From NCBI RefSeq assembly GCF_007273535.1, contig NZ_RIBP01000001.1, forward strand, positions 496,001 to 560,000: a stretch of 64,000 nt of DNA. Direction: 5' to 3'. Below are positions 1 through 64,000 of this stretch, piece after piece. The position numbers and the translations under genes are program-made. The stretch's first letter is position 1, and every line of letters begins with the position of its first letter. Source of the stretch: Niallia circulans. GTDB lineage: Bacteria; Bacillota; Bacilli; Bacillales; Cytobacillaceae. The notes beneath the pieces were generated by a model. It made no database searches and was not told the origin of the DNA. It saw only the letters and a list, made by a program, of their open reading frames with translations.

Positions 1-825
1 CATCGGTTCACCGATGCTCACCCGTTTGAACATGTTTGTTGTCCATTTATCTGGAAGAAAACGAATAAGTCCAAGTCTTTTCATAATGGAAAAGCTCCCT
101 GTCGCTAATCGTGAATCAAAGCACAGAAAAGTGCTGACAGGATCTACATTAATTGTTTTAGGCAATACATGCTGATCTGCAAAGTTAAAGGGGTAAGCCT
201 TTCTAAAGCCAAGCTTTTTGCCAAAATAGGCTGTCTCCTTGCCGACAAAGCTCTTTTTTAGTATTCGCCGTCCATTTTCCCATTTGTGAAAGTCTGTTTT
301 TACTTGTTGGATCGTCCATTCTATTGCAGCATGTCCATGTGTATCACCTAAACCAAGCATTAAAAAGATATCAATACTATCAGTTGTGTCCATCTTGTCT
401 GCAACCCATTTGGCGAGTAAATTTGTCACACCTGGATTAAGACCAACACTCAAAAGAGCTGCGCCATTTGATTGAACAACTGATTGATGTAGCTCCTCCA
501 CTTTTTGCAAAAAGGTATAAGAAGCAGATATATCGATGTAATCAATGCCAGATTCAAGACAAGAGGCAGCGAAGGCCACATTTTCCTGCTCGAGGCAAAC
601 GATTACTAGTTTTGCGGTAGCTAATATATTTGCTGGTACTGCTTGATTAATATCAAGTACCATTGCCTTGACTTCTCCATTTGTTGAAGCTGCGAACCTC
701 TCTGCTTTTTCTTGGCTTCTGCCAGCAGCGTATACATTGCCTGGATAATAATCCGCTAATTGTTTGCAAATAAGTTTACCTACATGTCCATATCCGCCGA
801 TTACAATAATATCTTTTTTTTCCAA
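1..825 (-). CDS. Saccharopine dehydrogenase-like NAD(P)-binding protein (3' end cut by window)
   Basis: The 275 visible codons begin with a Rossmann nucleotide-binding segment (IIVIGGYGHVG, residues 5-15), as in saccharopine dehydrogenase-like oxidoreductases. The start is taken as TTG at 825 because an AGGAGAGG Shine-Dalgarno lies just upstream and there is no better ATG. Later segments (DYIDISASY, LLSVGLNPGVTN) are typical of the family's catalytic region. The substrate cannot be told; such proteins act in lysine, polyamine or unknown pathways. It is divergent from the LysE gene at 1108. The C-terminus lies outside the window. Confidence 0.8.
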   Translation of the reverse strand, partial: MEKKDIIVIGGYGHVGKLICKQLADYYPGNVYAAGRSQEKAERFAASTNGEVKAMVLDINQAVPANILATAKLVIVCLEQENVAFAASCLESGIDYIDISASYTFLQKVEELHQSVVQSNGAALLSVGLNPGVTNLLAKWVADKMDTTDSIDIFLMLGLGDTHGHAAIEWTIQQVKTDFHKWENGRRILKKSFVGKETAYFGKKLGFRKAYPFNFADQHVLPKTINVDPVSTFLCFDSRLATGSFSIMKRLGLIRFLPDKWTTNMFKRVSIGEPM

Positions 826-1107
826 ATAAACCACGCCTCTCCTGCTTTAACATAATGTTGTGAATGTTTTTTAATTTGATATATAGCTAACCAAGTACAT
901 ATTAAGTGTATAAAAACAATGATTAAAGGAGTATCCCAGATTTATGGGGTTTATTTCTAATATTTGAAAGAGAGGGAATAGGACGTGGCGGAAAGGCTGT
1001 TTTTTGAATGAATCTTTACTAGGTCAATGTTCCTTGCAATAATATACTATATGCTCTGTTATGGGGGGTGTAATATTTATGAGAATATCAAGAATGGAGT
1101 GTATCTC

Positions 1108-1689
1108 ATGAATATTACGTCATTATTACTGTACTGCTTTATCGTAACGTTTACGCCAGGACCTACTAATATTGTTATATTATCAACAGTACATAATAAC
1201 GGAACAAAAAAGGCAATGGAGTATACATATGGTGCAACAATTGCCTTTGGTTTGTTATTAAGTTTGTCTGCAGTTCTGAACACTATATTAGTAACTTTTA
1301 TCCCAAAAATATTAATACTAATGCAGATTATCGGAAGTATATATATGCTCTATCTAGCTTATCAAGTCTATAAAACAAACAATGAAAAACCAAAAGCAAA
1401 TGAAAAGCAATCAGGTACATTCCTGTCTGGTTTTTTCTTGCAGTTTTTAAATCCTAAAGTATTGTTATTTACATTAACAGTCATTCCAACCTTTATCATG
1501 CCATACCATCTTTCCTTGTCTAAGATTATTTTAAGTGTAATGGCAATCACCGTAATTGGATTTTTAGCATTTATCACATGGGTGCTTTTTGGAGCATTAT
1601 TTAAGAACTTTTTACAGCAGCACGAAAAAACGGTGAATACACTGATGGCACTATTTTTAGTGTATTCGACTTTCATGATTTGGATGTAG
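1108..1689 (+). CDS. LysE/RhtB-family amino acid exporter
   Basis: A 193-residue integral membrane protein with about six hydrophobic segments. The N-terminal FTPGPTNIV matches the conserved TPGP motif of LysE/RhtB exporters, which move amino acids or related small solutes out of the cell. The start is ATG 1108, after a GGAG site; an upstream in-frame extension lacks a ribosome site and reads unlike the family. It is followed 17 bases later by an AraC-family regulator on the same strand, which probably controls it. Substrate unknown. Confidence 0.85.
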   Translation: MNITSLLLYCFIVTFTPGPTNIVILSTVHNNGTKKAMEYTYGATIAFGLLLSLSAVLNTILVTFIPKILILMQIIGSIYMLYLAYQVYKTNNEKPKANEKQSGTFLSGFFLQFLNPKVLLFTLTVIPTFIMPYHLSLSKIILSVMAITVIGFLAFITWVLFGALFKNFLQQHEKTVNTLMALFLVYSTFMIWM

Positions 1690-1706
1690 AGAGTAGAGGG
1701 GCTATA

Positions 1707-2486
1707 ATGGACAAATTCATCTATAAAAAATCAGCTGGCATAACAGCCTTGGCTGCAAGCATGACAGATTTTACGTATAAAAGGCATTCTCATATTGAGT
1801 ATGCCATTGGTGTTACATTAAGAGGGATACAACATTATAACTTAGATGGTAGCTTACAGCTTTCGCATCGGAATGGTGTTATGTTGTTTAATCCAGAGCA
1901 GGCCCATGATGGTATGGCACATGATAAGGAAGGCTTGGAATATGTTATGCTATATTTGGACCCGCACTTGCTTTTGGAGGTTATGGGGAAAAGAGATAGG
2001 ATCAGATTTTCAGAGCCAATTGTTTATGATAATATGCTTAAACAAAAAATTGTAAGACTATCTGAGGCAATCCTGACGGAAAAGGATGATGATTTATGCA
2101 GTGAGCTGCTCCTATCACTCACTGAAGGTCTTGTTAAGACGAATCTCTCGACTGACCTTAAGAAAGATAATGCGCTTATCAAGAAAGCTAAGGAAATGCT
2201 CTATGAAAATCTTATGACTATTCCGAAGCTGGATGCAATCAGTAGTGAACTGCAATTATCGAAATTCCAATTTATTCGCTACTTTAAAGCTCATACTGGA
2301 ATTTCGCCGTATCAATACTTTCTTAACTGCAAAATAGAACGGGCAAAGCAGTTGATCGAAAAGAATAAAGACATTTATTCAGCAGTGGCAGAATGTGGGT
2401 TTGTTGATTTGGCCCATCTAAATAAACATTTTAAAAATGTGTTTGGGATAACAGCATTTGAATATTTAGTGAATATCAATCATTGA
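1707..2486 (+). CDS. AraC-family transcriptional regulator with cupin-like sensor domain
   Basis: 259 residues. The N-terminal half resembles the AraC arabinose-binding/cupin fold (HSHIEYAIGVTLRG; later NPEQAHDG). The C-terminal about 100 residues hold two helix-turn-helix motifs of the AraC/XylS type (LSKFQFIRYFKAHTGISPYQ and a second ending HFKNVFGITAFEY). ATG 1707 is chosen for its AGAGGGG ribosome site. It is cotranscribed with the LysE exporter upstream and is likely its ligand-responsive regulator. A clear terminator follows at 2507. Confidence 0.87.
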   Translation: MDKFIYKKSAGITALAASMTDFTYKRHSHIEYAIGVTLRGIQHYNLDGSLQLSHRNGVMLFNPEQAHDGMAHDKEGLEYVMLYLDPHLLLEVMGKRDRIRFSEPIVYDNMLKQKIVRLSEAILTEKDDDLCSELLLSLTEGLVKTNLSTDLKKDNALIKKAKEMLYENLMTIPKLDAISSELQLSKFQFIRYFKAHTGISPYQYFLNCKIERAKQLIEKNKDIYSAVAECGFVDLAHLNKHFKNVFGITAFEYLVNINH

Positions 2487-2506
2487 TAGATTGTAATTAG
2501 TTTAAT

Positions 2507-2543
2507 AGACAACGACCTATGTGGCTCGTTGTCTATTTTTTTT
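2507..2543 (+). terminator. Intrinsic terminator after lysE-araC unit
   Basis: Arms AGACAACGA (2507-2515) and TCGTTGTCT (2526-2534) form a hairpin followed by an uninterrupted T-run on the plus strand. It lies between two convergent genes. Confidence 0.85.
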
Positions 2544-2559
2544 ATGCTCTTATTTCTAA

Positions 2560-3471
2560 CTATTCTGTAGTAAACACTAGCTTCGCTTGTGCTTTTATCG
2601 CTTCCGTCACAATTTGGATGGCGCGGTTAGATGCTTGAGGCTTGCGGGCGACAAGATAAATATGCCGTGTTGATTCTGGCTGTAAATCAAGAAGGTGAAC
2701 ACCGTCTGCTTGGTCTGTTACTGCGAGCTTCGGCAGAATTCCAATTGCAAGATTATTTGCAACTGCTGTTTGGATGGCGGAATAGCTTTGAAAGACATTT
2801 AAAACATGAGGCTGGAATCCGGCGTTACTGCATAGATTCTGCGTGTATTCAGAAAGGTATGTACCATCAGGCTCCATTACCCAATTCTCCTCCGATAGTG
2901 AAGTGATGCTTATAGCAGATTGCTGTACTAATGGATGTTCTTCCCCAACTAAAACCATAAGCCGATCGCTTCCAAGTTCAACGAGACTGTGATCATATTG
3001 CTTAAGCTTCTGAGGCTTTTCAAAATAGGCGACAACTGCTAAGTCAAATTGTTGGGAATCAAGTGCGGGCAGACTCTTATCAGGCTCTAATTCTGTTAAT
3101 CTAATGTGAACACGCGGGAATTGCTTCTCTAATTGTGATACTACAGGAATGACGATAGAACGTAAGGCACTTGAGAAGGAGGCAATCCGGACAGTTCCTT
3201 GAATAATGTCAGATGTGTCATTAAGTGTGTTTTCAATTTGTTCGAGTTGATCAAGGACTGGTCTGACTTGTTTGGCAAGAGTTCGGCCTGCGTGTGTCAA
3301 TTGAACTCTCCTCCCAATCTTTTCAAACAGGATTGTATTGGTTTCTTTTTCCAATATGCTAAGTTGCTGAGAAACTGTTGCTGTACTAATGTACATGACT
3401 TCGCCAACCCGGTGCATCGTTCCTAAGGTTTCGAATTGTACTAGTAATTGTAATCGCCAAGTGTTGAGCAT
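2560..3471 (-). CDS. LysR-family regulator of the dialkylglycine decarboxylase operon
   Basis: 303 residues with the usual LysR plan: N-terminal winged helix-turn-helix (MHRVGEVMYISTATVSQQLS, about residues 19-38) and a C-terminal periplasmic-binding-protein-like effector domain. It is divergent from the decarboxylase gene at 3596, with a 124-base shared intergenic region holding a perfect 11-base-arm palindrome. LysR proteins commonly control the divergent neighbour and themselves, so this is inferred to be the operon's regulator. The inducer is unknown. Confidence 0.88.
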   Translation of the reverse strand: MLNTWRLQLLVQFETLGTMHRVGEVMYISTATVSQQLSILEKETNTILFEKIGRRVQLTHAGRTLAKQVRPVLDQLEQIENTLNDTSDIIQGTVRIASFSSALRSIVIPVVSQLEKQFPRVHIRLTELEPDKSLPALDSQQFDLAVVAYFEKPQKLKQYDHSLVELGSDRLMVLVGEEHPLVQQSAISITSLSEENWVMEPDGTYLSEYTQNLCSNAGFQPHVLNVFQSYSAIQTAVANNLAIGILPKLAVTDQADGVHLLDLQPESTRHIYLVARKPQASNRAIQIVTEAIKAQAKLVFTTE

Positions 3472-3530
3472 CTGAATTCCCCTTTTAAGAATAGCTAAAC
3501 TAATTGTTAATAAAAACTTGATTGTTTTGT

Positions 3531-3554
3531 GTTTATTATTAACTAATAATAAAC
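3531..3554. promoter_or_regulatory. Candidate LysR operator palindrome
   Basis: Perfect inverted repeat: arms GTTTATTATTA (3531-3541) and TAATAATAAAC (3544-3554) around a two-base centre. It contains the T-N11-A arrangement typical of LysR sites and sits between the divergent LysR gene and the decarboxylase operon. Confidence 0.5.
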
Positions 3555-3595
3555 ATTAAGCATATAAAGAGCAAATTAATTAGAGGAGAGAGGTT

Positions 3596-4921
3596 ATGTT
3601 GATGTATCCATACAAAAAGAGAAGCAATCCATGGGGAGACGTTGAAAAACATGTTGGAAGATATGGTGCACCATTCTTTATTCCGGAAATTATTGACTAT
3701 GCAAAGGGAAGCTATGTTTATACGGAAGAGGGGAGAAGGATTTTAGATTTTACTTCAGGGCAGATGTCATCGACGATCGGTCATTCTCATCCTGAAGTTG
3801 TGGCAACATTACAAGAAGCTGCTGGCCGTCTTGACCATTTGTTCAGTGGTATGTTATCAAGACCAAGCATTAATCTTTGTACACATATTGCCGAGACGGT
3901 AACAAATCCTTTAACAAAGGTAATCCCGCTGTCAACTGGTTCGGAAGTAAATGAAGCGGCATTAAGAATGGCAAAGCTGGTAACAGGGAAATTTGAGGTT
4001 GTCTCCTTTAACAGATCTTGGCATGGTTTAACAGAAGCAAGTGCAGGGGCAACATATGCTTCAGCTCGTAAAAGCAGATTGCCTGGCACACCTGGACAAC
4101 TGGCCATTCCAACTCCATATGAGTATCGCCCTGATTTTGTTGACAGAGATGGGAAGCTTGATTGGCAAAAGCAGCTGGACTACGGTTTTGCGATGGTCGA
4201 TGCCCAATCTGTCGGCAGCTTGGCAGCATGTATCGTCGAGCCAATTGTATCTGGGGGCGGCATACTTGTTCCTCCGCCTGGATACTTAGCCGCGTTAAAG
4301 AAAAAATGTCGTGAAAGAGACATGCTGTTAATCTTTGATGAGGCCCAAACAAGCTTTGGACGTACTGGACAATGGTATGGATTTCAGCATGACAATGTTA
4401 CACCTGACATTTTGACATTATCAAAAACCCTCGGCGCAGGACTGCCGCTCGCAGCCCTTGTCACGACAGCAGAGATTGAACAAAAGGCTTATGACAAAGG
4501 GTTCGTATTTTACACTTCGCATGTTAATGATCCGCTTGTAGCTGCCGTTGGCTGTACGGTGATGGATGTGATTGCAAAAGAGAACCTTATAGTGGCAGCA
4601 CGCGAAAAAGGGGATTATTTAGCAGCCGCACTTAAAAGACTTGTGGAAAAACACGAGGTTGTTGGTGATGCGAGAGGGCGTGGATTGCTGCAAGGTATTG
4701 AGATTGTTAAGGATAAAACAAGTAAAGAGCGCTCAGAAGCAATAGGCGATCGTATCACAGCAAGATGCCTTGAATTAGGCCTTCATATGAACATTGTCTG
4801 TTTACCTGGTATGGGGGGCGTTTTCCGAATAGCACCTCCGCTCACAGTTAGTTATGAAGAGCTTGAAGAAGGGATTTCCATGCTTGATCAAGCCATAACA
4901 GATGTCGAGAACATATTATGA
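3596..4921 (+). CDS. dgdA: 2,2-dialkylglycine decarboxylase-like class III aminotransferase
   Basis: 441-residue PLP enzyme of aminotransferase class III. The PLP lysine is K277 in LTLSKTLGAGLP; the conserved FDEAQT stretch precedes it. It resembles 2,2-dialkylglycine decarboxylase along its whole length (LDFTSGQMSS, LDHLFSGMLSRP, RGRGLLQGIEIVKD, PGMGGVFRIAPPLTVS). That enzyme decarboxylates 2-aminoisobutyrate-type amino acids and regenerates PLP by transaminating pyruvate to alanine. Two ATGs (3596, 3602) follow AGGAG; the first fits spacing. The stop overlaps the next gene's start (ATGA). Exact substrate remains inferred. Confidence 0.8.
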   Translation: MLMYPYKKRSNPWGDVEKHVGRYGAPFFIPEIIDYAKGSYVYTEEGRRILDFTSGQMSSTIGHSHPEVVATLQEAAGRLDHLFSGMLSRPSINLCTHIAETVTNPLTKVIPLSTGSEVNEAALRMAKLVTGKFEVVSFNRSWHGLTEASAGATYASARKSRLPGTPGQLAIPTPYEYRPDFVDRDGKLDWQKQLDYGFAMVDAQSVGSLAACIVEPIVSGGGILVPPPGYLAALKKKCRERDMLLIFDEAQTSFGRTGQWYGFQHDNVTPDILTLSKTLGAGLPLAALVTTAEIEQKAYDKGFVFYTSHVNDPLVAAVGCTVMDVIAKENLIVAAREKGDYLAAALKRLVEKHEVVGDARGRGLLQGIEIVKDKTSKERSEAIGDRITARCLELGLHMNIVCLPGMGGVFRIAPPLTVSYEELEEGISMLDQAITDVENIL

Positions 4922-5475
4922 AACTAGTTAAGACTAATACAAGGAAATTATCTAGAAAGAAGCAGTCTGCCTTTTCAGAAGAAATCGAAATGGTGCGAAA
5001 TTATGACCCATCTGTTACGTCAAATCTTCAAGTGATTCTCACATATTCTGGTTTACATGCGGTCTGGTTTTACCGAGTCTCACATGTATTGTGGAAAAAG
5101 CGGCTTCACTTAGCTGCCCAGTTAATCTCTCAGCTTGCTCGTGTGCTGACAGGTGTAGAAATTCATCCAGCTGCTACTATTGGAAAAAGACTATTAATTG
5201 ACCATGGCACAGGTGTAATTATCGGAGAAACAACCGTAATTGGTGATGATGTTGTTATTTACCAAGGAGTCACACTTGGCGGCGTTAATAATCGACCGGG
5301 AAGACGTCATCCAAAGATAGGCAATCATGTGTTTATTGGTGCAGGTGCGGCAGTATTAGGGGCAATCACCGTTGAAGAAGGGGCAAAAATCGGCGCACTG
5401 ACACTAGTCTTAAAGGATGTACCTGCAAGGCATACAGCAGTTGGCAACCCAACAAGATTAATAGCACCGAAATAG
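4918..5475 (+). CDS. Serine O-acetyltransferase-like hexapeptide acyltransferase
   Basis: 185 residues, shorter than housekeeping CysE. It has the SAT N-terminal helical signature (VILTYSGLHAVWFYRVSH) and left-handed beta-helix hexapeptide repeats with the catalytic DHGTGVIIGE box and YQGVTLGG. The C-terminus ends soon after VGNPTRLI, so the tail that docks cysteine synthase is reduced. The ATG overlaps the decarboxylase stop by four bases, implying translational coupling. Acetyl-CoA-dependent acylation of serine or another hydroxyamino acid is likely; the pairing suggests a pathway-specific paralogue rather than the cysteine enzyme. Confidence 0.8.
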   Translation: MKLVKTNTRKLSRKKQSAFSEEIEMVRNYDPSVTSNLQVILTYSGLHAVWFYRVSHVLWKKRLHLAAQLISQLARVLTGVEIHPAATIGKRLLIDHGTGVIIGETTVIGDDVVIYQGVTLGGVNNRPGRRHPKIGNHVFIGAGAAVLGAITVEEGAKIGALTLVLKDVPARHTAVGNPTRLIAPK

Positions 5476-5721
5476 CCTAAGAAATGGTTAAGTGCCGCTA
5501 ACCAAGCCGGGCATATCATTAAGATAGCCATAATAATTTTTGCATCTTTATATGAGGAGGATCATTACTAATAAGACTCAAATACCTCAGTTGTTCGCTA
5601 AAAGAGACGTATTTGTCGTTAATTGACGAACGATATTGTTTGTCCCATCATTCCTTTTCTTACATAATTAATGCTGGAGAAAAGGCAGAATGGTAAAGCA
5701 AAGAAGCTGGAGGTAATGATG

Positions 5722-5952
5722 ATGAAAAGGGTGATTCTTGCTGAGCTTGAACGGTTAAATAAAGTAATTGCTAATAAAAGGCAGGACGCACTAATAATTA
5801 TTAAAGACTTTCAGAAGCATTCTAAAAACGCGTTATTGAAGGATTCCTTATTTGAAGTAAAAAAGGAAATTCATGAGATTACTGTCATCCAAAAAGAGCT
5901 GTGGTTTATTTATAAGGGAATAGCATGCAAAAGAAAGTGCTCATGTTTATGA
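5722..5952 (+). CDS. Small hypothetical protein
   Basis: 76 codons, lysine-rich and predicted mostly helical (LAELERLNKVI, KEIHEITVIQKELWFIY), ending in a Cys-containing tail (ACKRKCSCL). A GGAGG site at 5709-5713 precedes three consecutive ATGs (5716, 5719, 5722); the third has the best spacing. Not recognised. It stands alone between the acetyltransferase and the convergent padR gene. Confidence 0.5.
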   Translation: MKRVILAELERLNKVIANKRQDALIIIKDFQKHSKNALLKDSLFEVKKEIHEITVIQKELWFIYKGIACKRKCSCL

Positions 5953-5983
5953 GTACTTTTTTTGATGAGATCTCCAACCGCTT

Positions 5984-6523
5984 TTAAACAGGCGGATTAT
6001 TGCTAATATATTCCTTCACCCATTTGCACCAATTAACATACATTTCCGCATAGCGGATGCCGTATTCTGATGTTATGATGGCACCTAAATTCTGCTTGGA
6101 GGTTTCCTTTGTGAAATGATCCTTCCACTCTTTTGTCATATTTAAAATTCTTTCTTCTCGAGCAATTACCTCATCTAACAAAGTCATTATTTCGTCTATT
6201 GTTAAAATATCAAAAGCAGCTGCTTTAATAAGGAACTCATCTTTTATTTTGGCAGGTTTCACAGAATGGTTAAGAATCCAGTTAATCAGTTCTTTTTTTC
6301 CTAACTCTGTTATCGTGTAGATTTTCTTATTCGGCAGCGAGTTTTGAATAATAAGCTCGTGTTCAAGTAATTCTTCCTTTTCTAATTTATGGAGCTCTGT
6401 ATAAATTTGACTATGAGTTGAATTCCAAAAATATACTACTTGCTCTTTAAATATGTTAACTACTTCATAGCCACTAACCGGTTTCTTGGAAATGATTCCT
6501 AATAAAGCATACCGTAAACTCAC
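5984..6523 (-). CDS. PadR-family transcriptional regulator
   Basis: About 179 residues. The N-terminal PadR winged helix begins SLRYALLGIISKKPVSGYEV, with THSQIYTELHKLEKEELL as the recognition region; the C-terminal helical half is the Vir-type dimerisation domain. The start is taken at GTG 6523, which gives the canonical PadR N-terminus; a TTG at 6541 is possible but lacks a ribosome site. Divergent from the hydrolase at 6798, with a large palindrome in the intergenic region, so it probably represses that operon. Confidence 0.87.
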   Translation of the reverse strand: MSLRYALLGIISKKPVSGYEVVNIFKEQVVYFWNSTHSQIYTELHKLEKEELLEHELIIQNSLPNKKIYTITELGKKELINWILNHSVKPAKIKDEFLIKAAAFDILTIDEIMTLLDEVIAREERILNMTKEWKDHFTKETSKQNLGAIITSEYGIRYAEMYVNWCKWVKEYISNNPPV

Positions 6524-6575
6524 GTATACCACTCTTTTCAATTATTTATATATTTTTGCATTATATCATACTAAC

Positions 6576-6639
6576 TTGACTAATTTGAATAATGCTTAGT
6601 ATTATAATATTAACATATGTCATTTTAGACATATGTTAA
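6576..6639 (+). promoter_or_regulatory. Promoter and PadR-type operator upstream of hydrolase operon
   Basis: A sigma-A-like promoter, TTGACT (6576-6581) and TATTAT (6600-6605) with 18-base spacing, is followed directly by a perfect inverted repeat with arms TTAACATATGTC (6610-6621) and GACATATGTTAA (6628-6639). The ATGT...ACAT halves match known PadR sites, and the position suits repression. Confidence 0.6.
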
Positions 6640-6797
6640 TTCTGATAAAGGGAGTATTTAAAGGTAGTTGGTCCATGATTAGCCTTAAACTGTTTAGATA
6701 TTGGACTTAAGGAAATATTAACTATAAATAAAGAAAGGGAATTGCGCTGATTTAATTTATAGTAAGTGACTTCAGTGCAAGAAGGTAGGAAGACATA

Positions 6798-7535
6798 ATG
6801 AAAAAAATAATAAACAAAAAGAGTATTTTAGCAGTAGTAATCATTTTAGTACTTGCGGTTGCAGTATTTATTGGATGGACGCAAATGACGTATAAAGCAG
6901 CGGAAGACCCAGCGATAGCTATGGATAATAACTATATTAAAGAAGATGATTGGCTTATTTATGGAGATAAAAGCAGTAAAACTGGAATTATTCTATATCC
7001 AGGAGCAAAGGTGGAGCCTGAAGCTTATGGTTATTTGGCACAGGAGTTAGCTAAAAATAATATGATGGTGGCAATTCCAAAGCTAACATTAAATTTAGCT
7101 ATCTTTGATTACAAAAAAGCAGACGAAATGATAACAAAATATAAAGATGTAGATTGGTTAATCGGCGGGCATTCAATGGGTGGTGCTGCAGCAGCAATGT
7201 ATGTTGATAAAAACATCGGTAAAGTGAAGGGGCTTATCTTTTTAGGTTCTTATGCCGCTGACAATGAGTCATTATTTAAGTCCAGCCTTCCGGTTTTATC
7301 TATTAGCGGCTCAGAAGATGGATTAAGTACACCTGAAAAAATAAAGGAAAAGAAAAGTCTTTTACCAAGTACAACAGAGTATTTTCAAATTGAAGGCGGA
7401 AATCATGCCCAATTTGGTGTGTATGGAGAGCAATCTGGTGATAATGAAGCGAAAATTTCTGTTAAGGAACAACAAGATATCATAGTTGAAACAATTGAGG
7501 ACTGGGTGGAAGCAAATAAATTCGGGAATAACTAA
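6798..7535 (+). CDS. Membrane-anchored alpha/beta hydrolase
   Basis: 245 residues with one N-terminal hydrophobic segment (about 9-28) that should anchor the protein outside the membrane. It then has an alpha/beta-hydrolase fold with nucleophile elbow GGHSMGGAAAA, acid SGSEDG and catalytic histidine GGNHAQFG, resembling the hydrolase_5 group. Substrate unknown, probably an ester or lipid. First gene of a two-gene unit controlled by the divergent PadR. The start ATG follows a GGTAGGAAG site. Confidence 0.8.
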   Translation: MKKIINKKSILAVVIILVLAVAVFIGWTQMTYKAAEDPAIAMDNNYIKEDDWLIYGDKSSKTGIILYPGAKVEPEAYGYLAQELAKNNMMVAIPKLTLNLAIFDYKKADEMITKYKDVDWLIGGHSMGGAAAAMYVDKNIGKVKGLIFLGSYAADNESLFKSSLPVLSISGSEDGLSTPEKIKEKKSLLPSTTEYFQIEGGNHAQFGVYGEQSGDNEAKISVKEQQDIIVETIEDWVEANKFGNN

Positions 7536-7595
7536 CACTTTATCCACTATATATTAGTTAGCATCCTATAAATTAAAGAAAGGAGGGAATACACT

Positions 7596-8249
7596 CTGGA
7601 CAGTTTGTTATTTTTGCTATATACCGTTTTCTATTGTGTTATGCTATTAATTATTGTAAAAAAACTAACGAGGTCGCCGATACTTAGTCTGTTTTTCCTA
7701 TTACCCGTTGTTATTGGACTTCTTTACGATAATGGAGTAATTACGATTGGTAGATTTTTAGGAGAAAGTAATTTAAATGAACAACTTAACATATTACGCT
7801 TCCTCCTTCATGGACTTTTTACACCGTTTCTTACTTTTTATGCATGGGCTGCTGTTAACAAAACAAATATTTCTTTAACAAGAAGTATCAGTTTTAAGAT
7901 TGCTCCTTATGTTTTAACTACCATTCTAATAATAGTAGAGTTGTATAAAGAGATTATCGGCCTGCAAATTGCTCCTAAATGGGAATATGGTGTGTTAACG
8001 TATAGCTCAGTTAATAGTGGTGGGCCTCCAATTATGGTAATCGTCGTAGCAATAATTTTGCTGATTGCATCGATTATAGTACTCGTTAAGCAAAAATGGG
8101 TGTGGTTTTTTATTGGCTCATTGGTAATGATTGTGATGAATGCTATAAAGCTGCCTGTTAACAGTGGTGCGATCACAAATTTGTCAGAAGTTATATTAAT
8201 AATGTCATTATTAGCAACAAGCTTATTCCAAGCAAGAAATCGTCAATAG
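7596..8249 (+). CDS. Seven-helix membrane protein of unknown function
   Basis: About 217 residues with roughly seven hydrophobic stretches; no family recognised. The only in-frame starts near the GGAGGG site (7582-7587) are CTG 7596, eight bases downstream, and TTG 7605, seventeen bases downstream; CTG gives normal spacing and an N-terminus MDSLLFLLYT, so a CTG start is preferred but not certain. It follows the hydrolase by 60 bases, probably as the second gene of the PadR-controlled unit. Confidence 0.6.
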   Translation: MDSLLFLLYTVFYCVMLLIIVKKLTRSPILSLFFLLPVVIGLLYDNGVITIGRFLGESNLNEQLNILRFLLHGLFTPFLTFYAWAAVNKTNISLTRSISFKIAPYVLTTILIIVELYKEIIGLQIAPKWEYGVLTYSSVNSGGPPIMVIVVAIILLIASIIVLVKQKWVWFFIGSLVMIVMNAIKLPVNSGAITNLSEVILIMSLLATSLFQARNRQ

Positions 8250-8260
8250 ATTAAAGATAA

Positions 8261-8294
8261 AGGCACCTCCCTACTCATGGAGGTGCCTGTTTTC
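8261..8294. terminator. Terminator between convergent genes
   Basis: Arms AGGCACCTCC (8261-8270) and GGAGGTGCCT (8279-8288), followed by a short T-run on the plus strand. Confidence 0.75.
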
Positions 8295-8297
8295 CTA

Positions 8298-8936
8298 TTA
8301 TTTGAATTTGTCAGGGAATTGTTTTACAACTCCTGCTGAAAGGCCATCTGCCATTATAATTATATGAGTAACACCCTCGTCAATGGAAGCAATTCTTTTA
8401 TTCCAGTCTTTTGCAAGGCTTGCCGTTAAATCATTCGTAACTAATTGCAGATGCATATCCAATAATTTTTTTAGCTCGTCTTTTTTTAGAAAAGGGTTGG
8501 CACTGCTGAGGAAAGCAGCTATGTCATCCGCATTTCTATACCATTCCTTGTTTAGCTGGCTAACGGTGGTTTTATTTCCGCTCTTCGCAGCATCCACAAT
8601 CTTTCCTGCTATAACAATATGCTCCTTAAGCAGCTCTGTTAGTTTGTTTCCTGCCTTTTCTCCATACATTGGCTTTATTGCGTTACCGATATCCTCCTGA
8701 TTCTTCAGAAGTCTTGTCAAAACCTGTTTTTGATCCTCTGCTCCTGCTGTTGTGGCACTTGTAATATAATTACTTGTCCACAAAACATGGTCAATCCAAA
8801 GCTTTCGGAAATTATTTTCAAAATCCACCTGTGATTGGCTAACGTATTTTTCTTGCGGTTTCGCGTAAGCGTTAGTTCTAGTCACCATGCTTAAGGAAAA
8901 AAGGAAAATAAAGCTCATTAACAAAATCTTTTTCAT
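8298..8936 (-). CDS. Secreted helical protein, unknown function
   Basis: 212 residues with a clear signal peptide (MKKILLMSFIFLFSLSM... cleaved near NAYA, about residue 25). The mature part is helical and Trp/His-bearing (KLWIDHVLWTSNYI; KEWYRNADDIAAFLSS; LHMQLVTNDL-type segment near the end). It resembles a family of exported Bacillaceae helical-bundle proteins without a proven function. Stands alone, with its own ribosome site, and converges on the membrane protein upstream. Confidence 0.7.
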   Translation of the reverse strand: MKKILLMSFIFLFSLSMVTRTNAYAKPQEKYVSQSQVDFENNFRKLWIDHVLWTSNYITSATTAGAEDQKQVLTRLLKNQEDIGNAIKPMYGEKAGNKLTELLKEHIVIAGKIVDAAKSGNKTTVSQLNKEWYRNADDIAAFLSSANPFLKKDELKKLLDMHLQLVTNDLTASLAKDWNKRIASIDEGVTHIIIMADGLSAGVVKQFPDKFK

Positions 8937-9110
8937 CGATTATGCTCCTTAAATAGTTAGTATATTGCTGTTATTATTCTCAATAGTTTTCCATTTTTTA
9001 TTCATAATAAATGGAATTATTAGTTGCTGTGAGTAAGGGAGGACAAATTCAATTTATCAAGAATATATAAAGGACTAAAGAATGTTACTGAGGGAGGGAG
9101 AGAGAGCTGT

Positions 9111-9476
9111 TTGCATAAAATACTAAGACGACTACTTATCATCATTACAACTATTTTAGTTATAGCCGCATTAAGTGTATTGTTTTTTTTCACTACCATA
9201 CCAAGCTATACAGGTGTGATTTTGGAGGTGAGCGACTCGACTATTTGGGTTGTGGAAGGCACGGCTGATGATATAAAGAATAAAACGACTAATGAAATAA
9301 ACAAAAAATATATGTACCAAGGGATAGTATTTGAACTGCCTGCCTACATACCGAATCAGATAATAAAAGATTTATCTATAGGACAGGAAGTGAAAATCTA
9401 CTCTAGCGGAGAAGTCAGAGAAACTGCGCCTGCTGGCGGGGATGCCTATTGGGTGACAACTTTGGATAAGGAGTGA
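9111..9476 (+). CDS. DUF3221-like small exported protein
   Basis: 121 residues: an N-terminal hydrophobic segment (about 8-28), then a small beta-rich domain (YTGVILEVSDSTIWVVEG; IGQEVKIYSSGEVRETAP) resembling DUF3221 proteins of Bacillus, which look like OB-type exported domains. The start is TTG 9111 after a purine-rich GGGAGGGAGAGA stretch; no ATG fits. Function unknown. Monocistronic. Confidence 0.65.
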   Translation: MHKILRRLLIIITTILVIAALSVLFFFTTIPSYTGVILEVSDSTIWVVEGTADDIKNKTTNEINKKYMYQGIVFELPAYIPNQIIKDLSIGQEVKIYSSGEVRETAPAGGDAYWVTTLDKE

Positions 9477-9534
9477 AATAAATCGGGGGCCTATAGAAAA
9501 ACTTTAGTTGTGTGCTGTTAGTTAGATGAATTAA

Positions 9535-9568
9535 TGCAAAAAAGAAGTTTAGCGGACGGCCAAACTTC
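9535..9568 (-). terminator. Terminator of the Rrf2 gene
   Basis: Read on the minus strand, arms GAAGTTT and AAACTTC (outer limits 9568 and 9544) are followed by a run of six T. Confidence 0.7.
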
Positions 9569-9586
9569 TCCTAACATAATATTCTT

Positions 9587-10027
9587 CTATTGATCGACTG
9601 CCTGCTCTTTTTCGTTAATATCATTCACAATATCAGCAAGTGTAACATTACTTAAAGCTTTCTCCATAGCTGATTGAGCAATCGCAAATATTGGCAGTAC
9701 GGTGTCTTGAATATTTCTGCCTACAGGACAATCAGGGTTCGGATGGTCATGGATACTAAATAATTCTTTCTCTTGAACAACATTAACTGCTTTGTACACA
9801 TCGAACAAAGTGATTTCTGAAAGGCCTTTTGCCAATTGTGCCCCGGCAATACCTGGACGCACGTTAACTAAACCTGCACTTTTAAGCATCCCCATGATTT
9901 TTCTGATAACAGCAGCATTTGTATTAACACTGCCTGCTAAATACTCTGAGGTGTTGACGCCTGTTTTATTTATTTCAATAAGAGTCAGTATATGAATACC
10001 AACTGCAAAACGACTGCTTATAGACAT
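9587..10027 (-). CDS. ywnA: Rrf2-family regulator (YwnA-like)
   Basis: 146 residues with an Rrf2 winged helix (SISSRFAVGIHILTLIEIN...) and a C-terminal HDHPNPDCPVG segment. Only one cysteine is present, so the three-Cys iron-sulfur cluster of IscR/NsrR is absent, as in B. subtilis YwnA. ATG 10027 has correct spacing from GAAGG; GTG 10036 is an alternative. Divergent from two NAD(P)H enzymes, the second of which resembles YwnB. Likely represses these and itself through the shared motif described at 10073, 10159 and 10845. Confidence 0.85.
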   Translation of the reverse strand: MSISSRFAVGIHILTLIEINKTGVNTSEYLAGSVNTNAAVIRKIMGMLKSAGLVNVRPGIAGAQLAKGLSEITLFDVYKAVNVVQEKELFSIHDHPNPDCPVGRNIQDTVLPIFAIAQSAMEKALSNVTLADIVNDINEKEQAVDQ

Positions 10028-10072
10028 GTAAAGCACCTTCTTTTAAAATTTTATAATAATGTAATTGGTATG

Positions 10073-10085
10073 GTTACAAGTATAG
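10073..10085 (+). promoter_or_regulatory. Candidate Rrf2/YwnA operator, copy 1 (own promoter)
   Basis: GTTACAAGTATAG, in the promoter region of the Rrf2 gene. It shares an RTTACAAGT core with two other sites in the same locus. Confidence 0.45.
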
Positions 10086-10129
10086 TATACCTTAATTTCT
10101 AAAAAAGTCCGAGAGTTTTCATTCACCTG

Positions 10130-10171
10130 TTGACAAAGTAGTTACATGTAATTTATATTATTACTTGTAAC
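10130..10171 (+). promoter_or_regulatory. Promoter with candidate Rrf2 operator, copy 2
   Basis: TTGACA (10130-10135) and TATATT (10154-10159), 18 bases apart, precede the flavodoxin-like gene. TATTACTTGTAAC at 10159-10171 is the reverse complement of GTTACAAGTAATA and abuts the -10 box. A second near-palindrome, TTACATGTAA, lies at 10142-10151 between the boxes. Confidence 0.55.
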
Positions 10172-10225
10172 TAATGTTATTACAGGTTAACAAAAATCAG
10201 AATTAGTTTAAAGGAGACAAAATAA

Positions 10226-10795
10226 ATGAATCATTTAGTTGTATACGCACATCCCAATCCAGAAAGCTTTAATCATGCCATTTTGGATACAGTAGTACAG
10301 TCATTAAAGGGTAAAGGACATGAGGTTACTGTTAGAGACTTATATGCAATAGGATTAGATCCAGTTTTGAAGTTTGACGGCAAGGGTGAGGTTTCACAAG
10401 AGGTTATTACCGAACAGGAATACATTAGTAAAGCAGATGCAATCACATTTATTTATCCAATCTGGTGGACAGGTATGCCTGCGATTTTAAAAGGATATAT
10501 AGACAGAGTTTATTCATATGGATTTGCTTATCAATACAATGCAGAAGGCGGCATCGATAAGCTTCTGTCAGGAAAAAAAGGACTTATCATTAATACACAC
10601 GGAACGCCAAAGGAGATTTACGACTCAATCGGTATGACCGCAGCATTAATGAAAACATCTACTACTGGAGTATTTGAATTTTGTGGGATTGAAAGTGTCG
10701 GACATTTAACTTATGGAAGTGTGCCGTCTGTCGATGATGAAACAAGAAAAGGGATGTTAGACGAAATTAAAACAAAAGTAAATTTATTATTTTAA
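10226..10795 (+). CDS. NAD(P)H-dependent oxidoreductase, flavodoxin-like (quinone reductase/MdaB type)
   Basis: 189 residues with the flavodoxin-like fold of NAD(P)H:quinone oxidoreductases: N-terminal VVYAHPNPESFNHA phosphate-binding segment, YPIWWTGMPAILKGYIDRV flavin-contact region, and KKGLIINTHGTP. Predicted cytosolic FMN/FAD enzyme performing two-electron reduction of quinones or electrophiles. First of two genes downstream of the divergent Rrf2 regulator, suggesting an oxidative or electrophile stress response. Confidence 0.83.
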   Translation: MNHLVVYAHPNPESFNHAILDTVVQSLKGKGHEVTVRDLYAIGLDPVLKFDGKGEVSQEVITEQEYISKADAITFIYPIWWTGMPAILKGYIDRVYSYGFAYQYNAEGGIDKLLSGKKGLIINTHGTPKEIYDSIGMTAALMKTSTTGVFEFCGIESVGHLTYGSVPSVDDETRKGMLDEIKTKVNLLF

Positions 10796-10838
10796 TTTAA
10801 CTACAGTGTAACCATTTTAATTTAACTACAGTGTAACC
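10790..10838 (+). repeat. Tandem 24-base duplication in leader of the YwnB-like gene
   Basis: Two identical 24-base copies (10790-10813 and 10815-10838), each running from TTTTAATTTAAC to GTGTAACC, are separated by one base. The first copy contains the stop codon of the upstream gene. Confidence 0.9.
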
Positions 10839-10844
10839 GTTTTG

Positions 10845-10857
10845 ATTACAAGTGATA
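10845..10857 (+). promoter_or_regulatory. Candidate Rrf2 operator, copy 3
   Basis: ATTACAAGTGATA, 28 bases before the YwnB-like start, matches the RTTACAAGT core at the other two sites of the locus. Confidence 0.4.
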
Positions 10858-10884
10858 CTAACGAAAAACTAGGAGGAAATGAAC

Positions 10885-11526
10885 ATGAAAGTAGGTATTA
10901 TTGGTGCAACTGGTAAAGCTGGAAGCTTAATTTTACAGGAAGCGGTTGACCGCGGGCATGAAGTAACAGCTATCGTAAGAGATGCTGGAAAAGTGGAAAA
11001 TAAACAAGTTAAAGTTATAGAAAAAAGTGTGTTTAATCTTAAATCAGCAGATATTGAACAGTTTGATGACATTGTTAATGCATTTAATGCGGCACCTGGC
11101 CATGAAGAGCAGCATATTGAAGCTGGTAAAGTCCTTATTGAAGCACTAAAAGGTGCAGCAAACACAAGATTGGTTGTAGTTGGCGGAGCTGGAAGCCTAT
11201 TTGTGGATGAAGCGAAAACAACCCGAGTACTGGAAACACCTGATTTTCCGAAGGAATACTTCCCAACTGCTGCTAACATGGGCAAAAACCTAGAAGAACT
11301 GCAAAATACGAACGGAATTCACTGGACATATATTAGTCCTGGAGGCTTCTTTAATCCAGCAGGAAAACGTACGGGAGCATATCAAAAAGGCGGAGATGTA
11401 TTAACGCTTAACTCAAAAGGAGATAGCTACATTAGCTATGCTGATTACGCTATCGCTGTATTAGATGAAATCGAGAAGCCGCAATTCAAAAATCAACGCT
11501 TCTCTGTTGTTGGGGAAGCAGAATAA
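10885..11526 (+). CDS. ywnB: NAD(P)-binding protein, YwnB-like
   Basis: 213 residues, extended/atypical SDR with N-terminal GATGKAGSLI nucleotide-binding loop and a NAD(P)H-binding (NmrA-like) body (HWTYISPGGFFNPAG, KGDSYISYADYAIAVLDEIE). No classical YxxxK catalytic pair is evident. ATG 10885 sits eight bases after GGAGG; ATG 10879 would be too close. Resembles B. subtilis YwnB, which likewise lies next to ywnA. Reaction unknown. Confidence 0.83.
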   Translation: MKVGIIGATGKAGSLILQEAVDRGHEVTAIVRDAGKVENKQVKVIEKSVFNLKSADIEQFDDIVNAFNAAPGHEEQHIEAGKVLIEALKGAANTRLVVVGGAGSLFVDEAKTTRVLETPDFPKEYFPTAANMGKNLEELQNTNGIHWTYISPGGFFNPAGKRTGAYQKGGDVLTLNSKGDSYISYADYAIAVLDEIEKPQFKNQRFSVVGEAE

Positions 11527-11558
11527 AAAGGTATTCTTGATACTAATTAACATTTTTT

Positions 11559-11592
11559 AAAAACCGACCTTTACCATCAAGGTCGGTTTTTC
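11559..11592 (+). terminator. Terminator after ywnB-like gene
   Basis: AAACCGACCT pairs with AGGTCGGTTT around a short loop and is followed by T. Confidence 0.85.
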
Positions 11593-11609
11593 AATGAGGG
11601 GGCTATGAG

Positions 11610-12455
11610 ATGGATAAAGAATTTCAAAGTCGGATTGCACACACGAAAGACCTAATAAATAAGGCTGATTATATTGTAATTGGAGCTGGGGAAGGGCTGT
11701 CTGCGGCGGCTGGTATTCAGTATGGCGGGCAAAGATTTACAGATAATTTTGCTTTATTCATTGAGAAATACGGATTAACGGATATGTATTCCTCCGGCTT
11801 TTATCCCTTTCCAACAGAGGAAGAGAGATGGGCATATTGGGCAAGGCATATTAGCTTAAACCGTTTTGAAGCCGGACCGACAAAACTTTATGAAAACTTG
11901 CTTCAATTAGTAAAAGAAACTAATTACTTTGTTATTACGACAAATGTTGATAGTCAGTTTGAGCTAGCGGACTTTCCATCAGAAAATATATTTGAGGTAC
12001 AAGGGAATTATGGCTATCTGCAATGTGCAGTAGGCTGTCATGATGCTTTATATGATAACAAGTTATTAGTGAAAGAAATGATGGAAAAGACAGAGAATTG
12101 CAGCATTCCTTCAAACCTTGTCCAAAAATGTCCTGTGTGTGGAGGGAAAATGGATCCACATCTTAGAATCAATCAATACTTCGTTCAGAACGATTCCTGG
12201 GATAATCGCAATGCCGCATATACCTCTTTTATTCAAGAGTCCAAAGGGAAAAATATTCTTTTCCTTGAGTTTGGAGTTGGTTTCAATACACCAGGAATTA
12301 TTCGTTATCCATTTGAACAAATGACGTACCAAAATGAGCATGCTTATATCATTCGTTTTAACAAGGAACATCCAAATGGCCCGAAGGAAAATAAGGACAG
12401 GACGATTGCATTTACGGAGGATATACTTACGGTTCTATCAGAACTTATTAAGTAA
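11610..12455 (+). CDS. SirTM-type sirtuin (class M; candidate protein ADP-ribosyltransferase)
   Basis: 281 residues of Sir2 fold: NAD-binding GAGEGLSAAAGI (about 25-36), TTNVDSQFE in place of the usual TQNID, and paired cysteines of the zinc ribbon (CAVGC and CPVCGGKMDPHLR). Divergent catalytic residues and direct linkage to a zinc-macrodomain gene match the SirTM class described in Staphylococcus and Streptococcus, which ADP-ribosylates a lipoylated GcvH-like carrier. No GcvH-L or lipoate ligase gene is nearby, so the target protein here is unknown. Likely an operon with the next gene, 14 bases away. Confidence 0.82.
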   Translation: MDKEFQSRIAHTKDLINKADYIVIGAGEGLSAAAGIQYGGQRFTDNFALFIEKYGLTDMYSSGFYPFPTEEERWAYWARHISLNRFEAGPTKLYENLLQLVKETNYFVITTNVDSQFELADFPSENIFEVQGNYGYLQCAVGCHDALYDNKLLVKEMMEKTENCSIPSNLVQKCPVCGGKMDPHLRINQYFVQNDSWDNRNAAYTSFIQESKGKNILFLEFGVGFNTPGIIRYPFEQMTYQNEHAYIIRFNKEHPNGPKENKDRTIAFTEDILTVLSELIK

Positions 12456-12469
12456 AGGGAGTGTATAGT

Positions 12470-13375
12470 ATGACTCAAATAGCTTTACAGGACTATGAGA
12501 AAGTGATTTTTCTGCATGAACAAGTCAAACCAAAAGGCTTGTCACAAGTTAATAAAGAAGCATTGGTTGAAAGCATCATTATAAAATTAATACAGGAACA
12601 TAATGCCCCTAAGGATATTATTGTGCCAGATGATTTTGCTGGTAAAAGAAAATTAATGAGAGCACTGTTAAATATAAGGGAACCAAAGCTAACAGCTTCA
12701 AATCTATTGGAAGAGATAGACTGCCTTTTACAATCAGAATTAGCAGTAAAACAAATTGTCGAAGTGGAAAAACTTGAAACTATCGAGCGCATCTTTCCTG
12801 ATAGTTCTTTTACACAGTCTGAAAAGCTTATCTTATGGCAAGGGGATATTACACAATTAAAAGCAGATGCAATTGTGAACGCTGCGAATAGTCAAATGCT
12901 AGGATGTTTTCAGCCATTACATGCATGTATTGATAATGCCATACATTCAGCTGCGGGTCCCCAATTAAGAAACGATTGTGAAAAAATAATGTCATTACAA
13001 GGCAGACTTGAGGAAACAGGTGATGCCAAAATAACTCGGGCCTATAATCTTCCTTCCCGTTATGTATTGCATACAGTTGGACCTATCGTGCCACAAGGAA
13101 CAGAATTAACAAGGGAGCAGCGAGATGATTTAGCATCTTGTTATAGGGCTTGTCTCGAATTAGCTAGTCAATTGAAGTATATAAACAGTATAGCGTTTTG
13201 TGCCATCTCAACAGGTGTATATGGTTTTCCTAAAACAGAAGCTGCATATATTGCAGTTAATACAGTGAATCAATGGTTAGCAGAAACACCGAATTCTTTT
13301 GAAAGGATTGTCTTTAATGTATTCAGTCCGGAAGACTACCATGAATATTCTCTGGTGTTTTCAAATCTCATATAG
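12470..13375 (+). CDS. Zinc-type macrodomain protein (protein-ADP-ribose hydrolase)
   Basis: 301 residues: about 115 residues of N-terminal helical extension, then a macrodomain with ADP-ribose-binding DAIVNAANSQMLGCF and the zinc-ligand region GCFQPLHACIDNAIH, then AISTGVYGFPKTEA. This is the partner of SirTM sirtuins and removes ADP-ribose from their target. ATG 12470 has a GGGAG site eight bases upstream; GTG 12461 is less likely. Together with the sirtuin it would make a reversible modification switch. Confidence 0.87.
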   Translation: MTQIALQDYEKVIFLHEQVKPKGLSQVNKEALVESIIIKLIQEHNAPKDIIVPDDFAGKRKLMRALLNIREPKLTASNLLEEIDCLLQSELAVKQIVEVEKLETIERIFPDSSFTQSEKLILWQGDITQLKADAIVNAANSQMLGCFQPLHACIDNAIHSAAGPQLRNDCEKIMSLQGRLEETGDAKITRAYNLPSRYVLHTVGPIVPQGTELTREQRDDLASCYRACLELASQLKYINSIAFCAISTGVYGFPKTEAAYIAVNTVNQWLAETPNSFERIVFNVFSPEDYHEYSLVFSNLI

Positions 13376-13422
13376 AAAAAAAATGGAGAACCTCTCTTAG
13401 TAGAAAAGTTCTCCATTTTTTA
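13376..13422. terminator. Bidirectional terminator
   Basis: Arms AAATGGAGAAC (13381-13391) and GTTCTCCATTT (13408-13418), with A-run before and T-run after, serving both convergent units. Confidence 0.85.
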
Positions 13423-13426
13423 ATGC

Positions 13427-13885
13427 TTAGTTGCCTTCAGCAGACTTTTTATTGCCTTTATAAATGAAATACAGTGAAATAAGCATAAAAACTAATGCTA
13501 ATACGCGCTTCACATCTAATTCAATGACTAAACTATTGAACCAGCCAAAATGGTCAATAATGACACCAATAACCAGCTGACCAGCAATCCCAGCAATATT
13601 AGTCGCTATTACTCCAATTTTAGGCACTGCAATAACAGTTAACAGCAAATACATTGTTCCAAGGAATGCAGCACTCAATTGCCATTTAGGAGCTTCTAAA
13701 AGGGCAAGAATATTTCCTTTTCCAAAAAATACTATAAAAACAGTAAGAAACAAAGTGCCTGTTAAGAAGGTTAGTAATGTTGTTTCAATTGTACCTGCTT
13801 TGCGGCTAAATGTCCCATTAATTGAGGACTGTGCGCTTAATGTAATACCACCAATTAATGTGAATAAAATCATAAATAGACCCAT
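13427..13885 (-). CDS. YdcZ-family (DUF606) membrane transporter half, second of a pair
   Basis: 152 residues, about five transmembrane helices, with DUF606 features (LIGGITLSAQSSING; AAFLGTMYLLLTVIAVPKIG; AGQLVIGVIIDHFGW). DUF606 proteins are short members of the drug/metabolite transporter superfamily and often occur as adjacent paralogous pairs that likely form a heterodimer. It starts 12 bases after the other member ends. Substrate unknown. Confidence 0.8.
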   Translation of the reverse strand: MGLFMILFTLIGGITLSAQSSINGTFSRKAGTIETTLLTFLTGTLFLTVFIVFFGKGNILALLEAPKWQLSAAFLGTMYLLLTVIAVPKIGVIATNIAGIAGQLVIGVIIDHFGWFNSLVIELDVKRVLALVFMLISLYFIYKGNKKSAEGN

Positions 13886-13897
13886 ATACGGTCCTCC

Positions 13898-14326
13898 TTA
13901 GTTTATTAGTATAAGTGCGATAATCATAGAAAGAACGGCGAAAATCTTCTCTTTATTAATTGGTGTTTTTTTACTGCCGAGAAAGCCAAAATGCTCAATG
14001 ATCATGCTCATTATAAGCTGACCAATAATGACAGCAACCATTGATATACCAACACCAACAAATGGAACACTAACTACAATTGCAGTTAAGTACACAACAC
14101 CAAGCAGCCCCCCAAGTAAAGTCCATTTTGGGGCTTCAACTGCATAGGAAAGCTTCCCTTTTCCGAAAAACAACCATAACAGTCCCATTATGATAGAGCC
14201 CATAAAAAAGTTATAAAAACTTGTTTCTAATTGTCCAATTGTTTTACCAAGCTCGGCATAGATTGCTCCTTCAAAGCTAAGAGCTGCACCTGCTAATAAA
14301 GCAAGCACGTAAAAAATATAACGCAT
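13898..14326 (-). CDS. YdcZ-family (DUF606) membrane transporter half, first of a pair
   Basis: 142 residues, about five helices, with the same segments as its neighbour (LLGGLLGVVYLTAIVVSVPFVG; IGQLIMSMIIEHFGFLG). The glutamate and histidine in the helix-turn (IIEHFG/IIDHFG) are shared by both partners. It lies downstream of an ArsR-type regulator and has its own candidate operator at 14355. The pair probably forms a small-molecule exporter. Confidence 0.8.
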   Translation of the reverse strand: MRYIFYVLALLAGAALSFEGAIYAELGKTIGQLETSFYNFFMGSIIMGLLWLFFGKGKLSYAVEAPKWTLLGGLLGVVYLTAIVVSVPFVGVGISMVAVIIGQLIMSMIIEHFGFLGSKKTPINKEKIFAVLSMIIALILIN

Positions 14327-14354
14327 AGATAATAACTCCTTTTTTAAATAATTA

Positions 14355-14375
14355 TATATCTAGAATAATAGATAT
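14355..14375. promoter_or_regulatory. Candidate ArsR operator before the transporter pair
   Basis: TATATCTAGAAT (14355-14366) is identical to the site in the regulator's own promoter. It extends into an inverted repeat, ATATCTA (14356-14362) with TAGATAT (14369-14375). Confidence 0.5.
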
Positions 14376-14410
14376 GAATATCATAAAAAAAACAGAAATC
14401 AACAGAAAAA

Positions 14411-14725
14411 CTAGATTTCCGTTTTAAAATATTTAGCAATTTGTTGAATAAACTCTTCATTACGGCGATAGTAAGTCCATTGACCATGACGAACAGATTC
14501 AAGCAGTCCTGCTTTTTGCATCATGTTTAAGTAGCTAGAAACGGTAGATTGAGAAACTTTTGCTTTTTCCTGAATATCCCCAACACAAACTCCACCTTTG
14601 TAGCTTACCTCCTTAGGAAGGTGTGCGCCTTGTTTAGGAAAATGCTTCTCTGGTTCCTTTAACCACGCTAATATCTTTAATCTTGTGTCATTTGAGAGCG
14701 CCTTAAATACATTTATAGGTTCCAT
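14411..14725 (-). CDS. ArsR/SmtB-family regulator
   Basis: 104 residues: winged helix with FKALSNDTRLKILAWLKEP and recognition helix KAKVSQSTVSSYLNMMQKAG. A single internal cysteine (GGVCVGD) gives no obvious metal-binding CxC pair, so a metal ligand is not supported. It is upstream of and co-directional with the YdcZ pair, and both promoters carry the same 12-base motif, so it probably represses the exporter and itself. Confidence 0.87.
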   Translation of the reverse strand: MEPINVFKALSNDTRLKILAWLKEPEKHFPKQGAHLPKEVSYKGGVCVGDIQEKAKVSQSTVSSYLNMMQKAGLLESVRHGQWTYYRRNEEFIQQIAKYFKTEI

Positions 14726-14734
14726 GGGAACAAT

Positions 14735-14762
14735 TGTATATCTAGAATTCTCGATTTGTCAA
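14735..14762 (-). promoter_or_regulatory. ArsR-gene promoter with operator
   Basis: On the minus strand, TTGACA (14762-14757) and TATACA (14740-14735) are 16 bases apart. TATATCTAGAAT (14737-14748, plus-strand reading) overlaps the -10 box and spacer, consistent with autorepression. Confidence 0.6.
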
Positions 14763-14871
14763 GCGCGGAGAGAACGTCTTAGAAAAATAAGTGTCATAAA
14801 AGAAAAGCTTTAGCAGGTATTTTACTTATTTTAACAGAATTATTTACATTTAATGAGGTGGTGATGAGCCT

Positions 14872-15243
14872 TTGAAAAAAGCAATTTATGAAAACGACAT
14901 GATTTATACAAAAGATAAACCTTATTCAGCTTGCTGGATGGTATTCGGACCAAAAAGCAACTGTAACATCATTATCGGTAAAACAGCTGATATAAAAAAG
15001 TATTGGGAAAGCTTTGAGATGAGCTTTTCATTTCAATGGTTTATTTTCGATACTGAAGAACAGATGAATGTAGCTGTAGAAAAGATGGTAAGTGAACCTA
15101 CGCCTTATGTTACTTGGATGATTTATAGGGTGGAAGACTGCATAAATAATACAAATCCTGACCCAGATACAGGAGTAAACCGTGGTAACACCAGAGATGA
15201 AATGTTTCTTTTTAAAAGAATAGACGGCGAAGGTGAAGATTAA
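14872..15243 (+). CDS. Hypothetical protein
   Basis: 123 residues, acidic and rich in aromatic residues (YSACWMVFGP, FSFQWFIFDTEEQM, YVTWMIYRVEDC), with a flexible NTNPDPDTG loop near the C-terminus. No family recognised. The start is TTG 14872 after a GAGGTGGTG site; nearby ATGs are out of frame. Followed by a degraded gene. No function assigned. Confidence 0.55.
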   Translation: MKKAIYENDMIYTKDKPYSACWMVFGPKSNCNIIIGKTADIKKYWESFEMSFSFQWFIFDTEEQMNVAVEKMVSEPTPYVTWMIYRVEDCINNTNPDPDTGVNRGNTRDEMFLFKRIDGEGED

Positions 15244-15321
15244 TTTGCTATAGACTTATTACCGATTATAGCTGTAAACATCTTACAGAAAAGAAGCGAG
15301 GTTAGTTAAGTTGTTCCAAAA

Positions 15322-15929
15322 ATGAAGAAAGCGATTGAGCAAGGGATTTATGAAAGGGATATTTATGTTCGGCTAACTAGTTATGAGTCCTCTGAGAATA
15401 CTCTTACTTTAAGTTCTCCGTTTTGATTGAATTAGTACAAAATAAAGAAGAAATCATTCAGCCATGTCAGGTTACATGTGATGGAGGCATGAGTATAACT
15501 TGAGAAATTCTGAATTTACCAGTGTTGACCTTATAGATGATCATTGCTTGTTATGGGATTACAACATGAAGACTGCGGATCTTTTCTTTCGAGGTGAAAC
15601 CACTAATATAAAAGGGGTAATAGCCGACTTATATTTAAAGCATCAGCAGTTAACAGAAGGATTAATTCCATTTGAACATTATATAAATTTATATAAAGAA
15701 GCGAATGCGAATGGAAATATAGAGTGACTGTTAAATGTAAAACAGGGCTATTTGCTAACGGACCTGCTGAATTAATGAAGGTGTATGAAGAGGTATTAAA
15801 CAAGTATGGATTACAAGCTTGGTTATTACAAAATGATGTTAGGCTACCTTGATTCATTGTAAAATATTGTTTGGAGGGTCTTATATTATTGCGAGAGAAT
15901 TTAGTGAAGTGAAGCTTGATTATAAATAA
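15322..15929 (+). pseudogene. Frameshifted hypothetical gene
   Basis: Coding-like peptide runs through the region in successive frames: ATG 15322 to the TGA near 15426; a second frame with IELVQNKEEIIQPCQ; a third from TTG 15500 to 15727 (DDHCLLWDYNMKTADLFFRG); a fourth from GTG 15724 (KTGLFANGPAELMKVYEEVL); and a last shift near 15845 into a stretch ending at TAA 15929. The pieces read as one roughly 200-residue protein broken by about four shifts. Alternatively 15500-15727 and 15724-15852 are separate small genes. Family not recognised. Confidence 0.5.
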
Positions 15930-15931
15930 AG

Positions 15932-15966
15932 AACTCAAGGTAGCAAGCTAACCTTGAGTTTTTTTA
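15932..15966. terminator. Hairpin terminator
   Basis: Arms AACTCAAGGT (15932-15941) and ACCTTGAGTT (15951-15960), followed by seven or more T on the plus strand; between the degraded gene and the convergent LysR gene. Confidence 0.8.
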
Positions 15967-15975
15967 TATAAGAAA

Positions 15976-16887
15976 TTATTTCAAACCAAAAGTATTACAC
16001 GATAATTGAATAAAAGATTGCAGGGCAAGCGACATATATTTATCCTTGTGCCAAACCATTTGTGTATGAACAGGTGCGGCGATTTCCTTGCAAACCAATT
16101 CCTTCAAAACTCCTTTGTCGATCTCCGCTTTAACAACCATTTCCGGCAGTACGGCAATGCCTAAATCTAATATTATGCACTGCTTGATAGCTTCCACACT
16201 GGCAAACTCAAACTTATTTGGTGCGGAAATGCCTGATTGACGAAATAAGTCCTCAAGTATAACCCGATAGGAGCACCCTGCTTCTGTTAATAAGAGGGTT
16301 TCATTCTGAAAATCTATTAATTGAATTGCCCCTGCAGCTGCTAAATGGTGCTTGGTGGACGCCACAATTTTCAAGCGTTCCTCAATAAGTCCCTGTGCTA
16401 TTAAATTAGAATCCTGAAGCTGAATAGAATCCATTGTATAGGCAATATCCAACGAGCCATCAAGCAGCTGAGCTCTTGTTTGTTCTTTCGAGTATATTGG
16501 TTTAAAGATAACTTTCACCCTCGGGAATTGCTCCTTAAACTCTTTAAGAACAGAAGGCAGTCTGTAGGTACATTGACTTTCAGATGCTCCGATCGTTAGC
16601 GTCCCTGCAGGTTCATCCACCCCGCTTACAGCATTTTTTGCTTCCTTTGTCAGTTGGATCATTTTATCTGCATAAATTTTAAATTCTTTTCCTTGTTCTG
16701 TTAGAACTAACCGTTTACCTAAGCGTTCAAACAGAGGAGTTTCCAGCTCATTTTCAAGTGCTTTAATTTGTGCAGTAACACTTGATTGAGCAAAATTTAA
16801 GACTTTAGCTGTATAAGTAAAATTTAAATGTTCAGCAGCGGTTTTAAATGTGATTAGCTGTTTAATTTCTATTTTTTTCGCCTCCAT
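15976..16887 (-). CDS. LysR-family regulator with unusual start
   Basis: LysR fold: N-terminal helix-turn-helix (FTYTAKVLNFAQSSVTAQIKA) and an effector-binding domain (GTLTIGASESQCTYRLP; VLPEMVVKAEIDKG). ATG 16887 is the conservative start but has no ribosome site before it. The ATG itself is part of ATGGAGG, and GGAGG lies eight bases before an ATA codon that would give the family-typical beginning (M)EIKQLITF, so ATA may be the true start. No divergent enzyme gene is next to it; its target is not evident. Confidence 0.8.
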   Translation of the reverse strand: MEAKKIEIKQLITFKTAAEHLNFTYTAKVLNFAQSSVTAQIKALENELETPLFERLGKRLVLTEQGKEFKIYADKMIQLTKEAKNAVSGVDEPAGTLTIGASESQCTYRLPSVLKEFKEQFPRVKVIFKPIYSKEQTRAQLLDGSLDIAYTMDSIQLQDSNLIAQGLIEERLKIVASTKHHLAAAGAIQLIDFQNETLLLTEAGCSYRVILEDLFRQSGISAPNKFEFASVEAIKQCIILDLGIAVLPEMVVKAEIDKGVLKELVCKEIAAPVHTQMVWHKDKYMSLALQSFIQLSCNTFGLK

Positions 16888-17010
16888 TAATCGGTTGTTT
16901 CGATTGTTAACATCGGAATGTTCATCTGTAATGATTGATATCTTTATTATAGAATAGGAAAAAATAAACAACAATAAATTTTTAAATGATGATGAAGGGG
17001 AGATAAGAAA

Positions 17011-17115
17011 ATGAACAACAAGCAATCAAATAATTCAGCACAGACAGAGATAGATAATAAAAATTTTAACTACTATTGGAGAGAGATTATTAGAGCATTA
17101 ATAGCCATGAAATAA
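17011..17115 (+). CDS. 34-residue small protein
   Basis: Begins at ATG 17011 after AAGGGGAG with good spacing. The peptide is polar at first (NNKQSNNSAQTE) and ends in a short amphipathic helix (YYWREIIRALIAMK). Divergent from the LysR gene. No family recognised; could also be a remnant. Confidence 0.35.
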   Translation: MNNKQSNNSAQTEIDNKNFNYYWREIIRALIAMK

Positions 17116-17246
17116 CTGTTTAACTCAAATGTTTTAATGTCCTTTCATGCAAATCCTCATGAGTAATTGTATCCTTATAATCAAAGGAATAGAATTTGTG
17201 GAAAAGCAATAGTCTACAACATTGAACGAAATGAGGATGAATTTAC

Positions 17247-17792
17247 ATGCATAGATGGAAATTTGATTGTGGTAACAAGAAAAAACTGCGCGGCTTAGGA
17301 AGACGCTGCCGTAATTTCACTAAATATCTTAATGAAGATACACAAGAAATACCAAATCCTGAAAAGGATTCTTATAGGAACTACTGGCATTCCCATTTGT
17401 CTCTTAGTAAAACATATATAGACTCACATAACACCCCTAATTCGGTACGCAGGTTCTGTATGCAAGCAACGATAGACCGTGTTGCGTATTTAGTTAGTTT
17501 GAAGACAGAAAAGGAGAAAGATTACCGGATCTTAACATCCATTTGTTTGCCAGAATATTTTGATTCCACCATGATTGTTTTTTATGATGACGAAACATTT
17601 AATAAATTTTTTATTAGAGAATCTGATTATCTTCGTTGGATTCCCTTACCACCAGATCGAGACATTGCTAAAGAATGGCTATTACATATACCGGAAGGCT
17701 TGGAGTTGAAAGGATATAAAGAAATAATAGAGGAAGAGGAAGATGATGACTTCCGTGAAGGGGAAATATGGTTTGTAGGTGAAATTGGCTAA
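17247..17792 (+). CDS. Hypothetical protein, DUF3916-like
   Basis: 181 residues. The N-terminus is basic (KKKLRGLGRRCRNFTKYL), followed by YWHSHLSLSKTYIDS and an acidic tail (EEEEDDDFREGE). The arrangement (basic LRG..RR opening, central W/H segment, SVRRFCMQATIDRV) resembles DUF3916 proteins of Bacillaceae, sometimes found near contact-dependent toxins as possible immunity proteins; this match is tentative. No toxin gene is adjacent. Confidence 0.5.
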   Translation: MHRWKFDCGNKKKLRGLGRRCRNFTKYLNEDTQEIPNPEKDSYRNYWHSHLSLSKTYIDSHNTPNSVRRFCMQATIDRVAYLVSLKTEKEKDYRILTSICLPEYFDSTMIVFYDDETFNKFFIRESDYLRWIPLPPDRDIAKEWLLHIPEGLELKGYKEIIEEEEDDDFREGEIWFVGEIG

Positions 17793-17823
17793 AGGCGAAG
17801 ACAATCCTTTTGGAAATTAACAG

Positions 17824-18172
17824 AACGAGGCTGGGACAAAACAAAAGCTAACCTTTCTAAACACGAATAATAAAATTACATCAATATTTAAAATGAAGCT
17901 TGTGACTAAATAGAATATGGAGTTAAAATTAGTTCGTTTTGCGCTGCACCCAATCGCTTTCCGCGGGCAAAGCTTGAGCCTCCTCGTCTTCGCCTGCTGG
18001 GTCTCAGCCTTTCCTCTATTTCCCGCAGGAGTCGAGTGGCCTCCGCTCCATTCCACTAAGATTTCTAATTATTGTAGTATTAAAACTAAAAAACAAAAAC
18101 CGAACTATCTAATTAATATTCGAATAGATAGTTCATTTTTATACTGATTTAAATACATATGTCCCACTTCTT
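17824..18172. repeat. Intergenic repeat element, copy 1 (with GC-rich core)
   Basis: About 345 bases bounded by GAGGCTGGGACA (about 17828) and, inverted, TGTCCCACTTC (about 18160). Inside is a GC-rich core (17931-18060) with CGCTTTCCGC, TTCGCCTGC and CCCGCAGGAGTCGAGTGGCC, then a hairpin with arms GAACTATCTA (18102-18111) and TAGATAGTTC (18125-18134). The core recurs at 33137-33268. It has no open reading frame of its own and is far more GC-rich than its surroundings. It fills the gap between the DUF3916-like and DUF4317 genes. Confidence 0.8.
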
Positions 18173-18182
18173 TTTTTATTCC

Positions 18183-19367
18183 CTATTCATCCTTATCATT
18201 GCCAAAAAGTGCTTCTGGAATCATCGTAAATCCTTCAATAACGGTATCTTCCTCGACTTCAATCATAAGGTAGCGTTTGCCGCTGAACTCTACTTGTTTT
18301 ACGTATCGTAAGTCTGGCGGACTTATGGCGATATTGGCAATTTTCGTACTGATTTTAATAGATTTAGATGTGAATTTTGGTAGAATATTGCTTGCTTTAA
18401 GCTCATATTTGTCATCATCTATAATCTTTTTAAAGGCAAATTCGACCTTTTCTGGACTGATATCTTCAACACCACTCATTTTTAAGACTTTTTCTACGTC
18501 TTTTGAATCTAACTTAGGCGGTTCTTCTTCTTCGTTTTCAGTTATCATGCGGTTAATTTCTTCATACACGTTTGAAAGGGTGCCGGTATTTAATTGATCC
18601 CCTGTAACATCCTTAATAATTTCCTCGAATACTATCTTGTCATCCTGTGCTGTCATGATTTCTTCGCCGTTTAACACATCCTCAATGAAGGCATAATCTG
18701 GCTCGTGAACCTTGCCGGATGCGTAAAGAATATGGTTAACATCTGCTGCATTGTCTGTGAAGCAAGGGAATAGAAACCCTCCCATTGGTGCTTGCAGATT
18801 TATGATTGGATCTAACACAATATTGTATTTGAACTCTCTGTCCACATAGTCAAACAATAGTTCTTTTTTTGGATCCTGGGTATTGTTAATGCTGCTCAGA
18901 ATAAAGGAGTGGGAGAAAACAGTATCGCGTTCATGTTCGTCTGAATCTCCACTACTCCGCTTCATCGGTTTAATATATTCGCCACGGATAAAGGTGACAA
19001 CAATATCTTTTTCGTATTGTCTAATAGCGAGCATTTTTTCCACTATCTTAAGCATTTGCTCTTTCCAGACTTCCACCTCAGTGCTGAGCAAGCCTTGATG
19101 GAGGATAAGCTGACTGCTGTTCTCTGCATCTCTTTTAAACTTTAGTTCAAAAAGCTTCTCATCCATTTGACCTGCCAGCATTTTTTTAAAGCTGCTCAAA
19201 AACAGCTCTTGCTGATCTTGATCTAGCATTGCGAATGGTGTGCTTTGCGAATGAAAAATTTCGCTTGATTCCTTCATAATATACACATTAAAAATATCAG
19301 AGATTTTCAATTTATCATTGTTAATCTTAAATTGCTTGCGGATGTTTCCTACGTCCTTCTTGTTCAT
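18183..19367 (-). CDS. DUF4317-family protein
   Basis: 394 residues, cytosolic and acidic. The N-terminus (NKKDVGNIRKQFKINNDKLKISDIFNVYI) and overall length fit DUF4317, a Firmicutes family without known function. No catalytic motif or membrane segment is visible. It stands alone, ending in the flank of the repeat element and divergent from the nucleotidase gene. Nothing in the sequence shows regulation. Confidence 0.8.
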   Translation of the reverse strand: MNKKDVGNIRKQFKINNDKLKISDIFNVYIMKESSEIFHSQSTPFAMLDQDQQELFLSSFKKMLAGQMDEKLFELKFKRDAENSSQLILHQGLLSTEVEVWKEQMLKIVEKMLAIRQYEKDIVVTFIRGEYIKPMKRSSGDSDEHERDTVFSHSFILSSINNTQDPKKELLFDYVDREFKYNIVLDPIINLQAPMGGFLFPCFTDNAADVNHILYASGKVHEPDYAFIEDVLNGEEIMTAQDDKIVFEEIIKDVTGDQLNTGTLSNVYEEINRMITENEEEEPPKLDSKDVEKVLKMSGVEDISPEKVEFAFKKIIDDDKYELKASNILPKFTSKSIKISTKIANIAISPPDLRYVKQVEFSGKRYLMIEVEEDTVIEGFTMIPEALFGNDKDE

Positions 19368-19650
19368 GATTCTCTACACTCCTAAGCTTTCGCGATTGAG
19401 GTTACTGGAAACCTATTATTTTAGTCATTTATTTATATTACCATATTTAATTAATAGAATATAAGGGAGGAAAAAGGTCGTATCATATAGAATATTTTAA
19501 AAGAAATTGTAGATTTACGTAGTTTTACATATTCTTAACAATAGGTTAATACATTAAATCTACAATGGAGAAGTAATGTTGACAAAATATGCGATTATTC
19601 GTTTCTTTTCGATTCAAGTCAACAACAAACATAAAGGAGGAAATGATAGA

Positions 19651-21711
19651 ATGAGAGGAAGGAAACAAGCGGCTTTTTTAGCAAGTATTTTTTCAACATT
19701 AGCATTATCGGTATCTATTATACTACCAACTAGTACAAAGGCAGAATCTGCGGATAATTATTCCTTAACGATTATGCATATGAACGATACCCACGCACAT
19801 GCTGACCTTTTGCCAAATATGGTAACAGCGATTAAAGAGGTTCGTGCTGAAGATCCAAATGCACTATTATTTAATGCAGGAGATGTTTTTTCAGGAACTC
19901 TATATTTCAATCAGTTCAAAGGGCAAGCAGATTTAGCTCTCTTAAATATGATGAATATTGATGCAATGGTATTTGGAAATCATGAGTTTGACTTAGGTTC
20001 AGGAGAAAATGGCCAAAAGTCTCTATCTGAATTTGCAGCTAAGGCGAACTTTCCATTCTTAAGTGCAAACGTAGATTTCTCTAGTGATGCATACATGGCT
20101 AGTAAACAAAATAATACATACACAGAAGCTCCAGAAGATGGAATTGTCTATGATGGTATGGTTAAAGAGGTAAATGGTGAAAAAGTTGGTATCTTTGGTT
20201 TAACAACAGAGGATACAGCAAATATTTCTAGTCCTGTTAATGTGAAATTCCAAAACTATATCGAAAAAGCAAATGAAGCTGTTGCCGCATTTGAAGATAT
20301 GGGCATTAATAAAATTATTGCTGTCACACATATCGGTTACGACAGTAACCCTGAAACGGGAAACGATTTACTGTTAGCTAAATATGTTGATGGTATTGAC
20401 GTTATTGTTGGCGGACATTCTCATACACAATTAACTGCGCCTGTCGTTGTAGACCAAGATGAAACTGGTGCTGCAAAAGATAAAACAGTCATTGTCCAAG
20501 CATATCAGTATTCTCAAAATTTAGGAGAATTGAAAGTTGACTTTGATGAAAATGGTGTTGTCGTTGGTCAAACTGGCCAATTAATCGATGTTGCTTCTAA
20601 AGCGGCAGACTCTGAAGCTGCTGCAGTATTAGCACCATACAAATCTGAGATTGATAGCTTAACAAATCAAGAAACTGGGGCAACTGCAAAAAAAGCATTA
20701 ACAAACCCACGTTTAACAGATAGTGCTGTTAGTGTCCGTTCTAACGAAACAGAATTAGGAAACCTTGTAACAGATGCAATGCTTGCAAAAACAAAGGAAA
20801 GAAATGAGAATGTTGTTATTGCGATGCAAAACGGCGGTGGAATCCGTGCTGCAATCGATGAAGGTCCAATTACAACTGGCGAAGTAATCGCAGTATTGCC
20901 GTTTGGTAATGACCCAGCAGTAGTCCAACTATCTGGTGATGAAATTAAACAAATTCTAGAATATAGTGTTCGTTTAGCACCAGCAGAAAGCGGCGGATTC
21001 TTGCATGTTGCTGGTATGAAATTCACGTACGACAGCACAAAAGAAGCTGGTTCTCGTGTATTGACAATGCAAGTAAAAGTAAATGATCAATATGAGGATA
21101 TTAAAGCAGATCAAACTTACTTAGTAACAACAAACAACTTTACCGCAAAAGGTGGAGACGGTTACGAAGTATTTGCGAAAGCATATCAAGAAGGCCGTGT
21201 TCAAGATATCGGGGCAATTGACTGGGAGCAGCTTCGTGACTATATGGTCCAAAACTTAAATGGTGAAGTGAATCCTCAAATTGAAGGACGCATCATTGAT
21301 ACACTTGGCAAGGAACAAGAACCAGAAACACCTGGACAAGAGCCAGAAACGCCTGGAGAAGAGCCAGAAACACCTGGAGAAGAGCCAGAAACACCAGTTA
21401 CGGATGATGATAATAACCAAGATAATGATAATGGAACAGAAACACCTGTCACTGATGACAACAACAATGACAACACATCAGATGATGATAATGCAGGAGC
21501 TGTAGATGACAACAAGGACAACGGATCATCAGATACAGACAAAAATGCTCAAAATCAAGGATCGAACACAGACAAACCGGGTACATCAACTAATGCAGGA
21601 AATGCATTACCGAATACAGCGACTAATATGTACACAATGATATTAGTTGGCGGACTGTTACTTGTCTCTGGTATTGTTGTTTTGATTTATCGAAAAGTAA
21701 AACACGCTTAA
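19651..21711 (+). CDS. Cell-wall-anchored 5'-nucleotidase/2',3'-cyclic phosphodiesterase
   Basis: 686 residues. Order: signal peptide (about 1-30); metallophosphatase domain (MHMNDTHAH, GNHEFD, GGHSHT); 5'-nucleotidase C-terminal domain (QNGGGIRAAI, TTNNFTAKGGDGY); a linker with four EPETPG-type repeats, then an Asp/Asn-rich stretch; sorting signal LPNTA, a hydrophobic segment and a basic tail (YRKVKHA). It hydrolyses extracellular nucleotides for phosphate or nucleoside salvage. LPNTA rather than LPXTG suits class D sortases (B. anthracis SrtC; B. subtilis YhcS anchors related nucleotidases). ATG 19651 follows AAAGGAGG; upstream ATGs lack a site. Confidence 0.9.
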   Translation: MRGRKQAAFLASIFSTLALSVSIILPTSTKAESADNYSLTIMHMNDTHAHADLLPNMVTAIKEVRAEDPNALLFNAGDVFSGTLYFNQFKGQADLALLNMMNIDAMVFGNHEFDLGSGENGQKSLSEFAAKANFPFLSANVDFSSDAYMASKQNNTYTEAPEDGIVYDGMVKEVNGEKVGIFGLTTEDTANISSPVNVKFQNYIEKANEAVAAFEDMGINKIIAVTHIGYDSNPETGNDLLLAKYVDGIDVIVGGHSHTQLTAPVVVDQDETGAAKDKTVIVQAYQYSQNLGELKVDFDENGVVVGQTGQLIDVASKAADSEAAAVLAPYKSEIDSLTNQETGATAKKALTNPRLTDSAVSVRSNETELGNLVTDAMLAKTKERNENVVIAMQNGGGIRAAIDEGPITTGEVIAVLPFGNDPAVVQLSGDEIKQILEYSVRLAPAESGGFLHVAGMKFTYDSTKEAGSRVLTMQVKVNDQYEDIKADQTYLVTTNNFTAKGGDGYEVFAKAYQEGRVQDIGAIDWEQLRDYMVQNLNGEVNPQIEGRIIDTLGKEQEPETPGQEPETPGEEPETPGEEPETPVTDDDNNQDNDNGTETPVTDDNNNDNTSDDDNAGAVDDNKDNGSSDTDKNAQNQGSNTDKPGTSTNAGNALPNTATNMYTMILVGGLLLVSGIVVLIYRKVKHA

Positions 21712-21720
21712 TAAAGGAAT

Positions 21721-21760
21721 AGACCTAGGTAGATAGCTTCTACTTAGGTCTATTTTTTTT
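21721..21760 (+). terminator. Terminator after nucleotidase
   Basis: Arms AGACCTAGGTAG and CTACTTAGGTCT followed by eight T. Confidence 0.9.
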
Positions 21761-21780
21761 GTATAAAAGTAAGTATTTCA

Positions 21781-21829
21781 TTGACGAAAAATGTCAGTAT
21801 CTTTATAGTAGTAATATATATTACTACTA
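21781..21829 (+). promoter_or_regulatory. Promoter with perfect 24-base palindrome before the TrmB-like gene
   Basis: TTGACG (21781-21786) and TATAGT (21804-21809), 17 bases apart. A perfect palindrome with arms TAGTAGTAATAT (21806-21817) and ATATTACTACTA (21818-21829) overlaps the -10 box. Likely autorepression site. Confidence 0.65.
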
Positions 21830-21842
21830 AAAGGGAGAGATT

Positions 21843-22652
21843 ATGGAACAAATAATTGAGCAGTTTGAAAGGCTTGGCTTTTCTAAAAACGAAGCCAAGG
21901 TTTATATGGCATTGTTGAGTGAGCCTGCAATCAACGGATATGAAATTAGTAAAAGAAGCGGTGTACCACGTTCAATGGTTTATACAGTTATCGCAAAGCT
22001 AATAGCAAAAGAAGCGATCGTTGAATTACGAACAGAACCACCAACCTATACACCAATTTCAGTTAAAGAGCTTATATTAACGCAAAAACGGCAAACAGAG
22101 GAAACACTCTTATTTTTGGAAAAGGAATTGCAAGTTATTGAAAAGCCAGTTGAAATAAATGTAATTAAGCATATGGAGGGCAGAGTTAAAATCGTACAGG
22201 CAGTCCAGAAGCTTATGAACGAAGCCGATGATGAAATTTGGCTGTCTTTATGGAAAGAAGAAATGGACGACTTACGAAGTACTGCGGAAGAACAAGGGCG
22301 AAAAGGCAAAAGATTATATTCCATGCTGTTTACAAATGAAGAGACGGAATCTTTTGGTAAGGCATTTTATCACCGTAGTGAAACAGCCTCAATTGAAAAA
22401 AACAGAATGGAGCAAAGGCTAACTATCGTGATTCAAGACAATACAGAGGTACTTATCGCAGGCTTTATAACAGGACAAATTCCGCAAGCAATTCAGACAG
22501 CTGAACCGATGCTTGTTCTTTTGGCGAAGGAATATATTCGCCACGATATGATGATGAAAGCAGTGAGTGAGAAAATCGGCGATGCTGCACTTGATTCCAT
22601 CTGGCAAGGCGATGATCTTTTAAATTATATTGTGAGGAATATAAAGCAGTAA
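21843..22652 (+). CDS. TrmB-family transcriptional regulator
   Basis: 269 residues: N-terminal winged helix (LGFSKNEAKVYMALLSEPAINGYEIS; RSGVPRSMVYTVIAKL) and a C-terminal phospholipase D-like TrmB sensor region (DEIWLSLWKEEMDDL). TrmB regulators usually sense sugars, but many bacterial members have unknown ligands. It is preceded by a promoter with a 24-base palindrome and followed 43 bases later by the AlaX gene, probably in one transcript. Whether it controls the distant nucleotidase is unknown. Confidence 0.82.
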   Translation: MEQIIEQFERLGFSKNEAKVYMALLSEPAINGYEISKRSGVPRSMVYTVIAKLIAKEAIVELRTEPPTYTPISVKELILTQKRQTEETLLFLEKELQVIEKPVEINVIKHMEGRVKIVQAVQKLMNEADDEIWLSLWKEEMDDLRSTAEEQGRKGKRLYSMLFTNEETESFGKAFYHRSETASIEKNRMEQRLTIVIQDNTEVLIAGFITGQIPQAIQTAEPMLVLLAKEYIRHDMMMKAVSEKIGDAALDSIWQGDDLLNYIVRNIKQ

Positions 22653-22695
22653 GCTTCTATGTATCATTGTGAATTTACTAATGGAGATGAATGAA

Positions 22696-23409
22696 ATGAC
22701 AAGTGAGTTATATAAGGACAATGCCTATATAAAGGAATGTGAGACAAATATAAGTTCAGTTAAGGGCAATACTGTAGTTTTCGAACAGACAATATTTTAT
22801 CCTGGCGGCGGTGGTCAGCCTTGTGATAAAGGAATAATTAAGCAAGGCAATGAAACATATGAAGTAATTAATATGAAAAAAACGGAAGGTGAAGTAATCC
22901 ATGAGCTAGATCGTCCAATACAGAACCTACAGGAACCAGTTGTGATGGAGATCGATTGGGAATGGCGGATGAAAAACATGCGTTACCATACGTTACTACA
23001 TGTTATCGCAGGATATTTATATGAAAATTACAAGGGCATGGCTACAAGCAGTCAAATTGAAACAGATTATGGGAGATTAGAAATAGCATTTTCGCCAGAA
23101 ATAATAGAGGAAATTCAGTTGGACGAATTAGAGCAGGCAATCCAAAACGTTTTGGCGCAACCCCATAATGTTGAGACAAAGACAGTAAGCAGACAGGAGG
23201 CAGAACGTAAGGAAGGGGCAATAAAAACAATCATAAATTTACTCCCTGCTTCTCTTGATGAAGTTCGAATTGTGACAATCGAGGATATTGACGAGCAAGC
23301 ATGTGGTGGAACACATGTCAATAACACAAGGGAAATTGGCAACTTTTCCATTGCTAAAATCCAAAAAAAAGGTGCACTGAAAAGAAGGATAAGAGTGGAG
23401 CTAAATTAA
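22696..23409 (+). CDS. alaX: Alanyl-tRNA editing protein AlaX
   Basis: 237 residues with the AlaRS second-additional-domain fold: FYPGGGGQPCDKG near the N-terminus, zinc-ligand HTLLH (about residue 97) and CGGTHV (about 205). These freestanding domains hydrolyse mischarged Ser-tRNA(Ala) or Gly-tRNA(Ala) in the cytosol, protecting translation. ATG 22696 has GGAG nine bases upstream; the upstream GTG at 22669 has none. It follows the TrmB-like regulator. Well supported as a trans-editing factor. Confidence 0.88.
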   Translation: MTSELYKDNAYIKECETNISSVKGNTVVFEQTIFYPGGGGQPCDKGIIKQGNETYEVINMKKTEGEVIHELDRPIQNLQEPVVMEIDWEWRMKNMRYHTLLHVIAGYLYENYKGMATSSQIETDYGRLEIAFSPEIIEEIQLDELEQAIQNVLAQPHNVETKTVSRQEAERKEGAIKTIINLLPASLDEVRIVTIEDIDEQACGGTHVNNTREIGNFSIAKIQKKGALKRRIRVELN

Positions 23410-23424
23410 TTTAAGGTTAGGGCA

Positions 23425-23497
23425 GGCACATAAGAATATAACTCTGAATCAAACCCGAACTATTATCGAATTCCAAATAATAGTTTGGGTTTTTGTT
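23425..23497 (+). terminator. Terminator within short copy of the intergenic repeat family
   Basis: Arms AACCCGAACTATTAT (23452-23466) and ATAATAGTTTGGGTT (from 23477) with a T-run. The CCGAACTAT arm and an upstream GGCAGGCACATAA resemble the outer parts of the repeat elements at 17824 and 33110, but the GC-rich core is missing. Confidence 0.75.
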
Positions 23498-23682
23498 TTT
23501 TCAGTTTCATTACAAACAAAAATTTTTATATGTAACAATATATTAGTACAATATATTTGAAAATAAATTAGGAAGATAGTACTATATTTGTTGAAGAGTT
23601 AAGATTATTCACCTGTTTTTTTATGTATTTTTGCTCAAAATCGTTAGAATTTTTTAAAAAAATTAATTATGAAAGATGGAAA

Positions 23683-24525
23683 ATGAACGATATGAAAACG
23701 ATGAATGTTTTGACACACCCAACATTACAGAAATATGTAGATATATTGCCTTTATTTAAACTAATGCTACCTGATATTTCTATCGGTATAGTAAATACAG
23801 AAGAATGGTTAGTTTATTATGCAGGCAGCAAAATCGATATTGGTGTGATGGCAGGAATGAAAATAAATCCAAATGAGCCTTTAGCTAGTGCTATAAAAGA
23901 AAATAAGTTTATAGAAGAAGAAATTCCGACAAATTTCTTCGGCATTCCATTTACTGGTTTGGCAGCGCCAATTATGGAGAGTGGTCAAGTAATAGGTGCA
24001 CTGGCCATTCAAGTACAAAAACAAAATGAAAAAGAACTTCGAAATATATCCGAGCAAATTGTACAGTCACTTGAACAAGCCAATAACCGGGTATCAATTG
24101 TGTCAGAAGGCGCAGAAGGATTAACGGAAATTAGCAATCTTTTATTAACAAAATCTGAACGAGCAAAAGAAGAACTAGACAAGTCGAATGAGATGCTCCA
24201 GTTAATAAAACGAGTCGCAGATCAAACAAATTTATTAGGGTTAAATGCAGCGATTGAAGCAGCTAGGGCAGGAGAAAAAGGGGCCGGTTTTTCCGTAGTA
24301 GCAAATGAAATAAGAAAGCTCTCACAAGAAACAGCAGTTTCAACAGAAAAAATTCGCCAAACATGGTCTAATATACAAACATCAATGGATGAAATTAATG
24401 CATCCATCCAAAAAATTGTGGACGTAGGACAAAAGCAAGAGGTCTCAACAGAGGAAATTTCAAGCTTTATCGCCGAAATCGAAGCGATGAGCAAGCAATT
24501 AAATAAATATGCATCGGAATTGTAA
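23683..24525 (+). CDS. Soluble methyl-accepting chemotaxis-like protein (YfmS-like)
   Basis: 280 residues with no membrane segment. An N-terminal PAS/GAF-like sensory part ([40 protein letters not shown]) is joined to the MCP signalling hairpin tip ([20 protein letters not shown], then [12 protein letters not shown]). The short signalling domain resembles B. subtilis YfmS, a cytoplasmic receptor coupling to CheA/CheW. ATG 23683 is chosen because the upstream extension lacks a ribosome site. Ligand unknown. Monocistronic, ending in a terminator. Confidence 0.85.
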
Positions 24526-24578
24526 TATACATATATAGTTAACGGAAATAGAAAAAAAAGCATTTTTCTTTTGAACTG

Positions 24579-24623
24579 CCCCGTAAATGTTAGATATCAA
24601 TCTAACATCTACGAGGGTTTTCT
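24579..24623 (+). terminator. Terminator after chemoreceptor gene
   Basis: CCCCGTAAATGTTAGA pairs imperfectly with TCTAACATCTACGAGGG, followed by TTTT. Confidence 0.75.
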
Positions 24624-25244
24624 TATGACTAAATTAATTGCGGAGGAAAGAATACAAACTATTAATTAATAAAATAGTTCGGTGCTTATGAGACCAAATA
24701 CATTCCATGGCTTCTTTGTTATGAGTTATTTGAAGCTGATTCTTGAGTATATATTTTAAAGGTTATAGAAACTATTTATTTTAAGTATCATAAAAAATAC
24801 AATTATAACTAGAAGACTAAGTAAAGTTATTTTCCATTTTTTCTTCAAAGCTTCACCTGCTTTTTATTTTGTTTAACAATTACATCTTGATTTATGTTAT
24901 TAATTTGGAAGCCACTAAAGCTAAAGATGAAGGATATTCTCTTTATTCAATTATACTTCTAAAATATACCTTATTTTGTAGTGTTTATGATTTAAATAAG
25001 AATTTATTTGTTTTATTTGTCAAATCTTTGAAAACATAATTATGAAGCAGTTATTTCAAGATTCGTGTTATAGTTTCATGCATGTTATTACGGAAGTGAT
25101 AAGAAAGACAGCAATTTAGCTACTAAGAAATATAGTCCGAAAAAAGTAACATTAAACAAAAGATTTTGTACTTTTAGATGAAACTAAAAAGTCAGTCATT
25201 CGTACAATAACGATGGAAGTTAATTTACAAAAAAAGGAATGGGT
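24624..25244. other. Long AT-rich intergenic region
   Basis: About 620 bases without a convincing long gene on either strand. It holds one candidate 30-residue membrane peptide on the minus strand (24756-24848). No RNA gene or repeat was recognised. Confidence 0.5.
24756..24848 (-). CDS. Candidate 30-residue single-pass membrane peptide
   Basis: TTG start at 24848 just after an AGGTGAAGC ribosome-site-like stretch. The peptide has a basic opening (MKKKWK), one hydrophobic helix (ITLLSLLVIIVFFMIL) and a short tail. The arrangement fits small membrane peptides, including type I toxins, but it could be chance in AT-rich DNA. Confidence 0.3.
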   Translation of the reverse strand: MKKKWKITLLSLLVIIVFFMILKINSFYNL

Positions 25245-25349
25245 ATGTTTATGGAACTTTTACTTAAAGGTTTGTATGGTATTGGTGAAGGGATTGCAAT
25301 TATTGCCATGTCAGCTTGGAATAAGTTATATCAAGTTGAAAAAAATTAA
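25245..25349 (+). CDS. 34-residue hydrophobic peptide
   Basis: ATG 25245 follows AAAAAGGA. The peptide runs MFMELLLKGLYGIGEG and continues IAIIAMSAWNKLYQVEKN: a Gly-containing amphipathic or membrane helix with a polar tail. A good terminator follows at 25397, giving a compact, self-contained gene. Function unknown; a signalling, toxin-like or bacteriocin-like peptide is possible but not shown. Confidence 0.45.
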   Translation: MFMELLLKGLYGIGEGIAIIAMSAWNKLYQVEKN

Positions 25350-25396
25350 GCTTTTTTCAAAGGTACTCTCTTTTAAATAAGCTTTACAACGGCTAA

Positions 25397-25429
25397 AAAT
25401 CCACGCACTTTATTGAATCGTGGGTTTTT
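25397..25429 (+). terminator. Terminator after 34-residue peptide gene
   Basis: AAATCCACG and CGTGGGTTT arms followed by TTTTTA. Confidence 0.75.
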
Positions 25430-25536
25430 ATATTTATGCGAAACTGTTAATTTTTTATAATTTTTAAAACCTGTGTATAATGGTAAATATATAATTTTGT
25501 AAATATTGGTTACCATCAAGCTAAGGAGGTATAGCA

Positions 25537-25734
25537 ATGATAAAATATTCTTTCATGGGGAAGTGTACCTTTTTAATTGGATTGCTATTTTTCATATTTG
25601 GTATTGCTTATATAACAGGAGTACTAAAATATTCCGAATTAGCACCAAATCCTGACACTGCTATTGCTTACATTGCGCTTGGAATTAGTATGATTTTATC
25701 ATCAAGCTTTTATAGAATAATAAATACCAAATAA
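25537..25734 (+). CDS. Small two-helix membrane protein
   Basis: 65 residues with two hydrophobic segments (about 10-30 and 42-58) joined by a short loop (KYSELAPNPDTA). A near-perfect ribosome site, AAGGAGGT, precedes the ATG. It is followed 27 bases later by another small membrane protein, likely in one transcript. No family recognised. Confidence 0.7.
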   Translation: MIKYSFMGKCTFLIGLLFFIFGIAYITGVLKYSELAPNPDTAIAYIALGISMILSSSFYRIINTK

Positions 25735-25761
25735 AAAATAGAACTTAATGGAGGAATGTAA

Positions 25762-25968
25762 ATGAACTTCTTAAATTGGTATGATTGGATTCAGCCGACA
25801 AATCCTTTCGCTTCTATATTTTTTGGCTTAATCTTTACAGTTATAATTTCTTCGGTCATATGGCTAGATACAAAAACTAAGAAAACGGCTAGTATAGCGT
25901 TAGTAGCTGGTGTATGTGTTACGGTTGTCGGTGTTACGATTTTAAATGCAGTTGGTTTTTATGGATAA
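25762..25968 (+). CDS. Small two-helix membrane protein
   Basis: 68 residues: polar N-terminus (NFLNWYDWIQPTNPF), helix about 17-34, basic loop (DTKTKKTAS), helix about 44-64. The ATG follows GGAGG. Second gene of the small-membrane-protein pair; the terminator at 26216 probably ends the transcript. Function unknown. Confidence 0.7.
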   Translation: MNFLNWYDWIQPTNPFASIFFGLIFTVIISSVIWLDTKTKKTASIALVAGVCVTVVGVTILNAVGFYG

Positions 25969-26310
25969 TCTGCTTTTCTAAATGACTGAAAATTCCTAAT
26001 AATAAATGGATTGTAAGCGTATAAAGCATTATAATATTATTAGAGATGGAAGGAAAGGGGAATTGATATTCTACATGTGGCTAACTTTTTAATGAATAAA
26101 TGAAACAAATAAATAGCTATATAACTTAAGTGTTCACAGGAGAAGTATGTCTATAATTTGAAAATTTATATCATTAAAAGGATGCGTGGTGTGGAATTGA
26201 AAATCTCCTTTAAATAGGCAGATACCACAGAGGTCTGCCTTTTTGTTTTTTTGAAAAAATACATCTCTCATATTCCATATCGGTGTATCCTTCTGAGTGG
26301 AGAGAATACG
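25969..26310. other. Intergenic region with terminator
   Basis: About 340 bases with no supported gene. It contains the terminator at 26216-26250 and the ribosome site of the following SDR gene. Confidence 0.6.
26216..26250 (+). terminator. Terminator
   Basis: Arms AGGCAGA (26216-26222) and TCTGCCT (26234-26240) followed by TTTTGTTTTTTT. Confidence 0.75.
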
Positions 26311-27060
26311 ATGCTAAATAGAAAATATGCGATTATAACAGGAGCTAGTACGGAACGAGATATTGGAACAGCAATCTGTCGGAAACTAGCTTCACAAGAC
26401 ATAAATATATTTTTTACATATTGGAATTCTGATGATTTGTGGGCAGAGAATTTCCGCCAAGAAATTATCAAGATGGGATGCCAATGTGAATGCTTAAAGA
26501 TTGATTTATCTCATCCAGATGCTGCTTTTACAATTTTGGATACAGTTGAATTAAAGCTCGGAACTCCAGCTATTTTAGTAAATAATGCAGCACATTCCAC
26601 AAGTGATGGCTATCAGAATCTTAATGGGGCAATTCTTGATAATCATTATGCAGTCAATATGAGAACTGTTTTTTTGCTTTGTGTTGAATTTGCCCGCCGC
26701 TTTAAAGTGGCTGAATTGGAGGCAGGAAGTATCGTTAATATGACATCAGGACAGGAGCTTGGACCAATGCCTAATGAGTTAGCGTATGCGGCAACTAAAG
26801 GAGCGATTTCTGCTTTCACTAAATCATTGTCACAGGAGCTTGCCTATGAAGGAATTACTGTTAACGCCGTCAATCCAGGTCCAACGGATTCAACTTGGAT
26901 GACAGATGAAATCAGAGGGGTTCTGCTTTCGAAGTTCCCAATGGGACGTATTGGGTTACCTGACGATGTTGCTCGAACTGTTGCTTTCCTTGTAAGTGAT
27001 GAAGCAAGCTGGATAACCGGTCAAATAATTCATTCAGAAGGCGGATTCATAAGAGGTTAG
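26311..27060 (+). CDS. Short-chain dehydrogenase/reductase (SDR)
   Basis: 249 residues of SDR fold: nucleotide-binding TGASTERDIGTAI (a variant of TGxxxGxG), NNAAHS, catalytic Ser in MTSGQ, catalytic YAATK and NPGPTDS after it. Resembles 3-oxoacyl-ACP reductase-like enzymes that reduce ketones with NAD(P)H; substrate unknown. ATG 26311 follows GGAGAG; upstream residues to 26251 overlap the preceding terminator and are excluded. Single gene with its own terminator. Confidence 0.87.
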   Translation: MLNRKYAIITGASTERDIGTAICRKLASQDINIFFTYWNSDDLWAENFRQEIIKMGCQCECLKIDLSHPDAAFTILDTVELKLGTPAILVNNAAHSTSDGYQNLNGAILDNHYAVNMRTVFLLCVEFARRFKVAELEAGSIVNMTSGQELGPMPNELAYAATKGAISAFTKSLSQELAYEGITVNAVNPGPTDSTWMTDEIRGVLLSKFPMGRIGLPDDVARTVAFLVSDEASWITGQIIHSEGGFIRG

Positions 27061-27080
27061 AGACAGGACTAAATTAAAAT

Positions 27081-27127
27081 AAAGCTGTACTGGTGATTAT
27101 ATTGTAATCACCAGTACAGCTTTTTTA
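27081..27127. terminator. Strong hairpin terminator after SDR gene
   Basis: 19-base arms beginning AAAGCTGTACTGGTGATTA, with T-run after. Confidence 0.88.
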
Positions 27128-27244
27128 TAATACAACCTCACTTCATTTGGAATAACGATAAGAAAGATGACAGTATAGAACCTAAAATATGAAACAAAAT
27201 AAGAGAAAAGTGCTTACTCTAGTGGTGTAAAAGTAGGGATTCTA

Positions 27245-28432
27245 TTGAGAGTTACAATGATAATAGTATTGATTGTTATAGTCAGTCTGTTAAGTGGTTG
27301 TTGGGATCGTAAGGAATTGAGAAATGTTTCTGTTGTGACAGGGATGGCAGTTGATGTAGGCGATCATCAGAAATATAAACTCACGGTGGAAACTACTGCA
27401 GCGTCAGAAGTAAATCCGCGAAGTGCTGAAGGCTATGCACCAGCAAATGTACAAGCTTTAGAGGGAAATACAATCGCAGAGCTAACCCATAAGTTTAATA
27501 TTATCAGTGAACAAAGTTTAATACTATCTCATATGAGAGTGTTAGTTATAAGTGAAGAAGTTGCGGAAAAAGGAATGATGGAGTTTATGGATTTCATGGA
27601 CAGAAACAGGGAAATCCGCGATGATTTTGATATTGTGATTGCAAGAGATAGTAAAGCTGCCAGTGTTTTAAAAACAAATAATATGTACAAAAAAAGTGCT
27701 TCATTAAAAATATTTACACAGCTTGTGTCGATGTATAATGATTGGGGCGGTGTACCGAAACTTAGACTAAATGACTTTATTCGAATATATAAATCAGACG
27801 GACAAACTCCAGTACTAGTTGCATTGAAGGTGAAAGGTGACCCCAAAAAAGGCGGAAATATTGAAAATATGAAAACTGTCACACCTGAAAATAAAGTGGA
27901 TGTCGATTCTTTAGCCATTATAAAAGGTGGTAAATTAGTTGGCTATATAAGTATTTATGATGTCAGAAACATGCTATTTGTGCAGAATAATTTGAAAAGC
28001 ACTATTATCACTGCCAAATGTGGCAATGGTGCTAAAAGCATGGGCTACCGCGTAACAGCATCGAAAACTAATGTAATCGCAACAGAAGAGGACGGTGTAC
28101 CTTCTTTTACGATAAACGTTAAGACAGAAGGAAACTTACAAAATAATGAATGCTTAACAAATATGTCTAAAATATATGCTTTTAAAGGATATGAAGACAT
28201 TATTAATAAGAAAATGGAAAGAGCCATTTTAGATACAGTGAATAGGACTAGAGAACAATATAATGCCGATATTTTTGGCTTAGGCGAAAGATTGAAAGAT
28301 CAGGATTATAAACAGTTTAAAAAATATCGAGACAATTGGGATGAAGGATTTTCTAAGGCAAAAATAAATATACGATTTAACACAGAAATAAAACAAGCTG
28401 GATTAAGAAAGGAACGTGCTTTTATAAAGTAG
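27245..28432 (+). CDS. Ger(x)C-family spore germination lipoprotein (orphan)
   Basis: 395 residues: signal sequence with lipobox LLSGC (lipidated Cys about residue 19), CWDRKELRNVSVVTGMAVD typical of GerAC-type proteins, and the C-terminal domain (KKMERAILDTVNRTREQYNADIFGLGE) of this family. GerC subunits work with GerA and GerB membrane subunits in the spore inner membrane as nutrient receptors. No gerA or gerB gene adjoins, so this copy is unlinked. The start is TTG 27245 after AGGG; ATG 27257 is possible. Confidence 0.87.
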   Translation: MRVTMIIVLIVIVSLLSGCWDRKELRNVSVVTGMAVDVGDHQKYKLTVETTAASEVNPRSAEGYAPANVQALEGNTIAELTHKFNIISEQSLILSHMRVLVISEEVAEKGMMEFMDFMDRNREIRDDFDIVIARDSKAASVLKTNNMYKKSASLKIFTQLVSMYNDWGGVPKLRLNDFIRIYKSDGQTPVLVALKVKGDPKKGGNIENMKTVTPENKVDVDSLAIIKGGKLVGYISIYDVRNMLFVQNNLKSTIITAKCGNGAKSMGYRVTASKTNVIATEEDGVPSFTINVKTEGNLQNNECLTNMSKIYAFKGYEDIINKKMERAILDTVNRTREQYNADIFGLGERLKDQDYKQFKKYRDNWDEGFSKAKINIRFNTEIKQAGLRKERAFIK

Positions 28433-28454
28433 TAATTCTTATATGATAATTTCC

Positions 28455-28476
28455 GGCTGCTGCTTGCAGCCTTTTC
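28455..28476 (+). terminator. Terminator after GerC-like gene
   Basis: GGCTGC (28455-28460) and GCAGCC (28466-28471), then TTTTC. Confidence 0.65.
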
Positions 28477-28593
28477 TATGTGTTGAAATTTAGTTAGTAA
28501 CTTAAAAGGAGTAACATAAAAGCTGCTTTTTATAAACGTAATTGAATTGGATAATTTTATATGTTATATTGGATGTGTCTCTTATTAAAGAAG

Positions 28594-28635
28594 TTTAATA
28601 AGTTATTAAATACTTATTTAATACATTTAATAAGT
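28594..28635. promoter_or_regulatory. Repeated AATAAGT/ACTTATT motif before MFS gene
   Basis: AATAAGT occurs at 28597-28603 and 28629-28635, and its inverse ACTTATT at 28612-28618. The cluster lies 60-100 bases before the MFS start and may be an operator. Confidence 0.35.
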
Positions 28636-28694
28636 GTGTACATGGAAAATAGAAATGGTTAGTAAGCACAATTAAATGATGGTGAGGTTAAAAA

Positions 28695-29912
28695 ATGGCA
28701 ACACTTCTTTTGGTCATTATTTATTTAGCTTTTATCAGTTTAGGTCTGCCTGATTCCTTATTAGGAGCAGCTTGGCCTGCTATGCAATCTGATCTTGGAG
28801 TTCCGCTTGAAACTGCTGGATTCCTGTTTATGATGATTGCAGGAGGCACCATTATATCTAGTTTAGTAAGCGGTAAGGTTCTTAAACGATTTGGGACTAG
28901 TAAAGTAACATTTGTGAGCGTCTTCATGACGGCTGGGGCTTTATTAGGTTTTCAATTTGCTCCATCCATTGCTTGGTTAGTACTATGCGCTATTCCACTT
29001 GGATTAGGGGCTGGTGCTGTTGATACTGGTTTAAATGATTATGTTGCAACGAATTATAAAGCGCATCATATGAGTTGGCTGCACTGCTTCTGGGGAGTGG
29101 GAGCAACGCTTGGTCCAGTCATTATGGCACAGTTTATTTCGGAGGGGACTTCATGGAGAAATGGATACCTCACCATTTCTGGCATTCAATTTGCTTTAGT
29201 GCTTATCCTCCTTATCACACTGCCTTTATGGAAGAGAGTAACACATAATAACAATGCGCCTACACATGAAATACTCGAAACAAATGCTGCTAGGCATGAG
29301 GAAAATAACGAGTTAAAACCATTGCAAGTGAAAGGGGTTAAGCTTGCGCTTGCAACCTTCTTGTTTTATTGTGGGGTCGAAGCAACGATGGGTCTGTGGG
29401 GAAGCAGTTTTTTGGTTAATGTGAAAGGGTTGAGTGCGGCAGCAGCTGCCCAGTGGGTGTCCTTATATTATGCCGGTATAACTGTTGGCAGGTTTATCAC
29501 TGGTTTTATTACCTTTAAAATGACAAATCGTGCTCTTATTCGATCTGGACAATTAATAGCAGCAGCTGGTGCTATCATTCTATTTTTGCCTTTGCCGTCC
29601 ATTTTCTCGCTCGTAGGATTTATCATTATTGGATTAGGATTGGCACCGATATTTCCGTGTATGCTTCACGAAACACCAATACATTTCGGAAAAAAACATT
29701 CTCAGTCCATTATGGGCTATCAAATGGCGGTAGCTTACACAGGTACTACTTTTTTACCACCATTGCTAGGGTTAATATCGTCTTATTTTACGATAGGAAT
29801 TTTTCCTGTATGTATTTTAATTTTTGCCGCAGCAATGCTGTTAAGTACAGAAAATTTAAATCGCTTACTTTATAAAAAGATTATCGGAAAAGATACTAGT
29901 TTAAAAGCTTAA
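28695..29912 (+). CDS. MFS transporter (FucP/YfkF-like)
   Basis: 405 residues, twelve predicted helices in two halves with a central hydrophilic loop ([23 protein letters not shown]). Conserved features include [19 protein letters not shown] at the start and [17 protein letters not shown] in helix 4, as in sugar or drug MFS permeases of the FucP-like group. First gene of a three-gene unit with an acetyltransferase and a VOC protein, which suggests sugar handling. Substrate not determined. Confidence 0.85.
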
Positions 29913-29935
29913 TAATTAAGAAGGCAGGTTTTATT

Positions 29936-30496
29936 ATGAAAACGGAAAAAGAAAAAATGTTAGCTGGAGAAATGTATAATCCAGCAGACCCTTTGTTGTC
30001 AGAAGAACGTAATAAATCAAGACAATTGGTTAGACTTTATAACCAAACAATAGAGACAGAAGGTGAAAAGCGAACTAAGATACTGAAGGAGTTGCTTGGT
30101 TCTACTGGAGAAAACATTTATATGGAACCGAATATACGCTTTGATTATGGAGGTAACATACATGTCGGAGAAAACTTCTATGCAAACTTCGACTGCACTA
30201 TATTAGATGTTTGTGAAGTAAGAATTGGAGATAACTGTATGCTTGCACCTGGTGTGCAAATCTATTCAGCGACACACCCATTACATCCAACAGAAAGAAA
30301 TTCCGGCCGAGAATACGGGAAACCAATTACAATCGGAAACAATGTTTGGATTGGGGGAAGTGCAATCATAAATCCAGGCGTTACAATAGGTAATAATGCC
30401 GTGATTGCTTCAGGCTCTGTAGTCGTGAAGAATGTACCAGATAATGTAGTGGTTGGTGGAAACCCAGCAAGAATTATAAAGCATATCGAAGAATAA
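29936..30496 (+). CDS. maa: Maltose/galactoside O-acetyltransferase
   Basis: 186 residues. The N-terminal [14 protein letters not shown] segment and hexapeptide left-handed beta-helix ([19 protein letters not shown] with the catalytic His; [28 protein letters not shown]) match maltose and galactoside acetyltransferases. It transfers acetyl from acetyl-CoA to sugar 6-OH groups, often for detoxification of non-metabolised sugars. It follows the MFS gene by 23 bases. Confidence 0.88.
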
Positions 30497-30527
30497 CAAA
30501 TATTATTCCTAGGATGAGGTGGAAAAC

Positions 30528-30908
30528 TTGAAGATCGAACATGTGGCTATTTGGGTCAATGATTTAGAAATAATGAAAGAGTTTTACGAAACGTATTTTA
30601 ACGGCAAGGCAAACAGTAAGTACCATAATCAAGCGAAGGGCTTTGAATCTTATTTTCTAACATTTGAATCAGGTGCAAGATTAGAAATCATGCGAAAGTC
30701 AGGCATTAATCAAACAGCAGCAAGTGAAATGATTGGCTGGGCACATATCGCTATCTCTTTAGGAAGCAAGGAAGCTGTTAACGAAATGACCGAGCGATTA
30801 ATGAATGATGGTTACCGTCATAATAATGGTCCGCGCCTAACAGGTGATGGCTACTATGAAAGTGTAATGGAAGATCCAGAAGGCAATTTAATTGAGCTGA
30901 CTGTATAA
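30528..30908 (+). CDS. VOC/glyoxalase-family protein
   Basis: About 126 residues, single VOC domain: metal-site candidates His at [10 protein letters not shown] and in [11 protein letters not shown], and a glutamate in the C-terminal [10 protein letters not shown]. Such proteins act as glyoxalase-, dioxygenase- or resistance-type enzymes. TTG 30528 lies right after GAGGTGG; GTG 30519 is an alternative. Last gene of the MFS-acetyltransferase operon, closed by the terminator at 30929. Confidence 0.8.
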
Positions 30909-30928
30909 AAGGAATATTATGTTGGACA

Positions 30929-30961
30929 AAGCCACTGATTGAATCAGTGGCTTCTGTTTTT
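30929..30961 (+). terminator. Terminator after MFS-maa-VOC operon
   Basis: AAGCCACTGATT (30929-30940) and AATCAGTGGCTT (30942-30953) arms followed by a T-rich stretch. Confidence 0.85.
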
Positions 30962-30970
30962 CTGGTTAAC

Positions 30971-32014
30971 TTATTGTTCAGATTTAACAAGTATTTTCAC
31001 TTGGTTCTTTTCTTTGATTAAGCTTTCAAAGCCTTCTTCAATAACATCGTCTAAGGCGATTTTTTTCGTTACTAGTTTTTCTGCTGAGAAATAGCCTTTT
31101 TGCATAAGTGACAACACAGCCGGGAAGACATTACGGTAGCCGATTATACCTTTGACAGTGCGTTCTTTAATAACAATGTCATTTGGCAAGATTTCCGCGC
31201 CTTTTTCCCATATACTAACGATGATGGTTTCGCCGCCAATTCCAGTAGATTGGATTGCTTGACGCAAGACAACTGGCACACCTGTGACTTCAAATGAAAC
31301 ATCTACTCCACCGTCTGTTAATCTTGCAATCTCTGCAACTGTATCTACAACCTCTGCAGGATTAATGATGATTGCTCCTAATTCTGCTGCTTTCGCTTGG
31401 CGTTCAGGAGATAGCTCAACAGCATATATATCTGTAGCACCTGCAGCTTTAAGTGCTTCGATTACTAGCAAGCCGATTGGACCACAGCCAAATACAGCAA
31501 CTTTGTCACCAGCTTTAACTCTGCTTGAACGTACAGCATATAAAGCAACTGCCGCTGGTTCAACTAATGCACCTTGCTCATAGGATAAATCATCTGGAAG
31601 CTTAAATAAGAGCTCCTCATCAACAGCAACATATTCACTAAGACCACCGCCACCGCCGGCAAGTCCTAAGAATCCCATATTTTCATCTAAATTGTATGCA
31701 CCTTGATGTCCGTGCGTAGCAAAAATCGGTTCCACTACAACACGATCGCCAACTTTATAATTATTAACTCCTTCGCCAACCTCAACAACTTCACCTGAAA
31801 ACTCATGTCCAAGTGTTACTGGCGCAACTTCGTTCGTAAGTGGATGCGGCTGATCAACTGGTATGAAAATCGGTCCGCCTAAGTATTCATGTAAATCACT
31901 GCCACAAATACCGCACCATTTCACTTTCATTTTTACTTGACCTGGATTTAATTTCGGTTCGTCGATTTCCTCCAAGCGAATATCTTTTTGATTATGCCAT
32001 CTTAACGCTTTCAT
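30971..32014 (-). CDS. bdhA: (R,R)-butanediol dehydrogenase / acetoin reductase
   Basis: 347 residues, zinc medium-chain dehydrogenase matching B. subtilis BdhA in length and motifs: catalytic zinc site CGICGSDLHEY and GHEFSGEV, a Gly-rich GLAGGGGGLSEY segment and Rossmann AVFGCGPIGLLV. It interconverts acetoin and 2,3-butanediol with NAD(H). Divergent from a LysR regulator at 32137, with palindromes between them. It completes the acetoin pathway with alsS/alsD 2.4 kb away. Confidence 0.93.
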   Translation of the reverse strand: MKALRWHNQKDIRLEEIDEPKLNPGQVKMKVKWCGICGSDLHEYLGGPIFIPVDQPHPLTNEVAPVTLGHEFSGEVVEVGEGVNNYKVGDRVVVEPIFATHGHQGAYNLDENMGFLGLAGGGGGLSEYVAVDEELLFKLPDDLSYEQGALVEPAAVALYAVRSSRVKAGDKVAVFGCGPIGLLVIEALKAAGATDIYAVELSPERQAKAAELGAIIINPAEVVDTVAEIARLTDGGVDVSFEVTGVPVVLRQAIQSTGIGGETIIVSIWEKGAEILPNDIVIKERTVKGIIGYRNVFPAVLSLMQKGYFSAEKLVTKKIALDDVIEEGFESLIKEKNQVKILVKSEQ

Positions 32015-32082
32015 GCAAAAACAACCCCTTATGTAGTTTATTTACATTTATTAGTATACAGCTAACATCACTTATGATAAAT

Positions 32083-32118
32083 TTAGTTAATATTAACTAA
32101 GGTTAAGAAATGCTTAAC
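32083..32118. promoter_or_regulatory. Candidate LysR operators between bdhA and its divergent regulator
   Basis: An 18-base perfect palindrome TTAGTTAATATTAACTAA (32083-32100) and a second inverted repeat GTTAAG/CTTAAC (32102-32107, 32113-32118) lie just upstream of the LysR start. Confidence 0.5.
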
Positions 32119-32136
32119 TAAAAACAAGAGGTTTAT

Positions 32137-33093
32137 ATGAATATTGAACAATTAAAATATATGGTTGAAATTGCTCGTACAGGCTCCTTAAAGGAAGCAG
32201 CAGAAAATTTACATATAACATTGCCTGCATTGAGTCAATCGATTAAAAATCTTGAAAAAGAATTAAATATTAGTATTTTCCACAGATCAAGACGAGGTTC
32301 CGTCCCGACAGAAGAAGGTCATAAGCTAGTAGAAAAGGCAAATGCTGTTTTGCAGAAACTGCAGGAGTTTATGGAGGAAGCAGAAGCCTATACAAATACG
32401 ATGAATGGTGAAATGAAGATAGCGACATATCCAGGACCAATGGAAATCCTTGTTGATCTTATTTCAGATATTAAAAGAGAATATCCTAATATTAAAGCAT
32501 CTATTTATGAAAACAGTACAGAGCATATAATTGAGAAAGTACTTGAAGGGGAGGTGGATGTTGGCTTTATAACGTATACAGAAAAGGAAGAAAAGAAATA
32601 TCGGAATCTCGTTTTCAAAAAGCTGCTCGATGGCCATATGGTTGTTGCGGTCAACAAAACCTCGCCATTAGCACAAAATAAACTTATAACAGCAGAGATG
32701 TTAATAGATCAGCCAATCGTACTATATAACGATGTATATATTAACGAATTCATGAAAGGCTTCAGTTCACTGCCATTTGATATTTTATTTACAACAAATA
32801 ACGTCGATACTATAAGGCATACGTTGGAAAATAATACAGCGATAAATATAGGTTTTGATTATGCTTTTAAAACAGATGCAGGCTTGTCAAGAAGTGATAA
32901 GTATGTAGTCATTAACTTTGCTTCTCCCCATTATAAAACCTATTCCTTCGGATATTTTTATAATGCAAATAACGGACTGTCGAGAATATTGAGAGAGTTT
33001 TTAAAGCGGATACATTTAACGATAATTGATAATGAAGAAGAGGCTGAGACTGCAAAAGGACAAAAATTAAGCTATCGAAATTCTAAACTTTGA
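32137..33093 (+). CDS. LysR-family regulator next to bdhA
   Basis: 318 residues: LysR helix-turn-helix (GSLKEAAENLHITLPALSQSIKNL-type) and an effector domain (VDVGFITYTEKEEK; YVVINFASPHYKTYSFGYF) with a CynR/CysL-like layout. It is divergent from bdhA, and the 122-base intergenic region carries two inverted repeats, so control of bdhA is likely. The tail after residue 300 (EEEAETAKGQKLSYR) is polar and probably disordered. Inducer unknown. Confidence 0.87.
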   Translation: MNIEQLKYMVEIARTGSLKEAAENLHITLPALSQSIKNLEKELNISIFHRSRRGSVPTEEGHKLVEKANAVLQKLQEFMEEAEAYTNTMNGEMKIATYPGPMEILVDLISDIKREYPNIKASIYENSTEHIIEKVLEGEVDVGFITYTEKEEKKYRNLVFKKLLDGHMVVAVNKTSPLAQNKLITAEMLIDQPIVLYNDVYINEFMKGFSSLPFDILFTTNNVDTIRHTLENNTAINIGFDYAFKTDAGLSRSDKYVVINFASPHYKTYSFGYFYNANNGLSRILREFLKRIHLTIIDNEEEAETAKGQKLSYRNSKL

Positions 33094-33109
33094 AATGATG
33101 AATCTTAGG

Positions 33110-33345
33110 ATTATATAGAGAGATAGGTTTTAAGATTAGTCCGTTTCATTGCGCGCAAATCCCTCGCTTTCCGCAGGCGAAGATGAGCCTCCCCGTTTTC
33201 GCCTGCGGGGTCTCATCCTTTCCTCTATTTCCCGCAGGAGTCGAGTGGCCTACGCTCATTCCACTAAGCAGTTTAAATATTGTATTCCAATCGAAATATA
33301 AAGGCACAAACTGAACTATTATTCAGAAATACATAAGTCTTAGTT
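33110..33345. repeat. Intergenic repeat element, copy 2
   Basis: The GC-rich core at 33137-33268 (CGCTTTCCGCAGGCG, TTCGCCTGCGGGGTCTCA, CCCGCAGGAGTCGAGTGGCC) matches the core at 17931-18060. It is followed by an AACTGAACTATTATTC stretch as in the other copies. It fills the gap between two convergent LysR genes and encodes nothing. Confidence 0.8.
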
Positions 33346-33389
33346 ACTTATTGTCCTAAGCTCTTTTAGCTTTATGGAATTAATCCCCT

Positions 33390-34277
33390 TTAAAATAAGT
33401 CTGTGCGCTCTAACACATGATGGACTAAATGAAACAGTGCTGGATTATGATTTTCTCTTTTGTAGGAAAGAATCCATTCTGCTGTTAATTGTTCTTGTGC
33501 GAATTTTTTGTACAGTACATCTAAATTAAACAGGCGTTTAGCTGAATCAGGTACAATGGCAATCCCGATGCCAGCGGTGACTAGTCCAATTACCATTTGG
33601 TATTCAGATGATTCTTGTACTATATTCGGCTGGAAGCCATTTTTATTGCATATTTGGATAAAGTCCTCGTACAGAGAGGGCCATGCTTCCTTTGACAATG
33701 AAATGATTGGCTCATGTTTAATGTCAGTCATGGAAATGGCAGGTTTCTCTGATAAGTGATGATTTTTGGGGATGGCAAAAACACATTCACTAGTTTTAAG
33801 GCTTCTGCTGATTAATTCACAGCTAGTAACTGGGGGATGTGAAAAACCAACATCAATATCGCCATTTAATAACGCGGTTAGCTGATTTGGGGCAGATAAT
33901 TGTCGTAATTCAATGTCAATCGATGGAAAAATAGCTCTAAATTCCTTTATGGCTGGCGGCAAAATCTCGTATGTCGCCGTACCGACAAACCCGACTACAA
34001 TCTTTCCAAGCTCACCTCTTGCGGTATGGCGTGCTGTATCAACGGCTCTGTCTAATTGATTCAACACAGAAGTTATTTGTCCTAAAAAAACGTTGCCGGC
34101 AGTTGTTAATTCCACAGCACGACTCGAGCGATGAAAGAGGGGAAAGCCAAGTTCCTCCTCCAATTGCTTTATTTGCTGGCTGAGCGGAGGCTGTGTCATA
34201 TTAAGTTTCGCAGCTGCCCTTCCGAAATGAAGCTCCTCTGCCACTGTTTTAAAATACTGCAAGTGTCTAAGCTCCAT
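33390..34277 (-). CDS. alsR: AlsR, LysR-family activator of acetoin synthesis
   Basis: 295 residues, matching B. subtilis AlsR: MELRHLQYFKTVAEELHFGR, MTQPPLSQQIKQLEEELG, VGFVGTATYEILPP and EYQMVIGLVTAGIGI. AlsR activates alsSD in response to acetate and low pH in stationary or fermentative growth. ATG 34277 has AAGGTGG nine bases upstream. Divergent from alsS over a 147-base region that contains an inverted GAAATTCC/GGAATTC repeat near 34380-34405. Confidence 0.93.
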   Translation of the reverse strand: MELRHLQYFKTVAEELHFGRAAAKLNMTQPPLSQQIKQLEEELGFPLFHRSSRAVELTTAGNVFLGQITSVLNQLDRAVDTARHTARGELGKIVVGFVGTATYEILPPAIKEFRAIFPSIDIELRQLSAPNQLTALLNGDIDVGFSHPPVTSCELISRSLKTSECVFAIPKNHHLSEKPAISMTDIKHEPIISLSKEAWPSLYEDFIQICNKNGFQPNIVQESSEYQMVIGLVTAGIGIAIVPDSAKRLFNLDVLYKKFAQEQLTAEWILSYKRENHNPALFHLVHHVLERTDLF

Positions 34278-34424
34278 TATTATGACCACCTTACTGATTC
34301 ATTCGTAATACATATCAATCCCACGTTTAATGGATATTGGAAAAAATATCATGTGAAATGTATAGTAAATCATATCATGAAATTCCAAATTTTATAAGGA
34401 ATTCAATATAAGGAGTGTAGCTGA

Positions 34425-36137
34425 ATGAATCTTCAGGACCAACCAAATATCACAAGACGAGGGGCAGAACTAATTGTTGACACACTGATTGCTCAAGGTG
34501 TCACACATGTTTTTGCAATACCAGGTGCAAAAATTGATGCTGTTTTTGATGTGCTGCAAGACAGAGGACCAGAGCTAATTCTGTGCAGACATGAACAAAA
34601 TGCAGCATTTATGGCAGCAGCAGTTGGAAGACTGACAGGCAATCCTGGCGTATGCCTTGTAACCTCAGGACCTGGAGCTTCAAATCTTGCAACAGGCCTA
34701 TTGACGGCTAATACAGAAGGCGATCCAGTTGTGGCAATTGCAGGCAATGTAATTCGCGCTGACAGATTAAAACGCACACATCAATCGCTGGATAATGCAG
34801 CATTATTTAAACCTGTAACAAAATACAGTGTGGAGGTACAGGATGTCAAGAATATCCCTGAAGCGTTAACAAATGCCTTTCGTACGGCGAAATCAGGCCA
34901 AGCAGGCGCAGCATTTATCAGCTTTCCACAAGATGTAGTTACAGAAGAAACATCTGTAATGCCATTAGCAGCGTTGCCTGCGCCAACACTTGGTGCTGCA
35001 GCAGAAAGCAGCATCCGCTCAGCCATTGCAAAAATTCACAACGCTAATCTTCCTATTGCCATAGTAGGAATGAAAGGAAGTAGGCCAAAAGCAGTAAAAT
35101 CAATCCGGAAATTTCTCCATACATTAGGAATCCCCTTTGTAGAGACATATCAAGGAGCAGGCACTCTTTCAAGAGAGCTCGAAGCTCAATATTATGGACG
35201 TATCGGGCTTTTTGCCAACCAGCCAGGTGATCTTCTCATTGAACAGGCAGATCTCATTATTACTATCGGCTTTGATCCAATTGAATATGATCCAAAGTTT
35301 TGGAATGTAAATAATAATCCGAATATTATTCATGTTGATGAAATTCAAGCAGATGCTGACCATTATTATCAGCCCTGCCTTGAATTGATCGGTGATATTT
35401 CCTCGACAGTTGCCGAATTAGACTTTTTCTCTGTTCCGGCAAAAATAAGTGGCGAGAAAAATGAATTTCTTGCCAGACTTAGAAATCTTCATGAAGATAT
35501 GGAAACACCAAAGTCAAATCAACAGCAAAGTCTGTCCCATCCATTACAAGTAATTAATGCGTTAAGAAGCCAAATTGCAGATGACGTTATTGTTACTTGC
35601 GATATTGGCTCACATGGGATATGGATGTCACGTCATTTTCGCTCTTATGAACCAAATACACTGATGATTTCAAATGGAATGCAAACACTCGGTGTCGCTC
35701 TTCCTTGGGCAATTGGTGCAGCTATATTGCATCCAGACAAAAAAATCGTTTCTGTATCAGGAGACGGGGGGTTCCTGTTCTCTGCTATGGAGCTTGAAAC
35801 AGCCGTTAGGATGAAGGCTAACATCGTTCATTTAGTTTGGAATGACAGTAAATATGATATGGTATCCTTCCAACAGAAAATGAAATATAACCGTGATTCC
35901 TGTGTTGAATTCGGACCAATTGACATCGTAAAATATGCAGAAAGTTTTGGTGCAACAGGACTTAGGGTAAACTCACCACAAGAGCTGTCAACCGTTCTTG
36001 AGAAGGGCCTGCAGCAGGAAGGACCTGTCATTATTGACATCCCAATTGACTATAGAGAAAATATCGATTTGGCAAATCAAAAATGGCCGGATTATTTCAG
36101 TCAGCAAGCAGTTGAAAGAGAGCTTTGGCATTCGTAA
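34425..36137 (+). CDS. alsS: Catabolic acetolactate synthase
   Basis: 570 residues, thiamine-diphosphate enzyme: N-terminal catalytic Glu in [19 protein letters not shown], central domain, and C-terminal ThDP/Mg motif ([30 protein letters not shown], shown in part: GDGG...WND). It condenses two pyruvates to 2-acetolactate and CO2. As the AlsS type it lacks a regulatory subunit gene beside it and is linked to alsR and alsD. A strong AAGGAG site precedes the ATG. Confidence 0.94.
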
Positions 36138-36180
36138 AAGCATCCAAGCAACAAAATTTTTAAGATTGAGGTGATGATGC

Positions 36181-36954
36181 ATGGAAATGGTTAAAACTTT
36201 ACATGCTGACATAATAGAGAACAACGAAGATCAAAAGCAGGAGGTTTATCAGGTTTCTACCATGACGGCGCTTCTGGATGGTGTTTATGACGGAGACTTT
36301 TCCTTAGGTGAAATCCATGAGCATGGGGACTTTGGGATTGGTACCTTTAATAAACTTGATGGAGAATTAATCGGGTTTGACGGTGCGTTTTATCGACTCC
36401 GTTCAGATGGAACCGCAACACCAGTTAAGGAAAATGATAAATCACCATTTTGCTCGATCACTTTTTTTGAAACAGAAATAACACACCGCGTAAACCGCCA
36501 ATTAACATTAGAAGAACTGGAACAGGAATTAGACAAACTTTTGCCTAGTAAAAATGTTTTTTATGCGATAAGAATAGATGGTGTCTTTAAAAAGGTGCAA
36601 ACGAGAACGGTCGAGGTACAAGAAAAGCCATATGTGCCGATGATTGAAGCAGTAAAAACACAGCCGATTTTTGACTTTGAAAACATCGAGGGAACGATTG
36701 CCGGCTTCCGCACTCCACAATATGCCCATGGAATCGCTGTTGCTGGATATCATTTGCATTTTATTGATAAAAATAGAAGTACTGGCGGTCATGTTTTTGA
36801 CTGTACAGTGGAGAATGCTACAATCCGTATTTCTAAAAAGCAGTACTTAAATTTAAGACTGCCTGAAACAGAAGAATTTTTCCAAGCTGATATAGATCGT
36901 GCTGATTTAGCCAACGATATAGCTGAGGCAGAAGGAAGCCCTGAAAATCGATAA
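36181..36954 (+). CDS. alsD: Acetolactate decarboxylase
   Basis: 257 residues with the zinc-binding histidines of the family in GYHLHFIDKNRSTGGHV (about residues 188-204) and conserved Glu/Arg around FRTPQYAHG. It decarboxylates 2-acetolactate to (R)-acetoin, diverting carbon from acidic products. It follows alsS by 43 bases in the same operon and ends at a hairpin near 36969. The acetoin is the substrate of BdhA. Confidence 0.94.
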   Translation: MEMVKTLHADIIENNEDQKQEVYQVSTMTALLDGVYDGDFSLGEIHEHGDFGIGTFNKLDGELIGFDGAFYRLRSDGTATPVKENDKSPFCSITFFETEITHRVNRQLTLEELEQELDKLLPSKNVFYAIRIDGVFKKVQTRTVEVQEKPYVPMIEAVKTQPIFDFENIEGTIAGFRTPQYAHGIAVAGYHLHFIDKNRSTGGHVFDCTVENATIRISKKQYLNLRLPETEEFFQADIDRADLANDIAEAEGSPENR

Positions 36955-36968
36955 AAAAATATATCAGC

Positions 36969-37017
36969 AAAAACTGTCTTCATAGTCGAAGTAATCGGCA
37001 ATAGAAGGCAGTTTTTA
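36969..37017 (+). terminator. Terminator after alsSD
   Basis: AAAACTGTCTT and AAGGCAGTTTT arms with a T-run; the loop is long and includes a smaller stem. Confidence 0.65.
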
Positions 37018-37093
37018 TTGTTAAAGAACTTTTTGTGAATGGATGTTTAGAGCAATGAAAATAATAACGAAAAAGCAATCTACATAAAGAGGG

Positions 37094-37579
37094 ATGTTCA
37101 TATATTGGCATGGTGTATTAGATAGACTAGATCTATTTGCGAAAGGCTCTTGGTTTATTTATTTAACAGGATCGATACTTGTTTTGCTTTCAATTATAGT
37201 AACTAAAAATATTTCACGTAAGGAATGGATCCTTTTATTTGGCATGGTTGGCTTTTGCGGCTGGGTGTCTAATATTATTATTTTCTTTCTGCTTGACGTT
37301 ATGGACTCAGGCGATCCCACAATAGGAGGCATTTCAGACATTTTTATGTTCGTTATTGGACCTGGTGCTAATGCGATTTTATTCCTAAACTATTATAGTA
37401 AATCAAAGAAGTTTATTTGGATTATTATCTTTTCTGCCATTTCGCTCTTAATTGAATTTACTTTAGTGAAACTTGGATTTATAAAGCTAAAAGGCTGGAA
37501 AACATTCTATTCTATTCCTTTTTACATCATTCTCTTTCGTTTTGGATTACCTTGGATACTTAAGCTTATTAGAAAGTAA
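37094..37579 (+). CDS. Membrane protein of unknown function
   Basis: 161 residues with about five hydrophobic helices; the N-terminus has an aromatic YWHGVLDRLDLF segment and the C-terminus is basic (ILKLIRK). The ATG follows AAAGAGGG. It could belong to one of the small Bacillus membrane families around CBO0543, but this match is not secure. Stands alone; a 13-base-arm inverted repeat lies downstream. Confidence 0.6.
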   Translation: MFIYWHGVLDRLDLFAKGSWFIYLTGSILVLLSIIVTKNISRKEWILLFGMVGFCGWVSNIIIFFLLDVMDSGDPTIGGISDIFMFVIGPGANAILFLNYYSKSKKFIWIIIFSAISLLIEFTLVKLGFIKLKGWKTFYSIPFYIILFRFGLPWILKLIRK

Positions 37580-37617
37580 TAACAACTATTGCTCTGTTAC
37601 ATGTGATGTCGCAGTTA

Positions 37618-37666
37618 GACTAGAATATAATATATAAATTATTTAATTCTAAGTTATATTCTAGTC
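37618..37666. repeat. Long inverted repeat in gap 37580-37872
   Basis: Arms GACTAGAATATAA (37618-37630) and TTATATTCTAGTC (37654-37666). There is no T-run on either strand, so it is an operator or RNA hairpin rather than a standard terminator. A smaller GGTTGACTAGCAACC stem lies near 37770; nothing else was seen in the gap. Confidence 0.6.
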
Positions 37667-37872
37667 AAAAAAGAAATACCTTGTTATATACCTAATTTTA
37701 GGTTAAAATCAATCGTAGACATCGAGGGTCTTTAATGTATTTTGCGTTCTGCCTATCATTTTTTCGTTAGGTTGACTAGCAACCAAGCCAGTTTTTCTTG
37801 GTTTATACTATTTTTTTAGTTTTATTATAGATATAAAGAGTCTTTAATAGATTTAATAGGAGAGGATATAAT

Positions 37873-38772
37873 ATGGTATTAGATTGTGTAATTATTGGCG
37901 GAGGACCGGCAGGACTTAATGCAGCACTTGTGCTTGGAAGAGCAAAAAAGAATATCATCCTTTTTGATGATAATAAACCAAGAAACGCTGTTACTCACGA
38001 ATCTCACGGGTTTATTACGAGAGATAAAATCAAACCATCTGAATTTAAAAGCTATGCTTTAGAGGATTTAAAGGAGTATCCTAATATAATCATCAAAAAT
38101 CAAAGAGTCTTTGATATAAAAACAGAAAATGATCGTTTTGTGATTTTAACGAAGGATGGCAATACTTTTGAGGCTAGAAAGATCATTCTCGCTACTGGAC
38201 TTACAGATATTCTTCCTGCTATTAAAGGAATACATGAATTTTATGGTGCAAGCCTGTTTAGCTGTCCGTTTTGTGACGGATGGGAATTACAGGACCGCCC
38301 AATAGTCGTCATTTCTGAAAATGAGCGAGCCTTTCATATGATAAAAATGATCAGAAATTGGAGCAAGGATGTTGTTTTGTGTACAAATGGAAAGCAAGTA
38401 TTGTCAAGTGAGCAAAAAGAGCTGTTTGCAGCTAAAGAAATAGAAGTGATTGAAGAAGAAATAGAAAATTTGCAGGGAGAGGGCGGCAAATTGCGGAAAA
38501 TTATCCTAAAGAGCGGAAGAGAAGTGGCAAGAGAAGGCGGCTTTATCACAACAGGTTTGCAGCAGTCGTCGCCATTAGCACAACAATTAGGCTGCAGTTT
38601 GAACAGTATGGGAGGAATTGACACAGATAATTCCGGTCGAACGAATATTGCAGGAGTTTATGCATGTGGAGATAATGCCATCATTGCCCCTTCTCAATTA
38701 ATTATTGCAGCAGCAGAAGGAAGTAAAGCTGCGATGGCAGTTGTTGGAGATTTAGTGAACGAGGATTTTTAA
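37873..38772 (+). CDS. Thioredoxin reductase-like FAD/NAD(P) oxidoreductase
   Basis: 299 residues: FAD-binding IIGGGPAGLNAALVLGRA at the N-terminus, redox-active CPFC (about residues 134-137, in SCPFCDGWE) and C-terminal FAD motif YACGDNA. The CxxC between two nucleotide domains is typical of thioredoxin reductases and dithiol oxidases. The central NAD(P) loop (VISENERAFH) lacks the normal GxGxxA, so NAD(P)H binding may be weak or lost. Physiological partner unknown; no thioredoxin gene adjoins. Confidence 0.82.
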   Translation: MVLDCVIIGGGPAGLNAALVLGRAKKNIILFDDNKPRNAVTHESHGFITRDKIKPSEFKSYALEDLKEYPNIIIKNQRVFDIKTENDRFVILTKDGNTFEARKIILATGLTDILPAIKGIHEFYGASLFSCPFCDGWELQDRPIVVISENERAFHMIKMIRNWSKDVVLCTNGKQVLSSEQKELFAAKEIEVIEEEIENLQGEGGKLRKIILKSGREVAREGGFITTGLQQSSPLAQQLGCSLNSMGGIDTDNSGRTNIAGVYACGDNAIIAPSQLIIAAAEGSKAAMAVVGDLVNEDF

Positions 38773-38794
38773 TTTTGATAAATAACAAATATGC

Positions 38795-38826
38795 AAAGAC
38801 CAAAATTTTGATGTTTTGGTCTTTTT
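38795..38826 (+). terminator. Terminator after TrxB-like gene
   Basis: AAAGACCAAAA (38795-38805) and TTTTGGTCTTT (38814-38824) followed by T. Confidence 0.85.
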
Positions 38827-38870
38827 AATATGGAAGGAAAGAGTAAAGCTCTTAAGTAGTGAACATACTA

Positions 38871-38904
38871 TAAAGGTTTGTTTACTAGGTCAATAAACCT
38901 TTAT
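38871..38904. repeat. Inverted repeat upstream of glucosidase gene
   Basis: TAAAGGTTT and AAACCTTTA arms around a GTTTACTAGGTCAAT loop in the 320-base gap before the glucosidase. Possible operator or leader hairpin; no clear BglG-type antiterminator sequence was recognised. Confidence 0.4.
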
Positions 38905-39066
38905 ATCCTTTTAAAATAACTTACAACCCAATAATTATCTTTACTTACACAAGGTTTTATAACTGTTTACCAGATTGCAAATTACAATACTAGTCTCATT
39001 CAGACCAGTTTTATTCCCAAGATAATAGTATCATTAGGTTAGATGATTTACACAATCTATTACTAG

Positions 39067-40530
<1,464 letters not shown>

Positions 40531-40537
40531 AACAACG

Positions 40538-40564
40538 GGCTGCTTTTTATAAAGCAGCCTTTTG
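40538..40564 (+). terminator. Terminator after glucosidase
   Basis: GGCTGCTTT (40538-40546) and AAAGCAGCC (40551-40559) followed by TTTTGC. Confidence 0.8.
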
Positions 40565-40646
40565 CTATTTTAAAAGCAAATTATTACTCCCTTTTTGGTA
40601 TATTTGGTATAGAGTTGTTATAAATACACTAATTTAAGGAGCTTTC

Positions 40647-41093
40647 ATGACGAAAAAAATTGTTTTTCAATATGATTATAATAGTCAGAGTAAATGGGCA
40701 ACAGGGTATTTAAAAATAGGTGATAACAAATTTGATTTTTTGTGTTCGTATTTGTTTTCCAATCCCTTAGAAGATATGCTTGTTTCGATATGTCAGCTGC
40801 TTCCAGGGGTAGTTCCGTTTCCAAGAACTCATGTAACTTTTACGTTATTGGAAGAGCCGGAAGAATATCAATGGGAATTGCAAAGGGTTGGCAAACATGA
40901 AGTTAATATAAAAATTTATCTTAAAGAAAATGCTGATGAAAAAGTAGTGTTGGTTTATGAGGAAATATGTGATATAAAAAAGTTAGTAGTAGCAATTGTT
41001 AAACATTTATACTTTAATAAAGAATTACTACTGCATCACAAAATTAACAGCCTTTATGAAGACTTACAACATGGCATTAAATATATGAAATAA
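40647..41093 (+). CDS. Hypothetical protein
   Basis: 148 residues, cytosolic, alternating beta-rich (KIVFQYDYNSQSKWATGYLKIG; VTFTLLEEPEEYQWELQ) and C-terminal helical parts (HKINSLYEDLQHGI). The ATG follows AAGGAG. No family recognised. It precedes a MarR regulator by 29 bases and may be cotranscribed. Confidence 0.6.
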   Translation: MTKKIVFQYDYNSQSKWATGYLKIGDNKFDFLCSYLFSNPLEDMLVSICQLLPGVVPFPRTHVTFTLLEEPEEYQWELQRVGKHEVNIKIYLKENADEKVVLVYEEICDIKKLVVAIVKHLYFNKELLLHHKINSLYEDLQHGIKYMK

Positions 41094-41122
41094 AAGATTA
41101 AATGCTGGGGAGAATTGTAATT

Positions 41123-41563
41123 ATGGAGTCAGAACAACGTTTTAAGAAATTAAAAGAGTTTCAAGAGTTATATGAAAGCATCTTTAGAAAAACAAAAGCC
41201 AAAAATGATTTTTTTCCAAAAACAGATTTTAACTTAAGTGACGGTCATATCCTGATATTGACGTATCTCTATAAAGTGAAAACTTGTACAGCATCTGAAA
41301 TCACCAAGTATTTAGGAATTACTTCAGGTGGAGGTACAGTTCTAACAGATACATTATTGAAACATGAGTTAATTAATCGATATCGCTCAAGTGAAGACAG
41401 GAGAGTGGTCAAGTTGTCTTTAACAACAGAAGGGGAGAAAATTGTTAATCAAATTATTGAAAACAGAGCAGCAGTATTTGTTGAGCTTCTGCAGGACTTG
41501 GAAGAAACTGAAATTGATCAAATGCTGAATGTTTTTCACAAGTTAAATAAGAAACTGAAATAA
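41123..41563 (+). CDS. MarR-family transcriptional regulator
   Basis: About 146 residues with MarR winged helix: TASEITKYLGITSGGGTVLTDTLLKHELI followed by the RYRSSEDRRVVKLSLT wing (quoted in part). ATG 41123 is preceded by GGGGAG; ATG 41102 has none. Upstream of a monooxygenase and a DUF2798 protein, with an inverted repeat in the following intergenic region that could be its operator. Confidence 0.85.
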   Translation: MESEQRFKKLKEFQELYESIFRKTKAKNDFFPKTDFNLSDGHILILTYLYKVKTCTASEITKYLGITSGGGTVLTDTLLKHELINRYRSSEDRRVVKLSLTTEGEKIVNQIIENRAAVFVELLQDLEETEIDQMLNVFHKLNKKLK

Positions 41564-41620
41564 ATGAGAGAAGTTCTCATTGACTAATAATAAAAATCTA
41601 TGATAACCTTACTAATACCT

Positions 41621-41643
41621 AATATCTTAGTTAGTAAGATATT
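41621..41643. promoter_or_regulatory. Candidate MarR operator
   Basis: Perfect inverted repeat AATATCTTA (41621-41629) and TAAGATATT (41635-41643), five-base centre, 30 bases before the monooxygenase start. A flanking CTTACTAA repeats part of it. Confidence 0.45.
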
Positions 41644-41673
41644 TATTTAATAATATAGCTGGAGGTACGTTAA

Positions 41674-42000
41674 ATGTTTGTTAATCAAGCGAGCTTTGAA
41701 GGGGATAAAGCGAATGAACAAAAAATTATCGCAAAGATGAAAAAGACATTCGCAGAATTACAAGATGTCTCCGGTTTGCTTAGTTCGGTATGCTGGAAAA
41801 AAGAAAAAAATGACGTTGTAGAATATTCAATTGTAACAAAGTGGACGACCAAACAAGATTTTATTGCATGGTTGTCAAGAGAAGAACATGTAAATGAGCA
41901 TAAAGAAATGAACAAACAAAAGAAGCAAGGAATTAGTGAAAAACCAAGTATGAAAAAGACCATTACTCAATATGAAGAAGTTGAGGTCGTAAACTTATAA
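41674..42000 (+). CDS. Antibiotic biosynthesis monooxygenase (ABM)-domain protein
   Basis: 108 residues in a ferredoxin-like ABM fold (FVNQASFEGDKANEQKIIAK; SIVTKWTTKQDFIAWLSREEH). Members include haem-degrading and quinol monooxygenases, but many have no known substrate; the haem-oxygenase triad Asn-Trp-His cannot be assigned with confidence. Ribosome site GGAGGT. Cotranscribed with the DUF2798 gene 21 bases on, and possibly controlled by the MarR protein. Confidence 0.75.
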   Translation: MFVNQASFEGDKANEQKIIAKMKKTFAELQDVSGLLSSVCWKKEKNDVVEYSIVTKWTTKQDFIAWLSREEHVNEHKEMNKQKKQGISEKPSMKKTITQYEEVEVVNL

Positions 42001-42021
42001 AAGTATTGTTAAGGGGTAGTT

Positions 42022-42279
42022 ATGAAGATTCACATTAAATATAAACAGCTTGTTTTTGCATTTTTTATGTCGTTAAGTATGAGTGTATTTATTTCATTTA
42101 TACTTGTATCGATTAATTTTGGCTATAACAGTCATTTTCTTCCGCAATGGTTAAAAACATGGAGCCAAGCATTTATTTGTGCATTTTTTGGAGCTTATTT
42201 TTTTCCGAAATTTATTCATAAAATTATGGTAAAAATCCGCTTTGTGGAAAAGGAAATGAAGGATTCAGAGATTGGCTGA
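42022..42279 (+). CDS. DUF2798-family small membrane protein
   Basis: 85 residues, two transmembrane helices (about 9-31 and 46-66), with the family layout F(x)SLxMSxxxSF and QAFICAFFGAYFFPKFI. DUF2798 proteins are often linked to MarR regulators and redox enzymes. Function unknown. Last gene of the unit, closed by the hairpin at 42291. Confidence 0.75.
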   Translation: MKIHIKYKQLVFAFFMSLSMSVFISFILVSINFGYNSHFLPQWLKTWSQAFICAFFGAYFFPKFIHKIMVKIRFVEKEMKDSEIG

Positions 42280-42290
42280 ATTACTAGTAA

Positions 42291-42329
42291 GAAAACAACA
42301 CCCTGTTTAATAAGGGTGTTGTTTTCTTA
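42291..42329. terminator. Bidirectional terminator
   Basis: Arms GAAAACAACACCC (42291-42303) and GGGTGTTGTTTTC (42314-42326), with A-rich and T-rich outer bases serving both convergent genes. Confidence 0.85.
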
Positions 42330-43142
42330 GCGAGGAAGAAATTCTTTAAAGCTTTTTCGGAGCTTATCAAGCTGTTCCATATTTTCTAAGGAAGGAATTG
42401 CCTTTCCAACTTCCACAATAAGATTTTCAATAAGAAAAAGAGGGGCAATCATCGAATGAAATTCATTTTTTTCGCCTCTGTCAGCATACAGAAAGATATC
42501 AAACTTAACAGGAGTTTCAAGTCCTGGTTGATCACTTATTACAATAATTTTTCCGTCTTTTTGGATAGCATGCAGTAAAAGTACCTCAGCTTCTTTCAGC
42601 AGTCTTCCAAAGCTAAATAACATAACAGCGCAATCTGCATTTATGTGTAAAAGCTCCTCTAATATTTCACTTCCAAGCCATCTTATAATCCTTACATCAA
42701 TACCATATCGCCGCAACCTATAGCTTAAAAGCTCACCAAGTCCAAGTGATGGACCTGGTGCATAAATATATAACTTATTTGATGTGCATATAGCGGAAAC
42801 GGCTTGTTCAAATGCATCCCTTTGGAATAAGTTCAATGTGGCCTGCAGGTGGTGAATACTCCTGTTTAAATGATGACTTTGCAAGCTCGAATACTCCAAA
42901 TCTGTCATTGTATTCAAAAGCTTCTTTGCCGGTGTTATCTCGCGTTTTTCCTTTAAGTATTGCTTAAAGTCTTTCAAATTATGAAAGCCGACTGCCTTCC
43001 AAAACCGTGAAACAGACGCAATACTGACGCCTGTTGCCGCTGCAATGTCCTTTTCCGTAGAAATAAGTACCTCACCCTCATTATGTACAATCCAGTTACC
43101 TATGCGCCATTGACTAGAAGACAATTCATTTAAATTAAACAC
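42327..43142 (-). CDS. MurR/RpiR-family regulator (HTH + SIS)
   Basis: 271 residues: N-terminal RpiR helix-turn-helix (EKDIAAATGVSIASVSRFWKA) and a SIS sugar-phosphate-binding domain (KLYIYAPGPSLGLGELLSYRL; AVMLFSFGRLLKEAE). The usual GxGxS loop of SIS domains is altered to APGPSLG. RpiR proteins sense phosphorylated sugars or related ligands. Divergent from an ECF transporter operon that it most likely regulates; the ligand may therefore be the imported compound or a product of it. Confidence 0.86.
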   Translation of the reverse strand: MFNLNELSSSQWRIGNWIVHNEGEVLISTEKDIAAATGVSIASVSRFWKAVGFHNLKDFKQYLKEKREITPAKKLLNTMTDLEYSSLQSHHLNRSIHHLQATLNLFQRDAFEQAVSAICTSNKLYIYAPGPSLGLGELLSYRLRRYGIDVRIIRWLGSEILEELLHINADCAVMLFSFGRLLKEAEVLLLHAIQKDGKIIVISDQPGLETPVKFDIFLYADRGEKNEFHSMIAPLFLIENLIVEVGKAIPSLENMEQLDKLRKSFKEFLPR

Positions 43143-43305
43143 CGGTTTTCTCCCTTTTTCTATTATCGTAGCATTTCTTGCAAAAAAAATATCAAAATGA
43201 AAGAAAATGATAAAAAGTTTACAGTTTTCTTACATTCGCAATATTAGCTATTTATATTTGTTTTTTACAATGTAATAGAAATGAACGAAGGAGGGAACCA
43301 AATCT

Positions 43306-44163
43306 ATGAAACAAAGTTACACGCTAACCCAGTCACAGAAAATGATGGTCTTTATTTTATCGATGTCTCTTTACGGCTTGTCTAACATGATTACTGAACT
43401 TGTACCTTCTATTTATCTTGGTCCAGTTGAATTCTCCATTGAGTATTTTGCATTCATCCCGCTAACACTATGTATTTTGTTTCACCCACTTTATGCTGGA
43501 ATTGGAGCTGCATTAGGCGAAATAATTTTTGGGGAAATTATGCTTGGTCAATTCGGAGGCTTTGGTGAGCTTGAGAAATTTATTTCCTTTTCCCTTGCGA
43601 TGTACATTGCTGGCAGTATGGTTAAAAATCCAAGGAACAAGCGTCAAGTTGGGATTGCCGCAATTACTGGTGTTATTATTCATCAACTGATAAGTATGAT
43701 GGTTGATATAGGGAAAGTTTGGGTTGGTGTTGATGACTTTGAAGCACTTCCTGGGCTTGCCGAAAGTGTCGTTGTAGTTGAAGGGTTCTCCTTTTTGAAT
43801 GATGTGCTTTTTTCCGGTATCTTATTTGCACTCTTGCCAACACTTTATCTTGTACCAAGACTTTACGGGAAAATAGAACCGTTGTTGGGAATGAAGCCGC
43901 GCACTCCTGATAACGCCTATACTATTCTCGGGATACTACATCCAAGGTTTTTGATTCCAGTTATTTTATTGGCGGTAGCTGCATTCGGGTTTGAATATTT
44001 ATCAGAAACAGAATGGAATATCTTCGAATGGGAAGCAACATTTTCAAATATTTCCGAATCAACGTTAACCTTAATTTCGTTAGGTATTGCAGCGGTTGTT
44101 TCTGCTGTTATTGTATATGTGCTTCTTAAACGGTCTAAAAAGGAAAGGAAAAAAGCAGCATGA
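43306..44163 (+). CDS. ECF transporter substrate-binding (S) component, unknown specificity
   Basis: 285 residues, larger than most S components, with six or more helices and a basic tail (KRSKKERKKAA). It has S-component features: an N-terminal helix, GIGAALGEIIFGEIMLG and a conserved Gly-rich helix 3/4, but no known vitamin-specific motif. Its stop overlaps the ATPase start (ATGA). Position in an S-A-A-T operon with RpiR and a PHP hydrolase suggests an unusual, possibly phosphorylated or sugar-related substrate. Confidence 0.75.
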   Translation: MKQSYTLTQSQKMMVFILSMSLYGLSNMITELVPSIYLGPVEFSIEYFAFIPLTLCILFHPLYAGIGAALGEIIFGEIMLGQFGGFGELEKFISFSLAMYIAGSMVKNPRNKRQVGIAAITGVIIHQLISMMVDIGKVWVGVDDFEALPGLAESVVVVEGFSFLNDVLFSGILFALLPTLYLVPRLYGKIEPLLGMKPRTPDNAYTILGILHPRFLIPVILLAVAAFGFEYLSETEWNIFEWEATFSNISESTLTLISLGIAAVVSAVIVYVLLKRSKKERKKAA

Positions 44164-45866
44164 ACCCAATAATAGACATTCAGAATGTAAGTTTTACTTA
44201 TCCTAATGAGGAAGAAGCAATCTTAAAGAATGTCAGTATTACTGTTGATAAGGGAGAATTCTTAGCTATTATTGGCGGAAATGGGAGCGGTAAGTCAACG
44301 CTTTGCAAGCTCTTGAATGGCTTAATTCCTCATTATTATACAGGTGATTTTGAAGGAGAAGCTTGCATTAATGGACTTAATGTAACATCAAATACAGTAG
44401 CAGAGCTTTCCGAGCATGTTGGCTATGTTTATCAAGATTTTGAGAATCAGATTGTTCAAGCAAGAGTAATCGAAGATGCCGCATTTGCTCCACTTCACTT
44501 TGGCTACGCTGATTATATGGAAAGAGCACGAGAAGCACTTAAAATTGTCGGACTAGAGGATTATGAAAATGAATTTGTGTGGCAGCTAAGCGGCGGACAG
44601 AAGCACTTGCTTGCATTGGCAGGGTGTTTGGCGTTAAGCCCAGAAATTATTGTGCTTGATGAACCGATAGCACAACTCGACCCTTACCATGCAAAATCTA
44701 TGTATGATGTATTAAGAAAACTCCATCATCAATACGAGAAGACAATCATTGTGATTGAGCATCACACAGAATTTATTGCCGAATATTGCTCGACTGTTTT
44801 GTTAGTCGAAAAAGGACAGGTCGTGTGGAAGAGACCCGTTCGGGAGGCTTTAACGGCAATTGAGGATTTAACTGCCCGAAATATATATCCGCCGCAAGTA
44901 ACACAGGCTGCATATGGGTTAAACGTGGGTAGTGGAGCGATTCCAATTACATTGCAGGAAGCTGAGCGCAGTTTTGCACATTTCGTAAAGAAGGTTATTC
45001 ATGCAGCTGATACCCCGTCCATGAAATCCAGCGAAGCAATAGCCGAATTTAAGGACGTCAGTTTTTCGTATCAAACTGTTGAACGATCGTATAAGCAAAT
45101 ATTAGAGGATATAAACATTACTTTTTATAAAGGAGAAAAAGTGGCGCTTGTTGGCAATAATGGTGCTGGGAAATCGACGTTGCTCCGTTTGCTGACAGGG
45201 TTTCGGAAGCCGAATGCTGGAACTGTTTCTATTAAGGGGAAGGCAACAGCAAAACAGTCACCAGAAAAACTGGCAGATATTATTACATACATCTACCAAA
45301 ATCCAGAGCAGATGTTCATTGAGGATTCTGTGCGCAAGGATGTAGAGTTTTTCTTGAAGGCTCGTAAACAAAAAGGATACGAAGACATAGTTGATCATAT
45401 TCTTGAGCTTTTCCATCTTACTGAGCTTCAGCATAAAGACAGCAGGCTAATGAGTGGTGGCCAGCAGCGGAGAGCATCACTTGCCATTGGGGCTGCTATG
45501 AATCCAGCGGTTATTCTCCTTGATGAACCAACTGCCAATTTGGATATTGCTACTCGTAAGCACCTCACTCAGTTCATTGATAAGCTGGCAGTTAGAACAG
45601 AGTTAGTGCTGATTGCCACACATGATATGCAGCTTGTCAGTGAATGGGCTACACGTGTTGTCGTTATGAACAATGGCCAAATTATTTATGATGGTGGCAA
45701 GGAAGGATTATTTTCTAATCCCATACTGATGAGAAGGGCGGGGATTATTCCTCCGCAAATTGTAGAGTTATCACATAAGCTCAACATAACACCTGCTAAG
45801 TATACGATTGCTTCATTTATAGATTTTTTTCAGGAGGAATCTGCATGGACTATTCAAAAAACATGA
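44160..45866 (+). CDS. Fused ECF energy-coupling ATPase (two ABC domains)
   Basis: 568 residues holding two complete ABC ATPase domains, equivalent to EcfA1 and EcfA2 joined. Domain 1: Walker A GGNGSGKST, signature LSGGQKHLL, Walker B IIVLDEPIAQLDP. Domain 2: GNNGAGKST, MSGGQQRRA, VILLDEPTANLD. Joined around residue 285 by a polar linker. It powers import by the S component through EcfT in the membrane. The start overlaps the S gene by four bases, and the end overlaps ecfT by 22 bases. Confidence 0.92.
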   Translation: MNPIIDIQNVSFTYPNEEEAILKNVSITVDKGEFLAIIGGNGSGKSTLCKLLNGLIPHYYTGDFEGEACINGLNVTSNTVAELSEHVGYVYQDFENQIVQARVIEDAAFAPLHFGYADYMERAREALKIVGLEDYENEFVWQLSGGQKHLLALAGCLALSPEIIVLDEPIAQLDPYHAKSMYDVLRKLHHQYEKTIIVIEHHTEFIAEYCSTVLLVEKGQVVWKRPVREALTAIEDLTARNIYPPQVTQAAYGLNVGSGAIPITLQEAERSFAHFVKKVIHAADTPSMKSSEAIAEFKDVSFSYQTVERSYKQILEDINITFYKGEKVALVGNNGAGKSTLLRLLTGFRKPNAGTVSIKGKATAKQSPEKLADIITYIYQNPEQMFIEDSVRKDVEFFLKARKQKGYEDIVDHILELFHLTELQHKDSRLMSGGQQRRASLAIGAAMNPAVILLDEPTANLDIATRKHLTQFIDKLAVRTELVLIATHDMQLVSEWATRVVVMNNGQIIYDGGKEGLFSNPILMRRAGIIPPQIVELSHKLNITPAKYTIASFIDFFQEESAWTIQKT

Positions 45867-46663
45867 TTGACAAGCTGAATGTGGAGCAAATGAAAATTGA
45901 GTTAATGAATACGGCATATGCCAATGACCAAACATTCATTGCGAAATTAGACCCGCGTGTTTTGTTTATCTGGTATGGTTTTTTTGGAGTTGCGCCATGG
46001 TTTATAGATGAACAAGTTGTATTATTTGGAATGCTCCTTGCGACAATTATCACAACCGTAATAACGAAAGTAAGCAGGCTGATTCTGTTTATTCTTATAC
46101 TTGGCATACTTGGTCAAGGTGGTTATATGTTTATTGCTACCTTATTTTTCGGGGGGAATATCGCTGTATTATTGCCATTAATTATGCTAACAGTGAAGCT
46201 TGCGGTCATCTCGTTAGCAAGTATTACGGTCTTTTGCTCCATGAGTCCTGAAAAGCTCAGTGTTGGGTTATTGAGTATTGGAGTACCAGGACAAGTTTCG
46301 TTTTCGATTTCATACGGTTATAGAATGCTGCCACTGTTGCTTGAGGAGTATAATCATGTATTTATGTCCTATCGCTTAAGAGGAAGAGCTCCCGATAAGA
46401 AGGGGTTTCTTTATTGGAGGATTACCTATTACTTCGTTAGGCTCGCAGTATTGTCCTTTTATCCGCTCCTTTTAAGTGTAGCAAAACGGGCACGAACAAC
46501 GGTTGAGGCACTTGAAACAAAGGGAAGCAAAAATGCATTCAAAAATCCAGTTGTTAAAAAGCTCAAGCTCCAAACACTTAAAATCGGCAGAAGTGATTAT
46601 GGATTTCTAACAATCAGCATAGTTTATATTGTTACTTTGTATATGGTGGCTTTCCAATTATAA
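45845..46663 (+). CDS. EcfT transmembrane coupling protein
   Basis: 272 residues with five or six helices and EcfT features: LDPRVLFIWYGFF near the start and C-terminal coupling helices with SYRLRGRAPDKKG and KRARTTVEALETKG (the Ala-Arg motifs that dock on the ATPases). AGGAGG lies seven bases before ATG 45845 inside the ATPase gene. It couples ATP hydrolysis to the S component. Third gene of the operon. Confidence 0.87.
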   Translation: MDYSKNMIDKLNVEQMKIELMNTAYANDQTFIAKLDPRVLFIWYGFFGVAPWFIDEQVVLFGMLLATIITTVITKVSRLILFILILGILGQGGYMFIATLFFGGNIAVLLPLIMLTVKLAVISLASITVFCSMSPEKLSVGLLSIGVPGQVSFSISYGYRMLPLLLEEYNHVFMSYRLRGRAPDKKGFLYWRITYYFVRLAVLSFYPLLLSVAKRARTTVEALETKGSKNAFKNPVVKKLKLQTLKIGRSDYGFLTISIVYIVTLYMVAFQL

Positions 46664-46683
46664 AATGAAAAGGAGCTTTTAAC

Positions 46684-47454
46684 ATGAAAATTGATTTACA
46701 CACACATGTGAAAATATCGAAAAAATCGGACTTTATGCCTGATTATTTTCAAACAATGGTGAAAGAAGCACGCGCAGCGGGCCTTGATGCAATTGCCTTA
46801 ACAGAGCATTTCAACACACTAAGATTTCTGGATGTTTATGATTATTTAGACCAGAATTATTCATATAACGATGATTATTATGAGGTAGAAGGACTGAAGA
46901 TATTTCCAGGCATGGAGGTAGATGTGGAGGGCGTTGGTCACATTCTGCTGATTAGCAATCGTGATGCAATATTACATATGTTTAAAAGTATACAGCCTCA
47001 ATTAGAGGAAGATAATTTTATAGTTCTTGCTGCACTACTCGACATTGCTGATTCATATGAAACCATAAAAATTGGGGGACATCCGTTTCGTCCGAGTACA
47101 CCACTTACCCAGCATGAACCAAGTGTATTAAGAAGGTTAGATGCCCTTGATTTAAATGGAAAAGATCTTTATTCCATTGGGGTCGAAGAAAACCAAGAAA
47201 ATGTGTATTGGCTAGCAGAAAAATTAGGACTTCCAGTCACAGCAGGAAGCGATACACATCAATTTCTTCAATATGGAGCGGTTTTTAATGTGCTAGAACA
47301 TGAATGCTCTACTATAGCTGAATTAAAAGCAGCAATCAAAAGCAGACAATACGCAGTTGAAATTTCTGCAGATTTACATTTGCGCGTGCGCTCTGCAACG
47401 CTAGCAAAAAAACTGATGAAGCAGCTGCTTGCTAAAAAGGAAGTTATCAGTTAA
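46684..47454 (+). CDS. PHP-domain phosphoesterase/hydrolase
   Basis: 256 residues with PHP metal motifs in order: DLHTH at residues 4-8, LTEHF, FPGMEVD, HILLI, GGHPFRP and C-terminal AGSDTHQF. PHP enzymes use a trinuclear metal centre to cleave phosphoesters (for example histidinol phosphate, nucleotides, cyclic phosphates). As the last gene of the ECF operon, 20 bases after ecfT, it probably processes the imported compound. Substrate unknown. Confidence 0.84.
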   Translation: MKIDLHTHVKISKKSDFMPDYFQTMVKEARAAGLDAIALTEHFNTLRFLDVYDYLDQNYSYNDDYYEVEGLKIFPGMEVDVEGVGHILLISNRDAILHMFKSIQPQLEEDNFIVLAALLDIADSYETIKIGGHPFRPSTPLTQHEPSVLRRLDALDLNGKDLYSIGVEENQENVYWLAEKLGLPVTAGSDTHQFLQYGAVFNVLEHECSTIAELKAAIKSRQYAVEISADLHLRVRSATLAKKLMKQLLAKKEVIS

Positions 47455-47590
47455 AAAGGACAAAAAGAAATAACTAATACTTCATTAAGAAAGATATTAA
47501 ATGATATCCACCTTAATTACATTCATGTTTGAGATAAGCTAGAATTCCCGAGGAGATGGACGTATATATAAGCTGTAATATTAAAACAGA

Positions 47591-47626
47591 ATAAAACCGA
47601 ACAAACTAGACTTGTTCGGTTTTATG
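47591..47626. terminator. Bidirectional terminator
   Basis: Arms ATAAAACCGAACAA (47591-47604) and TTGTTCGGTTTTAT (47612-47625) between the convergent ECF-PHP and ykkCD units. Confidence 0.85.
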
Positions 47627-47657
47627 AGTTGATATTACTAGTATTTATTATACTTCT

Positions 47658-47972
47658 CTACGAAACTAGCTTTAACCCAACTGCTGCACCTAAAACCATC
47701 GCGATAAATATAAGTCTTCGCCAGTCTTTGGACTCCCCGTAAAGAATCATACCAAGTATTGCTCCACCTGAAGCACCAATTCCTGTCCAAATGGCGTAGG
47801 CAGTACCCATAGGAAGAGTTTCCATTGCGTATGCAAGGAAAACAAAGCTTAAGCCAAATCCAACAATCAGTAATAGGAGAGACTGCCAGTTTCGTTCTTT
47901 ATGCAATTTATTTATCATTGTTACACCGAACATTTCACAAAGTCCTGCTGCAATTAAAGCGATCCAAGCCAT
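47658..47972 (-). CDS. ykkD: SMR-family exporter subunit, YkkD-like (guanidinium export)
   Basis: 104 residues, four helices, with the essential membrane glutamate E13 (IALIAAGLCEMFG) and the SMR signature METLPMGTAYAIWTGIG. Closely resembles B. subtilis YkkD. ATG 47972 lies one base after the ykkC stop (TAACATG), favouring translational coupling. The operon begins with a guanidine-I riboswitch, so the natural role is most likely proton-coupled export of guanidinium by a YkkC-YkkD heterodimer, rather than general drug resistance. Confidence 0.88.
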   Translation of the reverse strand: MAWIALIAAGLCEMFGVTMINKLHKERNWQSLLLLIVGFGLSFVFLAYAMETLPMGTAYAIWTGIGASGGAILGMILYGESKDWRRLIFIAMVLGAAVGLKLVS

Positions 47973-47973
47973 G

Positions 47974-48315
47974 TTATGATACATCTCCTTTTTGAGTTTT
48001 ATCCTTTGTTACTAATTTCAACCCGATAACACCTGCTAACAGCAGCAAAATTAACAGTGCTTTCTCCAGTTTAAATGGAACACCAAAGAATAGAATTTCA
48101 GTGAATATTGTTCCTGCAGTTCCCAGACCAACAAAAACAGCATAAACTGTTCCGACGGGCAGTTTTTTTCCTGCCATAATCATGACGTAAAAACTAATAA
48201 CGATACATATAGCTGTTCCTGTCCATGTTAGAAAGCTATCAGAATGCTTTAAACCAATAACCCAAAATACTTCAAAAAATGCTGCAATAAAAACTTGAAT
48301 CCAAGTGGAATTCAT
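47974..48315 (-). CDS. ykkC: SMR-family exporter subunit, YkkC-like (guanidinium export)
   Basis: 113 residues, four helices, conserved glutamate E15 ([18 protein letters not shown]) and [19 protein letters not shown]. It matches B. subtilis YkkC along its length. ATG 48315 has GGAGG eight bases upstream; the longer reading to 48357 runs into the riboswitch terminator. First gene after the riboswitch at 48345-48476. Confidence 0.9.
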
Positions 48316-48344
48316 GTCATGCACCTCCAAATTTATTTTTGCCC

Positions 48345-48476
48345 GAAAAAAAAACAAAAGCCTGGGAGTAAACTGTAAACAGTTTCTCCCAGGCTTTTGT
48401 CCTTCCGTGACACAGCAATTGCTGTGAGTTTTCTCTCGGACCAGACCAGCAAAAATTGCTGCGGAACCCTAGAAAA
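48345..48476 (-). promoter_or_regulatory. Guanidine-I (ykkC) riboswitch with terminator, ykkCD unit
   Basis: Read on the minus strand the leader has the ykkC hallmarks: CTAGGGTTCCG (48472 downward), CTGGTCCGAGAGA, then CACGGAAGGACAAAAGCC. The last element merges into a terminator with arms AAAAGCCTGGGAG and CTCCCAGGCTTTT and a run of nine T. Ligand binding should prevent the terminator and turn on ykkCD. Confidence 0.93.
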
Positions 48477-48597
48477 CATTTTCGAGCTATATAATTAATT
48501 TTTATTATACTGCTATCTTTTTAATATTCAAGGAAGATTTAGTGGTGGAAAAGGGAGTTTTTTTCAAAAAAGAAGAGAAAAAGAGAGATAATGAGAA

Positions 48598-48622
48598 GAG
48601 AAGGGTTATTTTAACCCTTCTC
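48598..48622 (-). terminator. Weak terminator after guanidine operon
   Basis: Arms GAGAAGGGTTA and TAACCCTTCTC just after the allophanate hydrolase stop; only a T-rich, interrupted tail follows on the minus strand. Confidence 0.5.
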
Positions 48623-48628
48623 GATTAT

Positions 48629-50398
48629 TTATAAAACGGAATGCGCAGACGGCTTGCTTGCTGAATATTGATGCCAGCCACCGAAGCGAGTAATGTCCTT
48701 TCCTTCATCTACAGCCCATTGTTCACACAAAAATCCTTTAACAAATGTACCGTCTTTAAGTTCAATCGTACCAATGCTAAGTGGTGATGGGATGAGTGAT
48801 ACGAAAGCACCAAGTTGTTGCACAGGCATTTCCCATAATTCGAGATCAATTTCAGCTCCATTATGTGGTTCACGAATGAGGCCTGGCTTTGCTGGAGCAG
48901 TATTTAATGCGATCAGCTGATAGTTTGCAGAAGTTTTAGTCTTTGTTTTAAATTTGGCATCATGCTCCTTCATTTGCACTTCAAGGGGGTACCCTTGCAT
49001 GTGCAGGCCACAAACTGCAATCGTGACCGTATTTGTTTGCGTCGGCACAGGAGACTCATTTAAAAATTTTGCTGCAAGCCCTGTAATAAGATGTTCATCA
49101 TTAGCACCTGAAAATAAAGTAATTCCAAATGGCAATGTATCTTCTATAGGTTCAGAAGGAATGTTAATGGCAGATAAATCTAGTAAATTACAATGATTTG
49201 TGTAAAGCCCCATTTGACTGTTTGTTTGAATCGGCTCGTGCCGTACTTCAGCTCGTGTCCATGTCCCTCCAGCAGTTGGCATGATCAAAACTGCATCTTC
49301 GAGCTGTAGATGTGCTTTACGTTTTGATGCTTGCAGCTTATGCATTGCTTGAAACAGAGAGGAGGCAGTATATGCTGATTTGGCACCGGTGCGTAACACG
49401 GTTTCTGTTACAGTCAGGCTTGAGTTTGGATGCTCCTCAATAAAAGCTCCTAAATCGGACCATCTTTCAGCAACCCATGGTCCATCATATAAAACAGAAG
49501 CTGCTTCTAACAAGTAGCTGACATCTATCTTTTCAATAAGGATTCCGAGGCTGTTTAGTGTTGTTAAAGCCGTTTGCCAGGCTTGTTCATATTCCTCTGC
49601 AAAAGGTCCGTAAAATACAGGCGAGTCCTTAGGAACTAATAGACGCTTAGGCAGGGATGAAGACTTTCTCTTTAGATCCTTTGACCAAGGATCTTCTTTA
49701 TCAAAGCCTCGAACAATTTCATCCACAAAAACAGTGTCTTGAAGATTAGTAGAAAAAACAGTGACACAATCTATGCTTGCACATGCAGGAACAACCCCTT
49801 TAACGGGCCATGCACCAAGACTTGGCTTGAACCCAATAAGTCCGTTTAAGGCTGCCGGGATTCGGCCAGAGCCGGCAGTATCTGTGCCAAGGGAAAAGGC
49901 TGCTTGACCACGCGCCACAGACACTGCAGAACCAGAGCTTGAACCACCGCTGATAAGTTCAGGTCTTAATGCGTTTTTTGTTTCGCCGAAAGGGCTTCTC
50001 GTACCGACAAGTCCAGTGGCGAACTGGTCTAAATTTGTTTTTCCGACAGGAATGGCACCTGCGTTAATTAAGCGTTGAACAATAGTGGCACTTTGTTCTG
50101 GTGTATAAGCAAAATCAGGGCAACCAGCAGTTGTTGGAATGCCTGCAAGATCAATATTATCCTTGATGGCAAAAGGAATTCCCCATAAAGGTGATGTAGC
50201 TCTGTCTATTAAATCAAGATTATCCAGATAAGAACGAATAAAGCTCCAGGAAGGGGGTGTAATCCAAATATTCATATCCTTATCAGCTTCTGCCCGTTCG
50301 ATAATCAGCTCTATAAGTGCTTCAGGCGTTAACGTGCCATTTTCATATCCTGCCTGGATTTCACGAATGGATAATGTCTTTAGGGAATTTGTCTGCAC
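48629..50398 (-). CDS. atzF: Allophanate hydrolase (AtzF type)
   Basis: 589 residues, amidase-signature enzyme with Ser-Ser-Lys triad: GIPFAIKDNID (Lys about 91), SGGSSSGSAV and GTDTAGSGRIPAA (nucleophile Ser), plus the C-terminal allophanate-hydrolase domain. It splits allophanate into CO2 and two ammonia. The start is GTG 50398, overlapping the carboxylase 3' end by 38 bases in another frame. Last gene of the guanidine-degradation operon, converting the deiminase product to ammonium. Confidence 0.92.
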   Translation of the reverse strand: MQTNSLKTLSIREIQAGYENGTLTPEALIELIIERAEADKDMNIWITPPSWSFIRSYLDNLDLIDRATSPLWGIPFAIKDNIDLAGIPTTAGCPDFAYTPEQSATIVQRLINAGAIPVGKTNLDQFATGLVGTRSPFGETKNALRPELISGGSSSGSAVSVARGQAAFSLGTDTAGSGRIPAALNGLIGFKPSLGAWPVKGVVPACASIDCVTVFSTNLQDTVFVDEIVRGFDKEDPWSKDLKRKSSSLPKRLLVPKDSPVFYGPFAEEYEQAWQTALTTLNSLGILIEKIDVSYLLEAASVLYDGPWVAERWSDLGAFIEEHPNSSLTVTETVLRTGAKSAYTASSLFQAMHKLQASKRKAHLQLEDAVLIMPTAGGTWTRAEVRHEPIQTNSQMGLYTNHCNLLDLSAINIPSEPIEDTLPFGITLFSGANDEHLITGLAAKFLNESPVPTQTNTVTIAVCGLHMQGYPLEVQMKEHDAKFKTKTKTSANYQLIALNTAPAKPGLIREPHNGAEIDLELWEMPVQQLGAFVSLIPSPLSIGTIELKDGTFVKGFLCEQWAVDEGKDITRFGGWHQYSASKPSAHSVL

Positions 50399-53300
50399 TT
50401 AAATCACCGCTTTCTGCTTTTTTAATAGAAACAATTAACTGGCCTGCATACACCTCATCGCCAGGGGCAACATGAATAGATTCAATTGTTCCGTCAAAGG
50501 GAGCTGCTTGTGGAAATTCCATTTTCATGCTTTCTTCAATTATTAATGTATCGCCTTTTTGTACATAGTCTCCAGATGAAACTAGCACCTTCCAAACACT
50601 GCCTGGCATGGAGCTGCGCACAGCTTCTGCACCATCTGGAAGTACTTCCTCTGTATGCTCCGGTGTTTCTTGCTCTGACACATACTCTGCCAAACCAAGC
50701 TCCTGCCATCTTTCACGCTCTTCATGGAAGGCGGCTTGCTGTGTACTGCGGAATGTGTTTGTACTTTCCTCAATAGAGGCTAGAAAAGCTAAATAATCAC
50801 CAAGCTTAAAGGTTGTTTCGGTAATATCAATTTCAAATCTTCCACGCAGGAAATCCTCACGCATAACGAGTAATTCATCTGCACTGACTGGATAAAACGA
50901 GATTTGGTCAAAGAAGCGAAGCAGCCAAGGCTTTCCAGACTGAAAGCTTTCTGTTTCCCGTAATCTGTTCCATACCTGAACAGTTCGGCCGACAAATTGA
51001 TAGCCGCCTGGTCCTTCCATACCATAAACACACATATAAGCACCGCCGATACCAACAGCATTTTCAGGTGTCCAAGTTCGGGCAGGGTTATATTTTGTTG
51101 TAACAAGACGGTGACGCGGGTCAACTGGTGTTGCGACAGGTGCACCAAGATACACATCGCCAAGACCAAGAACAAGATAATTGGCATCAAAGACAATCCG
51201 CTTCACGTCTTCAATCTGATCTAATCCGTTAACACGTCGTATGAATTCTAAATTACTCGGACACCAAGGAGCGTCAGGTCTAACATTCTTCTGGTATCTG
51301 TCAATAGCCAGCTGTGTTGATGGATCATCCCAGGAAAGGGGAAGACGGACAATACGTGATGGTACTTCAATTTCCTCTAATGGTGGCAGTGAACTATTGA
51401 TTGAAGCGATAATATTGCTTAGTTCTTTCACTGTCATTTTGGGTGCATCAATATGAATTTGCAGTGAACGTATGCCTGGTGTCATTTCAATAATAGGCAA
51501 ATCAGTTTCTTTATGAATGGCTTCCATTAAAGCATGAACTTGAAAACGCAGCAGTAAGTCAAGCTCCATCTCACCATATTCGACTAACACATGCTTATCG
51601 CCAGCAGCTCTGATTTTCATCGGAAATCTACCTGTTGAAGATTCAAGTAATACAGGATAGTCGCAAGTAAGCTTGGCGTTATCCTTGGTCAGTGCTGGCA
51701 GGTCTTCTAATTCCGTTTCGCCGATGCTTTGGAGATAGTGCTCTTGCGCGTCGCGAAGCGCTTCTGCTTCTTCCAGTGTAATTAGCTTAAAGCGAATCTT
51801 GTCACCAGCATGAAGCTGGCCAATTTTCCAAAATTCTGCTGATGCTGTTGTAACAGGGCAAACAAATCCGCCCAGACTTGGTCCGTCAGGACCGAGTAAT
51901 ATCGGCATGTCACCAGTTAAATCAAGTGTACCGACTGCATAAGCATTATCATGGATATTTGATGGATGCAGTCCAGCTTCACCACCGTCACTGCGTGACC
52001 ACAAGGGAGCAGGACCAACTAAGCGAACTCCTGTACGTGAACTGTTAAAGTGAACCTCCCAGCTTGTATCTGTAAGCTGCTGCAAATATTCAGGCAACAA
52101 AAACTCTGTTGTGCAATGCGGACCAGGGATGACACCAATTGTCCATTCTTTAGTAATCACTGGTTTACGGTCATTTATGACTGCAGTATAAGCAGGCAGG
52201 GAAGCATCGTTAACAGACAATACGTCACCAGTTCGTAATGCTCTGCCGCCATGTCCACCAAAGCCACCAAGAGTAAAGGTTGCGGCACTGCCTAAATAAA
52301 GGGGCATATCCAAGCCGCCAGCAATAAGGAAATACGTCCGCATTCCTGTATCAGCTTCACCAAATGTTAACGTTTGACCTCTCTTTGCATGGATGACTGT
52401 GTACATCGGCACTTCCACATCCCCAAGAGTTGCATGCATTTCAGCACCAGTTAAACAGAAGGCAGTGTCAAAGCGGAAGCGGTATGTGCCGCCGCGTAAA
52501 GTTAATTCTAAACCAGATGCATTTTCGGCATTGCCTAATAGTTTGTTTCCAATTCGGAAGGACAGTGGGTCCATTGGTCCGCATGGAGGAACACCAACGT
52601 CCCAATGGCCAATTCTTCCTGGCCAATCCTGCACAGTTGTTTGAATACCACCATCAAGCACCTCTATTGCCTGTTCAGCAGGAGAGAAGTTTTCAAGCAT
52701 ACGAGTATAAACAAGCCCGTTTCGGCAATTGTCCTCCGATAAAAGTGCTCGAATATAGGATAGATTTGTTGTGATGCCATAAAATCTTGCCTCTGAAAGG
52801 GCGGTTTCCAGCTGATGAAGCGCATCCTCCCGAGTGTCTCCATGCACAATGATTTTTGCAAGCATCGGGTCGTAAAACGATGTTACAGTAAGTCCGTCAC
52901 GCACCCACGATTCTACCCGGGCATTTTCTGGAAAAATAACTTGATCTATTTGACCGCCGCTTGGACGGAAGTCATTTAAGCAATCTTCAGCATAAATTCT
53001 TGCTTGGATACTATGACCAGCTGGTTTTGTATATAATTGCTCGAGTTCGCGTAACTCGCCGGCTGATTCTCTGACCATCCATTCCACTAAATCAATACGG
53101 AGAACTTCCTCTGTCACTCCATGCTCGACTTGCAGTCTTGTGTTTACTTCAAGGAAGTAAAATTGCTCTGTGTCTGGATCATACAAAAATTCCACTGTTC
53201 CGGCACTGCGATAACCAACCTCTGCAGCAAGGCGTTTTGATGCCAGCAGCATTTGTTCACGCACTGCAGAAGACAGGCAGGGAGCAGGGCTTTCCTCGAC

Positions 53301-54011
53301 GACTTTTTGATTGCGGCGTTGAATCGAGCAATCTCGTTCACCAAGTGCTGCTACCTCGCCAAATTCATTTCCAAATATTTGGACTTCAATATGACGAGCC
53401 TTTTGAATATATTTTTCTAAAAAGACACCACCATTGTTAAAGTTCGTTTGAGCCAGCCTGCTAACAGACTCGAAAACAGTTCTTAATACAGTTTCATCCT
53501 CACAGACTCGCATGCCGATTCCACCGCCGCCAGCTGTGCTTTTCAGCATGACTGGATAGCCGATTTTTGCTGCTTCTGACAGAGCTGTTGAAAGCTCCGT
53601 TATAAGCTTTGTACCAGAAAGCATCGGAACATTTGCTCTTTCGGCAATTTCCCGGGCCGAATGCTTTAAACCAAATAGCTCAATTTGTTCTGGTGTTGGC
53701 CCGATAAAGGCAATGTTATTCTTAAAGCAGGCCCGTGCAAAATCGGCATTTTCACTTAAAAAACCATAGCCAGGATGGATTGCTTGAGCACCTGTTTCGT
53801 GCGCTATTTTAAGAAGAAGCTCTCCATTTAAATAAGAGTCCTTTGCCGCACCTTCACCAATTAGAATAGCTTCATCTGCCAAATCAACATGCAGGCTGTC
53901 TTGGTCTGCTTTCGTATAAACAGCCACAGACTGAATTCCCATTTTTCGAAGAGTACGCTCAATGCGAACAGCAATCGCACCGCGGTTGGCAATTAATACT
54001 TTTGTATACAT
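50361..54011 (-). CDS. Biotin-dependent guanidine (urea-type) carboxylase
   Basis: 1216 residues. Order: biotin carboxylase/ATP-grasp (about 1-450; ATP loop KSTAGGGGIGMRV), KipA/AHS2 domain (about 465-760; TVQDWPGRIGHWD), KipI/AHS1 domain (about 830-1050; YGMEGPGGYQFVGRT), then biotinyl domain with biotin Lys about 1163 in ESMKMEF. This is the urea-carboxylase architecture. The guanidine riboswitch and adjoining deiminase-type genes indicate ATP- and bicarbonate-dependent carboxylation of guanidine to carboxyguanidine. ATG 54011 has GGAG eight bases upstream. Confidence 0.9.
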   Translation of the reverse strand: MYTKVLIANRGAIAVRIERTLRKMGIQSVAVYTKADQDSLHVDLADEAILIGEGAAKDSYLNGELLLKIAHETGAQAIHPGYGFLSENADFARACFKNNIAFIGPTPEQIELFGLKHSAREIAERANVPMLSGTKLITELSTALSEAAKIGYPVMLKSTAGGGGIGMRVCEDETVLRTVFESVSRLAQTNFNNGGVFLEKYIQKARHIEVQIFGNEFGEVAALGERDCSIQRRNQKVVEESPAPCLSSAVREQMLLASKRLAAEVGYRSAGTVEFLYDPDTEQFYFLEVNTRLQVEHGVTEEVLRIDLVEWMVRESAGELRELEQLYTKPAGHSIQARIYAEDCLNDFRPSGGQIDQVIFPENARVESWVRDGLTVTSFYDPMLAKIIVHGDTREDALHQLETALSEARFYGITTNLSYIRALLSEDNCRNGLVYTRMLENFSPAEQAIEVLDGGIQTTVQDWPGRIGHWDVGVPPCGPMDPLSFRIGNKLLGNAENASGLELTLRGGTYRFRFDTAFCLTGAEMHATLGDVEVPMYTVIHAKRGQTLTFGEADTGMRTYFLIAGGLDMPLYLGSAATFTLGGFGGHGGRALRTGDVLSVNDASLPAYTAVINDRKPVITKEWTIGVIPGPHCTTEFLLPEYLQQLTDTSWEVHFNSSRTGVRLVGPAPLWSRSDGGEAGLHPSNIHDNAYAVGTLDLTGDMPILLGPDGPSLGGFVCPVTTASAEFWKIGQLHAGDKIRFKLITLEEAEALRDAQEHYLQSIGETELEDLPALTKDNAKLTCDYPVLLESSTGRFPMKIRAAGDKHVLVEYGEMELDLLLRFQVHALMEAIHKETDLPIIEMTPGIRSLQIHIDAPKMTVKELSNIIASINSSLPPLEEIEVPSRIVRLPLSWDDPSTQLAIDRYQKNVRPDAPWCPSNLEFIRRVNGLDQIEDVKRIVFDANYLVLGLGDVYLGAPVATPVDPRHRLVTTKYNPARTWTPENAVGIGGAYMCVYGMEGPGGYQFVGRTVQVWNRLRETESFQSGKPWLLRFFDQISFYPVSADELLVMREDFLRGRFEIDITETTFKLGDYLAFLASIEESTNTFRSTQQAAFHEERERWQELGLAEYVSEQETPEHTEEVLPDGAEAVRSSMPGSVWKVLVSSGDYVQKGDTLIIEESMKMEFPQAAPFDGTIESIHVAPGDEVYAGQLIVSIKKAESGDLSADKFPKDIIHS

Positions 54012-54027
54012 AGTTGTCACTCCTTTA

Positions 54028-54678
54028 TCATTTATCCCAAACAAGCACCTGTATTGGGGTTGGATTATAAGCGTTACAAGGATTATTTAATTGTGGGCAA
54101 TTGCTGATTAACACGAGCACACGAGCTGCTGCTTCCATTTCCACATAATAGCCAGGAGCAGACACACCATCAGCAAACGTTAAGCCGCCATCTGGTGTGA
54201 CGGGGACATTCATAAAAAAGTTAACATTTGGAGCCAAGTCCCGTTTTGTAAAGCGGGGGTCATTGTTTGAAAGCTGCAGCATAAAGGTATCTCGGCAGTT
54301 ATGCATTGGCAGTGTGTCATGTGAATAGCGGACAGTATTGCTTTGAGCCGAACAGGCGCCGCCGAGTGTATCGTGATTTCCACATGTGTCTGCGACAATT
54401 TTCACTAACTCCTTGCCAGACTCAGATAAAAGGACAGAACCAGTTGTTAAATATACATTGCCTTGCTTGGTAATCGTATTGACTGCACTGTAATGGTCAA
54501 TTGGATTCTCAGCATCATAAAAGAGCGTGTCGGCAGCTTGATTTCCTTCTAAATCGACGATTCGCAGAACCTGCCCTGGCTCTAAAGTGTATGTCCAGCC
54601 ATCGCCAGCCGGAATTGTTTCTGATATGATGGCATTTTCTTGTTTACGTTCGCTTTCAACTCGGTAAAGTACTGCCAT
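54028..54678 (-). CDS. Urea-carboxylase-associated protein, carboxyguanidine deiminase subunit (second)
   Basis: 216 residues, DUF1989/urea carboxylase-associated family: [20 protein letters not shown], metal-site-like cysteine/histidine segment [14 protein letters not shown], and [15 protein letters not shown]. The pair of such proteins forms the carboxyguanidine deiminase (CgdAB) that releases ammonia from carboxyguanidine to give allophanate. Its ATG overlaps the stop of the preceding subunit (TAATG). Which subunit letter it corresponds to is not settled here. Confidence 0.87.
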
Positions 54679-55400
54679 TATTGCATTCCTCCTATCGTAA
54701 GTGCTGAATCATTCCATGTGTTTTCAAAGGCACGCCTGTTTTCTGGACAATAATTGAGGCAGCAATCATCCTCACTAATTGGAGTCGCAGCTGTGACCTC
54801 CAGTTTTACTGGAACAGCAGGATAATTGGTGCTTGGATTTAAAGGATTCGGTGTATTGGATGTAATAAGGAGTACATCCATTTCTGTTCTTAGGACAATA
54901 GAGTCGCCTTTTTTGGCATGCTCAAGGGCATAATGCATCTTTCCATCCTCTGTGCAATAGACCTTAGAAAATAAATTGACAACAGGCACAAGATCACGAA
55001 GAGACATCCCATTACGGAACAATTCAACTGCAAAGTTCTCCTCACCACTGCGGTGCCAGTCATTTCGATATTCCTGATAAGTTGTTTTGCCATAGCGCTC
55101 ATCAACAAGCCGACGTGAGATATAGCCTGAAATAGTGTCATGCCAGCCAAGTGAATCGTCAATAATACTTGCAAGGACGCGGCCGTTATCACTCATCAGC
55201 ACATTTCCCTTCGTTAAGTGAGAGGTATGCTGTGCCTTTAATGTGTCTGGCATATTATACCTTTCTGCAGTATCTGCAGCAGAATACAAAAGCAAGGAAA
55301 TATTTGCGCCATCCTCAGCTGCTGTAAATTTAATCGTTTTTCCACGGCTGATTACACCAGACCATTTTCCACCACCAGGAATGTTAATTACTGTATCCAT
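54678..55400 (-). CDS. Urea-carboxylase-associated protein, carboxyguanidine deiminase subunit (first)
   Basis: 240 residues of the DUF1989 family: [33 protein letters not shown] in place of the Cys-containing segment of its partner, and [14 protein letters not shown]. It is the first gene after the guanidine riboswitch. ATG 55400 follows AAGGAGG seven bases upstream; a longer reading would run through the terminator. The C-terminal [15 protein letters not shown] is Cys-rich. Likely the other CgdAB subunit. Confidence 0.87.
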
Positions 55401-55413
55401 AAATAAAACCTCC

Positions 55414-55552
55414 TTAAAAAAATAAAAGGACAAAAGCGAAAGAGAGATTTTCATCTCCCAGGCTTTTGTCCTTCCGTGTATACAGCAAGTGCTGCACGCT
55501 CTCTCTCGGACCTGACTTTAAAGAAAACTCTTTAAACGGAACCCTAGACAGC
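55414..55552 (-). promoter_or_regulatory. Guanidine-I (ykkC) riboswitch with terminator, degradation operon
   Basis: Minus-strand elements in order: TCTAGGGTTCCG (from 55548), CAGGTCCGAGAGAGAG, CACGGAAGGACAAAAGCC. GGACAAAAGC (55471-55462) pairs with GCTTTTGTCC (55437-55428) to form a terminator, with a smaller internal stem and a TTTTATTTTTTT tail that ends at the AGGAGG ribosome site of the first gene. Confidence 0.93.
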
Positions 55553-55639
55553 TTTTTGTTTTCAACGATATTGTGATTGTGAAAACCTTTATTAGATTGT
55601 TAATAAACTAAAGTATAACTATTCTGAAAATAAAAACTA

Positions 55640-57019
55640 CTAATCTGTCAGATTATCTGACATAGTTTTTTGTTGCAGCAATTTTTTCCTTGTAGTGGAG
55701 CTTTTAACTTTTGATGTTATCCATGCTTTTCTTATGGCCATGTAAATAAAGCCAATAATAAGCCAAGCCAATCCATAAATTAGTGTTTGTTTATTAAGCA
55801 GTGTCAGCAGCCAGCAAATAAAACCAGCGCCAACTAACGGGAAAACAAGATAGACAAAGGTTCCCTTCAAGGACCGTTCTTTTTGCTTAATATAGTAGTG
55901 GGCGATCACAGAAATATTCACAAAGGTAAAGGCAGTCAAAGCACCGAAGCTGACAAAGGTTACAGCTGTATCAAGATCAAAAAAGACAGCAGCGAAGGAA
56001 ATTACTCCAACAAAGATGATGTTAGCAACAGGAGTTTTGTATTTTGGATGAATAGCTGTAAACAGCTTCACTGGAAGAATCGATTCACGACCTAAAGCGA
56101 ACAGGAATCTGCTCACACTTGTCATCGAGGAAACTCCTTGAGTGAATGTGGCAATGATCAACACCATAATAAAGATAGAGCTTAATAGATTACCACCAAC
56201 AAGCTGAACAAGTGCGTATGCAGCATTATCTGGATTTGAAAATGCAAAGTTAGGAAAAGCAACTTGTGTTAAATAAGAAATTGCAATATACATGACAGCC
56301 GCAATAAGGACGATCAGAAAAATTGCTTTCGAAACGGTTTTTTCCGCTTTTATTGTTTCTTCAGACATGGTAGTGACTGCATCAAAGCCAAGAAAACAGA
56401 AGCAAATTAGGGAAGCACCAGTGAATACTGCGCTTAATGAACTATGATCACTTAAAAACGGTGCAAGGGAAAAGAGCGAGCTAGCAGCAGTGTCACCAGA
56501 AAGAACATCCTTAACAATTAATGCACAAAATAACACGATAAAAGCAATTTGCACAAGGACAGATATACCACTGATGCGGGCTGCAGATTTAATGCCGATG
56601 ATGTTAACAATAACTAGCACAATATTCATGATAATAATCCAAACGAATACCGGAATAGAGGGGAATTCTGTATTCATAAAGATGCCAAACGTTAAAATAG
56701 CGATAATAGGGGAGAAGACATAATCTAATAAAAGGGCCCAACCAACTAAGAAACCGACCTTCGGATGAATGGATTTTTTTGTATACGTATAAGCGGAGCC
56801 AGAAATAGGGTAAGCCTTTACCATGCGGCTATAACTGAAGGCGGTGAAAAAGATCGCTATAAAAGCAATCAAATAAGCAGGAGTCATCATGCCATCTGCA
56901 GCTTCAAATGCCACTCCATAAACGGTAAAAAATATCATTGGTGTCATCCACGCAAGCCCCATGAATACAACTTGATGGAGCTTTAAGGTTTTTGTTAATG
57001 TCGGTTTTTGATTAATCAT
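55640..57019 (-). CDS. APC-family permease under guanidine riboswitch control
   Basis: About 459 residues, twelve helices, APC superfamily, closest in character to PuuP/YhdG-like amine and amino-acid permeases: VVFMGLAWMTPMIFFTVYG in helix 1, PISGSAYTYTKKSIHPKVGF and FLGFDAVTTMSEETIKAE. Tail is basic and polar. ATG 57019 lies nine bases after AGAGG; ATG 57028 is possible. Its own guanidine-I riboswitch starts 29 bases upstream. Import of guanidine or of a guanidine-yielding compound is inferred; exchange or export is not excluded. Confidence 0.87.
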   Translation of the reverse strand: MINQKPTLTKTLKLHQVVFMGLAWMTPMIFFTVYGVAFEAADGMMTPAYLIAFIAIFFTAFSYSRMVKAYPISGSAYTYTKKSIHPKVGFLVGWALLLDYVFSPIIAILTFGIFMNTEFPSIPVFVWIIIMNIVLVIVNIIGIKSAARISGISVLVQIAFIVLFCALIVKDVLSGDTAASSLFSLAPFLSDHSSLSAVFTGASLICFCFLGFDAVTTMSEETIKAEKTVSKAIFLIVLIAAVMYIAISYLTQVAFPNFAFSNPDNAAYALVQLVGGNLLSSIFIMVLIIATFTQGVSSMTSVSRFLFALGRESILPVKLFTAIHPKYKTPVANIIFVGVISFAAVFFDLDTAVTFVSFGALTAFTFVNISVIAHYYIKQKERSLKGTFVYLVFPLVGAGFICWLLTLLNKQTLIYGLAWLIIGFIYMAIRKAWITSKVKSSTTRKKLLQQKTMSDNLTD

Positions 57020-57047
57020 ATTATTCATCCTCTTTTCCAAAATAAAT

Positions 57048-57184
57048 TTGAAAAAATAAAAGCCCGGGAGAATTTTTATACAAAATTCTCCCGGGCTTTT
57101 ATCCCTCCGTGTATACAGTATAGCAATACCGTACGCCACCTCTCGGACCAGACGTTTTTACAAACCGGAACCCTAGGCGGCATC
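57048..57184 (-). promoter_or_regulatory. Guanidine-I (ykkC) riboswitch with terminator, permease gene
   Basis: Minus-strand elements: CCGCCTAGGGTTCCGG (57180 downward), CTGGTCCGAGAGG, ACACGGAGGGATAAAAGCCC. The final arm also forms a perfect 17-base-arm terminator beginning AAAGCCCGGGAGAATTT, followed by TATTTTTTC. Closest of the three to the classic ykkC consensus. Confidence 0.94.
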
Positions 57185-57493
57185 TTTGTTCTATGACAAG
57201 AACCAATATTATTTGATAGTTATGAGTATAAAGACAAAAATCAAGACGTCAATTAAGTTGTCAGATTATTTAACATATTATTTTGGAATTTAGAAAGTAT
57301 AAATAAAAAGATAACGCTCTCATTATGATGCGCAGAGCATTTTTAACTAAAATTATTTCCGTTAAGAAAAGATCAGCAACATGACAAATGCCTAAAGGGT
57401 AATTTCCGGAACTTTTCTACTATTCATTCGTATTAAGTTTTAGAGAAGGAATAAAAATACAGTTTTAAACTACACAAGTATGGAGGGATATAG
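57185..57493. other. Intergenic region between permease riboswitch and DedA-like export gene
   Basis: About 300 bases holding the divergent promoters and a small GCTCT/AGAGC hairpin near 57315-57345. No gene seen. Confidence 0.5.
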
Positions 57494-57973
57494 ATGGTTG
57501 AATGGGTTCAAAGTGCAGATGGAATGTGGCAATATTTTGCCTTATTTATTATTTCGTTGTTACCGTTTTTAGATGTTTTTTATATAATTCCAGTTGGTAT
57601 TCTTTTTGATATGTCACCAGTAGCAGTTGGTGTAATTGCCTTTTTAGGGAATTTTTTAATGGTGTTAGTTTTCGCAATATTTTTTAGGCAGATAGCCGAA
57701 TGGCGCAGGAAAAGAAAAGAGCAAAAAGGAATAACAGAACCTTCGAAGAGAGAAACACGAGCAAAGCATATTTGGGATAAGTACGGTTTGCCTGTGTTTG
57801 CTTTGTTATCACCCTCCATCCTTGGCACAGACCTTGCTGCATTGATGGCACTTTTATTTGGATCTTCTAGAAAGAAGGTTGTCACTTGGCTAGGGGTTAG
57901 TTTAGTTATTTGGTCTGTTGTTATGACAGTGGCCTCTGTTTATGGTTTGCAGTATATAAAATGGTATGAATAA
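57494..57973 (+). CDS. Small multidrug export protein family (COG2426-like) membrane protein
   Basis: 159 residues with about four helices, a DVFYIIPVGILFDMSP segment and a central basic cytosolic stretch (RRKRKEQKGITEPSKRETRAK), then PVFALLSPSILGTDLAALMAL and GSSRKKVVTWLG. This pattern fits the Sm_multidrug_ex/COG2426 family; transport has not been firmly shown for most members. It follows a GGAGG site and precedes the PspC gene by 36 bases. Confidence 0.75.
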   Translation: MVEWVQSADGMWQYFALFIISLLPFLDVFYIIPVGILFDMSPVAVGVIAFLGNFLMVLVFAIFFRQIAEWRRKRKEQKGITEPSKRETRAKHIWDKYGLPVFALLSPSILGTDLAALMALLFGSSRKKVVTWLGVSLVIWSVVMTVASVYGLQYIKWYE

Positions 57974-58009
57974 AAAGAAGCACTTTAACTTGAAGGATGG
58001 AGAGAAATT

Positions 58010-58195
58010 GTGAGGAATAAGTTAAGGAAATCAGCAACCGATAAGGCGATAGCCGGAGTTTGTGGCGGTATCGCAGAATACTTTGGGATATCTGCGTTTG
58101 CAGTGAGATTAATATTTATTGTTACTTTACCCTCAAATATCATTGTATATCTCATTCTTGCTAATGCGATGGCTGATAGTCCTCGTTCATTGTAA
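58010..58195 (+). CDS. PspC-domain small membrane protein
   Basis: 61 residues, PspC fold: basic RNKLRKSATDKAIAGVCGGIAEYFGI, then one hydrophobic helix (AVRLIFIVTLPSNIIVYLIL). PspC proteins sit in the membrane and take part in envelope-stress responses. The start is GTG 58010, seven bases after GGAGAG. Possibly cotranscribed with the preceding membrane protein gene. Confidence 0.85.
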   Translation: MRNKLRKSATDKAIAGVCGGIAEYFGISAFAVRLIFIVTLPSNIIVYLILANAMADSPRSL

Positions 58196-58423
58196 GCTTG
58201 AAGCCAAAAACGAAACATGTTTTATAAGTTATCTGCCATGATATTATATATATGTTGAATTATTAAAGTAATAGTGAAATAATTTTAAGTATAAAAATGG
58301 TTGGGGAGTAGTGTGAAGAGCTTCTAAAATGGTATTTGATTTTCAAAGATACTTTAAAATAATTATAGTTTGAGTCGTCTAAAGCTATCTTAGAGTAGAA
58401 TCATTTTAAAAAGAAGGTATTAT

Positions 58424-58621
58424 ATGAAAATAATTCATTTGATGCTCGCCGCAGTAATAATAGTTATTGGCAGTGTTATGAGCAGTATTACTCTTAATGA
58501 CGAATTAACTAAAACTTTAATCATATGAACAAGTGGAGTTATGTTACTGATTCGCGGTGCTTACTATCTTAAGAAAAAGGTTTACGCAACCAGCAATAAT
58601 AGTAAAGGACAGGGACAATGA
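58424..58621 (+). pseudogene. Small membrane protein gene interrupted by in-frame TGA
   Basis: ATG 58424 follows AAGAAGG and encodes MKIIHLMLAAVIIVIGSVM with a hydrophobic helix. TGA at 58526-58528 stops it after 34 residues. The same frame continues with TSGVMLLIRGAYYLKKKVYA to TGA 58619-58621, which overlaps the GNAT start (ATGA). The two halves make a plausible two-helix, 65-residue protein, so this is either a recent nonsense mutation, readthrough, or a sequencing error. Confidence 0.5.
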
Positions 58622-59172
58622 AGGTTAATATTAGATTATATGATTTATCAGACGCTCACAGGAAGCTACAACTGGAATTAAACAATAAAGTACATTTCGA
58701 AAGATGGTCACCAATTAAACCAAGTGAAGCATTTTATACTTTAGATGGCCAAATAGAATGGATTGAAAAAAGTATAGAAAAAGCCAAAAATGATGAAAGA
58801 TACGATTTTGGTATTTTCCTAGAAGCAGAATTAATAGGTGCGGTCAATTTTTTCTTTGTTGAAAGAGGCCCAAAGCAAACGTGCATGGTAGGATACCAAT
58901 TAGACTCCAAGCATAATGGAAAAGGCTATATGCAACAAGCATTAAAGGAAGGATTGAAAATCATCTTTACAGAATTGAATTTTCATCGTGTCATCGCAGG
59001 TGTTAGCCCGCAAAATCCTGGTTCGTTTAGAGTGCTGGAAAAGGCTGGATTTGTGAAAGAAGGCTTGGAGCGTAAAAGTATATTAATAGATGGAGAATGG
59101 TGTGATCATATTTTAATGGCAATACTGGAAGAGGACTATATCCAGCTTGCTAAGCCAGAAGAACTCCGCTGA
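58618..59172 (+). CDS. GNAT-family N-acetyltransferase (RimJ/RimL type)
   Basis: 184 residues: acetyl-CoA-binding region around YQLDSKHNGKGYMQQALKEG (pyrophosphate loop HNGKGY), NFHRVIAGVSPQNPGSFRVL and EKAGFVKEGL. This is the RimL-like arrangement that acetylates N-terminal or small-molecule amines. AAAGGACAGGG lies before ATG 58618, which also overlaps the preceding disrupted gene, suggesting former translational coupling. A very strong hairpin follows. Confidence 0.88.
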   Translation: MKVNIRLYDLSDAHRKLQLELNNKVHFERWSPIKPSEAFYTLDGQIEWIEKSIEKAKNDERYDFGIFLEAELIGAVNFFFVERGPKQTCMVGYQLDSKHNGKGYMQQALKEGLKIIFTELNFHRVIAGVSPQNPGSFRVLEKAGFVKEGLERKSILIDGEWCDHILMAILEEDYIQLAKPEELR

Positions 59173-59198
59173 TTTTAATTTGATTGTTATAAATAAAA

Positions 59199-59235
59199 GG
59201 TAGAGACCCGGCTGCGAGCAGCCGGGTCTCTACCT
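59199..59235. terminator. Long-stem terminator
   Basis: Seventeen-base perfect arms (59199-59215 and 59218-59234, GGTAGAGACCCGGCTGC and its complement) between convergent genes; short T-tract. Confidence 0.8.
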
Positions 59236-59279
59236 GGTTTATTCCTGAAAAATTGCTCTTTAAAAAAGAGGGATACTCC

Positions 59280-59918
59280 TTATCTCCATTCTGTGATTGT
59301 TTCAACAGGCAGGCGATAAGATTGGAAGCCTTCATTTGCAGCTTTACCAATTGTTAGAAGCATAATTGGAATATAGCGATCCTTCTCTAAACCAAAACTT
59401 TCCGCAATTTGGTCTTTTTCGTAACCGCCGATTGGATTTGTGTCATAACCATATGCACGAGCAACTAGCATAAGCTGCATAGAAACAAGTCCAGCATCAA
59501 GCATGATAGTATCGTTCATAATATCATCTGCCATATTCGCATAATAAGGTGTAAATGCGTTCATTTGAGCATCCTTTACCTCTTGAGGCATGTAGCCAAG
59601 CTCGACAGCATTGCTATAAATCTCTTCCGCGTAATCAAAGTTTTTCTTGTCTCCGAAAATAGCAATTACTGCAGACGAGCTTAATACTTTCTCTTTATTA
59701 AATCTAGATAGAGGTGCTAGTTTTTCTTTACCTTCTTCTGTATCAATTACTACAAAACGCCAAGGCTGCATATTAATGGAAGACGGAGCTTTAGAAGCTT
59801 TTTCTAAAATCTCGCTCATTTCCTCACGGCTGATTTTTACTGTTGGATCATATACTTTAATGGAACGACGTCCATATACGATTTCGTTGAAGTCATTTGT
59901 TTTTTGATATTTACTCAT
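59280..59918 (-). CDS. Nitroreductase-family oxidoreductase
   Basis: 212 residues: FMN-binding RRSIKVYDPTVK, ASKAPSSINMQPWRFVVID and a C-terminal GGYEKDQIAESFGLEKD segment, as in the NfsB/YdgI-type flavin nitroreductases that reduce nitro compounds or quinones with NAD(P)H. ATG 59918 gives the family N-terminus; GGAG lies 12 bases upstream. The promoter is followed by three operator-like repeats at 15-base spacing, implying tight repression. Confidence 0.88.
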   Translation of the reverse strand: MSKYQKTNDFNEIVYGRRSIKVYDPTVKISREEMSEILEKASKAPSSINMQPWRFVVIDTEEGKEKLAPLSRFNKEKVLSSSAVIAIFGDKKNFDYAEEIYSNAVELGYMPQEVKDAQMNAFTPYYANMADDIMNDTIMLDAGLVSMQLMLVARAYGYDTNPIGGYEKDQIAESFGLEKDRYIPIMLLTIGKAANEGFQSYRLPVETITEWR

Positions 59919-59945
59919 AATAAAATAACACTCCTTTAATATTGT

Positions 59946-60020
59946 TTGATACATCAATATTTGACTTATCAATAATTGATATATCAAATAATATAATACT
60001 TTTGCTTTGATTGCAATCAA
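59946..60020 (-). promoter_or_regulatory. Promoter with three operator-like repeats before nitroreductase
   Basis: Minus-strand -35 TTGATT (60020-60015) and -10 TATTAT (59998-59993), 16 bases apart. Downstream are TTGATACATCAA (59946-59957), TTGACTTATCAA (59961-59972) and TTGATATATCAA (59976-59987), with starts exactly 15 bases apart. Confidence 0.6.
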
Positions 60021-60229
60021 AAAGAATTGGGAAAATGTAATTCGCCAAAAAAATAGGGAGAAATGCAATAAATAAGGGGCATAAGCCAATAGAAGACATT
60101 GATAAAGGGTGTAAAATGGTAGTAAGTAAATTTTAAAATAATTTGATAATTCATGAAAATATTCTAGTATTGCTAAGTTTTCTAATATAAACTGTAATAA
60201 TAGAAATGTTGTTTTTTAGGAGAGTTTGG

Positions 60230-60826
60230 ATGAAGATTTATATTGGATTAGAGCATTATGATAGAGAAAAAGAAGAATTTTTAGTAAAACCGAATCCTGA
60301 TGAAGTTTGGATTATATCTGATGATGAAGATGATATAAGCAAACTATATAAAAATTTCTTCACACAGTTAAATCAATTTCCTTTATATATAACCTTTCAA
60401 TGGTACGATTATCAGTTTGCCAATGGGAAAAAAGAACTTGATGAACTGGAATTTGAGTATAGCCATTTGTTCATTCCTCAAGAACGTGCTATAAGAATGA
60501 TGCCTAAAGGTAGAAGTATTCATTTTGATATTCTAATGTTCACTGTTAAGATTACAAATTCACGACAGTTTATACAGTTGGTAGACCGTTTTCTTCTACC
60601 TGATATGCATTTTATTGTATCTAATCAGGATAACTTAACGTTTGGACCATTATTTTATAAAGAAGATAGTATCACCTTCCATATGAATGAGACAACAACT
60701 ATAGGCATCAAAGGCCATGATATTTGTTTAATTTCTTTTATTTCGAACCAATGGAAAGATCCTAATGAACTTGTAAAGTTATTTCCTGAAGATATATCTA
60801 TAGAAATATATAGCAATGAAGATTAA
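60230..60826 (+). CDS. Hypothetical protein
   Basis: About 198 residues, cytosolic, acidic and aromatic-rich (VWIISDDEDDISKLYKNFF; FQWYDYQFANGKKE; QERAIRMMPKGRSIHFD). ATG 60230 follows AGGAGAG; the upstream extension is not supported. No family recognised. Precedes a DUF2750-like gene by 41 bases. Confidence 0.6.
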   Translation: MKIYIGLEHYDREKEEFLVKPNPDEVWIISDDEDDISKLYKNFFTQLNQFPLYITFQWYDYQFANGKKELDELEFEYSHLFIPQERAIRMMPKGRSIHFDILMFTVKITNSRQFIQLVDRFLLPDMHFIVSNQDNLTFGPLFYKEDSITFHMNETTTIGIKGHDICLISFISNQWKDPNELVKLFPEDISIEIYSNED

Positions 60827-60867
60827 ATCACATTACTTACTGGATAATAAGAAAAGGAAGAAACAAT

Positions 60868-61233
60868 ATGAAATTATTTAAACGCATGATGTTAAAACGA
60901 CCTGCTGAAAAACGGCTTTTATATTTTTATACAATTGTCTCCATGGATGAGCAGGTTTGGTTGCTGCGCGATGAAAATGGTGACTTGTTAGTGTTGGAGG
61001 AGGATGAATTCTCATTTTCACTGCCTGTTTGGCCAAGAAGAAGTTTTGCCGAGATGGAAGCTGAAGCGATAGGCGGTCAATATGAAGCATTCAATATGTC
61101 TTTACAGGAATTTTTGGATGATTTGCTTGTTGACATAGAAAAGGACAATGGCGCAGTTGCCATATTTCCGAGTGAAAAAGGGGCCATTCTGCAAAGTCGT
61201 GATGAGATAAAAGAAATGCTTCGTAGTATATAG
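60868..61233 (+). CDS. DUF2750-like protein
   Basis: 121 residues. The pattern FYTIVSMDEQVWLLRDENG, LPVWPRRSFAE and VAIFPSEKGAIL matches the DUF2750 plan (W near residue 32, VWP, final FP motif). Function unknown; these proteins often lie near other small uncharacterised cytosolic genes. Closed by a terminator at 61242. Confidence 0.65.
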   Translation: MKLFKRMMLKRPAEKRLLYFYTIVSMDEQVWLLRDENGDLLVLEEDEFSFSLPVWPRRSFAEMEAEAIGGQYEAFNMSLQEFLDDLLVDIEKDNGAVAIFPSEKGAILQSRDEIKEMLRSI

Positions 61234-61241
61234 CGATACGT

Positions 61242-61268
61242 TAGCTGCCATTTTGGCGGCTTTTTTTC
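61242..61268 (+). terminator. Terminator after DUF2750-like gene
   Basis: AGCTGCC and GGCGGCT arms followed by seven T. Confidence 0.7.
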
Positions 61269-61291
61269 TCTATTCCCCAAGAAATTATAAC

Positions 61292-61330
61292 ACTATATCA
61301 AAAGCCGACTGAACTGGCTTTTGATATAGT
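61292..61330. terminator. Long hairpin at end of LacI gene
   Basis: Perfect arms ACTATATCAAAAGCC (61292-61306) and GGCTTTTGATATAGT (61316-61330) just beyond the LacI stop; no T-run on the minus strand, so terminator function is only probable. Confidence 0.55.
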
Positions 61331-61335
61331 AACCA

Positions 61336-62376
61336 TCAATTGGAAGCAGTATAAGCTATGCAAGAATTACGTTCAATAATTTCTGTATTAACAAGGCTTT
61401 GTGTTGCTTCATGTATTTGGTTTGCCATGTTATTTACAAGCTTTTCGATCGCTAATTTTGCCAATATATCTTTTCTTACTTGAACAGTTGTTAATTCAGG
61501 GCTAATAATATTTGCTTCATATATATTGTCAAAGCCTAATACGGAAATCTGCTCAGGAACTTTAATACCAAGCTCATGAAGTGATTTAATTGTACTTATC
61601 GCCATATAGTCATTTTCACAAAAAAAGGCAGAAGGAAGACTTTTAAGGCTTGCTATGGATTGCTTTAATGATTCTTGAGCTAAAACCTGCATTGGTTGAA
61701 CTTCAAATACATATGTACCATTTAAACTAAGACCATTTCTTTCTAATGAATGGAGGAAGCCAGCTTCTCTTTTGGAAAAATTATAAATTCGAGTATTTGA
61801 TTTAATAAAACCTATTTTTCTGTGGCCTAGCCTGTACAAAAATTCACCAGCCTGAAATCCACCAAGAAAATTATTAATGGATACAAAGCTCATGTTTGAG
61901 GCTTCAAATAATGTATCCAATACAATAATATTATGATGTATTGATTTTATTTCTTCGATTTTCTCAAAAGGCAAATCTGTACCCAGCAAAAGAATTCCTG
62001 CTGATTCTTGGTCTGTCTCTAACTGTAATAATTCGTTTGCAAGATCATGTATATCAATGGAGGAAATGGCGAGTGTGTATCCAGTTTCTCTAACAATATC
62101 AGTCAAATGATTCAGTAGTTCACTAAAAAACGGTTGGGACTCGTATTGGTCTGTTATTACATCAGTGTTTTTACAAGCGACAAAACGAATAATATGGTTT
62201 TTCTTTAAAGGAGTTTCGTTTCTTTTTTTTACTGATCTTGGTGTGTAGCCATGCATTGCTGCTGTATGTAAGATATGCTCCTTCGTTTGTTGACTGATAC
62301 CAGGTTTATTATTAAATGCCAATGAAACGGCTGATTTAGAAACACCGGCTAATTTTGCGATATCATCGATTTTCAA
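61336..62376 (-). CDS. LacI-family transcriptional regulator
   Basis: 346 residues: helix-turn-helix and hinge (KIDDIAKLAGVSKSAVSLAFN) and a periplasmic-binding-protein-like sugar-binding domain (GILLLGTDLPFEKIEE; VLGFDNIYEANIISPELTTV). The start is TTG 62376, seven bases after AGGAGG; upstream in-frame codons would bury that site. Sugar-catabolism genes it might control are not in the window. The upstream gap holds two direct repeats that may be its operator. Confidence 0.87.
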   Translation of the reverse strand: MKIDDIAKLAGVSKSAVSLAFNNKPGISQQTKEHILHTAAMHGYTPRSVKKRNETPLKKNHIIRFVACKNTDVITDQYESQPFFSELLNHLTDIVRETGYTLAISSIDIHDLANELLQLETDQESAGILLLGTDLPFEKIEEIKSIHHNIIVLDTLFEASNMSFVSINNFLGGFQAGEFLYRLGHRKIGFIKSNTRIYNFSKREAGFLHSLERNGLSLNGTYVFEVQPMQVLAQESLKQSIASLKSLPSAFFCENDYMAISTIKSLHELGIKVPEQISVLGFDNIYEANIISPELTTVQVRKDILAKLAIEKLVNNMANQIHEATQSLVNTEIIERNSCIAYTASN

Positions 62377-62933
62377 TCGTATTCCTCCTATAGCACTTAT
62401 CATTACTTTATTATACCATTATTATTCCTACTTAGTTTAGTGTAGTTTAGTAAAACAATCGGTAGAAAAAAACATATTTTTTTTACATTGTATTGTTTGT
62501 ACTAAATAATGAGAATGTATATATTTTTTCCCGTTTAAGGATTTAAATTGTTTGGCTTTGCTTGCAATCATAAAGGGAAAAAGTGATATTACTAAAATAA
62601 TGCTATTAAGGGATATTAAATAATAACAATCAACAAAGATTTATTTGCTGAAAATATTTATTAATATAGGAGCATTGTTATATAGATGGTTTTATAAAAC
62701 GTGGTCTTAATGTAATGTATGTACTGTATTTCTAATAAATAACGGTAGAATTATCCTATTTACAACGAATGGATATCAAGATATATTTACCTATGCTTAA
62801 AGGATGAATGAATGTGTTTAATTTCCTAGTTTATCCTAATGCTTAAATGAAATTCATTTGGTATTATTCTAATATAATGTTCGTTCGATACTGGTAAATT
62901 AAAGAGAAATTATTAAGAGGGGGACTTTGTAAT
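62377..62933. other. Intergenic region between LacI and KaiC-like genes
   Basis: About 560 AT-rich bases with no supported gene. It contains two GTTTAGT direct repeats (62435-62441, 62445-62451), possible LacI sites, and presumably the divergent promoters. Confidence 0.5.
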
Positions 62934-64000
62934 TGAACAAAAAAACTAAGGTTGCTACAGGGATTAGTGGCTTAGATGAAATATTATTTGGAGGTTTGCC
63001 TAAAGGATCAATAACTTTAGTTCAAGGTGCGCCTGGAACTGGAAAGACTACATTAGGACTTCAATTTTTAGTGGAAGGTGCTAGACAGTTCGATGAATCT
63101 GGAATTTATATAACTTTTGAAGAATTGCCAGAACAGTTATATCATGATGCATCTTCCTTTGGCTGGGATTTAAGGGAATTAGAATCAAAAAACAAGCTGC
63201 GAGTCATTTGCCTAGAGCCTGATGTTTTATTAGAACAAATTACTAGTACAAATGGTTTGATTGAGGCAGTAATTAAAGAAATTGACTGTAAAAGACTTGT
63301 TATAGACAGTATAAGCTTATACAAAGTACTTAATAAAGAGATTGATGCTCGCAATAAAGTATATACGTTAAGAAATGTCCTACGGAAATTCGCAATCACA
63401 ACATTCTTTATCAGTGAAGCAATTGGAATTGATAACCCTCTTGAAAGTAACTCCTTTGAAAATTATCTTAGTGATGGAGTAATTCACTTATCACTATGTC
63501 CATATATGGAAAAGTACCGCAAAAGAACGATTGAAGTATTAAAAATGCGAGGCACGAAAATACATGAAGGGGAACATCGTTATAAGTTCCTTGAGAATGG
63601 GATTCACATTATTCCTGCTCTTTCTATGGCAGAGGATAAGTCGATTATTTCACAATCTGACACAGTTATATCTACAGGAATAGATTCCTTAGACGAAATT
63701 CTTCACGGTGGACTGCCAAGAGGCAGTGTGTTTACAATCGATACAAACAGTAAAGCAAATTATCGCTACATTATTACCTCTTTATTAGCTAAACGACTTG
63801 AGGTTGGAGATAAGGTTATCACAATGATGACAAATATTTCCACGATAGAGATAATTGCTCATTCAATGAAGGAATATGACATTAATTTAAAAGATGCCAT
63901 TAACAATAAAAATGCCTATTTTGTTGAGCTGTTTAAACGGGACATTCCAGATGATTTTAAAGATGGAGTGGTTCATATAAGTGATGTTAGCGAAACCGGG
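62934..64000 (+). CDS. KaiC/RAD55-like two-domain ATPase (3' end cut by window)
   Basis: At least 355 residues. Domain 1 (about 1-225) has Walker A GAPGTGKTT, the opening TGISGLDEILFGGLPKGS and Walker B KRLVIDSISLY. Domain 2 (from about 240) restarts with STGIDSLDEILHGGLPRGS, but its P-loop position reads DTNSKANYRY, so it has lost the GxxxxGKT motif. The start is TTG 62934 after AGAGGGGG. Such proteins are RecA-fold signalling or regulatory ATPases; here probably one active and one pseudo-ATPase domain. Confidence 0.82.

Follow-up and report, generated by a model that had tools for sequence, protein, structure and literature searches.

The data suggest that the guanidine locus in the window (the whole stretch of 64,000 nucleotides analysed here) follows two regulatory rules. 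A permease gene and a catabolic operon would be expressed only when nitrogen limitation and guanidine coincide, and an operon for export would be expressed in response to guanidine alone. We give this reading, in which the binding of a nitrogen regulator and its effect are deduced from sequence, a probability of about 0.75. On this view the cell would consume guanidine only under nitrogen shortage but could pump it out at any time.

Three guanidine-I riboswitches

A cmscan of the window against Rfam gave three matches to the guanidine-I (ykkC) family RF00442, all on the minus strand, as are all the features described below. Aptamer 1 precedes the permease gene (57086..57187; 95.0 bits, E 5.5e-16), aptamer 2 the catabolic operon (55453..55558; 85.9 bits, E 6.2e-14) and aptamer 3 the SMR exporter genes (48384..48483; 91.2 bits, E 3.9e-15). 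Each matches the model over its full length (1-107) and scores above the gathering cut-off of 63 bits. These are the only Rfam matches at gathering score within the window and the only RF00442 matches at E <= 0.001 in the 5.46 Mb genome. A preliminary description of this DNA had proposed three minus-strand guanidine-I leaders, to be checked with a covariance model, and that search recovers all three.

The 3' end of each aptamer is overlapped, by 17-23 nt, by a terminator: 57056..57102 for aptamer 1 (-33.5 kcal/mol, z -9.6), 55424..55475 for aptamer 2 (-28.2 kcal/mol, z -6.5) and 48350..48404 for aptamer 3 (-36.2 kcal/mol, z -10.0). None of 200 shuffles equalled the stability of the stem at any of the three switches. 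The expression platform and the aptamer are thus mutually exclusive, and a strong terminator in this position makes each leader look like a transcriptional ON switch, with guanidine as the presumed ligand. When guanidine is absent the terminator would form in the leader; when it is bound, the 3' part of the aptamer would be held and transcription would continue. The preliminary description had likewise seen each leader merge into a terminator; its coordinates are a few bases off and take in the terminators.

The aptamers share with RF00442 the full-length match, the conserved core and the terminator over the aptamer end, and deviate from it in no visible way; what sets the window apart is three copies in line before three units. 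Tandem riboswitches, in which a single untranslated leader holds at least two aptamers, do not occur in the window, where genes separate the switches.

Genes of the module

The gene behind switch 1 (55640..57019; ATG start checked) encodes an APC-superfamily permease (PF00324/PF13520) that, from its context, is presumed to import guanidine. It scores 48 bits against the NCBIfam model 'permease, urea carboxylase system' (TIGR03428), far below the cut-off of 740. The catabolic operon begins with two DUF1989 proteins, UAAP1 (54678..55400; TIGR03425, 291 bits, cut-off 206) and UAAP2 (54028..54678; TIGR03424, 308 bits, cut-off 285), which are presumably the subunits of a carboxyguanidine deiminase. 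They are followed by a guanidine carboxylase, named urea carboxylase in its family (50361..54011; TIGR02712, 1754 bits), and an allophanate hydrolase (48629..50398; TIGR02713, 634 bits, cut-off 511; PDB 4gyr), which together give the gene content of the pathway. Guanidine carboxylases are recognized by Asp rather than Asn at Kluyveromyces lactis position 1330 and Asp at 1584 (PMC11410670, in excerpt). Asp708 and Asp963 of the window's enzyme (numbering of the 1227-aa ORF) align with these positions and mark it as the guanidine type; Asp occupies both positions in all 81 aligned sequences, the window's included.

The third unit comprises two SMR subunits. Subunit 1 (47974..48315) has its best PDB matches in 8vxu and 6wk5 (68 bits; EmrE-type chains at most 29) and subunit 2 (47658..47984) in 6wk5 (62 bits; EmrE-type chains at most 28). 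We take 6wk5 to be Gdx-Clo. The pair is nearer to Gdx than to the EmrE drug exporters, and Gdx activity is presumed.

The gene identities given in the preliminary description (permease, catabolic genes and SMR exporter) hold up in the family searches. Its proposal of a complete guanidine module is supported by the enzyme families, the carboxylase Asp residues, the Gdx-like PDB matches and the three aptamers, which point to import, catabolism and export of guanidine in a Niallia-like Bacillaceae genome.

Two classes of promoter

There is a TnrA/GlnR box upstream of switch 1 (TGTTAAATAATCTGACA, 57259..57275) that matches both TGTNAN7TNACA exactly and the tight consensus TGTNANAWWWTNTNACA. The -10 hexamer TATACT (57225..57230) lies 45 nt after the start of this box. 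The -35 candidate, TTGACG at 57252, has a spacer of 16 (TTGACG-16-TATACT, 10/12); with so good a -35, this promoter might work without an activator. A second box (TGTCAGATAATCTGACA, 55646..55662) precedes switch 2 and lies within the permease gene, at its 3' end. It fits the loose and the tight consensus and again starts 45 nt before a TATACT (55612..55617). Another candidate promoter for switch 2, TTAACA-16-CACAAT (9/12), was rejected; outside the window and its two closest relatives it is nowhere the best match, whereas the TATACT upstream of it recurs.

The SMR genes are preceded by a promoter-like TTGAAT-16-TATAAT (48504..48531) with no TnrA box. There are thus two classes of promoter, box-bearing for the permease and catabolism and sigma-A-like without a box for the exporter. 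These classes had been overlooked in the preliminary description.

At TnrA-activated promoters the box is centred at about -49; literature searches for this rule found no paper. By this rule, boxes 1 and 2, whose centres are ~49 bp before the inferred transcription starts, are in the position of an activator site. With boxes so placed, the promoters of the permease and the carboxylase operon would fire mainly in nitrogen limitation, and the ordinary promoter of the exporter would leave guanidine as the only requirement. It is this difference between box-bearing and boxless promoters that leads us to a double condition for assimilation and a single one for export. The genome encodes TnrA (best PDB matches 4r24 and 4r22) and has a GlnR-like gene directly before a glutamine-synthetase-like gene. 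The box does not distinguish between these two regulators.

The tight consensus occurs 17 times in the 5.46 Mb genome and its reversed control not at all. Two of the 17 sites precede switches 1 and 2, where a hand calculation for 3 x 200 nt gives an expectation of ~0.002. Among the other 15 are sites in front of an ammonium transporter, a glutamine-type ABC transporter and gltC (10 of the 23 listed neighbouring ORFs were scanned). Activator-type spacing to a -10 is seen at 2 of these 15, which makes it a weak internal yardstick, and the ammonium-transporter box does not have it. Among ten further genomes, the tight box is rarer than its control in G168 (2 against 4 among the matches listed). 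In the genome as a whole the loose box shows no enrichment (156 sites against 172 for the reversed control, among the matches listed), so that a match alone proves little, and we dropped the genome-wide pattern as proof of regulation.

This background frequency, the ammonium-transporter box without the spacing and the near-consensus promoter of switch 1 would all fit control of the three units by guanidine alone, with the boxes being inactive remnants or serving another role. We consider that improbable in view of the distribution of the boxes and their spacing among related leaders.

Arrangement and boxes in related loci

We compared 80 loci, the best 80 of 585 confirmed matches and hence biased towards close relatives, with flanks of up to 10 kb and some cut contigs. 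A permease switch and a catabolic switch are paired in 31 of them, 15 collinear and 16 divergent, and an adjacent SMR switch is found in 2 of the 80. At least 19 of the 193 genomes of the family contain pairs of matches ~1.6 kb apart (among the matches listed; genes were viewed within the genus only). The row of switches had been called unusual; this holds for the adjoining SMR switch but not for the two neighbouring ones, and we no longer regard three switches in a row as the novelty.

The exact loose box was sought within 200 nt upstream of each aptamer, with mononucleotide shuffles as the null. It is present in 58 of 70 catabolic leaders (0.49 expected), 20 of 21 collinear permease leaders (0.15 expected) and all 16 divergent ones (0.13 expected), giving 36/37 for the permease and 94/107 for permease and catabolic leaders together. 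Other leaders have it in 7 of 14 cases (0.04 expected). The 12 catabolic leaders without an exact box, 5 of which have one with a single mismatch, include those of Anaerobacillus, Clostridium and three proteobacterial loci. None of 30 SMR leaders has the box in the same 200 nt (0.17 expected). For these SMR leaders, the top promoter candidate within 90 nt contains an exact TATAAT in 25/30 and a -35 starting TTGA in 25/30, as counted without a shuffle control. The contrast between 94/107 and 0/30 is not what control by guanidine alone would predict.

The spacing argues in the same direction. In 43 of the 101 leaders with a box, a -10 hexamer (at least 5/6) lies 45-47 nt from the start of the box. 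These 43 matches at 255 positions compare with 2.3 expected from the rate of 0.009 seen at other offsets. This count over all box-bearing leaders supersedes one of 42 matches among 55 leaders chosen post hoc.

A search of 193 genomes for SMR1 supplied the SMR leaders, taken from the 30 best-matching loci and L073 and each entered once; L123, which has 28 nt of upstream sequence, was left out of the box count. Several handles denote the same place (L010/L119, L095/L118, window/L117, L092/L124, L094/L123 and L096/L121). L051, the one 28-bit match of 115, was left out of the arrangement, box and spacing counts. The model R1, built from alignment A2, includes the window's own aptamers, and the compared leaders and loci are related rather than independent rows.

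Among box-bearing leaders, the activator-like spacing is found in 26 of the 58 catabolic ones and in 13 of the 20 collinear permease ones; none of the 16 divergent permease leaders shows it, so that lineages would differ in how the box acts. Tentatively, in some Paenibacillaceae GlnR may repress instead of TnrA activating, from a box at or near the -10, and so reach the same logic by another route. The box is 26-36 nt before the aptamer in 10 loci, in L060 a -10 candidate placed by eye falls inside it, and P. polymyxa WLY78 reportedly possesses GlnR and no tnrA (PMC9948412). GlnR can activate as well, however (PMC6191146), and repression of this kind is inapplicable to the window, where the box is well upstream of the -10.

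Separateness of the units

Each of the three units has its own promoter-like sequence, in agreement with the separate switches of the preliminary description, but there is no convincing intrinsic terminator between the permease and switch 2, so that read-through is possible. The interval contains no stable hairpin (z +0.98); the best candidate, -10.1 kcal/mol over 58 nt with the box included, is weak. Between the catabolic operon and the SMR unit there is a hairpin (48598..48622; -18.4 kcal/mol, z -5.5) with a weak T tail on this strand that may be a terminator.

Units 1 and 2 might therefore act in series, with the permease transcript entering switch 2 and catabolism passing two guanidine gates, for a steeper response. 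In the 20 collinear loci that were examined, ~23 to 114 nt separate the permease from switch 2, which would allow this. Guanidine-I is listed among the riboswitch classes not found in tandem (PMC9481103), so that a series separated by a gene would be new. Unit 2 has, however, its own conserved box, followed in the window by a -10 at the favoured spacing, and a series is impossible in the 16/80 loci with divergent units. On these grounds we reject serial gating as the main design and think it unlikely overall.

Comparison with known systems

PMC12186494 (in excerpt) raises the question of whether the guanidine that bacteria encounter is a stressor or a source of nitrogen. A nitrogen-regulator box that marks the leaders for assimilation but not those for export would help to answer it at the sequence level in Bacillota, and predicts guanidine plus nitrogen limitation as the conditions under which to assay the operons. 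TnrA has been reported at B. subtilis ykkC, an SMR-type target, with no TnrA effect in the conditions tested (PMC4475385, in excerpt), so that exemption of the exporter does not fit every species. With modest confidence, we propose that the class of promoter before a ykkC switch tells whether guanidine is food or poison, and that hidden termination at the riboswitch may explain why, in the absence of guanidine, some TnrA-bound promoters such as that of B. subtilis ykkC did not respond to TnrA. When a regulon is mapped with no ligand present, TnrA/GlnR targets behind a closed riboswitch can be overlooked.

The box consensus and the targeting of alternative nitrogen sources are common to the window and the TnrA/GlnR regulon of Bacilli (PMC4475385 and PMC3412718, in excerpt). 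PMC3412718 contains none of the terms guanidine, ykkC, allophanate or urea carboxylase, and the open-access literature, as far as it was searched, yielded no link between TnrA/GlnR and guanidine assimilation.

In Raoultella, Erwinia and Klebsiella (PMC12186494, in excerpt), riboswitch-controlled guanidine carboxylase clusters likewise have two switches, one for importer and deaminase and one for carboxylase and allophanate hydrolase. Those clusters combine guanidine-I with guanidine-II and use an ABC importer, whereas the window has three guanidine-I switches, an APC permease and the exporter in the row. The comammox operon described in part of PMC11410670 also has guanidine-I directly before an APC permease taken as a guanidine importer. 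It encodes a guanidinase, in contrast with the carboxylase pathway, the switch for each unit and the TnrA/GlnR boxes of the window. Finally, a guanidine-family switch is joined to a second input in leaders of branched-chain amino acid operons, where a T-box accompanies a guanidine-type riboswitch (PMC12452182, in excerpt). There two RNA sensors share one leader, whereas in the window a DNA-binding regulator at the promoter would be combined with an RNA sensor in the leader.

Riboswitches and genes of the module

The preliminary description had claimed three consecutive guanidine-I riboswitches for permease, degradation and export, and a covariance search bears this out. Scanning the 64 kb window with cmscan (Rfam 15, gathering score) gave three matches above the gathering score, all to RF00442 (Guanidine-I), full length and on the minus strand: switch 1 at 57187-57086 (95.0 bits), switch 2 at 55558-55453 (85.9 bits) and switch 3 at 48483-48384 (91.2 bits). 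No further RF00442 match was found in the whole genome (5,459,439 bases, 4 contigs) at E <= 0.001. In each switch a long terminator stem takes in the 3' end of the aptamer; folded alone, the stems of switches 1, 2 and 3 reach -33.5, -28.2 and -36.2 kcal/mol, and for each of them none of 200 shuffles was as stable. Because the aptamer 3' end is shared with the terminator stem, the three are predicted to be ON switches, in which the ligand-bound aptamer would compete with the terminator.

Switch 1 is followed by an APC permease (PF00324/PF13520), which is not a member of the NCBIfam urea-carboxylase permease family (48 bits, cut-off 740). Switch 2 is followed by two DUF1989 proteins (TIGR03425 and TIGR03424, both over cut-off), and its operon goes on with an enzyme of the urea carboxylase type, which scores 1754 bits against TIGR02712, and with an allophanate hydrolase, which scores 634 bits against TIGR02713. 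According to the available text of PMC11410670, the calling of guanidine carboxylases rests on positions 1330 and 1584 of the Kluyveromyces lactis enzyme. Asp708 of the carboxylase aligns with Asn1330 and Asp963 with Asp1584 of that enzyme, and in a wider alignment all 81 sequences, the window included, have Asp at both positions. Switch 3 is followed by two SMR genes that overlap each other. The best solved relatives of this pair are 6wk5 (Gdx-Clo) and 8vxu (68 bits for the first subunit and 62 bits for the second), with EmrE-type chains at no more than 29 bits. Adjoining the module, at 43306-46663, are genes of ECF transporter type that encode a membrane protein, a double ATPase and a T-like component.

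Candidate TnrA/GlnR boxes upstream of switches 1 and 2

A comparison of the stretch between the permease and switch 2 in 20 collinear loci revealed a recurring inverted repeat, TGTNAN7TNACA. This is the published TnrA/GlnR box in the portion of PMC3412718 available, and the box is quoted as TGTNANAWWWTNTNACA in that of PMC4475385. Candidate boxes matching TGTNAN7TNACA lie on the minus strand before switch 1 (57275-57259) and switch 2 (55662-55646). Both have a TATACT hexamer 45 nt downstream, start to start, which puts the box centre some 49 bp upstream of the inferred start. TnrA usually activates from this position; no published statement of it (about -49) was found in the open-access literature. 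The promoter of switch 1 has a good -35 as well (TTGACG-16-TATACT, 10/12). The leader of switch 3 has no box and carries TTGAAT-16-TATAAT instead. Three more matches to this loose pattern occur in the window (1463-1479, 34748-34764 and 44750-44766), where about two are expected by chance, and none fits the stricter, tight consensus.

Genome-wide, the loose box is at background (156 sites versus 172 for the reversed control), whereas the tight box has 17 sites versus 0. The boxes before switches 1 and 2 are two of these 17, with about 0.002 expected in three 200-nt stretches. In ten other genomes the tight box numbers 2-21 and the control 1-4; G168 is the one genome of the ten where the tight box is the rarer (2 versus 4). 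With 10 of the 23 listed ORFs beside the 15 other tight sites scanned, GltC, an ABC transporter of the glutamine type and an ammonium transporter were among the neighbours, and the remaining scanned ones gave no clear nitrogen gene. The ammonium-transporter site lacks the box-to--10 spacing of switches 1 and 2. TnrA is encoded in the genome (best PDB hits 4r24 and 4r22), and a GlnR-like gene, read off the sequence, lies directly before a glutamine-synthetase-like gene.

Conservation of boxes and spacing

For 151 leaders, drawn from 80 loci around related carboxylases (the best of 585 confirmed matches), from Niallia relatives and from the SMR units of the family, we compared up to 200 nt on the 5' side of each aptamer. 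The loose box, in its exact form, is present in 58/70 catabolic leaders (0.49 expected from shuffles), 20/21 collinear permease leaders (0.15), 16/16 divergent permease leaders (0.13), where a single box may serve both sides, and 7/14 other leaders (0.04), and in 0/30 SMR leaders (0.17). Five of the 12 catabolic leaders without an exact box have one with a single mismatch, and two of the 12 (L047 and L057) have a box at another switch of the same locus. Outside Bacillota the box is absent from all nine switch-bearing loci (L080-L084 and L086-L089); L085 has no switch.

Of all 101 box-bearing leaders, 43 have a -10 hexamer (at least 5/6) at a distance of 45-47 nt from the start of the box. Over the 255 positions tested, the rate of 0.009 seen at other distances would give about 2.3 hits, compared with the 43 observed. 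This spacing is found in 26/58 catabolic, 4/7 other and 13/20 collinear permease leaders but in 0/16 divergent ones. Activator-like geometry is thus characteristic of collinear leaders of the Bacillaceae type, without extending to every leader. L018 and L020 show a third geometry, in which the box before the catabolic switch overlaps the -35 of a TTGACA-17-TATACT promoter. The SMR leaders were counted without a shuffle control: in 28/30 the -10 of the strongest promoter-like pair within 90 nt sits 20-26 nt ahead of the aptamer, 25/30 have an exact TATAAT and 25/30 a -35 beginning TTGA.

In ten Paenibacillaceae loci (L058-L060, L063-L066, L068, L069 and L077) the distance from box to aptamer is no more than 26-36 nt, and the box of L060 contains a -10 candidate. 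This placement suggests that GlnR represses here, in place of activation by TnrA, with what would be the same outcome. Paenibacillus polymyxa WLY78 is reported, in the part of PMC9948412 available, to have GlnR and no tnrA.

Proposed two-input control

Under nitrogen limitation TnrA would be freed and would activate the promoters of the permease and the catabolic operon. The polymerase would then reach the riboswitch and pass only with guanidine bound. The exporter promoter would always be available, leaving the decision to guanidine alone. Transcription from the permease may also run on into switch 2. We consider a requirement for both nitrogen limitation and guanidine for import and assimilation, and for guanidine alone for export, the best explanation, with a probability of about three in four. 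The switches, terminators, boxes, spacing, enzymes and regulators in this scheme can be read from the sequence; we infer ligand and regulator binding, the direction of regulation, the permease substrate and export. The nitrogen boxes turn a row of switches into a testable scheme, which would hold across Bacillaceae and Paenibacillaceae loci and set assimilation apart from export.

The rule that exporters lack box and TnrA control may have exceptions, because B. subtilis ykkC is an SMR-type target with TnrA present. The available text of PMC4475385 reports ykkC as bound by TnrA, with a box and no TnrA effect under the conditions used; the box search there allowed up to 8 mismatches. Since that text does not name guanidine, one reading is that a closed riboswitch hid the effect. 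Among the matches listed from the open-access literature (titles and abstract starts), we found no report of nitrogen control of guanidine assimilation genes.

Arrangement and origin of the three-unit row

An aptamer model built from 19 aptamers gave at least one match in 76 of the 80 loci. Classed by next gene, 28/80 have a catabolic switch alone, 15/80 a collinear and 16/80 a divergent permease and catabolic pair, 2/80 (L010 and L073) a catabolic and SMR pair, 15/80 other patterns and 4/80 no switch. In L010 the permease is present and the contig start cuts off its switch; in L073 the SMR unit is present with its switch. A family search gave guanidine-I matches in 149/193 genomes, with three or more in 21 of the 193, counted among the matches listed; among the places listed, only the genome of the window and G012, a Niallia relative, have three within 10 kb. 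The side-by-side row had been called unusual, which stands for the adjacent third switch but not for two, which are ordinary (31/80 loci have the permease/catabolic pair). The available portion of PMC9481103 places guanidine-I among riboswitch classes not found in tandem, and that of PMC12186494 describes enterobacterial clusters bearing guanidine-I plus guanidine-II switches.

Some loci have further features. In L062 the allophanate hydrolase is followed by an SMR2-like gene fragment (77% identity; L062:15379-15549), with neither an SMR1 match nor a second switch; it is perhaps a decayed exporter unit. A weak 28-bit aptamer-model match (L051:6511-6572), 200 nt upstream of a full aptamer, is possibly a decayed duplicate. 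Two clostridial carboxylase loci (L074 and L076) each carry a duplicate set of DUF1989 genes, two pairs in all, and lack any guanidine-I match.

Guanidine-I matches are present in 6/13 genomes of the genus, the window included. Among named relatives, the nearest one found is Niallia taxi (L010; carboxylase 95% identity). G012 has the three-unit row as well, with the same flanking genes on both sides. In G011 the row is divided between two contig ends, with match coordinates equal to those of L010, and in G009 adjacency is masked by contig breaks, one within the allophanate hydrolase gene and one immediately ahead of the SMR switch. In G007, a close relative (L090, L091 and L092), some 0.8 kb separates the flanking PHP-domain and DedA-like genes, and the module is absent there; other short coding stretches seem to occupy the gap. 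Its permease/catabolic pair is about 60 kb from this site and its SMR unit about 350 kb, on the same contig. From these arrangements, the three units appear to have been assembled into a row at this site within one Niallia branch, by a direction and route that we infer.
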